Positions 1 through 33,690 of a stretch of DNA of 33,690 nt are shown in pieces. Numbering within the stretch: position 1 is the first letter of the stretch; every line of letters begins with the position of its first letter. The notes beneath the pieces were generated by a model. The model was not told the DNA's origin. It ran no database searches and saw only the letters and a program-made list of their open reading frames with translations. The translations under genes and the position numbers were made by a program. Source of the DNA: Candidatus Omnitrophota bacterium (GTDB lineage Bacteria; Omnitrophota; Gorgyraeia; Gygaellales; Profunditerraquicolaceae). The DNA lies in assembly GCA_026416665.1 (NCBI GenBank), contig JAOAET010000005.1, positions 1 through 33,690 of the forward strand. Reading direction: 5' to 3'.

Positions 1-11
1 TGTATATCTTT

Positions 12-974
12 ATGACGCCATTATATCTAAAAGCATATAATACTGGAAAACTAAAGAAAACAACTGAGAAGCTCTGGCAATTACTTAAATGTTGTTGTCT
101 CTGCCCTCGTAAGTGTAAAGTCAACAGGCTAAAAGATGAACGGGGATACTGTAAGACTGGCTTTTCTGCAGGAGTTTATAGCTATATGCCCCACCATGGT
201 GAAGAACCGCCAATTTCAGGAAGCCGCGGCTCAGGAACTATTTTTTTTAGCCATTGCAATATGAGGTGTGTTTATTGTGAAAATTATAAATTCAGCCAAG
301 TGGATACAAAAACACAAGATGCCACTGTCGAAGAACTTGCTAATATTATGTTAAAGTTACAGAAACTTTCTTGTCACAATATTAATTTTGTAACTCCAAC
401 ACATGTAATACCTCAAATATTAAAAGCACTGATGATAGCAATAGAAGAGGGGTTAACCATTCCTTTGGTCTATAACAGTAGTGGCTATGAGTTGCCAGAA
501 GTAATAAGATTATTAGATGGTATCATAGATATTTATTTACCTGACCTACGTTACGCAAGTGATGAAATGGCTATAAAATATTCTAACGCACCTAACTATT
601 CTTTTTATAGCAAAAATAGCATAAAAGAGATGTATCGCCAAACAGGTATTGCCAAATTCAATGAAGAGGGACTTATTACTGGCGGAGTAATTATTCGTCA
701 CCTGGTATTGCCTAATAATATCTCAGGTACCAAAGAAATTATGGAATTTATTGCAAAAGAGATTTCGCAAGAGACATATATAAGTTTAATGAGTCAATAT
801 CTTCCTTGTTATAAGGCCTCTGATTTTCCTGAGCTTAACCGTAGAATTAGCCGCAAAGAATATGAAAATGCATATGTTGCTATGTCTTCAGCTGGGCTCT
901 ATAACGGCTGGATACAGGAAGAATATGGTCAAGAGGAACTTGCCGGAATTAACCTTCCTCCTTCAGTGAAGTAA
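12..974 (+). CDS. Radical SAM protein, PflX-type (pyruvate formate-lyase activating enzyme-like, COG1313)
   Basis: 320 aa ORF with CxxxCxxC-like cluster motif FFSHCNMRCVYCENYKFSQ and N-terminal CCCLCPRKCKVNRL...GYCKTG typical of this subfamily. Confidence 0.9.
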   Translation: MTPLYLKAYNTGKLKKTTEKLWQLLKCCCLCPRKCKVNRLKDERGYCKTGFSAGVYSYMPHHGEEPPISGSRGSGTIFFSHCNMRCVYCENYKFSQVDTKTQDATVEELANIMLKLQKLSCHNINFVTPTHVIPQILKALMIAIEEGLTIPLVYNSSGYELPEVIRLLDGIIDIYLPDLRYASDEMAIKYSNAPNYSFYSKNSIKEMYRQTGIAKFNEEGLITGGVIIRHLVLPNNISGTKEIMEFIAKEISQETYISLMSQYLPCYKASDFPELNRRISRKEYENAYVAMSSAGLYNGWIQEEYGQEELAGINLPPSVK

Positions 975-1037
975 AAGAAGAAATATAGACTTTTACACTG
1001 ACTTATCATAACTTTTTAATAAAAATCTATTTTCTTT

Positions 1038-2290
1038 TCAAAATGGCAATATCGCATAAACTTTATCATTATCATGATTAGCAGTGAATGCTACATTTCC
1101 AAAGCTATCCGTCAGGGAACTTGTATCAGCATCTATCCACTTACCATCTACATAAACTTGCGGCCAGACATGTCCGTATGTTCCACTTGAGAAAGTACAA
1201 GCAGTATTATGTTTATAACGAGCAGGAAGGCCTGCCGCCCTAAACAGAGCAACTAACAAATGTGCCAAATCACAACAGTTACCTGAACTAGCATTAAGCA
1301 TACCCTCTGCACCCTTTGAGGTATTATAGTAAAACGCATAGCCTTTATTATTATTAACCCAGTCATAAATCGCTTTTGCCTTTTCATAATCAGTAGTTTT
1401 GCCTAAAATTAATTCATTTGCTTTAGCCTGAATTGCAGTGCTATTTACAGGTAAAAGATATTGTTGCATCTCAGGAGGATAGGAGTTATTAAAGTTAGAA
1501 ACAGTAGAAGAGGACTCTTGAGAAGAGGTAGTATCTCTATCCGCCAAGGTAACCCCTGTTGTATTTTCATTTTTATATTCACTATAAGTTTCTCGATCTT
1601 CTTGGATTTTAATTGTGAGCTGCCCTATTTTGGTATTACGTTTATCTGCTGGATCAGCATCAAGCCATTTACCATCTATTTTTACCTGTGCATAAATACG
1701 TTCTACCGTATCAGGAATACCATCTCCCATACCAGAGGCATTTGTAACTAATGCTCTCTTATACCTTGCCTCAATACCGACAGCGCGACATAAAGCAACA
1801 AAAAGATGAGAAATATCAGGCCCATTACCCTCTTTTTTATCAAGCATCTTTAAAGCACCAGCTGCTGTCCGATAATAAAATTTGTAGGTATAATTTTCAT
1901 GAATATAATATCAAATATCTTCTGCGCCTTTTCTTCATCTGTGGTGCAATCTTTGGTTATCTGGTTAGCTAAATCAATAATCTTTTGGTTATCCGATTCC
2001 GCAAATTTTGTGGGTTTAAGATATTCACTGTCTTTGTTAGAGGTAGTTGTTTTTGAATCCGTTTTATCCTGATTAATAGTTTTCTTCTCCATATTAATAT
2101 TTTCTTCTTCAACAGATGTAGAAAAACCAGCAGGTATAAAAGCAGAATTATTACTTACTGGCATTTCCGAACTAGACGAGGAAGGAAGACTCTCGGGTTT
2201 CTGCCATACAGCCAGTGATGGACACAAACGGCAAATTTCAATCAAAAAGAGTATTAATACAGCAACTGTAAATTTTTTATTCCTTTTCAT
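1038..2290 (-). pseudogene. Secreted tandem transglutaminase-like protein, interrupted by a frameshift near 1906-1914
   Basis: Signal peptide ORF from ATG at 2290 (SD GGGAGGG) ends at 1850. The alternate frame continues YIHENYTYKFYYRTAAGALK directly into ORF 1038..1847 without a stop. Second domain has GNCCDLAHLLVALFRAAGLPARY plus the H/D region typical of transglutaminase cores. Confidence 0.8.
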
Positions 2291-2310
2291 TTTCCATCCC
2301 TCCCAAAAAT

Positions 2311-2356
2311 TAAAAACCGAATTGCCTCTTTTCATTCTTATTTTCGGCAACCCGGT
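2311..2356 (-). terminator. Intrinsic terminator overlapping the aptamer 3' core
   Basis: Minus strand ACCGGGTTGCC ... GGCAATTCGGT (11 bp with two G-U) followed by TTTTT; the 5' arm is the aptamer's conserved GGGTTGCC. Confidence 0.75.
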
Positions 2357-2444
2357 TATCAGATGGATGCTGTAATAAATAATATTATACTTTTCGATCC
2401 GTGGCTTTGGCCGTTTATAACGACCCTTTATTGATAAGAATGAA
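2331..2444 (-). ncRNA. GEMM-I (cyclic-di-GMP-I)-like riboswitch aptamer, variant P2 arm
   Basis: Minus strand: 11-bp closing helix TTCATTCTTAT/ATAAGAATGAA, then CAATAAAG...CCAAAGCCACGG...ACCGGGTTGCCGAAA, matching the GEMM-I 3' core; upstream of a secreted protein gene. Confidence 0.65.
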
Positions 2445-2804
2445 CTTCTCTTTAAGGTTAAAAGTCTTATACCATTTTATCAATTTAAGTTTAACTAATA
2501 AATTTAAGATTGTCAAGCTTGACTATTTAAAGTTTTGAAAAGGTTTTCTTTACTAGAGATTAAAGCAGAAATCTAAAGTTGTAATCAACAACTCATTTCT
2601 TTTTAAAAATAGGTAAACATAATATAGAGATAGTATAAAAACATATATGTTTTAGAAAGAGCTTGCTATAAAACTATTTTTGTTTTAATATGATATTATT
2701 ATATAGAAAATTTTGTTTCTTTATAATAAATAGTCTCTTGTTGAACAGAGACAAATTTTTGGGGTGGGTTTTTTACCTACACACTAAATTAAGAACCTTA
2801 AAAA

Positions 2805-3305
2805 ATGAAATATCTTACTAAAAAATCTTGGTTATATATTTTAAAAACTACTTTCAAAAAATTTATACACAGTAATGATAAGCCGTACAAAATTGCTTTA
2901 GGATTTGCCTTAGGTACTTTCTTGGGAGTACTACCTGGCTCTGGTCCGATTGCTTCTATATTTTTAGCAACAATCTTTCGATTGAACATCCCCGCAACTT
3001 TATTATCCTGCTTATTAACAAATGGGTGGTTTAGTATTATAACATTTATCTTGTCAATTAAAATTGGAGCTGCTATATTGCATTTAGATTGGTACGTTGT
3101 ATATGAAAAGTGGCAAAGATTTATCTATTTTTTTAAGTGGCAAAGTCTTTTGAAAGTAAGCCTTTATGAGATAATTTTACCCGTAATTATTGGCTATTTG
3201 ATAATTTCCTTATCTTTTGGGATATTTGTCTACTTAATAATTTATTTAATCTTGTTTATAAGCAGACGTTATGAAAGTAAACCTAGAATTAATCTTTCCA
3301 GGTAA
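2805..3305 (+). CDS. DUF2062-family membrane protein
   Basis: IHSNDKPYKIALGFALGTFLGVLPGSGPIASIFLATIFRLNIPATLLSCLLTNGW is characteristic. Confidence 0.8.
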   Translation: MKYLTKKSWLYILKTTFKKFIHSNDKPYKIALGFALGTFLGVLPGSGPIASIFLATIFRLNIPATLLSCLLTNGWFSIITFILSIKIGAAILHLDWYVVYEKWQRFIYFFKWQSLLKVSLYEIILPVIIGYLIISLSFGIFVYLIIYLILFISRRYESKPRINLSR

Positions 3306-3522
3306 ACTAAAAGAAAAAGCAATAATTTGTAATTTATGTAAAAAGTTTCATATAGAAGTAAGTATTAAAGAAGCTTCTTTTTCTACGGAAATTGGCTGGG
3401 CATTATTGCAGTTTTCCGGAAGAGAAAAAGAAATCAATTCGGCTATCGAATATCTAAGAAGAGAAGGGGTCAAGATAGAAGATATTACCAAAAAAATTAA
3501 TTATAACCCGCCTAATATTTGA
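3271..3522 (+). CDS. Small NIL-domain-like protein
   Basis: 83 aa, VNLELIFPGKLKEKAIICNLCKKFHIEVSIKEASFSTEIGWALLQFSGREKEINSAIEYLRREGVKIEDI; overlaps the preceding ORF by 35 nt. Confidence 0.7.
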   Translation: MKVNLELIFPGKLKEKAIICNLCKKFHIEVSIKEASFSTEIGWALLQFSGREKEINSAIEYLRREGVKIEDITKKINYNPPNI

Positions 3523-3870
3523 ACTCTTCACTGATAAAAATCCTGTATACTTACCTACCTTACAATTTGAGCTTTTCTTCTCAGGTGTATTTATCTATTT
3601 TTTAACGTACTTTAAACTAATAGCACTTTAAACATAAAAATTCGTCATTTTCCTCAAATTTATGCAACTTTTTCAAAGAATAAGTAAAAATTAGTAAACT
3701 TTACAACCCTTATTAACAGAAAAATACCATTTTCTATAACTTACTTTTCTACAATAAGTTATGATTTTTTAGCTAATTTAAAAAGTTAACATAAGATATA
3801 TTATAAGAAGTAGATTAAACATAAACTTTCAATATTCAGTTAACAAATCAACAAAATAATTTTTTAAAAA

Positions 3871-3905
3871 AGCCTCACATTTATCCTACTAGTGAGGCTT
3901 ACTGA
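3871..3905 (-). terminator. Intrinsic terminator downstream of the 127 aa gene
   Basis: Hairpin AAGCCTCAC...GTGAGGCTT followed on the minus strand by a T run (TTTTTT). Confidence 0.75.
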
Positions 3906-3954
3906 AAAATCAAAAAATGAACTTCTTAGAATTCAAACAAAAAACTGTTCAGGG

Positions 3955-4338
3955 TTATTGTTTTGTATCTAATTTTTTGATGGTTTCTATGTGGATTACG
4001 GAAATAGGTTTTCCTTTAACAAACATCCCAGGCATTATTCTACCACTAATCTCAACTAATGAACCTTCATCATTTAAAATTTCTTTAACTTTTTCTCCTA
4101 GAAGGATGAAGATCCTACCATTTTCATCTTTTATAGCAAGCTCTTTCCAAGGATTATTAGCAAGTTCCGTCATGGAAAGTTTAAAAAGTTCACCCCGAAC
4201 AGTAATTTCTGAACCTTCTTCAAAAGTTTCTGATGTTACCTCTTGAGCAAAACTCATTTTAACTAAGCCGTTATAAGGTATTAAAAAAGCACCTATTGTC
4301 CCATACACAATGGTAAAAATTAAGCACCTTTTTAACAT
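3955..4338 (-). CDS. Secreted hypothetical protein, possibly OB-fold
   Basis: 127 aa, N-terminal signal-like segment, EITVRGELFKL...LVEISGRIMPG pattern; SD GGGAGG before ATG. Confidence 0.6.
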   Translation of the reverse strand: MLKRCLIFTIVYGTIGAFLIPYNGLVKMSFAQEVTSETFEEGSEITVRGELFKLSMTELANNPWKELAIKDENGRIFILLGEKVKEILNDEGSLVEISGRIMPGMFVKGKPISVIHIETIKKLDTKQ

Positions 4339-4414
4339 AAGTCCTCCCTTTTGGTTATTCCCCTTTAAGTAATAAAATAGTTAAGTTAAACCGTAGAATT
4401 TTATTATAGTTAGC

Positions 4415-6196
4415 TTATCTTAACTTTGCAAGTTCTTCTTCAGCCGCTGATTTTACCTTCCACCACCACCCTTGGGTATCCCAGCACTGAGCAAAAGAAA
4501 AATCATCAATTACTTTCTTATAGTTAATTTTGGCTTTTTCTTTATCTTTTTGGTCACGGTAAATATTCCCTAAAAGATAGTATGCTGTTCCTACATCATT
4601 TAGCGCCCAATAATCTGCTTCTCTCCCTGCCGGAGCAAAATTAGTCAAAGAAGCTTGTTGTTTCTTGGCTTCTTTTTCATAACGCTTAATAACCTCATTG
4701 GCAAAAGCAAGGCTTTGCTCATAATTTTTTTCGTTATACACTTTCCACGCTTGTGTCATTAATTCTTGCGAGCTAGTATATTTGCTAAAATCAATAGCCA
4801 TGGGATCATTTTTTTGCTTACTCAAAGAGGTTTTCATTTCTTGGTCTGCACAGGCAAGTATATCTGAATCTGAAATATTTGCTTTTTTAAGCTCCTCAGC
4901 AAGTTTATCGTAAATCTTGTTATATACCTTACTTATGTCTTTTTCATCACCAACTATCACAAACAAGTTGTCCATTACCTCTGTTACTTTCTCACTTATC
5001 TTTTCCCACTCTTGGCTAATCTTCTCTCCCTTGTCTGCCTGTATAACATCTACTACCCCAAACATCTGCGCCTTTTGACCATTACAGTAAATATCTTCCT
5101 CATTGCTCTCCTGTACCTCATGCCCACGAACTGTAATCTCTTTGCCAACATAAGCTTCCCAGTCAATCGCAGACATCTCATCCGCTCCTACCTTACAATC
5201 TTTATCAACATCAAAGCCATCTTTACGCGCCGTTAAAAGATAGTAAGTGCCTTTCCCATCTTTAAGAAAATACCTGCCTTGTTCATCCTTTACCACTGTC
5301 CCCGTAATAGTAGGCTCCCAGAAAATCGGCCTAGGATCATTAAAATATTTCGTGTCTATTAATTCTCCATTCTTGTATGTATCTTGCCGATACATATACC
5401 GTGAATATTTCCTCTTATCATCATCTTTCTTCCGATTACCCGCAGTAAAGGCATAATACTCAACTTTGGTAATATTTCCTTTATCATCATAAAAAAACTT
5501 TTGCACAATATTGTATCCATCTGCTCCTTTACCCGGATCAGTAGCATTGGTATCTCGCCAAGTATAGTCTTTTTTGGATTCCGAAGTTACATAGTTAATC
5601 TTTCCTTTAAGATTACCCTCAGTGTGATAATGCGCCATTAAATGCGAACTTGGGTCATATTGGTATAAGATGACACCTTTACTACTGTCTTTTATTGTTA
5701 CTGTCTTAATTGAACCATCATCACTTTTCTCTATCTCTACTTTATGTTTTGTTTCTTCAAATTTTAGTGCCGTTAACCATTCGCTGGTTAAACCAGAAAT
5801 ATCACTTAGGTTAACGGTTACCTCTTGACCAGTACTTGTATCAATTGCCTTGATACTGGTAATCTGTTTATTGCTAGTATCAGTGGTTGTAGCTTTCTTG
5901 GTAGTTGTATCTGTCTTAGTGTTTGATTTAGTGGTAGTTGTAGCTGTCTTGGTGTTTGATTTAGAGGTAGAAGTGGTGTCCTTATCTGTGGTAGTGGCTT
6001 TGGAAGTTGATTGTGTAGTGCTCACCGCTGTCCCAGCACTCTTAAATGAAGAAGGAGCAATACTCTGTTGATACTTATAACCGATTTTATTGAAATCATC
6101 TCCGTAATAATTATATACCCCTGCTCCTGCCGCAGCATAACTTAACTGCGTCCAACAAAATAATAAACATATTAACCCAACTGCTATCCTTTTCAT
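4415..6196 (-). CDS. Secreted hypothetical protein with Thr/Ser/Lys-rich linker and C-terminal TPR-like repeats
   Basis: 593 aa, signal peptide, low-complexity TTSKSNTKTATTTTKSN region, C-terminal ADYWALNDVGTAYYLLGNIYRDQKDKEKAKINYKKVI; SD GGGGAAGG. Confidence 0.75.
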   Translation of the reverse strand: MKRIAVGLICLLFCWTQLSYAAAGAGVYNYYGDDFNKIGYKYQQSIAPSSFKSAGTAVSTTQSTSKATTTDKDTTSTSKSNTKTATTTTKSNTKTDTTTKKATTTDTSNKQITSIKAIDTSTGQEVTVNLSDISGLTSEWLTALKFEETKHKVEIEKSDDGSIKTVTIKDSSKGVILYQYDPSSHLMAHYHTEGNLKGKINYVTSESKKDYTWRDTNATDPGKGADGYNIVQKFFYDDKGNITKVEYYAFTAGNRKKDDDKRKYSRYMYRQDTYKNGELIDTKYFNDPRPIFWEPTITGTVVKDEQGRYFLKDGKGTYYLLTARKDGFDVDKDCKVGADEMSAIDWEAYVGKEITVRGHEVQESNEEDIYCNGQKAQMFGVVDVIQADKGEKISQEWEKISEKVTEVMDNLFVIVGDEKDISKVYNKIYDKLAEELKKANISDSDILACADQEMKTSLSKQKNDPMAIDFSKYTSSQELMTQAWKVYNEKNYEQSLAFANEVIKRYEKEAKKQQASLTNFAPAGREADYWALNDVGTAYYLLGNIYRDQKDKEKAKINYKKVIDDFSFAQCWDTQGWWWKVKSAAEEELAKLR

Positions 6197-6261
6197 TTTA
6201 CCTTCCCCTCGTTTTTATGATGTTTTTCCTTTTATCCCCCCATTTCTATTACTAAATAACT

Positions 6262-6304
6262 AAAAAACCTGGTTTCGAATGAATGATCTTCTTCGGCAAC
6301 CAGG
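6262..6304 (-). terminator. Intrinsic terminator overlapping the aptamer 3' core
   Basis: Minus strand CCTGGTT-GC-CGAAGAA-GATCA-TTCATTCG-A-AACCAGG followed by TTTTTT. Confidence 0.8.
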
Positions 6305-6394
6305 CTAAAAAAGCAACAATCACAAAAATCTCCGATGATTTTTACCGTGGCTTTCCCGCATACAATTAGATATGCGAGCTTTATCGGAAGATCA
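6284..6394 (-). ncRNA. GEMM-I (cyclic-di-GMP-I)-like riboswitch aptamer, variant P2 arm
   Basis: Minus strand: 8-bp closing helix TGATCTTC/GAAGATCA, then CGATAAAG-CTCGCATA..TATGCGGG-AAAGCCACGG...AGCCTGGTTGCCGAA. Confidence 0.65.
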
Positions 6395-6399
6395 CTACA

Positions 6400-6428
6400 A
6401 GTATAACCAGCTAATAGCTAATTTTCAA
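6400..6428 (-). promoter_or_regulatory. Sigma-70-type promoter for the 6.3 kb riboswitch leader
   Basis: Minus strand TTGAAA-N17-TATACT immediately upstream of the aptamer. Confidence 0.55.
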
Positions 6429-6554
6429 GTTATCTTAAAAATTTTTTGAAAATGTTTTCAATTTTTGCTTTTTATTTTTTGTCTTAATTTGTCTTAAAGT
6501 TAATAAAAACTCTAAAAATTTAAAGACACAATAGCATCTTGGTACAAATTATGC

Positions 6555-6560
6555 TATACT
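6555..6560 (+). promoter_or_regulatory. Extended -10 element for rpoN (TGCTATACT)
   Basis: TATACT at 6555-6560 preceded by TGC; the ATG is only 6 nt downstream of the hexamer. Confidence 0.45.
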
Positions 6561-6566
6561 TTCTCT

Positions 6567-7988
6567 ATGGAACTCAAACTAAAACCTCAACTACATAAAC
6601 TCCTTGCCCCTCAGCTACAGCAGTCTCTTAAGATTCTTGCTATGTCACAGCAGGATTTAGAAAATTTAATTAATTATGAATTACTTTCAAATCCTGTGCT
6701 TGAAGAAACTTCCTGTTTGACATTAAGTTATAAAAAAGTAAACCAAACAAAACCTGGAACTTCCCCTACCGCTGACTCTCTTACATCTGTAGATGATAAT
6801 TCTGCGAGTCTTTTGGTCTCTTCAGATAACTATTTTAATAACGTCAATATAGATGGTTTTTCTCTCAAAGAAAACAAAAGTTCTTTTATCCAAAGCTTGA
6901 TTGCCTCCAAGATGTCCCTACAAGATCATCTTCTGCGGCAACTGGGAATGTGTTGTGATGACCGTGGCATTTGGATCGGACAGGAAATTATCGGAAATAT
7001 AGACGATAACGGCTACCTTAGAGATTCTCTACAAGAAATTGCCCGGAGATTAGCAGTACCTATTAAAGAGGCTGAGGAAGTTCTTTCTTTAATTCAGCAA
7101 TTTGACCCTCCTGGGGTAGGTGCAAGAGATTTAAAAGAATGTCTTCTTATTCAACTGCGTCTAAACGGCTATAATAATAGTCTTGTTGAGGAGATTGTTA
7201 AGTTACACTTAGATGATTTGGCAAAAAAGAATTATTCTAAAATCGCCAAGGTTCTTAAACAACCACTTGAGAAAGTAAAAGATGCGGTAAGAATTATCAC
7301 AAAACTCAATCCCAAACCAGGGAGGAACTATTCCTTAGAAACTGCTTATCAAATTATCCCTGATGTGCTTATAGAAGAAGACCAAGAAGGACATCTACAT
7401 ATTACTATTAATAATGAACGCATACCCCGTCTTACTATCAACAATACCTATCGTCAACTACTTAAAAATGAGAATCTTGATACAAAAACCCGTCTTTTTC
7501 TTATGGAAAAATTACGCAGTGGTTACTATCTCCTGCGCTCTATTGCCAAACGTGAATCGACCCTGCTACGTGTGGTGAAACTGGTTGCAAATATCCAAGA
7601 AGAGGCTCTTCGCAACGATATCTCTCTAATGAAACCTTTAACCTATAGACAAATTGCAGAAAAACTTAATATTCATGAAACCACTGTCTGTAGGGTAGTA
7701 ATGAATAAGTTTATCCAAACCCCTCACCATGGCATCATTGCATTGAAAGAATTTTTCCCTAGCAAAATACAGATGCCTATTAAAGAAGGTAAAAATATCT
7801 CTTCTACCACCATTAAAAGCATCATCAACGAATTAATCCAGCAAGAAGACAAAAAAAAGCCACTGAGTGATGAAGATATTGTATCTTTTATAAAAATCAA
7901 TTACTCCTGGGATGTCAGTAGAAGGACAATCACAAAATATAGGCAAGAAATAGGAATTTTTTCTTCTGTATATCGTAGAGAACGCTAG
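6567..7988 (+). CDS. rpoN: RNA polymerase sigma-54 factor
   Basis: N-terminal MELKLKPQLHKLLAPQLQQSLKILAMSQQDLENLINYEL activator-interaction region; C-terminal RpoN-box-like VSRRTITKYRQ. Confidence 0.95.
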   Translation: MELKLKPQLHKLLAPQLQQSLKILAMSQQDLENLINYELLSNPVLEETSCLTLSYKKVNQTKPGTSPTADSLTSVDDNSASLLVSSDNYFNNVNIDGFSLKENKSSFIQSLIASKMSLQDHLLRQLGMCCDDRGIWIGQEIIGNIDDNGYLRDSLQEIARRLAVPIKEAEEVLSLIQQFDPPGVGARDLKECLLIQLRLNGYNNSLVEEIVKLHLDDLAKKNYSKIAKVLKQPLEKVKDAVRIITKLNPKPGRNYSLETAYQIIPDVLIEEDQEGHLHITINNERIPRLTINNTYRQLLKNENLDTKTRLFLMEKLRSGYYLLRSIAKRESTLLRVVKLVANIQEEALRNDISLMKPLTYRQIAEKLNIHETTVCRVVMNKFIQTPHHGIIALKEFFPSKIQMPIKEGKNISSTTIKSIINELIQQEDKKKPLSDEDIVSFIKINYSWDVSRRTITKYRQEIGIFSSVYRRER

Positions 7989-7994
7989 AACTTG

Positions 7995-9050
7995 TTATTG
8001 TAGGATAACTTCTATATAGCTATTTAAATCTTGGAAGTGTTCTTTTACAGGGCTGTACAAAGCCTCCATCGTCAATTTAACTAAATGCTGCATTCTTTCT
8101 AAATCTTCGTTAGTAAATCTTATTGAAGAGACTTCCAATGCTCCTAAGTTCATTACTCCCAGAACCTTTTGACTTAAATTTAAAGGTAGAATCATTGAAG
8201 AACGAATATAAGGACGCCGCATCCTTTCTCGTATAACTTGCTCGCAGACCTTTTCATCTATTAATAAAGGTCGATTTTCCTGCACAGCTTTACCTGACAA
8301 ACCTGAACCTACTCTGACACGGGTATTCTGAATAACACTATTAGGTAAACCTTCAGCTGCTCGCACCAATAATTCTTTCATTTGTTTATCAAAAAGCATA
8401 ATAGAACCCACATCTGCCCCACTTATCAGTAAAGCAAGTTTCAGTAAGAAGCCTAATAACTCTGAAAATTTATTATGATAGTTATCAAGGAAACGTTTAT
8501 CTCCCCTTTTACTTTCATAAGCAACAGTTAAGATAAAGTCTCCTATTTTACCAATTAACTCTATCATAGTTTGTGCTCGCTGAAATGAGATAACGCGTAT
8601 TTCCATAATAGCCTTCCAAAGTTGCTCTAGATCTACATTCAGGTCATTAGCTAACTGCTGATATGCCTCCTTGGGTTTACGCATAACCAAAATCACAGGC
8701 CCCATAATAACATACGCCAACACTTTATCATTTATTCGTAGTGGAGTAAGAAAATTGTGAAATCCTGGAGGACAGACAAAATTATAATTTCGGTTAACAA
8801 TTGCCTTCCCTCCTAAAAAAGTAGGCAAACAGTAACCGCCACAGGTTTCTAATCCATATATAGATTTTTTAATAAAATCTTTACAGAGGCGGGATTCTTT
8901 ACTATCTTCGGTCAAGATTCTACCTTCAGGATCAACAGTATAAATGCCTATATTACTAACAGAGGAAAACAAATCTTGTAGTCTTTGCCAGTCTTCGATT
9001 CTGACAAGGTCGTTAAATTTTATTGGCTTTTTCCGTGGCCATAAATACAT
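7995..9050 (-). CDS. PocR-domain and GAF-domain sensor protein
   Basis: N-terminal PocR-like DWQRLQDLFSSVSNIGIYTVDPEGR...C..C..GLETCGGYCLPTF; C-terminal GAF SALLISGADVGSIMLFDKQMKELLVRAAEGLP...GLSGKAVQENRPLL. Confidence 0.75.
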   Translation of the reverse strand: MYLWPRKKPIKFNDLVRIEDWQRLQDLFSSVSNIGIYTVDPEGRILTEDSKESRLCKDFIKKSIYGLETCGGYCLPTFLGGKAIVNRNYNFVCPPGFHNFLTPLRINDKVLAYVIMGPVILVMRKPKEAYQQLANDLNVDLEQLWKAIMEIRVISFQRAQTMIELIGKIGDFILTVAYESKRGDKRFLDNYHNKFSELLGFLLKLALLISGADVGSIMLFDKQMKELLVRAAEGLPNSVIQNTRVRVGSGLSGKAVQENRPLLIDEKVCEQVIRERMRRPYIRSSMILPLNLSQKVLGVMNLGALEVSSIRFTNEDLERMQHLVKLTMEALYSPVKEHFQDLNSYIEVILQ

Positions 9051-10469
9051 TTATAGACCTTTAGGCGTTATGTTTTTTCTCAGTAGTCCGTATCGCAACA
9101 TCTTCTTATAAAGTGTTGTGCGATTTATCCCTAATGCCTTTGCTGCTTCATTACGATTCCAATTTACTGAATTAAGTGTTCTCAGAATTATATCTTTTTC
9201 AGGATTACGCAATGCTTCTTTAAGACAGGTGGCTTCCTCTGTTAAAGCTATTGACCTTTTACTTGCTAAAAGTGTGTCAGGAAAATCTTCAGCAGTAATG
9301 ATACTACTTTTACAAAGAATAACCGCCCTTTCTATCACATTTTCAAGCTCACGGATATTACCTGGCCAATGATAGTTCATTAAGATAGACATCGCCTTAT
9401 CAGAAACACCCTCTACTTTTTTGGCAATGCGTTTTGCATGTTTATTAATAAAAGACTCAACCAACAGAGGGATATCGGATTTTCTATCACGTAATGGTGG
9501 CACTTGTATTGCAATAATGTTAAGTCTATAGTAAAGGTCTTGCCTAAATTTACCCTCAAGAATTAACTTCTGAAGATCCTGATTTGTTGCAGCTATTACT
9601 CGTACATCTACCTTTCGTGTAACAGACTCACCTACTCGTTCAAACTCACCTTCCTGTAAGACCCTTAAGATTTTCACCTGTAAGTTAGGAGTGAAGGCAT
9701 CAATTTCGTCAAGAAAAATCGTTCCACCATCTGCTAACTCAAACCTACCTACTTTATCCTTGATAGCCCCTGTGAAAGCACCTTTGACATGCCCAAACAA
9801 TTCACTTTCTAGTAAAGTTTCAGTAAGTGCCCCACAGCTTACCTCTACAAACGGTTTTGAACGCTCTTTTTCATTACACTGATGAATAGCATGGGCAATC
9901 AAATGCTTGCCTGTACCGCTTTCGCCATAAATAAGCACTGTTGTTCGTGTGTTGGCAATTGCTTCAATAAGATTATAAATTTTTTGCATTTTTTCATCTT
10001 TTCCAATGATACCGTAAAACTCTTGGCGCTGAACCTGCCGAATTTGTTCTTTTAACTTTAAATTCTCCTCTTCTAGTGTCTTTTCTTTTATAAGGCGTTC
10101 AAGAACAACACGAATTTCATTATCAATTATAGGTTTGGTAATATAATCAAATGCCCCCTGCTTAATTGCTTCAACAGCGTTCTCAATACTCCCATAGCCA
10201 GTAATTATAATAACCGATGTCGTTGGATATCGTTTTTTTATTTCGCGAAGTAGCGTCAAACCATCAATCTCTGGCATCTTTAGATCGGTTATAACAACAT
10301 CCGCTAAATAATCATTAAGCTTAGACAGTGCCTCTTGTCCATTAGCAGCAGAGGATACAGTGTACCCTTCCATTGTAAGAAATTCACTTAGAGAACGGCG
10401 AACCAGTGGCTCGTCGTCAACTACTAATATACTAATTTGGCCGTTTTGGGAATAGTTAGTATTATCCAT
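9051..10469 (-). CDS. Sigma-54-dependent response regulator (REC-AAA-Fis, NtrC family)
   Basis: REC ILVVDDEPLVRRSL...ITDLKMPEIDG; Walker A GESGTGK; GAFTGA loop; C-terminal Fis HTH EAAKALGINRTTLYKKM. Confidence 0.95.
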   Translation of the reverse strand: MDNTNYSQNGQISILVVDDEPLVRRSLSEFLTMEGYTVSSAANGQEALSKLNDYLADVVITDLKMPEIDGLTLLREIKKRYPTTSVIIITGYGSIENAVEAIKQGAFDYITKPIIDNEIRVVLERLIKEKTLEEENLKLKEQIRQVQRQEFYGIIGKDEKMQKIYNLIEAIANTRTTVLIYGESGTGKHLIAHAIHQCNEKERSKPFVEVSCGALTETLLESELFGHVKGAFTGAIKDKVGRFELADGGTIFLDEIDAFTPNLQVKILRVLQEGEFERVGESVTRKVDVRVIAATNQDLQKLILEGKFRQDLYYRLNIIAIQVPPLRDRKSDIPLLVESFINKHAKRIAKKVEGVSDKAMSILMNYHWPGNIRELENVIERAVILCKSSIITAEDFPDTLLASKRSIALTEEATCLKEALRNPEKDIILRTLNSVNWNRNEAAKALGINRTTLYKKMLRYGLLRKNITPKGL

Positions 10470-11679
10470 AAATTATATGCCTACGGGGAATCAGAATATG
10501 AAAAGTGCTCCCATAGCCAACAGCACTTTCTACAGTAATAGAGCCATCATATTTATTCATAATTTCTTTACAAATTGCCAATCCCAACCCTGTGCCTTTT
10601 TCTACATGTTTAGTCGTAAAGAAGGCATCAAAAATTTTTTCCCGTATATCTTCAGGAATACCTGGCCCGTTATCTTGTATACTTATTTTGACAACTGTTT
10701 CCTCTACCTCAGTGCGCAACTTAAGAATACCTTTTTCAGGCATAGCATCTAAGGCATTTTTTATTATATTTATAAAAACATGGGAAATACCAATATCTAG
10801 GACCTTAAGAGGTCTAGGATAATATTCTTTAACTATCTCAATCTTATTTTTTATCCGTTCCGAAAACATAGCAATAGTTTCATCTAATAAGGCATGAATA
10901 TCTAAGTAGGTTTTTGGTTTCACTATGGCTTGGTTTACTTGATAAGAAAACTGCAAGAGAGATTTCGTTACATTCTCTATACGATTTAACCCGCGTTTTA
11001 TTTCTAGTAGATACTCTCTTACTATGGAATTAGAATCTATCTGTTTAAGCAACATATTAGTATAGCGGATTATACCGTCAAGAGGGTTATTTACTTCGTG
11101 AACAACGTGAGCAGCCAACTTGCCCACCGAGGCATATTTCTCTAACATCATCTTCTGCTTATCCAAATTTTCTTTTTCTTTCTTTAGACGCTCAGTAATA
11201 CCTATATTATAAGCAATTAAACCTGCATATTCTGCTATCAGGCAGGCGTATTTAAAGTCTTGTTCCGAAAAAGACTCTCCTGTTGTTTTATCTGCAATAT
11301 TAATCACCCCTAAAACCCCACCTTCAGGATTAGAAACAGGCAAAGAGATAAAAGATTTAGTATGATAATGTTTGAAACCGTTTTTACCAAAGCGATTATC
11401 TCGATCAACGTCCTTAACTAATACTGGCGTCTTCTGGGCAGCTATTTTTCCTGATACACCTTCACCAAGACGAAAACGAATACCACGAATATTTATTTGT
11501 TTAGTACTATAGTATGAATCAACAACTAATTCTTTTGTTTTTGCATCAAACACAAGCAAAGAACCACTCTCCGCAGAAAGCATCTCTAATAGGTCATAAA
11601 GGGTATCTTTTAAAAAATCTCTAACCTTTTTTTCGATTTCTAATGTAGTTTCGTCGAATTCTGTTGCCTTGTTATGCAT
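10462..11679 (-). CDS. GAF-domain sensor histidine kinase
   Basis: GAF domain; H box AAHVVHEVNNPLDGIIRY; ATPase DNGPGIPEDIREKIFDAFFTTK...GTGLGLAICKEI. Confidence 0.92.
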   Translation of the reverse strand: MHNKATEFDETTLEIEKKVRDFLKDTLYDLLEMLSAESGSLLVFDAKTKELVVDSYYSTKQINIRGIRFRLGEGVSGKIAAQKTPVLVKDVDRDNRFGKNGFKHYHTKSFISLPVSNPEGGVLGVINIADKTTGESFSEQDFKYACLIAEYAGLIAYNIGITERLKKEKENLDKQKMMLEKYASVGKLAAHVVHEVNNPLDGIIRYTNMLLKQIDSNSIVREYLLEIKRGLNRIENVTKSLLQFSYQVNQAIVKPKTYLDIHALLDETIAMFSERIKNKIEIVKEYYPRPLKVLDIGISHVFINIIKNALDAMPEKGILKLRTEVEETVVKISIQDNGPGIPEDIREKIFDAFFTTKHVEKGTGLGLAICKEIMNKYDGSITVESAVGYGSTFHILIPRRHIIYG

Positions 11680-11689
11680 AGAATTTTCT

Positions 11690-12526
11690 TTACAGTTTTT
11701 TAATTAAAGACTTTGCAGTGGCTGTTAATCTACTTTGAGGAAAATCATTAATAAGACGTTGAAGAGTTTCTCTTGCCTTTTGATTATCGTTTAATTTTTG
11801 TTGATAGATTAATGCTATATCAAACAGAATTCTATCCATTGAAGCTTTAGACTGAAATTTCTGAATAATTTCTTCGAGAGTTTGAATAGCCTTACCCCAC
11901 TGTCTTAATTCAGTATAACAAGAAGCAATTAGCTTGTAACATTCCAATGCTATTGGTGAATTAGGATACTTTTGAATCAACCCTTCATAGTGTTTAACTG
12001 CTCTCTGATAGGCGTAGTTCATCTTTTCAGGGATATGTTCTGATTTATAAACCTGTGCTATAAGTATAGGCATCCTTAAACCATTTGGAGTAAGGGGATA
12101 TTCATTTATTATTTTTTCGTATTCTAAAATTGCTGAATCAATCTTTCCTTCCAATTGGTAAGATTGTCCAAGTTGCACTAAAATCTCACTACAAATAATT
12201 GGCGATTGTGAGTAATTTTTTAGCATTTCATTCAATAATTTTCTTCCGTTTTCATATTCTTTCTTAGCAAAATACAGTTTTGCAATATTAAACTGGGCAT
12301 CAACTGTAAGAATATTTTTAGGATATTGTCTTATGAACTTTTCTAATTTAGCAATACACTCGCCAAATTTTTTAGCAGGATTAGCAGTAGGATTAAGTAA
12401 AATAATTTTAGTTTCTTTCATAATCTTCCAGTATTGCCTCTCAATGGCATACTGGTCATTTTCGCAGCCACTCAAAATAACAACAAACAAACAACAAATT
12501 AAATATAAAAACCTTGTTTGTCTCAT
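11690..12526 (-). CDS. TPR-repeat lipoprotein
   Basis: Lipobox LSGC after the signal peptide; repeated TPR-like helices. Confidence 0.8.
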   Translation of the reverse strand: MRQTRFLYLICCLFVVILSGCENDQYAIERQYWKIMKETKIILLNPTANPAKKFGECIAKLEKFIRQYPKNILTVDAQFNIAKLYFAKKEYENGRKLLNEMLKNYSQSPIICSEILVQLGQSYQLEGKIDSAILEYEKIINEYPLTPNGLRMPILIAQVYKSEHIPEKMNYAYQRAVKHYEGLIQKYPNSPIALECYKLIASCYTELRQWGKAIQTLEEIIQKFQSKASMDRILFDIALIYQQKLNDNQKARETLQRLINDFPQSRLTATAKSLIKKL

Positions 12527-13407
12527 TGGTTTTTCGTATATTTTAGATATAAATATGTGCTTGCTACTGTCATAAATAAGTCAACAATTAAAGCATTAAC
12601 CAGGGTTCCAATAATACAAATATATAACACAAATTCAGGGAACATTTTTTCGATTATCTTGGTGGTATTATCCTGCAAAATAATAATTGGAATATAAAAC
12701 AAAAATGGTAAAACTACAATTATAAAAGTTATCCAAAAATTTTTGAAAAATAATAAAATACCTTTACCAATTGCTTTAAAAACTCCGTTTTGAGCAACAA
12801 TAATAAATGGTACAGAATAAATAAATAAACATTGTAAAAAAATAGCAATTAAAAAGTTCAATGTTAGCATACTTACCGAATAAATAATCTGGGAATTCAG
12901 CTTTAGAAAACTCATTATGTTTGAAAAGATAATGCTTTTTACAATATGTAAATTTATCTTTAAAAAAATATTAAAAATTATAATTACAGTTAAAATAACA
13001 AAAAATAGACTCCAGTATTTTTTTAGCACCAATATCAATTCGTTTGACCACTTTAAAACAGTTTTTTTTGAAAAAGCCAAAACTGCAAATCTAACCGCTA
13101 AACCAGTTGTCAAAGGTCCAATAAAAAGCGAAAGAAAATTACGTGACAGTGAAGCCAATTTAGGCAATAAAAGAAAATTAGAAGGGTAATGTAAATATAC
13201 CTCTCCCCAAAATACCCTTATCGGTGGTCCTAAAAATTTAATGAAAGGTTGTCTAGGAATAAGATATATTAAAACTAAAAAAACAAGTTCAACCAAAGCA
13301 AAAAAAAGAAAAGGAAAAATTACTTTTTTTTGGGATATAAGTGCTTGGAATAATTCATGATATAATTCAATTAATGAGACGTTGTTTTTTTTCTCCTCTC
13401 TTATCAT
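12523..13407 (-). CDS. Polytopic integral membrane protein of unknown function
   Basis: 294 aa with multiple hydrophobic segments; 4-nt overlap with the downstream lipoprotein gene. Confidence 0.6.
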   Translation of the reverse strand: MIREEKKNNVSLIELYHELFQALISQKKVIFPFLFFALVELVFLVLIYLIPRQPFIKFLGPPIRVFWGEVYLHYPSNFLLLPKLASLSRNFLSLFIGPLTTGLAVRFAVLAFSKKTVLKWSNELILVLKKYWSLFFVILTVIIIFNIFLKINLHIVKSIIFSNIMSFLKLNSQIIYSVSMLTLNFLIAIFLQCLFIYSVPFIIVAQNGVFKAIGKGILLFFKNFWITFIIVVLPFLFYIPIIILQDNTTKIIEKMFPEFVLYICIIGTLVNALIVDLFMTVASTYLYLKYTKNQ

Positions 13408-13543
13408 TTAAATATTTTCTTGGAAACGTTTACTGAATGTTTATTTTCTGCAACATATTTGTTAAAGTTTAGCACTCCAAATAGTTTTTGTCAAGTTCTA
13501 AACCTTAAAAATTTCAAAGTGATATAAATTTTAATAAGTAAAA

Positions 13544-13565
13544 AAGCAGAGTTTTCTCTGCCTTT
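13544..13565. terminator. Small hairpin with flanking A/T runs, possible bidirectional terminator
   Basis: GCAGAG-TTTT-CTCTGC flanked by AAAAAA and TTTT. Confidence 0.5.
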
Positions 13566-13617
13566 TAATTTTAAATTTAGTTTTTTTAACCAATTTAAAA
13601 AAATTGTGTTGCAATAA

Positions 13618-13656
13618 ATTTTTTTAAAAGGGCATGCTTAAAAGAACATGCCCTTC
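13618..13656 (-). terminator. Intrinsic terminator downstream of the 200 aa PEP-CTERM gene
   Basis: AAGGGCATG...CATGCCCTT hairpin followed on the minus strand by a T-rich tract. Confidence 0.75.
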
Positions 13657-13745
13657 TTTCATTTCTCTTTTGAAAATGAACAACTTCCGAAATAGTTCTT
13701 TATAGAAACGCTGACTTTCACAGGTAAATAAAATCTTTAAGGATA

Positions 13746-14348
13746 CTATTTTTTTCTTGACCTAATTATTCCTAGCGCACCTAATCCTAATAAAGCAATC
13801 GTTGCAGGTTCAGGAACTGGCGAAGTTGAACCACCGCTAATTGGCATATCCCAGTTTTTTATCTGGTTATTCCAAAATAAAGGACCACTTAGAGTATAAG
13901 TTTGAGCCCAAACTTGTCCTTCATCCCATGCCCAATTAGTTCCTTGACTATTCCACATGCGGTCACTGTCAATCAAAGAATAATTTACTTGCAGTACAAT
14001 TGGATCCTGCAATGTTGTTATAGGATGACCCGAAGCAATAGCCCACTTTACCGCATTATTTTCAACAAAAATTTCAGAAGTCCAACTACCAGGGTTTATT
14101 ACTTGAAAACTTGCAGAATTTAATTTAGTTATGTCAAAAACATCTGCCTCAAAACGAAGCTGTAGAACATTAACACTTACATTGGGGTTTTCAAAGTAAA
14201 AATAGTACCTGGCAATTCCACTTGCTGAAGTTGCATTCCAACTGTTATTAAAGTTAGGATCCACTACTCCGCTTGAAGAAAACGGCAGAGCAAATGCCCC
14301 TTTAATTAAACACAATATAAAAATGCTTACCACAAACAACTTTTTCAT
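13746..14348 (-). CDS. PEP-CTERM sorting domain protein
   Basis: Signal peptide; C-terminal PVPEPATIALLGLGALGIIRSRKK; SD AAGGGGGTGA. Confidence 0.9.
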   Translation of the reverse strand: MKKLFVVSIFILCLIKGAFALPFSSSGVVDPNFNNSWNATSASGIARYYFYFENPNVSVNVLQLRFEADVFDITKLNSASFQVINPGSWTSEIFVENNAVKWAIASGHPITTLQDPIVLQVNYSLIDSDRMWNSQGTNWAWDEGQVWAQTYTLSGPLFWNNQIKNWDMPISGGSTSPVPEPATIALLGLGALGIIRSRKK

Positions 14349-14459
14349 TTTGATTTCTTCACCCCCTTTCTGATGAAAGATATTTATTTGTTAATTACAC
14401 CAACGCCCCCCACCTAAACGCATTTTATCCCCCGATTTTATAACTTCTGAAAAGTAGTA

Positions 14460-15260
14460 TTAACATCCCATTCTTCTTTTTCTAAATCCCATAACTCCAA
14501 GAATCCCCAAACCTAACAAAGTTATTGTTCCAGGTTCTGGCACGGGATTAACTGTTGCTTTTAAATTCAAAACGTCATTTCCACATTCCATTGTCCAATG
14601 AACTCCAATAGTTCTTTGGATAGATGCATCTATCCCAAAGTAAGACAGTGGAATAGCTGCTTCAAGCACATAATGATTATTTTGGTTACCGCTGTAAACA
14701 AAAGGCACTGCTCTTGGATTTAAACCATAGAGCAAACGAAATGGATTTGCGGCAGTGTAATCAGGAGCAGGTGAACCATCGTAATAAACACCTTCCCAAG
14801 CAATTGCCTGATAGAGTAATGCTTGTGTTCCCTTAAAAGTACTCACATCCAAAGCATATTCATAACCAGATTTATTTAGATCAATATCAAAAGCAATATC
14901 TCCTGGCACAAAGTGCGGATTACCAGGTGCTTGGTATCCGCTAAAAGGAAGGCCTGTAATTATTGCCAAATATATATTATACTCATCATTATCAAAATAT
15001 ATTGCCTCTGCATCAAACACATTATAATAAGACCAACCAGGTCCTACCTGTGTCCACTGATGATAAATATCTGCATTATCTTCAGTAAATACATCCACGG
15101 TTGTACCTGTAGGACGATTATTATCAAGATAACCTATAGCATTGGCTGCAGCAAGATTTATTCCCCAATCATTTACGAAACCATCAATAGTATAAGCGAA
15201 AACTGATCCCCTTATACTTAAAAATAACACTGCCAACAAAATAATACTCAATCTTTTCAT
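14460..15260 (-). CDS. PEP-CTERM sorting domain protein
   Basis: Signal peptide; C-terminal PVPEPGTITLLGLGILGVMGFRKRR. Confidence 0.9.
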   Translation of the reverse strand: MKRLSIILLAVLFLSIRGSVFAYTIDGFVNDWGINLAAANAIGYLDNNRPTGTTVDVFTEDNADIYHQWTQVGPGWSYYNVFDAEAIYFDNDEYNIYLAIITGLPFSGYQAPGNPHFVPGDIAFDIDLNKSGYEYALDVSTFKGTQALLYQAIAWEGVYYDGSPAPDYTAANPFRLLYGLNPRAVPFVYSGNQNNHYVLEAAIPLSYFGIDASIQRTIGVHWTMECGNDVLNLKATVNPVPEPGTITLLGLGILGVMGFRKRRMGC

Positions 15261-15295
15261 CTCCTTATCTCCTTTCTTAAGTTACAAAGTGATTT

Positions 15296-16162
15296 TTAGT
15301 TAGCACCTCTTCCTGTTAGAACTACACCAATTGTTTTTATTAAAATATCTAAATCTGTCATCAAACAACGTTTTCTAATATAGATAAGGTCATATCTGAC
15401 TTTTTGCCTTACGTCTTCTATACTTTCATCATATTTGTGTAACACCTGCGCCAATCCAGTAATACCTGGTTTTACTCTGAATCTTTTCTCATAATCCCTG
15501 ATTATTTTTTTAAGATTATTTACGATCTCAGGACGTTCTGGCCGTGGACCAACAATACTCATCTGACCTAACAGAACATTTACAAGCTGAGGTATTTCAT
15601 CAATACGTAACTTCCTAAGAATCCTTCCCACCGGAGTGACTCTGGGATCGTCTTTAGTTGCCCAAACTGCCCCTGTATTTTTCTCAGCATCCTGGCACAT
15701 AGTTCGCAATTTATAAATCCAGAAAACCTGACCGTTTAAACCTACCCTTTTTTGTCGATAAATAATTGAACCTGGTGATGTTAATTTGATCATAATAGCC
15801 GCTACACAAACTAAAGGCGAAGAAATAATCAATCCGAAAAAAGCTAAAACAATATCCATTAATCTTTTAAATCGGTCAAAGCTTTTTCTAACAAACCGTA
15901 TTAAAAGTCCGCCACAACCACTTATTAACAGAATAAAAGTACTTGGCTCAGGTAGATGTCCATGCTCAATGGGGCGTATTTTTTTTACATAATCGCCGTA
16001 ACTAAATTGTGGACTTCCAACTTTTATTTCGCTATTAAAAAACGAGATAGCAAAAATTAACTTTTTTCCCAAAATTGGCTCAAAGAAAAGTGTCAAAATT
16101 AAGGATAGAATTAGAAGAAATATACAAAAAATAAATTTTTTCTTTCTAATAAAGTCAGACAT
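15296..16162 (-). CDS. Polyprenyl-phosphate sugar transferase with an N-terminal PEP-CTERM-like module
   Basis: Sugar transferase core RLMDIVLAFFGLIISSPLVCVAAIMIKLTSPGSIIYRQKRVGLNGQVFWIYKLRTM...SIVGPRPERPE; preceded by LPEPSTFILLISGCGGLLIRFVRK. Confidence 0.9.
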   Translation of the reverse strand: MSDFIRKKKFIFCIFLLILSLILTLFFEPILGKKLIFAISFFNSEIKVGSPQFSYGDYVKKIRPIEHGHLPEPSTFILLISGCGGLLIRFVRKSFDRFKRLMDIVLAFFGLIISSPLVCVAAIMIKLTSPGSIIYRQKRVGLNGQVFWIYKLRTMCQDAEKNTGAVWATKDDPRVTPVGRILRKLRIDEIPQLVNVLLGQMSIVGPRPERPEIVNNLKKIIRDYEKRFRVKPGITGLAQVLHKYDESIEDVRQKVRYDLIYIRKRCLMTDLDILIKTIGVVLTGRGAN

Positions 16163-16619
16163 AGTTTAAGGAAGAACTTCATTAAATAAAAATTAAATAA
16201 AACTAAAAAAATTGCTGCAGTATTCTACGATTATTCTTAATAAAAAACCGCTGTAAAAACAAGTAAATTTCTAACTGCCTCTTTAACTCTTGCAATATTA
16301 ATTTCAAATTTTTCAGATAAATATTAATTTTTCTCATATTCAATATTTTTAGTAGCATTTATTATGCCAAATTTAAAAATTATTATTTATTTGATTTTTT
16401 ATAATTTATTCTATTCCAAATAGTTATATTCTTATTCTTCTTTTTTAAAGTTTGACTTAAAAGGGTCCTGAATTATTAGAAAAGATGGAAAAAGAGGTTT
16501 TGTTGATTATTGTCAACAGAAAAGAAATCGTTTTCAGAACAATTATTGTAACTTATTGATATTCAAAAACCTATAAACAAAACAGTTAAATAATCAATGA
16601 TATAAAAATTTCAACATTT

Positions 16620-17273
16620 TTAAGGAAGATATTGAGAAAGTAAGGGTTCAAGCAGGATACAGAAAGAAATTAGCTTCTCAAATGTCTGTTTTTCTGATAA
16701 AGATGCTTCTATAGGTATAACTAATCTGATTAAGGCACTGGAAACCTTCTTACCCAATAATCTACCGAAGCTTACTTTAATTTGCTGTCTTATATAACTG
16801 GGGGTATAAGCTGAACCTACTTTATACCAAAAAAGAACTACTTGTCTTGAACCTTCTTTTTCAAGAATCATTTTGGTTGCTTTAATATTTTTGGATACAG
16901 CAATCTCAGATTTCTGCACAACGACTGCTCCCTCTGACTGTAAACAAATTTCAGGTGGATGGCTGACCTTACGGTTATCTTGAGAATAAATGATGTAAAG
17001 ATTTATAATCTTACCTTGTGAATTTACGTAATCCCGCATAATTAGGTTACGAGTTTCCAGAAGTTCATACACCCTTTCCTTTAAAGGTAAATCTTTTCCT
17101 TGCCAATCTCCAATACTTAAAGGAAAATCTTTTAAATTTACATTGTCAACAGTAGTTGGAATAAAATAATACCAGCGGTATCCCACAATCCCAGCAAGTA
17201 ATAGCAGACAACAAACAATTATAAAATTTTTATTTAAATTTGAACGCATTATTTTTTTTGTTAATATTTTCAT
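16620..17273 (-). CDS. EpsI-family exosortase-associated protein
   Basis: FPLSIGDWQGKDLPL...DYVNSQGKIINLYIIYSQDNRKVSHPPEICLQSEG. Confidence 0.85.
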   Translation of the reverse strand: MKILTKKIMRSNLNKNFIIVCCLLLLAGIVGYRWYYFIPTTVDNVNLKDFPLSIGDWQGKDLPLKERVYELLETRNLIMRDYVNSQGKIINLYIIYSQDNRKVSHPPEICLQSEGAVVVQKSEIAVSKNIKATKMILEKEGSRQVVLFWYKVGSAYTPSYIRQQIKVSFGRLLGKKVSSALIRLVIPIEASLSEKQTFEKLISFCILLEPLLSQYLP

Positions 17274-17334
17274 TATATTCTTAAAAATTTTTCTTTATAG
17301 TTGTCTTTTATTGTAATAACTGTTTAAATTATTT

Positions 17335-18147
17335 TTATTCAAAAAGGTTTCGTAATAAATTTAAAGCTAAAAAAGCAAAAATAAAGACAACAATACCCAT
17401 AATGTCATGAAATCTTCCTGTAGCAAACCTTACTCCATATATCTCACTTACTGCTGTCAGTATAACAATTCTGAAAACATTAGCCAAAATAGAAATGGGT
17501 AGAGAAGAAATAAAAAGTAATATTTTCTTTCTATAAGAAAGTTTACTTAAATATGCCATCAACGCTCCCAAAGCTATTAGAGCAATTAAGGAACGAATCC
17601 CAGAACAAGGATCTTCAATAACTAAATAAGAATGCGCTGTTCGGATGATACTGCCTTCTCTTTGAGCTGGAATTCCTATAAATCTTACTACAGAAACAGC
17701 TAATTGTGCTGCTAAAATCTTAAGACGAAAACTGATATTGGCAATTGCTACCATCGGTAATGGAATCATAAAAGAAAGAAAAATTAATGGAAAAAGTATT
17801 TTCAATAAAAATTCTTTTCCTAAAAAAATTAGGATAAGACCTGCAAAAACCGCCAGTAAAGAAAATCCCGCAGAGAAATATACTTGCCAAAAAGCACTTA
17901 CTATAAAAATTATTATCCCAAGAATAAAAAAAATCCACCCTCTATCATCCGAGGTAAAAGTTACATTTTTTAATTCATCTCTGATGCGCCAAATTAAATA
18001 GGCGCTTATAAAAGGCACCAGAATTCCGTGGCTATAATAGGTGTCTTTAGCAGTCCAGCGTTCATACATCCAGATAAAAACTGGTAAGTAAACAATAAAA
18101 ATTATTACTTTCAGCAAGAAAAACCGAAGTAAGATTTCTTTTTTCAT
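17335..18147 (-). CDS. Exosortase
   Basis: Polytopic; YYSHGILVPFISAYLIW, catalytic EDPCSGIRSLIALIALGAL, NVFRIVILT and RFHDIMGIVVF (Cys, Arg, His). Confidence 0.95.
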   Translation of the reverse strand: MKKEILLRFFLLKVIIFIVYLPVFIWMYERWTAKDTYYSHGILVPFISAYLIWRIRDELKNVTFTSDDRGWIFFILGIIIFIVSAFWQVYFSAGFSLLAVFAGLILIFLGKEFLLKILFPLIFLSFMIPLPMVAIANISFRLKILAAQLAVSVVRFIGIPAQREGSIIRTAHSYLVIEDPCSGIRSLIALIALGALMAYLSKLSYRKKILLFISSLPISILANVFRIVILTAVSEIYGVRFATGRFHDIMGIVVFIFAFLALNLLRNLFE

Positions 18148-18160
18148 AACGACGCTGACC

Positions 18161-19360
18161 TCATATATTAAAAATTTCTAGTTGAAAAATGGGAAGTAAT
18201 ATAGCAAAGACAATCAAAACCACAAAACTACCTATTAATAAGACCAATGTCGGCTCAAGCAACGAAACAAAGGAACGAACTAAACGGTTTGACTCGTTCT
18301 CAAAAGTTTTTGCCATACGAAAAAGCATATCAGTAAGAGTTCCCGATTCCTCCCCTACTAGCACCATTGTTGTAATAATCGGTGGGAAAATGCTCTCTTG
18401 TTGAAAACAACTACTTAGACTCATTCCCTTGCTAATGTATTCCGTAAAACGAGAAATTTTTTTTCGTATGGCTCTATTATTTATACTCAGTGTAACCACA
18501 GAAAGTGCATTAAGCATAGGTATACCACTTTCTAAAAGTATACCTAAGGCATAGGAAAATCTTGCTGAATCAAAAAGTACCAATAAGTCTTTTAATATAG
18601 GTATACGTAATAAAAATTCATCCAACCAAACACGCTTTTTTTCTGATTTAAAAATCTGACTAATCAAAATTATAGCGATCAAAAAAAATAACAAAATAAT
18701 CCACCAGAAATTTGTCAGAACCCTGCTTAAAAAAATAAGAATTTGGGTTGGTAAAGGCAAAAACTGGTTCATTTCAGTAAAAATGTTAAGTATTTTAGGG
18801 ACAAAGAATGTCATTAATATTACAATCATAAGAATTCCTATTACAATTAAAAAAGTAGGATAAACAAGCGCTGCCTTAACTTGTGCTTGGGTCTCAAGCT
18901 CCTTTTCTTTAAAATCTGCCAAGCGTTCTAAGGTTTTTTCCAATTGTCCACTGGTCTCGCCTATCCGCACCATACTAATGTAGAATGAAGAAAACAAATT
19001 AGGAAATACTGCCAATGCTTCTGAAAAAGTAGCGCCTTTCTCTATTTTTTGACTAATTTGTTCAACTAACTTTATCATTGCAGTTTTGTGTATTTGTCGC
19101 TTTACTGTTAAAAGTGCCTGTGATAAAGGCACTGCAGAATAAACAAGATTCGCCAACAGACGAGTAAACTGACTTATATCTTGCTGAGTAATCCATCCGG
19201 AACTATCTTTCTTCTGGCTGATGATTATTTCTTCAATAGTAATAGGATATAAACCGTCTTCACGTAACTTCCGAACAACTGCCTGTGGATTTTCTGCAAA
19301 GATTGTGCCTGTCTTTGTTTTATCAGGACCGATTTTCGCAACGTAGCTAAATTGTGGCAT
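18161..19360 (-). CDS. gspF: Type II secretion/type IV pilus assembly inner membrane protein GspF
   Basis: Two T2SSF domains; FTRLLANLVYSAVPLSQAL and LGILLESGIPMLNAL...GEESGTLTDMLFRMA. Confidence 0.92.
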   Translation of the reverse strand: MPQFSYVAKIGPDKTKTGTIFAENPQAVVRKLREDGLYPITIEEIIISQKKDSSGWITQQDISQFTRLLANLVYSAVPLSQALLTVKRQIHKTAMIKLVEQISQKIEKGATFSEALAVFPNLFSSFYISMVRIGETSGQLEKTLERLADFKEKELETQAQVKAALVYPTFLIVIGILMIVILMTFFVPKILNIFTEMNQFLPLPTQILIFLSRVLTNFWWIILLFFLIAIILISQIFKSEKKRVWLDEFLLRIPILKDLLVLFDSARFSYALGILLESGIPMLNALSVVTLSINNRAIRKKISRFTEYISKGMSLSSCFQQESIFPPIITTMVLVGEESGTLTDMLFRMAKTFENESNRLVRSFVSLLEPTLVLLIGSFVVLIVFAILLPIFQLEIFNI

Positions 19361-19372
19361 AGAGAATGTATT

Positions 19373-21043
19373 CTAAATTTGCTCTTGGGTTACCCGGATT
19401 ACTTCTTCAATGGTTGTAATCCCTGCCTTGACCTTTTGCCATCCTGCATCACGCAGAAGTTTCATGCCTTCACTGATTGCCTGCTGTCTGATTTGTTGCG
19501 AAGGAACTTTTTTAAGGATAAGTTCACGAATTGAATCTGATATACGCATCATTTCAAATATACCTGTTCTACCTTGGTAGCCAGTAAAGCGGCACGCATC
19601 ACATCCCTTACCGTGAAATAATGTTATTCCATTACTGTCTTTGTCAAACTGACGCAAAAGCTCGAGACTCGGCATATAAGATTCTCTACACACAGGACAG
19701 ATAATACGCACTAATCTCTGTGCAATAATCAATAAAAGAGATGAAGAAACTAAAAATGAATCAATCCCCATATCCAGCAACCGAGTAATTGCACCAGCAG
19801 CGTCATTGGTATGTAAGGTACTAAAAACCAAATGGCCAGTTAAAGATGTTCTTACTGCAAGCTCTGCTGTTTCTGTATCACGAATTTCTCCCACCATCAT
19901 TACATCAGGATCATGTCGCAACATTGAACGTAAGGCATTAGCAAAAGTAAAATCTATCTTAGGCTCAACTTGCATTTGAGTAACACCTTTTAATTGATAT
20001 TCTATGGGGTCTTCAATAGTAAGAATCTTTCTCTCTGAAGAGTTAATCTTGTTAAGACAAGCATAAAGAGTTGTTGTCTTTCCACTTCCAGTAGGACCTG
20101 TAACTAAAATAATGCCATATGGACGAGAAATTATTTCCTCTAAAGTCCTTTTCTCATCTGTAGTTAACCCCAATGATTCTAAACCAATAATAGGGTTTGA
20201 ACGGGGCAAAAGGCGAATACCGATACTTTCTCCAAAAGGTGTAGGCATTATAGAAACACGTAAATCATACATCTCTTGGCCCATTTTGATATCTACTCTT
20301 CCATCCTGAGGCCTACGCTTCTCGGCAATATCTAAATTAGCCATAACTTTTATCCGAGAAGAAATTGACGACTGAAAATCTTTAATATTAGCTGGACAAG
20401 GGACTTCATAGAGAACCCCATCAATACGATAACGCACTCTTAAACTATCTTCAAAAGGTTCAAAGTGAATATCAGTTGCCCTTTGTTTAATAGCATCGGA
20501 TAATACCTGATTAATAAACTTTATTACAGAAGGGTCTATGTGTTCTTCTCTTATATCTTGTTTTTTCTGTTGCTTAATAATTTCAAAACTGGCTGGCTCC
20601 TCCTGTGCCATTGCCTCAAGTGTATCTGCACCCAGACCATAGACACTTTTAATTGCCTCTAAAATATCCTTGTGTAAACTTAAAACTGGCTTAACTGAAC
20701 AATTGCACAGAAGCGCTATTTCATCAAGTACAGATATACAGAAAGGGTCATTTATAGCAAGATCTAATTGATTTTGCTTTATTCTAAGGGGCATTACCGA
20801 ATAATAAGTAACTATCTTTGCAGGAATATATTTTGTGATAGAAGTATCTATAGTCTCAATATTTATTCTCTCAAAAGGAATGTTTAAAAGTTCTGAAATA
20901 TTTTTTAGAAGTACCTCTTCAGAGATTCCTGATTTTATAGTAAGCAGACGCAATAAAGACTGACCGGACGTTTTTGTTTCAAGCAAACACTGTTTCCAAA
21001 CATCTTCTTGAATATCTAACTGTTTATATATGGGTATGGACAT
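19373..21043 (-). CDS. gspE: Type II secretion/type IV pilus ATPase GspE
   Basis: Walker A GPTGSGKTTTLYA; GEIRDTETAELAVRTSLTGHLVFSTLHTNDA; CPVC...CDAC zinc motif. Confidence 0.95.
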   Translation of the reverse strand: MSIPIYKQLDIQEDVWKQCLLETKTSGQSLLRLLTIKSGISEEVLLKNISELLNIPFERINIETIDTSITKYIPAKIVTYYSVMPLRIKQNQLDLAINDPFCISVLDEIALLCNCSVKPVLSLHKDILEAIKSVYGLGADTLEAMAQEEPASFEIIKQQKKQDIREEHIDPSVIKFINQVLSDAIKQRATDIHFEPFEDSLRVRYRIDGVLYEVPCPANIKDFQSSISSRIKVMANLDIAEKRRPQDGRVDIKMGQEMYDLRVSIMPTPFGESIGIRLLPRSNPIIGLESLGLTTDEKRTLEEIISRPYGIILVTGPTGSGKTTTLYACLNKINSSERKILTIEDPIEYQLKGVTQMQVEPKIDFTFANALRSMLRHDPDVMMVGEIRDTETAELAVRTSLTGHLVFSTLHTNDAAGAITRLLDMGIDSFLVSSSLLLIIAQRLVRIICPVCRESYMPSLELLRQFDKDSNGITLFHGKGCDACRFTGYQGRTGIFEMMRISDSIRELILKKVPSQQIRQQAISEGMKLLRDAGWQKVKAGITTIEEVIRVTQEQI

Positions 21044-21051
21044 TTCTTTTT

Positions 21052-21828
21052 CTAGTTACGGATTTCGTAACGTAAGGTAATTGGATCATTACCGCGGACT
21101 AAAACAATTTCTATTTGTGACTGAGATGGAAGACGATTAAAGATGTTTAATGCCTCTTGAATGCTGGTTAAAGGTTGACCTTGGACCGAATAAATGATAT
21201 CTCCGTTCTGAATACCTACCTGTTCAATAATACTTCCTGCGGGGACATTTTCTAAAAGGAAACCGCGCAGTTTCGAAGACCCCTGCTCTGCTACAGGTAA
21301 CACCTTTAGTTTGGAAAGAAGCTCTTTTTCACGCACTAATTGTGCTATCATTTCGTATTTATTTATGATAAACAGGTCTGCTCCCTTCTGCTGGTATACC
21401 TTGGGAGTTGAATCTGCTAGCTGCCGTGCCGAAGATAAATAGAATTCTTTCTGATGGCCTTGCTTTTCGAGAACAATCTTTCCTTTAGAAATATTAATGA
21501 TTAAAGCACCGTCGATTGTATCACCAAGCCGGTAGAGACAACTTTTTCCTGTGGATGGTTCAAAAATAAAAGCAACAGAAAAGTTACCCAAGATGGTGCC
21601 CAAAAGCTCAATCTCGGGAAAGACAACTGATTTCTGGTTTACTTGCTGCCTGGTTAAATTAAGGCTTTGTATTGCGTTTATTTCTGACAGCTGTATTTTT
21701 TTAGAGTCTAATTCTTCCTTGTCAGGAGAATTTATAAGTAAAAAAAGCTGTCCAACAAGCACAATAAACAAAAAAACTGCTAATGCCAATGTAAGATATA
21801 AAGAAAAATTATTCTGCTGAATTTTCAT
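21052..21828 (-). CDS. GspC-like protein with HR and PDZ domains
   Basis: N-terminal TM, ELLGTILGNFSVAFIFEPSTGKSCLYRLGDTIDGALIINISKGKIVLE, PDZ-like GIQNGDIIYSVQGQPLTSIQEAL. Confidence 0.8.
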   Translation of the reverse strand: MKIQQNNFSLYLTLALAVFLFIVLVGQLFLLINSPDKEELDSKKIQLSEINAIQSLNLTRQQVNQKSVVFPEIELLGTILGNFSVAFIFEPSTGKSCLYRLGDTIDGALIINISKGKIVLEKQGHQKEFYLSSARQLADSTPKVYQQKGADLFIINKYEMIAQLVREKELLSKLKVLPVAEQGSSKLRGFLLENVPAGSIIEQVGIQNGDIIYSVQGQPLTSIQEALNIFNRLPSQSQIEIVLVRGNDPITLRYEIRN

Positions 21829-21830
21829 TT

Positions 21831-23318
21831 TTAACGTAGGGGTTTTCTTAACTTCTCATCTACCTGCTTTAATAAATCTTGCTCCTTTTGCATTAAGTTG
21901 ACATCAACTGACTCTCCTATACGCCCAGGACTTACAATTCGCGGCGTAATAAAAATTACTATTTCTTTCTTTACTGTCTTTGTATATTTGTTACGAAAAA
22001 GATATTTAAGGATTGGTATATCCCCAAGTATTGGAATTTTAGCAACTACTTCCTGCTTTTCGTCTTTAATTAACCCACCCATCACCAAGGTATTACCATC
22101 TTTAATAGTCATCACTGCGTTCGCCTCAGTTGTGTCTATTGCCAAAGTATCCGTAGCAGCAGTACCCGTCCGCGGAGAACTAACTTCTGGACGAATATTT
22201 AAAGTGACAAAACCATCTTGTGAAATCTTAGGTGTTACCGTAAGTTTAATACCCACCTCTATGAATTTTACTTCTTTACCAGTAATACGCCCTTCTGAGT
22301 CATAGTGAAATACCTCGTATGGCTCACTTGAACCGATGAGAATCTTTGCTTCGGTGTTATCGAGCGTAACAATACGGGGACTAGAGATAAGATTGGTGTC
22401 AGTTGTTGCCTCTAAAGCCTCGATGGCAGCAGTATATTCATCTTGGGTTAATACACCTATCCGAAATGCCTCAAAGGCAGTAACTCCACTAGGTAGTGGT
22501 AAATTAGTTACTCCTAGTGAAAGGGAGTGCTTTTTGGTATCCTGATACTTCCAATCAACCCCAATAAGACGAGCCTTCTCTAAAGTTATCTGAAGAATCT
22601 TTGCCTCAATGAGAACCTGTGGGATTTGCCTGTCCCAGTTTTCAATTATTGCTTCTATTTTATCTAATAAAAGAGGTGAGGCTGAAACAATTAAGCTATT
22701 GGTGCGTTCATCTATTAAAAATTCGCCTTCATTAGCAGGAATTATCGACTGCAGGCTCTTTTGAAGTTCTAAAGGTTTGGCGTAGTTTAAACGGAAAACT
22801 CGGGTTTCAAGACGTTTATCCATCTCCTTAATTGCGTCTTCAATAGCACGTAGACCTTCTTCTGTGTCAGTTACTACAACAGTATTTGTCTTTGGTTCAA
22901 CCTCAAGCCTTCCTCTTCCTGTTTTTAGTGAAAGAAGTGTCTGTTTTATATCGGTTGCCTTAACATACTTTAGCCGATAAACCCGAGTAAAAAGCTGAGC
23001 AAATTGTTCTTTTTGATTTAACTCAGGTAAGGTATAAACTTGAATAATATTTCCTTCTTTTATATAACCACAGTTATTTACTTTCAATATTGCATCTAAG
23101 GCACGTTCTACAGGTATGTTTTGTAAGTTTATGGTAACTAACCCCTTTACATTCTTTGAAGTGATGATGTTAAGCCCTGACTGGTCAGCAATCATCCGAA
23201 TAACATCAGTAATTTCCATATCTTTAACGTCTAAAGTGATTGTGGTTTCAGAAGCAAGAGAGAAATTTACTGCGTAAAGACATAAACAAATTATTGAAAA
23301 AAACTTTATCTTTGTCAT
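21831..23318 (-). CDS. gspD: Secretin GspD
   Basis: N-domains DVIRMIADQSGLNIITSKNVKGLVTINLQNIPVERAL; secretin LVMGGLIKDEKQEVVAKIPILGDIPILKYLFRN. Confidence 0.93.
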   Translation of the reverse strand: MTKIKFFSIICLCLYAVNFSLASETTITLDVKDMEITDVIRMIADQSGLNIITSKNVKGLVTINLQNIPVERALDAILKVNNCGYIKEGNIIQVYTLPELNQKEQFAQLFTRVYRLKYVKATDIKQTLLSLKTGRGRLEVEPKTNTVVVTDTEEGLRAIEDAIKEMDKRLETRVFRLNYAKPLELQKSLQSIIPANEGEFLIDERTNSLIVSASPLLLDKIEAIIENWDRQIPQVLIEAKILQITLEKARLIGVDWKYQDTKKHSLSLGVTNLPLPSGVTAFEAFRIGVLTQDEYTAAIEALEATTDTNLISSPRIVTLDNTEAKILIGSSEPYEVFHYDSEGRITGKEVKFIEVGIKLTVTPKISQDGFVTLNIRPEVSSPRTGTAATDTLAIDTTEANAVMTIKDGNTLVMGGLIKDEKQEVVAKIPILGDIPILKYLFRNKYTKTVKKEIVIFITPRIVSPGRIGESVDVNLMQKEQDLLKQVDEKLRKPLR

Positions 23319-23773
23319 CGATTTATCTCCAATGTGTTGTTTGCTGATTCTAAAATAACCTTATCTTTAGTTATCTCTTTGACGCGGAACTCACCAATCA
23401 TATCCCCAACCGCACAATAATAACTTTTATTATTGGTTATATCTTTTAAAACAGCAATATCTTTTGCTCCAACAGATACACCTGCTAATACAAAAGTTTG
23501 GGTAGGCTTACGTTTATTAGTTGTAGTTTGTCCAAACAATTGCTTTTTCTGAAATACCTCTTCTTGAAATATAGGAAGTTGTTTAGGGACAACTAAACTT
23601 TCAGATAACTCTGGTGGTTTAATAAACGAACTACTTACGTTTATTTTCGCAGGTGTATATGTACCAAAAATAACAAAAAGCAGTTTCACTAACAAAAAAA
23701 TGGCACAAACTAACAATAGGAAATTAACTGTAGGCAAAATATCGTAAAAAAAATCTGGTGCTGTTTTTTTCAT
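23315..23773 (-). CDS. GspC/PilP-like HR-domain protein lacking PDZ
   Basis: N-terminal TM; FVLAGVSVGAKDIAVLKDITNNKSYYCAVGDMIGEFRVKEITKDKVILE. Confidence 0.65.
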   Translation of the reverse strand: MKKTAPDFFYDILPTVNFLLLVCAIFLLVKLLFVIFGTYTPAKINVSSSFIKPPELSESLVVPKQLPIFQEEVFQKKQLFGQTTTNKRKPTQTFVLAGVSVGAKDIAVLKDITNNKSYYCAVGDMIGEFRVKEITKDKVILESANNTLEINR

Positions 23774-24291
23774 AACTTAAATAGAACTGCATTCAGAAAA
23801 ATATTTGTTTTTGGCCATTCTTCTTTTGAAACCACATTAATTTGCATTCGTTCTATTCTTACACAACGCAGTTTTTCTATTACTTGCCTTAAAAACTTAA
23901 CAACCACTGCTATGTCATCCTGTATTTCGATTCTTATAGTCACTGTGCGATAATCAACAAATTCTTTACTGGAAAGAGGTTTGATACTAACAATATTGAC
24001 GTTAAAACCACGGGCTACAGCCTCAACTTCCTGCAATAAATGGTCTGAATCCTTTAATAACTTATATTCTTGAAAAATATTCCCGTATTTTTTCTCAAGA
24101 AATTGTCGCTGTCGTAAAACTACTCGTAGCCTTTGTAATTTCTCTTCGGCTACAACAATCTGCTGTCTTAAACGTTCTCTAATCTGAATTGCTTTCTGGG
24201 AAGAAAAATATATTAGGACTACTAACAGTATTATAAGCCAGATAAACAATAAAATCAATTCACGCCTTTTTAAAGTAAATAATTTCTTCAT
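23770..24291 (-). CDS. GspM/PilO-like protein
   Basis: MKKLFTLKRRELILLFIWLIILLVVLIYF then coiled coil; ATG at 24291 gives a better start than the longer ORF. Confidence 0.65.
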   Translation of the reverse strand: MKKLFTLKRRELILLFIWLIILLVVLIYFSSQKAIQIRERLRQQIVVAEEKLQRLRVVLRQRQFLEKKYGNIFQEYKLLKDSDHLLQEVEAVARGFNVNIVSIKPLSSKEFVDYRTVTIRIEIQDDIAVVVKFLRQVIEKLRCVRIERMQINVVSKEEWPKTNIFLNAVLFKL

Positions 24292-24292
24292 G

Positions 24293-25609
24293 TTAGAAAC
24301 TAGCCCGTATTTCAAAATCCACAACCTCTGCGGTAGGAGTTTTTCGGATATTAGCATACATAAGTGAAGCATCTTTTAAAAAAATCAAACTCTTAAGGCT
24401 ATTAGTAAATCTATGAACTGTCTCGGAATCATTGGCCTGACCAATTAATATCAAAGAACCACCAGAATACCCTGCCGATATATCTAAGGAGGTCAAAACT
24501 ATTCCTGAGGGTGCCTTATTAAATACTTCACTTAAAAGTCCTAGACTAAAACGTCCGTGGTTCATTGCCTCTTCCAGTAAAGAAACACGTAGCATCTTTT
24601 TTTGTAAAACCATTACTGGTTGCTCAATATTTTCTATCTCTTTTTTTAAACTCTCTAAATATTGATTTTGAACTTTTATCTTAAACAAAAAAATATCTGC
24701 CAATAAAGTTATATTTAAAAAAACAAGAATACCGAAATATACCAAGTGCCTACGACGCTGAATAAGAAGTTTATGAACCTTTTGCTCCTTGGGAAGAAGA
24801 TTTACCCTTTGAGTAAAATAACTAGAAGTAAAACCTTTTTTAAGCTCAATATCTAAGTCAGTCTCTACTGATACTGAGAACAAATGTTTTATTTTTTCTA
24901 TAATCTCATTATACTTGTCTAAAAAGCCACATAGAAAAACTCGTTTTAAGACTCTTCCATATGCCGTCAATGAAAAAATACTTTGTTTTATATCGGACAA
25001 TAACTGTTTGTTATCGCCATTATAACTTATCGCTCGACTAAAAACCATTTTTTTTCCTTCAAGCACTATTAACTCCACAAAATCTTTTTCAAAATAAATA
25101 TACAGATAAGCACCATCTTCAGATATTTTCTTAACCACCTGCTGGTAAAGTGAAACTGTTGTTATAGTAACTTCATCAACTAAAAGACCACAGTGTTTTA
25201 AGAAGTTAAGTTGGGTAATCAGCATCTGTCGCGGTAATACAAATAAAGCCAACTCAGAATAACCATCGGAATTTTTCTCCATTACAATATAGTCGTAGAC
25301 TAAATCTTCTTGCCTGATAGGTATTTGGCTTGAAACCTCATATCCTACCATCTGGCTAATTTCTACATCATTAGTAGAAGGAAGACGTAAAAAACGGACA
25401 ATTGCATGACTCCTTGGAAGAATTAAAATTAGATATTCAGGAACAATCTTCTTTTCTTTAACAAATGCCCTTAAAAGACTAATCAACTGTTCTTTTTTAC
25501 GGTTATCCTGAAAAAACTCTTTAATTTGGCGGGGTTCAAGATTTTCTTGAGCTTCAAAAAAATGAATATAGTGATCCGTCAGAAGAATTAGACTTTTTTT
25601 ACCTGCCAT
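24293..25609 (-). CDS. PilM/GspL-like actin-fold protein fused to a PilN-like domain
   Basis: N-terminal PilM-like ATPase fold segments, then TM segment and PilN-like C-terminus (QRVNLLPKEQK...). Confidence 0.75.
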   Translation of the reverse strand: MAGKKSLILLTDHYIHFFEAQENLEPRQIKEFFQDNRKKEQLISLLRAFVKEKKIVPEYLILILPRSHAIVRFLRLPSTNDVEISQMVGYEVSSQIPIRQEDLVYDYIVMEKNSDGYSELALFVLPRQMLITQLNFLKHCGLLVDEVTITTVSLYQQVVKKISEDGAYLYIYFEKDFVELIVLEGKKMVFSRAISYNGDNKQLLSDIKQSIFSLTAYGRVLKRVFLCGFLDKYNEIIEKIKHLFSVSVETDLDIELKKGFTSSYFTQRVNLLPKEQKVHKLLIQRRRHLVYFGILVFLNITLLADIFLFKIKVQNQYLESLKKEIENIEQPVMVLQKKMLRVSLLEEAMNHGRFSLGLLSEVFNKAPSGIVLTSLDISAGYSGGSLILIGQANDSETVHRFTNSLKSLIFLKDASLMYANIRKTPTAEVVDFEIRASF

Positions 25610-25649
25610 ATAAATATGAAGATATCTTTAGGCCAAAAGATACTGCAAG

Positions 25650-26072
25650 TTAGTTCTCTTCCCAGTTGGTTATATCGTCTTTGCCCCCTTCTACACCATC
25701 TTTACCAAACGAATAGAGATCATAGCCATTACGATTATGCCTACCTGGAAATTCATAGTGATAAGGATTACCCCAAGGGTCAACCGGTTTTTTCTTAATA
25801 TAGGGACCTCGCCATTTTGGTGGCACAGGGGCCGAAACAGGTGGCGCTAACAATGCTTCAAGTCCTTGTTCAGTAGTCGGATAGAAACCGTTATCTAACT
25901 CATATAGGTCTAACGCAGTGGGGATATTAACCATAATATCTGCGCGGGCAGCGGCTACTTTTGCTTGTTCTGCTCTACCCGTAAACTTGGGAACTACTAA
26001 AGCCGCCAAGGTTGCAATAATCATTACTACTAACATCAACTCAATAAGAGTAAAACCACCATATTTTTTCAT
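25650..26072 (-). CDS. gspG: Major pseudopilin GspG
   Basis: MKKYGGFTLIELMLVVMIIATLAALVVPKF; T2SSG Ca-site region GKDGVEGGKDDITNW; SD AGGAAGG. Confidence 0.95.
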   Translation of the reverse strand: MKKYGGFTLIELMLVVMIIATLAALVVPKFTGRAEQAKVAAARADIMVNIPTALDLYELDNGFYPTTEQGLEALLAPPVSAPVPPKWRGPYIKKKPVDPWGNPYHYEFPGRHNRNGYDLYSFGKDGVEGGKDDITNWEEN

Positions 26073-26135
26073 AAACCTTCCTCTGTCTTCAAAGTTATTT
26101 ATTTTATTATAACACAATATCAATTTTATGCCTAT

Positions 26136-26164
26136 AAAAAAAGCCTTGTGTAAAAACACAAGGC
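26136..26164 (-). terminator. Intrinsic terminator between the upstream gspC paralog and gspG
   Basis: Perfect 9-bp hairpin GCCTTGTGT-AAAA-ACACAAGGC, followed on the minus strand by TTTTTTT. Confidence 0.9.
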
Positions 26165-26188
26165 CAGCTATTTATAAAAAATATTCTT

Positions 26189-26995
26189 CTATTGAATCCT
26201 ATAGGTTAGCATTTTCTGCTCGCTTCCACGAACCAGATGAACTTTTACTTCATTAGAATTTTTTATCTTTTGTAAAATTTGTAATGCCTTCTGGTAACTA
26301 TCTATGCTCTGATAATTAACCATGGTAATAATATCGTTATCACAAATACCTGCTTGGGAAATAATACTTTCTTCCGATACTCCTTGAACTTTTATTCCGT
26401 TTATTCCATCCTGCTGTTTGACTGGTTCAAATTTTAACCTTTTGATTGTCGACAAAAGTTGTTGTTGTTTATCATAAAAATGTTTTTTATTGACTAGGAA
26501 TTCATTTTCTCCCATAACAACCACTGGGTCTATATCAGAAGTAGAACTGAAATTGCCAGTCTTTTTACTTGCACTTATCTTAAGAATCTCTTCTGTTTTA
26601 TCCCTCTCTAAAACAACATAACCTTTTGCTATTTTTGTTATTCGCGCTTCACCAACATAACTACCACAACGATAAATTCCTTGTTTTCCAGTTTCTAAAT
26701 CTTTAATAAATGCAAGGGGATCCTTAACATTAGTAAAAACTACTCCCATTAATTCCAATGAAAGAGGTTTATTTTTATCCGTATTAACTAACTGCTGCCT
26801 AATTGATGATGTCTCTTGCGAGGAAACTAGGAGATCCGTCTGTCTTTCAGTTGACTTATTGATAGGAATACTTATTGATTGCGGCTGTGACTGCTCCAAA
26901 GCAACTTTTGGCTTGCCTAGCAGAACAATTATCGCTGAGAAAATTATTGTAGTAGTAATAAACAGACTTAAGCAAAATATTTTAGTTTTACGCAT
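26189..26995 (-). CDS. Stand-alone GspC-like protein with HR and PDZ domains
   Basis: ATG at 26995 (MRKTKIFCLSLFITTTIIFSAII); HR domain LELMGVVFTNVKDPLAFIKDLETGKQGIYRCGSYVGEARITKIAKGYVVLE; PDZ-like GICDNDIITMVNYQSIDSYQKAL. Confidence 0.8.
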   Translation of the reverse strand: MRKTKIFCLSLFITTTIIFSAIIVLLGKPKVALEQSQPQSISIPINKSTERQTDLLVSSQETSSIRQQLVNTDKNKPLSLELMGVVFTNVKDPLAFIKDLETGKQGIYRCGSYVGEARITKIAKGYVVLERDKTEEILKISASKKTGNFSSTSDIDPVVVMGENEFLVNKKHFYDKQQQLLSTIKRLKFEPVKQQDGINGIKVQGVSEESIISQAGICDNDIITMVNYQSIDSYQKALQILQKIKNSNEVKVHLVRGSEQKMLTYRIQ

Positions 26996-27091
26996 GATTT
27001 CGGCAACCAAGCTACCATGGCCATTTTAACTGACTTTAGGTCTTGGCTTTGCGCCCTATCCTTTCGGATAGTTTGCCTTTATCGGTTCATG
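26993..27091 (-). ncRNA. Cyclic-di-GMP-I (GEMM-I) riboswitch
   Basis: Minus strand AACCGATAAAGGCAAACTATCCGAAAGGATAGGGCGCAAAGCC...AGCTTGGTTGCCGAAA, closed by CATGA/TCATG; GNRA tetraloop and GGCAAAC/GCGCAAAGCC core. Confidence 0.9.
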
Positions 27092-27100
27092 TCTATATAA

Positions 27101-27129
27101 AATATAGCATATTGATTACTTTTTGTCAA
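27101..27129 (-). promoter_or_regulatory. Sigma-70-type promoter of the riboswitch-gspC unit
   Basis: Minus strand TTGACA-N17-TATATT, predicted TSS just upstream of the aptamer. Confidence 0.8.
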
Positions 27130-27270
27130 CACGATATTGAAAATTTTTTTAATTTTTATTTAATTTATTAACTTATTTATTACCAAGAATTTATGCTTAA
27201 AATTTTCAATAAATTCAACATTTTTAAAAAATTTTTAATTATCAAATGATGATTTATATTCAATTATTAC

Positions 27271-27299
27271 TTGACAAATGAAGGAAATTGTGATATATT
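27271..27299 (+). promoter_or_regulatory. Sigma-70-type promoter of the XRE-cupin gene
   Basis: TTGACA-N17-TATATT. Confidence 0.75.
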
Positions 27300-27359
27300 T
27301 CAAGTGTATTCTGCAACTAATACAGAATAAAGCGGTTAAATAACAAATGTGAGGTTTTT

Positions 27360-27914
27360 ATGAATATTGGAGAAAAATTAAGATTATTGCGCGGTAATAT
27401 GACTTTAACAGAACTAGCGAGGCGCTCAGGAGTAGACAAGGCAATAGTAAGTAAAATTGAATCAGGAAAAATGACTGGTACAGTAGAATGCCATAGAAAA
27501 CTTGCTGAGGTCTTTGGACTAAAACTTTCCGAATTCTATGCTTATATGGAGACTGAAAAACCCGAAGCTGTAGAATTTCACCCTGGAGCAATGAAGACAG
27601 ATGTTTATATGGACTTTTTAGAAATTCTTACAAAAATACCCTTAGCAAAGAAGATGCTTCCTACCTTTATTACTTTGAAACCAGCTGAAACTCAAGACCT
27701 ACAAGAAACAGTGAAAAAAGTTGAACGTTTTATTTACATTATTGATGGCCAATTAGATATAGAAGTAGAAGGAAAAGTCTATCGGTTAAAAAAAGACCCT
27801 GCTGCTGAAAAAGGTGATAGTATTTACTCTACCAGCCAGCAGAAACATATTTTACGCAATACTGGAACTACAATTGCACGAGCACTTTGTATTAGTGCTC
27901 CTCCTGTTCTCTAA
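27360..27914 (+). CDS. XRE-family transcriptional regulator with C-terminal cupin
   Basis: HTH MTLTELARRSGVDKAIVSKIESGKMTGT; cupin-like YIIDGQLDIEVEGKVYRLKKGDS...HILRNTGT. Confidence 0.9.
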   Translation: MNIGEKLRLLRGNMTLTELARRSGVDKAIVSKIESGKMTGTVECHRKLAEVFGLKLSEFYAYMETEKPEAVEFHPGAMKTDVYMDFLEILTKIPLAKKMLPTFITLKPAETQDLQETVKKVERFIYIIDGQLDIEVEGKVYRLKKDPAAEKGDSIYSTSQQKHILRNTGTTIARALCISAPPVL

Positions 27915-28029
27915 GGTTTATTAGTTATAAACGAAATCTAACTGCTTATTTAAAATTGTGGCATATCTGTAGTTTAGTTATAAAAAATTATTATGATGTG
28001 AATAAATAGCAATAAAAAGGAGTAAACAA

Positions 28030-28386
28030 ATGAAAAAGATTCTTATCTGTGAAGATGAAAAAGATGCACAAAAGACTCTAGAGCAAATTCTTCGTAGGCG
28101 TAATTATCAGGTAGCTTGTGTTGATAATGGACAAGATGCGATTGTTCAAACAAAAGAATTTTCTCCAGATTTGATACTTTTAGATATCCGTATGCCCAAG
28201 ATTGATGGCTTAGAAGTTGCTCGACAAATACGTTCATTTAATAAATTGGTTAAGATTATCTTTATCAGTGCCTTTGCCAGTCCAGAGATTGAGCGTGAGG
28301 CTGCACAATTTGATATCTGCGATTACTTAGTAAAACCTGTTTCAAATGAAGATATTCTAAAAAAAATTGAATCTTGCTTCAAATAA
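28030..28386 (+). CDS. Stand-alone response regulator receiver protein
   Basis: KKILICEDEKDAQKTL...PDLILLDIRMPKIDGLEVARQI...KIIFISAFA...CDYLVKPVS. Confidence 0.92.
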   Translation: MKKILICEDEKDAQKTLEQILRRRNYQVACVDNGQDAIVQTKEFSPDLILLDIRMPKIDGLEVARQIRSFNKLVKIIFISAFASPEIEREAAQFDICDYLVKPVSNEDILKKIESCFK

Positions 28387-28440
28387 TTTACCTTGCCAAA
28401 ATAAATCACAAAATTTCTTGTAGGGATTCTCTGAAAATTT

Positions 28441-29207
28441 CTAACTTTTTGACCTGACTTTATAGAAAACTGTTCCTATCCATTCATGCAGTGCTAAAGA
28501 GCTCTGGTATAAATATTCTGAACGGGGCAAAATCTTTTGGGTAAGAGGTCAAATGGTTCAACGAGATACTAGCAGGGTATAGGTAAAAATTCTTTATCTG
28601 GAAATGCTTCTGAAACGTCTGCGAGGCTCTTCTTATTAAATTGCTGAAGTGACTAAACCCACTTTTTTAGTTAGCAATTAGTTCTCTATTTTTAATTTCC
28701 TGCGCTTGCTTAAAAAGTGTAGTATGCGAATATTCTTCAAACAAGATAGAAGAAGCATCTACTCCTAACTGCATAGCCATTTGTTTCATAAACTGCGCCT
28801 CAGAGAATCCTTCACAGAAACCACTTCCCCCAGAGAGAATAAGAAGTTTTGCCTTACTTCTTAAGAAAACATTTACCTTATTATAAACACGCGAGAAAGT
28901 AGCAAACTGTGCTTCCGGTGTCTTCTGATAGCTGGCATATGGTTTTAATCACTCCTGCTAAAATAACAATTACCTCTACTTCTTCCACATACTTTTGTTT
29001 GACTGGAACAAATTGATGCTCAAAAGTCCAAAATAGAAAATTTTGGATAATTTGTGCACTTAAACACCACAATACAATTAAAGAAACACCCATTACCCGG
29101 TGGGCAATATGTAAGGCTGGAGACTTTTGCTTTACTCTATACAAAATAACAAAGGAAAAACTAAGTAAAATAAAAATCCACGTAAGTGGCTCTGCAAATA
29201 ACCGCAA
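28441..29207 (-). pseudogene. ElyC/YdcF-like (DUF218) pseudogene with several frameshifts
   Basis: Fragments in successive frames: N-terminal TMs + VEVIVILAGVIK; PYASYQKTPEAQFATFSRVYNKVNVFLRSKAKLLILSGGSGFCEGFSEAQFMKQMAMQLGVDASSILFEEYS; KKVGLVTSA; RRASQTFQKHFQIKNFYLYPAS...DFAPF; SSLALHEWIGTVFYKVR. Confidence 0.8.
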
Positions 29208-29253
29208 AAAAAGCTAAAAAAGCATTCATTTTTTTATTTTAATTTAGAATATC

Positions 29254-31173
29254 TTACCAACTGATGGCTTCTTTGGCAAGGAAAACAATGGGCTTAAGTG
29301 CCCAACGGACAAGAATCTTTAGACTTTCTCTTTTTTCAATATAACGTGCAATAGGTGGACTAAATTTGTAGTAAGCATACACAAAAGCCTTTCCTAAACT
29401 GTTTGGCATTAAATATTGGTCACGGAATTGCCGTAGTGCAATTACATCCTCTGCCTCTGCAGAGCCATAGCAGGCAGTAGCAATAAAACAACCTCCACCA
29501 CCGCCACCGCCGCCTCCTCCGCCTAAACTCACTACTCCACTTGTAGTAACTACTGCACCTATCCCAAAGATAGAAAAATGCCTTACCGGTGCATAAACTA
29601 AATTATTACTGGTATCAACCCCAGAATTAGGAACTTCCTCCCATGTTAACGTCTTCAAATTATAGTAATAAAGTCTTAAGCGGTTAGGATTGGTTATTCC
29701 TGCTTCTGTTAGTTCTGCTAGAGTGTAAGGAACCTTAATCACTATGTCCTGACTAAATTCCATTCCTGAAGGGCCAAAGTCTACTGCTTTATTTAACATT
29801 GTTGCTAAGGGATTGGGTGGTGGACACTTTACTTTGGTAATAGTTAATACAAAAGGACTATCTACTGCGTGCGCAGGAACAACTACTGTAGCTTTCTTCA
29901 ATTCTGAATCAGTAGTTGCGCTAACTAATGCTCCGGTTGAATTATCCACATAGAAACTTTCGGCATTTTCTTCATCAAAAATGGAACTGCGACTAAAAAA
30001 TGCCTTGGCATTACCTTCCCGATAATCCGTCCAAACCATACATAGATCTTCTCCTTCTGGGCTTACATATATTGAAGGTCTCTCTTGCGTAGCAGTTCCA
30101 GAATCCGCATTAATTAATACATTGGTTTTAAAGGTCTCGCCTCCATCAAAAGATTCGGCATAATAAATATCCCATTCATTGTTACGAAAGTCACTCCAAA
30201 TGGCGTAAATAGTCCCTAGAGAATCCATATACACTGAGGGGTCTTTTTGTTCTTTTGGTTCCAGAGCCTCTTCATTCACTTGTATATCAATACCCCAAGT
30301 TAGACCGTCATTAGAGGTATCGCAGAGAATATCCCAGTCACCATCTTGCCCCTGCCCTTTCCAAAGAACACAAACTTTGTTCATCACCCCACTTGCCGGT
30401 GCAGTTGCCAAAGAAGGTTCAAGATTTATCTGTGTTGTTCTTATATCGTTTACCACAACATCCACTGCTGACTGACGGACATCAGTTGAGCTTAATTTAT
30501 TAGCAAAGATGTTACGTTTACCGTCTTTCTCAGCAGACCAGACCAGATACTTTACTGTGCCATTTGAATCGAACTTGACCTGAGGTTGCTGCCAAGAATT
30601 TTGTGAACCATCATCGATTCTTTTAATCTGACTTGCTAAAATATTAAATAAACTTTCCCCTTGATTTTGTGAACGTGAATAAAATACACCACCTGTTGTG
30701 CCAGTATTTACCCAAGCAATAACCACTTCGCCATTTATTGAGGCATCAATTGCTGGTTGAATCTGGTCTGTCCCTTGCCCCAAGTGATTATCAATTGGAA
30801 CTACTCCTATTTGAAAATTACTTTCTCCTTGAAACATCCTACCAAAATAAAGATCTATATTTCCTGAAGAATCTTCATTTTCCCAGATAATATAGACATT
30901 ACCTAATCCGTCACAGGCTAATTTAGGATTGCGGTTTGTGCCAACAATACCTGAACTTACCTCAAATTCTTGTTCAAAACTAATTCCTCGGTTTACCGAG
31001 CGGGCAAACCAAATTTTACCTGTATCTTCCTGCCAGGCCATATATACAGATGTGGCTAAGTAATCCATGATTACACAAACATTGTCCTGATGAACTGAAT
31101 ACGCATGCTGACCGGCTAACCCCACCATCAAAATGGACATAATAACGATAAATTTTACTTTTATCATTTTCAA
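29254..31173 (-). CDS. Secreted beta-propeller/sialidase-like repeat protein with poly-Gly linker and CFI-box-like C-terminus
   Basis: Signal peptide; repeated NVYIIWENEDSSGNIDLYF / TIYAIWSDFRNNEWDIYYAESFDGG units; GGGGGGGGGGGCFIATACYGSAEAEDVIALRQFRDQYL. Confidence 0.8.
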   Translation of the reverse strand: MKMIKVKFIVIMSILMVGLAGQHAYSVHQDNVCVIMDYLATSVYMAWQEDTGKIWFARSVNRGISFEQEFEVSSGIVGTNRNPKLACDGLGNVYIIWENEDSSGNIDLYFGRMFQGESNFQIGVVPIDNHLGQGTDQIQPAIDASINGEVVIAWVNTGTTGGVFYSRSQNQGESLFNILASQIKRIDDGSQNSWQQPQVKFDSNGTVKYLVWSAEKDGKRNIFANKLSSTDVRQSAVDVVVNDIRTTQINLEPSLATAPASGVMNKVCVLWKGQGQDGDWDILCDTSNDGLTWGIDIQVNEEALEPKEQKDPSVYMDSLGTIYAIWSDFRNNEWDIYYAESFDGGETFKTNVLINADSGTATQERPSIYVSPEGEDLCMVWTDYREGNAKAFFSRSSIFDEENAESFYVDNSTGALVSATTDSELKKATVVVPAHAVDSPFVLTITKVKCPPPNPLATMLNKAVDFGPSGMEFSQDIVIKVPYTLAELTEAGITNPNRLRLYYYNLKTLTWEEVPNSGVDTSNNLVYAPVRHFSIFGIGAVVTTSGVVSLGGGGGGGGGGGCFIATACYGSAEAEDVIALRQFRDQYLMPNSLGKAFVYAYYKFSPPIARYIEKRESLKILVRWALKPIVFLAKEAISW

Positions 31174-31178
31174 AACCC

Positions 31179-33689
31179 CTATCTGGTACTTATCTTAAGG
31201 TTTACTCCTCGTAACAACATGGTAGTCGTAAAAGAATAACGCACTGTTCCCATATCGTTTCCTGCTAAATCCTTTGCAGAGACAAATACAGTAATATCCT
31301 GATTATAGAAGAAACGATAGCCTTTAGCTGAAGGCGGAGTGTAAATAATCGCATAGTCAGATGGTCCGCCACTTATAATCACAGCATTTTCGTATAAACT
31401 TAGTTGATTTAAGCCGTTTTCTATTATCTTAGTAGGCCAAGCATCTCCTTCCCGCTGAATACTCAGATTAATAGTATTTATGTTCACACCTACTCCATCA
31501 TCCTTAATGTGTAATTTTATTGCTGTATTCCGTGGCACTTGCACCTCACCATCCTGAGGATTAAGCTCAGATAAATAAGGTGGTTGAGTATCTACTGCCT
31601 GGACGGTAATGGTAATTGTCTCTGAAGCAGAAGCATTATAGGGATCCCGCACAGTAAAAGTAACCATATGATTTCCTGTCTGACTATTAGAAGGAGTCCA
31701 ATTAAAGGTTTGGTTTAAAAAAGTTGCACCAACAGGTAAATTTGACACACTGTAAATTAAGTTTTCTCCATCAGGGTCAGAAGCCACTACACTAAAAGAA
31801 AGTAAAGAGTTTGCTTGAACGTTTTTATTACCTATTGCAGACAAAATAGGTGCTCTATTGGTATTAGTAACGGTTATCACAATGCTTTCTGAATCTTCAC
31901 CACCATGTCCATCATTAACAGTAAAAATTATTGAATAACTGCCTGCTTGATTATAAGAAGGTGTCCAAGTAAATGTCTGATTAACAAAAGTAGCCCCTTG
32001 CGGCAGATTAGAAACACTATAAATCAATGTGTCCAAATCTGCGTCCGTCCCTGACACAGTGAAAGTAACAGTTGCGCCTTCGGCCACTGTTCTATTACCA
32101 ATGGTACTAAGAACAGGTGGCTGATTAACATTACCTACGCTTATGGTGATTGTCTGTTGAGCACTGGCACCAAGTGGATCCACAGCAAGAAAAGTCACAG
32201 AATAGTTTCCTGCTTGGTTTATATTCGGTGTCCAACTAAAGACACCAGTTGAAGCATTAAGCGTGGCACCATTGGGCAGATTTGGTGATGAATAAGTAAC
32301 GCTATCACCATCGGGGTCAGTCGCACTTAAAGTGAAACTAAGAGTACTTGCTTCATTCACTGTCTTGTTACCAATACTTGCTAAAACCGGTGCACGATTC
32401 ACATTGCTTACAGTAATAGTAATTGTCTGATTGGCTGTAGCAGCATTACTGTCGGAAACACTAAAAGTAACATTATAAATACCTGATTGGGTAAAGGTGG
32501 GTGTCCAAGAAAAAGTCCTCGTTGAAGAATTAAAGGTTGCTCCTTCTGGTAAATTGGAAACTGAGTAGGTTAGTGCATCACCATCAGGATCAGTTGCATT
32601 TACCACAAAAGTAAGAAGAGAGTTCTCTGCAATACTTTTATCTCCAATAGCACTCCATATAGGTGAACGATTAACATTAGTCACTGTTATAGAAATAACT
32701 TCATAATCTGTTAAACTACCATCTGAGACAGTAAATCTGATTCCAGTGTAAGTGCCTTGCTGGTCATAGGTTGGAGTCCATGAAAAAGTTCTGGTAGAAG
32801 CATTAAAACTTGCACCTACTGGAAGGAACTCGGCGGTGTAATTAAGAGGGTCTCCGTCAGGGTCAGTTGCACTTATCGTAAAATTAAGGGTGGTGTTTTC
32901 TGCTACTGTTTTGTTTCCAATATCCGCTAAAACTGGTGCACGATTTACATTATTAACCGTAATAGTTATTGTCTCGGTTGCAGTCCCTCCCCAATTGTCA
33001 CTAACATTAAAAGTAACATTATATATTCCCTGCTGATTATAGTTAGGTGTCCAACTAAAAGTTTTGGTAGAGGTATTAAATGTGGCACCAGTTGGTAAAT
33101 TAGCAACTGAATAAGTTAAACTATCACCATCAACATCAGAGGCACTGATAGTAAAAGTTAGTGTGGAGTTCTCATTCACTGTCTTGTTACCAATAGGTGT
33201 TAATACTGGAGCAGTATTTACTTTAGCAATGGCGCTTGCACAATTAGAAAGTGTAGAAATATTGGGCACTTCATCTTGAGTTTTTATCGCAAAGTAATAA
33301 GTTGTTCCTGGGGTAAGCCCGCTTACTGTAATGTTATGAATAGATCCAGCAACAGCTGGCTGAGGTGGATTATTTACCGTAGTTGCCGTATTAAACTGTG
33401 CATCAGTAGTGATAGCCGAAGTTGCATACTTTATGATATATGCAGAAGCAGTACCTGTATTTGCGTCATCACCTGGAGCAGTCCAAGAAAGATTAACTGT
33501 GCCACGGGTAGAACCTGTAGTAGCAGATAGATTAGTGATTGCTGCGGGTGGAGTTGTGTCTGTAGCTCCTCCATAAATATCCGAAGGCATAGTATTTCCT
33601 AAATATTCCCATATATACTTGGTTAATGTCTGACCATCTGCACAAAATCCTCTCTGCCCATTAACACCATGTAAATTATACTGCCTCAT
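31179..33689 (-). CDS. Large surface protein: FN3 domain plus six putative-Ig (He_PIG/cadherin-like) repeats; 5' end outside the window
   Basis: Six ~91 aa repeats starting N(T/R/Q)(A/S/P)P(V/I)...IGNK(T/S)V.EN; FN3 region PPAAITNLSATTGSTRGTVNLSWTAPGDD; no signal peptide at the visible start. Confidence 0.85.
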   Translation of the reverse strand: MRQYNLHGVNGQRGFCADGQTLTKYIWEYLGNTMPSDIYGGATDTTPPAAITNLSATTGSTRGTVNLSWTAPGDDANTGTASAYIIKYATSAITTDAQFNTATTVNNPPQPAVAGSIHNITVSGLTPGTTYYFAIKTQDEVPNISTLSNCASAIAKVNTAPVLTPIGNKTVNENSTLTFTISASDVDGDSLTYSVANLPTGATFNTSTKTFSWTPNYNQQGIYNVTFNVSDNWGGTATETITITVNNVNRAPVLADIGNKTVAENTTLNFTISATDPDGDPLNYTAEFLPVGASFNASTRTFSWTPTYDQQGTYTGIRFTVSDGSLTDYEVISITVTNVNRSPIWSAIGDKSIAENSLLTFVVNATDPDGDALTYSVSNLPEGATFNSSTRTFSWTPTFTQSGIYNVTFSVSDSNAATANQTITITVSNVNRAPVLASIGNKTVNEASTLSFTLSATDPDGDSVTYSSPNLPNGATLNASTGVFSWTPNINQAGNYSVTFLAVDPLGASAQQTITISVGNVNQPPVLSTIGNRTVAEGATVTFTVSGTDADLDTLIYSVSNLPQGATFVNQTFTWTPSYNQAGSYSIIFTVNDGHGGEDSESIVITVTNTNRAPILSAIGNKNVQANSLLSFSVVASDPDGENLIYSVSNLPVGATFLNQTFNWTPSNSQTGNHMVTFTVRDPYNASASETITITVQAVDTQPPYLSELNPQDGEVQVPRNTAIKLHIKDDGVGVNINTINLSIQREGDAWPTKIIENGLNQLSLYENAVIISGGPSDYAIIYTPPSAKGYRFFYNQDITVFVSAKDLAGNDMGTVRYSFTTTMLLRGVNLKISTR
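31590..33230 (-). repeat. Six tandem ~273-nt coding repeats
   Basis: Repeat boundaries near 33210, 32940, 32665, 32393, 32120 and 31855 with conserved NRAPVL.IGNKTV / SVSNLP.GATF...FSWTP. Confidence 0.85.
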
Positions 33690-33690
33690 C

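Follow-up and report, generated by a model that had tools for sequence, protein, structure and literature searches.

The window, the whole stretch of 33,690 nucleotides that was analysed, is contig C19 of the 1.6-Mb, 94%-complete genome of a Candidatus Omnitrophota bacterium. Two leaders on its minus strand each lie in front of a gene for an exported protein and carry a predicted promoter, a c-di-GMP-I-like aptamer and a putative terminator. An ordinary c-di-GMP-I aptamer at 27 kb, used as the comparison copy, is the only match in the window above the RF01051 cut-off of Rfam (35 bits; the cut-off of RF03167 is 59 bits). Positions within aptamers follow the numbering of Vc2, as in PMC3764141 and PMC4744006.

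Leader 1 (L007):
2488-2516, minus strand: sigma70-like promoter TTGACA-17-TAAACT, read from the sequence as a consensus match only
2434-2442, minus strand: 5' strand of P1, CATTCTTAT, 9 bp with ATAAGAATG at 2333-2341 (sequence and folding)
2343-2436, minus strand: straight-arm c-di-GMP-I-like aptamer L007, 29.2 bits against RF01051, below the cut-off
2409-2425, minus strand: straight ligand-side arm GGUCGUU-AUA-AACGGCC, 7 bp (folding; covariation in relatives)
2395-2408, minus strand: A47-A48-A49 and the 5' strand of the second arm, AAAGCCACGGAUCG
2343-2356, minus strand: 3' strand of the aptamer, ACCGGGUUGCCGAA; N83 is A (2356) and C92 is at 2347
2310-2326, minus strand: putative terminator 3' strand GGCAATTCGG and T run, a 12-bp stem with the aptamer 3' strand
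1850-2290, minus strand: predicted target gene, an exported protein of no Pfam family; ATG at 2290, GGGAGGG upstream
1038-1847: second gene behind leader 1, following the gene at 1850-2290; transglutaminase-core protein

Leader 2 (L013):
6400-6428, minus strand: sigma70-like promoter TTGAAA-17-TATACT, ~6 nt before P1, a consensus match only
6387-6394, minus strand: 5' strand of P1, TGATCTTC, 8 bp with GAAGATCA at 6284-6291
6292-6389, minus strand: straight-arm c-di-GMP-I-like aptamer L013, 16.7 bits against RF01051, below the cut-off
6355-6378, minus strand: straight ligand-side arm CUCGCAUAU...GUAUGCGGG, 9 bp
6292-6306, minus strand: 3' strand of the aptamer, AGCCUGGUUGCCGAA; N83 is G (6305) and C92 is at 6296
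6262-6274, minus strand: putative terminator 3' strand AACCAGG and six T, matching the unusual CCUGG of the aptamer
4415-6196, minus strand: predicted target gene, a 593-aa exported, Thr-rich, TPR-containing protein

Comparison copy:
26999-27087, minus strand: ordinary c-di-GMP-I aptamer, 78.6 bits against RF01051

The two leaders share a core of AUAAAG, AAAGCCACGG and GGUUGCCGAA on the minus strand, and the retention of ATAAAG, AAAGCCACGG and GGTTGCCGAA described in an earlier note on this DNA is borne out in the sequence. The 27-kb copy has a GGCAAA...GNRA...GACGC arm with a GAAA loop and a CCUAA...AUGG receptor; comparison with this copy confirmed that such an arm is absent from both leaders. 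In looped aptamers, two pairs come after G20, then an AAA/GAC internal loop containing C44, a GNRA hairpin and A47-A48-A49, whereas in both leaders an unbroken helix is stacked straight between G20 and A47, with neither an internal loop nor a GNRA tetraloop. The earlier note had placed short hairpins here. The hairpins are present, but they are longer than it stated, with 7 bp in leader 1 and 9 bp in leader 2. The second arm starts with AGCC-A-CGG in both leaders and finishes with CCGGGUU in leader 1 and CCUGGUU in leader 2, where it contains a C-U mismatch. Leader 2 is the less typical of the two because of this mismatch and the retained G83. In leader 1, an A occupies the site where G14 usually caps P1, which counts against the explanation that we favour below.

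Scoring against RF01051 showed that neither leader is an ordinary member of the family (29.2 and 16.7 bits vs. 35 bits), and the best Rfam match of leader 2 is RF03167 with 15.9 bits (cut-off 59). Likewise, none of 20 straight aptamers reaches the cut-off of its own best-matching c-di-GMP family in Rfam. Covariance models were built from six (R1) and 22 (R2) straight-arm sequences and searched over the family, the order, the class and a sample of the phylum. The MAFFT alignments A1-A3 broke the register of the arm and alignment A4 was used; L012, left out of the R1 alignment, was nevertheless recovered by R1 (E 9e-5). Leaders 1 and 2, both seeds of R1, score 84.2 and 72.7 bits against it. Both models also pick up looped aptamers, and the matches were therefore sorted by arm. 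The searches of related genomes returned further copies, with E values down to ~1e-12 per genome, giving at least 28 distinct straight-arm aptamers in Omnitrophota. Four belong to the genome of the window, and the others come mainly from 12 further genera; the families represented are f1, f6 and f38 and, less clearly, f34. A strict pattern run over 84,980 species matched short-arm copies in two Omnitrophota contigs only, the pattern being too strict for proving absence elsewhere.

The four copies in the genome of the window, namely the two leaders, L009 (contig C32) and L012 (contig C57), all fall below the RF01051 cut-off, which six other aptamers of the genome exceed. Rfam thus overlooks 4 of the 10 clear switches of this genome (about 40%), suggesting that c-di-GMP regulons in Omnitrophota are undercounted. 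A further weak match, L014 (E 1.3), looks like chance. For L012, an arm read as AUAAAG-UAGC...GGGG was rejected, the covariance model placing it at CGAAAAG-CUCCUU...AAGGGG with an inner hairpin. Similarly, a short arm was rejected for L034, whose arm is GGUUUUAUUAG...CUAAUAAAGCC (11 bp).

Analysis of 22 aligned members showed two-sided changes in all five pairs of the arm. The cells are paired to 98.5% and 92.7% in the arm and to 93.1% in the second arm. The covariation score of the whole structure is 0.487, compared with 0.151 for shuffles (0 of 500) and no more than 0.109 when the structure is slid, the latter comparison being partly favoured by an alignment fitted to the tested structure. 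However, the swap of the outer arm pairs from CC/GG to GG/CC is plain in the sequences despite the fitted alignment. Since the models find more copies both in this genome and elsewhere and the arm covaries, the likeness of the two leaders is not a matter of chance. The earlier note had proposed from these leaders a GEMM-I-related variant class whose arm is altered and lacks the tetraloop-receptor contact, and this class is a recurrent one.

According to PMC4744006, the inter-helix pair C44-G83 is universally conserved, and PMC3764141 ascribes to it an important role in the parallel layout of the two arms. C44 is absent from the straight arms, both leaders included. N83 is G in 95 of 97 looped aptamers vs. 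10 of 28 straight ones (Fisher p = 9e-13), the other 18 straight aptamers having a non-G residue. With the six model seeds removed, G83 is found in 8 of 22 straight aptamers (p = 6e-11), and a conservative, hand-collapsed count of genera gave non-G83 in 9 of 13 genera with straight aptamers vs. 2 of an assumed 50 with looped ones (p = 1e-6); relatedness is only partly controlled in these statistics. The seeds are rich in A83, so that ascertainment would favour A83 in looped aptamers too and the bias opposes the observed difference. Thus, with C44 missing and G83 scarce, both partners of the pair tend toward joint loss. An apical GNRA loop is present in 9 of 28 straight vs. 88 of 97 looped aptamers, and an 11-nt-like tetraloop receptor in P3, an optional feature, in 0 of 28 vs. 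10 of 97. These comparisons of sequences suggest that docking contacts described as universal can be done without. The arms might still dock via another contact that is invisible in sequence, preserving the canonical fold in outline; the GNRA ends of some straight arms (GUAA in L030, GCGA in L076 and GCAA in L069) would perhaps meet another receptor. However, no loop or receptor sequence is common to the class, both sides of C44-G83 are missing in most members and the 11-nt-like receptor is found in none, which makes such docking highly improbable.

At 23 of 29 straight-arm loci, the aptamer 3' strand can also serve as the 5' half of a terminator stem further downstream (p <= 0.01 against shuffled downstream sequence). 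Terminators sharing this strand are also common in the looped Omnitrophota aptamers. In leader 1, AACCGGGTTGCC of the aptamer can pair with GGCAATTCGGTT ahead of the T run, a stem equalled by none of 300 shuffles; in leader 2, AGCCTGGTT can pair with AACCAGGTT, followed by a T run. For both leaders, RNAfold gives the lower energy to the terminator fold (-34.5 vs. -27.5 kcal/mol in leader 1 and -46.1 vs. -35.7 kcal/mol in leader 2), as expected without ligand, reversal by a ligand being beyond its reach. Because the bound aptamer and the terminator are mutually exclusive, the output is predicted to be ON with c-di-GMP. The earlier note had mentioned neither the loss of C44-G83 nor the use of the aptamer 3' strand in the terminator.

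The published c-di-GMP contacts are G20, A47, A48 and C92 (PMC3764141, PMC4744006), and the letters G20, A47 and C92 are retained in all 28 straight-arm aptamers. The invariance of these pocket letters, while the arm turns over with two-sided changes, argues against degenerate c-di-GMP-I riboswitches that are heading for loss, bind no ligand and leave the terminator alone to set a basal level. Scores below the Rfam cut-offs, vanished tertiary contacts and the second-arm mismatch of leader 2 would fit such decay. However, straight arms occur in several families and the match between terminator and aptamer strand persists, in leader 2 through the compensated CCUGG/CCAGG, and we regard decay as unlikely.

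Riboswitch variants with altered specificity exist, and altered dinucleotide specificity had been suggested for the two leaders. The altered arm and docking, as well as the one c-di-AMP synthase (DAC domain) in the genome, are consistent with an aptamer that senses cGAMP, c-di-AMP, pGpG or another nucleotide. However, the known change toward cGAMP in a riboswitch, G20 to A, is absent from the class. All seven GGDEF domains of the genome have the c-di-GMP-type Asp at a position that we take to be Ser in the cGAMP-making (Hypr) enzymes, and a domain search of the genome found no SMODS cyclase; 18 PilZ domains score above the cut-off. Moreover, near a gene that is 82% identical between two species, the looped aptamer L003 in this genome corresponds in place to the straight, 11-bp L034 in the sister species G001. 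Only the upstream neighbour is conserved at this place; the genes that directly follow L003 and L034 are not supported as orthologues. The suggested change of specificity thus finds no support in the conserved contacts or in the GGDEF domains, and a changed ligand is very unlikely. The same low weight is given to a separate class that evolved several times from c-di-GMP-I by loss of docking, its unclamped pocket shifting the ligand preference, for example, to pGpG or a mixed dinucleotide. The simplest reading is that the ligand is probably the same, c-di-GMP, on a changed scaffold.

We therefore favour, with a probability of roughly 0.7, the reading that the leaders are transcription-controlling riboswitches on an undocked c-di-GMP-I variant with an unchanged ligand, acting as predicted ON switches. 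Binding of c-di-GMP at the P1/P2/P3 junction would stabilise P1 and the second arm, and the stabilised aptamer would hold the shared strand away from the terminator, so that transcription would continue into the exported-protein genes. Without docking, only P1, the two helices and the stacking of A47/A48/A49 would hold the pocket. Such a pocket may have tuned affinity or kinetics, and alteration of either in the straight-arm aptamers is plausible. Binding could even be weak or absent, since the aptamers lack both the tetraloop-receptor contact and the pair that was called universal.

Most genes behind the remaining straight copies encode proteins that start with a signal-peptide-like sequence (judged by eye), and one exported family downstream is conserved between the genome of the window and G018 (27% identity, E 3e-44). 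Downstream of the 27-kb copy lies a type II secretion/pilus operon (GspC-like, PilN, secretin, MshEN-bearing ATPase and GspF). Coordination of export machinery and exported proteins by c-di-GMP would give a coherent picture, although an unproven one.

The inter-helix pair and tetraloop-receptor docking are treated as hallmarks of c-di-GMP-I, and a natural class now lacks both partners of the pair. A class that keeps the pocket without the docking pair permits a direct test of the share of docking in affinity, kinetics and selectivity. A search confined to the open literature found no paper on the straight-arm variant.

By its sequence features, the straight arm is a previously unrecognised architectural variant that lies outside RF01051 as defined, failing on the cut-off, the internal loop and the inter-helix pair. 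The class shares with c-di-GMP-I (GEMM-I, RF01051) the P1/P2/P3 junction, A18 and G20 of J1/2, A47-A48-A49, C92, the second arm AGCC-A-CGG with its two-nucleotide bulge and the terminator-coupled platform. In comparison with RF01051, it has no P2 internal loop (AAA/GAC), no 11-nt receptor and no C44, and mostly neither GNRA nor G83. The c-di-GMP-I-GGC family (RF03167) is the top Rfam match of many straight aptamers, with up to 36.2 bits against the cut-off of 59. However, RF03167 has G47 and a GCAAA...GAAA...GACGC arm, whereas the straight class has A47 in 28 of 28 and no such arm. GEMM-Ib (cGAMP) riboswitches, which are defined by A at position 20, have the same overall scaffold and differ from the straight class in this residue, G20 in 28 of 28. 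The looped Omnitrophota aptamers, such as L003, resemble the straight class in the second arm and in the terminator sharing the aptamer 3' strand, and differ from it in the internal loop with C44 and in the retention of G83.

A c-di-GMP-I aptamer at C35:26667-26880(-) of G000, apparently the window's own genome (loci L008, L011 and L115), has its ligand-side arm enlarged by ~75 nt. The insert lies between GACG and CAAAGCC and contains two additional hairpins, and the arm is thus branched. The expanded arm at C12:18262-18402 (L094) of the Omnitrophota relative G064 resembles that of this aptamer.

Several c-di-GMP-I-like aptamers are arrayed at G064 C26:174541-189639 and, in a second relative, at G063 C23:71535-86922 (array loci L072 and L069). 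Both arrays are mixtures of straight-arm and looped aptamers, and their surroundings contain genes for large exported proteins. Two straight-arm aptamers stand in tandem, closely spaced on the same strand, at L071 1729-2006 (G064 C111) and likewise at L148 1501-1887 (C138 of a further genome, G306).

Four looped aptamers of G000 (L002, L004, L005 and L006, on C32, C11, C13 and C31) each have a separate terminator downstream. These terminators are apparently not formed from the aptamer strand; thus, the opposite, OFF logic is possible at these loci.

An ATG of the GspC-like gene is located 3 nt past the end of the canonical aptamer (window 26999-27087), with neither a terminator nor a clear ribosome site, suggesting either translation-level control or an unusual start. 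The operon behind this aptamer encodes a type II secretion/pilus ATPase (window 19373-21043) that includes an MshEN domain; such domains are known to bind c-di-GMP.

Follow-up and report, generated by a model that had tools for sequence, protein, structure and literature searches.

A conserved internal PEP-CTERM-like module before the core of a predicted phosphoglycosyl transferase in Omnitrophota

Locus and transferase

The window (33,690 nucleotides of a Candidatus Omnitrophota contig) carries on its reverse strand an exosortase, EpsI, a transferase and two C-terminal PEP-CTERM proteins (Table 1), the exosortase and the PEP-CTERM genes lying where the first-pass annotation placed them. PF02397 (Bac_transf) was matched by residues 99–282 of the transferase; the complete core, the re-entrant helix and the Asp-Glu dyad are those of a monotopic phosphoglycosyl transferase (PGT). 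Core fold and dyad are shared with PglC (PDB 8e37, 8g1n) and WbaP (8t53), which have no PEP module; the catalytic role of Asp188-Glu189 is presumably that of the PglC residues. From homology, transfer of a sugar 1-phosphate to polyprenol phosphate is predicted, and the enzyme probably starts surface-sugar synthesis. The core is also homologous to that of the exosortase-associated families TIGR03013 (EpsB_2, XrtA/PEP-CTERM system glycosyltransferase) and TIGR03025, whose members are about 450 aa long with a larger N-terminal part; only the C-terminal part of each model was matched (model positions 254–442), and the scores lay below the cut-offs (TIGR03013: 271 vs 393 bits; TIGR03025: 293.9 vs 295.6 bits). 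The AlphaFold model was confident for the core; pLDDT was <50 for residues 31–69.

Table 1: Features of the transferase locus (positions in the window).
Feature	Position	Strand	Basis or remark
288-aa phosphoglycosyl transferase with internal PEP-CTERM-like module	15296..16162	(-)	PF02397 225 bits; layout shared by 54 loci
N-terminal hydrophobic helix, about residues 8–30, signal anchor or signal peptide	16073..16141	(-)	sequence; AlphaFold helix 2–27
Predicted exported loop, residues 31–70, poorly conserved	15953..16072	(-)	pLDDT <50 for 31–69; median 31 changes/column
Internal PEP-CTERM-like module: PEP, hydrophobic helix, RFVRKSF basic cluster	15878..15952	(-)	residues 71–95
PEP tripeptide, residues 71–73	15944..15952	(-)	2, 1, 5 changes in 61 sequences; synonymous codons varied
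PglC-like catalytic core (predicted), residues 98–287	15302..15871	(-)	PDB 8e37/8g1n, sequence E 1e-31, fold E 1e-14
Asp188-Glu189, catalytic dyad of the PGT family	15596..15601	(-)	invariant in A1–A3
Sigma-54-type promoter-like site, about 190 nt upstream of transferase ATG	16354..16369	(-)	TGGCATAATAAATGCT; equivalents in 73/82 transferase loci
EpsI	16620..17273	(-)	TIGR02914 84.8 bits, cut-off 42.8
Exosortase, XrtA-like, Cys/Arg/His motifs present	17335..18147	(-)	TIGR02602 160 bits, cut-off 105.6
C-terminal PEP-CTERM protein	14460..15260	(-)	PF07589 30.2 bits
C-terminal PEP-CTERM protein	13746..14348	(-)	PF07589 32 bits

Internal module

Residues 71–95 of the transferase are exactly PEPSTFILLISGCGGLLIRFVRKSF (15952–15878): the Pro-Glu-Pro of PEP-CTERM proteins at residues 71–73, then the hydrophobic helix and the basic cluster at 74–95, with the R and K columns conserved among relatives. 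Both this tripartite reading and its placement directly before the transferase core had been proposed on first inspection, and both were borne out; as the core begins after the module, a cut at PEP would leave it complete. PEP-CTERM proteins normally carry the tag at the C-terminus, whereas 193 residues lie downstream of the present one.

TIGR02595 (PEP_CTERM) matched residues 71–89. HMM scoring, suggested earlier as a check, gave a divided result: 22.2 bits were obtained for the 26-aa segment alone and 17.6 bits for residues 1–95, but only 15.3 bits, against a cut-off of 16, for the whole protein. PF07589 at E ≤ 1 gave 7 sites in the organism's own genome, the transferase module being the seventh and weakest; TIGR02595/PF07589 matches at E ≤ 0.1 were found in 19 of 23 relatives. 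The call is borderline by HMM score alone, and was settled, at the level of sequence, by comparison with the relatives.

Relatives, conservation and loss

Profile searches over 59 relatives, an order sample of 129 genomes and a phylum sample of 392 gave many full-length homologues; the genomes sampled are MAGs that differ in completeness. Transferases were taken from 80 genome stretches, and the tree was built on the core only. The nearest named relative (L004, Candidatus Omnitrophota) showed 58% identity over residues 11–288. The clade obtained (68 rows, SH-aLRT 88 by a quick method) comprised 54 sequences with exact PEP, 6 with single-residue variants (PEF, PEA, PEV, SEP) and 8 without PEP, namely 7 of family f36 and L218; counts out of 61 refer to this clade minus f36.

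The search for the same architecture in other genomes, also suggested in the first-pass annotation, returned 54 exact-PEP transferases in one Omnitrophota clade, all of one layout (54/61): a signal-anchor helix and a short, predicted exported loop, then PEP with its helix and basic cluster, and finally the core. This layout and the association with exosortase and PEP-CTERM genes are common to many families of one class. The internal PEP motif exceeds chance, because the exact tripeptide is kept at this frequency while the preceding loop varies: on the tree, P, E and P changed 2, 1 and 5 times, against column medians of 31 changes in the loop and 17.5 in the PEP helix (61 sequences). Within the N-terminal part, few columns change as slowly as the first P, the E and those of the SG..G spacing; the third P is replaced more often (PEF, PEA, PEV), and synonymous codons at the three positions vary freely. 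The module consensus is [KR]-x-[RH]-A-P-E-P-S-T-L-A-L-F-G-S-G-x-x-G-M, followed by basic residues.

Chance or assembly artefact was ruled out as the source of the reading frame, the identical open frame being present in dozens of independent genomes.

Homologues that keep the helix and lack PEP, which had been named beforehand as grounds for rejecting a sorting role, do exist. L218 is a second transferase copy in G416, distant from the exosortase, that has lost PEP, while the exosortase-adjacent copy of the same genome keeps it; in f36 the locus order, the exosortase and the PEP-CTERM proteins are all present with a PEP-less transferase; in the sister lineages f38 and G049/G050 a comparable pair of N-terminal helices is present, again without PEP. 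Because each of these cases is either nested within the clade or belongs to a sister lineage, they limit the claim without removing it, and PEP is not thereby meaningless. They do show that PEP and the anchor can be separated; from f36 together with the six PEF, PEA, PEV or SEP sequences it follows that transferase function does not require PEP.

The same homologues, together with the borderline HMM score, would agree with a plain membrane anchor, a fusion relic of a neighbouring PEP-CTERM gene in which the exosortase has no part. PEP is unnecessary for anchoring, however, yet its first two residues and the SG..G spacing are held as stated above, and its presence tracks that of the exosortase (below); this explanation is considered unlikely.

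In the f36 transferases (L220–L226), a short conserved xPYGF-like segment stands where PEP would be.

Outside Omnitrophota, where the sampling reached one further large group only, just core matches from about profile position 83 onward were found (36 related-core genomes and 398 of the phylum of G459).

N-terminal helix and exported loop

The first helix ends in AxA-type sites (e.g. AWA), clear in many relatives and weak in the present transferase; the sites were assigned by a simple AxA rule, by eye and script. Loop length clusters near 34 aa, with 6–17 aa in several PEP-keeping families. The topology proposed earlier, with the stretch before PEP outside, is plausible from hydrophobicity and charge by the positive-inside rule. 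AlphaFold modelled helix 73–128 unbroken, so that the model does not settle the topology; just one relative in its alignment covered the N-terminal part.

The AxA-type sites in many members and the clustered loop lengths might point to a polyprotein, from which signal peptidase and exosortase free a peptide of about 34 aa as the functional product, the transferase being merely fused to it. The loop is nevertheless the least conserved part of the protein and falls below 10 aa in places, for which reasons the exported peptide as main product was downgraded; the AxA sites, moreover, were called by eye and script. Such a product is improbable.

Association with the exosortase

The order Xrt-EpsI-transferase on one strand was found at 53 of 61 loci, the transferase usually directly downstream; several of the exceptions lie at contig ends or just beyond the distance rule. 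In the phylum sample (392 genomes), an exosortase was present in 48/50 genomes with the PEP-transferase vs 72/342 others (Fisher 6e-26, not corrected for phylogeny); in the order sample, likewise uncorrected, the figures were 11/12 vs 9/117. The two PEP-transferase genomes without exosortase have the gene on short contigs, in one case of 3.8 kb right after EpsI, in the other of 3.4 kb. G049, in which no exosortase was detected, has a close transferase homologue without PEP (one such homologue inspected).

Comparison with C-terminal tags

Basic residues at both -4 and -2 before PEP (upstream signature [KR]x[RH]A) were found in 38 of 54 transferases, but in 0 of the 153 ORFs from those loci that carry PEP-CTERM at the C-terminus. 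Otherwise the internal motif closely resembles the C-terminal tags: the SG..G spacing, the ST that follows PEP and the basic end all recur. It is therefore a relative of the ordinary tag with a signature of its own, and the exosortase could handle it differently from ordinary substrates. This signature was not part of the first-pass annotation, nor was the promoter described below.

The upstream residues suggest special handling, and with the changeable third P beside a kept P1-E2 and the conserved adjacency to Xrt-EpsI they argue for a serious rival to cleavage: an uncleaved dock or pseudo-substrate, by which the transferase would be held at the exosortase, or regulated by exosortase occupancy, with no proteolysis. 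Against it stand the close match of the remaining motif to C-terminal tags and the cleavage of an internal archaeosortase tag (PMC7157517). It is regarded as possible, though doubtful.

Sigma-54-type promoter

The promoter-like site (pattern TGGCAC/T-N5-[TA]TGCT) recurs upstream of the transferases of L171–L250, and was counted at 73/82 transferase loci vs 2/59 exosortase genes vs 17/335 other long ORFs. PEP-less members also carry it; the promoter is therefore not tied to PEP. Close to the PEP-CTERM genes, positions 6567–12526 encode sigma-54 (rpoN, 6567–7988), an NtrC-like regulator, a GAF histidine kinase and a TPR protein, a set that resembles PrsK/PrsR/PrsT, described together with sigma-54 sites for Proteobacteria only (Haft 2006, PMC1569441).

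Proposed mechanism and known systems

The module shares with the PEP-CTERM sorting domain (TIGR02595/PF07589) the PEP, the hydrophobic helix, the basic cluster, the exosortase as neighbour and in co-occurrence, and the sigma-54-type promoter; it differs from an ordinary tag in being internal, in the enzyme of about 190 aa that follows and in the basic -4/-2 residues. Rare non-terminal PEP-CTERM copies were regarded as possibly non-functional and were noted to be more variable in sequence (Haft 2006, PMC1569441), whereas the motif of the transferases is conserved; a PEP-CTERM-type module can thus be internal and conserved, contrary to that early suggestion.

Internal sorting tags have precedent. 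The central tripartite site of the fusion protein HVO_0405 is cleaved by archaeosortase A, an exosortase relative (PMC7157517); there the motif is PGF, and the protein an archaeal, strain-specific domain fusion, while the Omnitrophota tag stands in front of a PGT and has been kept across a class. MXAN_5598 likewise has a sorting tag (MYXO-CTERM) in mid-protein, but is a single protein, its processing only proposed and the protease family unrelated (PMC11980579). A literature search for an internal PEP-CTERM tag before a PGT found none; it did not cover the 2012 exosortase paper (Haft), and priority is uncertain.

The reading favoured, with some reserve, is that an initiating PGT contains, in its N-terminal membrane hairpin, an exosortase-recognition module that is probably cleaved, whereby sorting would be coupled to glycan priming. 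The N-terminal helix would take the loop, usually of about 34 aa, across the membrane; PEP would lie at the outer face, the PEP helix would return to the cytoplasm, and the PglC-like core would follow. To judge from conservation, synteny and co-occurrence, the internal site is most likely bound by the exosortase, whose gene lies two genes upstream; likeness to known substrates and to HVO_0405 suggests that it is probably cleaved as well. The PglC-like core would then stay in the membrane through the PEP helix together with its own re-entrant helix. That such a cut would release a peptide and spare an active transferase, as the first-pass annotation proposed, is a hypothesis. Recognition and probable cleavage would thus link priming of a surface glycan to the machinery that sorts proteins bearing the same tag. 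Uncleaved docking apart, the other two explanations, exported peptide and mere anchor, are less likely than cleavage.

Exosortases have been tied to exopolysaccharide loci mainly through gene neighbourhood. Conservation of the tag next to the exosortase gene points to a physical connection between glycan priming and protein sorting, and a priming glycosyl-lipid enzyme that bears the exosortase's own recognition tag is a direct physical candidate for this link, found in a large group of uncultured Omnitrophota.

Attachment of a new moiety to the cleaved protein by exosortases is a suggestion (PMC11980579). The archaeosortase A gene stands beside that of the lipid-head-group enzyme PssA in several methanogens, and cleavage of Haloferax archaeosortase A substrates requires PssA and PssD (PMC7157517). 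By analogy with this requirement, the transferase might make a lipid-linked sugar or precursor that is used as exosortase acceptor in the transfer of PEP-CTERM proteins, the internal tag holding or activating the enzyme at the exosortase; the proposal is tentative and rather unlikely, and the tagged transferase could make the acceptor question testable.

Other genes

The same genome contains a second exosortase-like gene, divergent and scoring narrowly below the TIGR02602 cut-off (G000:C18:6007-6594). Type II secretion genes for GspF, GspE, GspC and a secretin (18161–23318 (-)) lie immediately upstream of the exosortase, an arrangement shared with L004; MYXO-CTERM and GlyGly-CTERM proteins use this secretion system (T2SS; PMC11980579). 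The ORF at 12523–13407 (-) encodes a 294-aa membrane protein with no Pfam/NCBIfam match; by BLAST, 49 of 81 related loci contain a relative of it.
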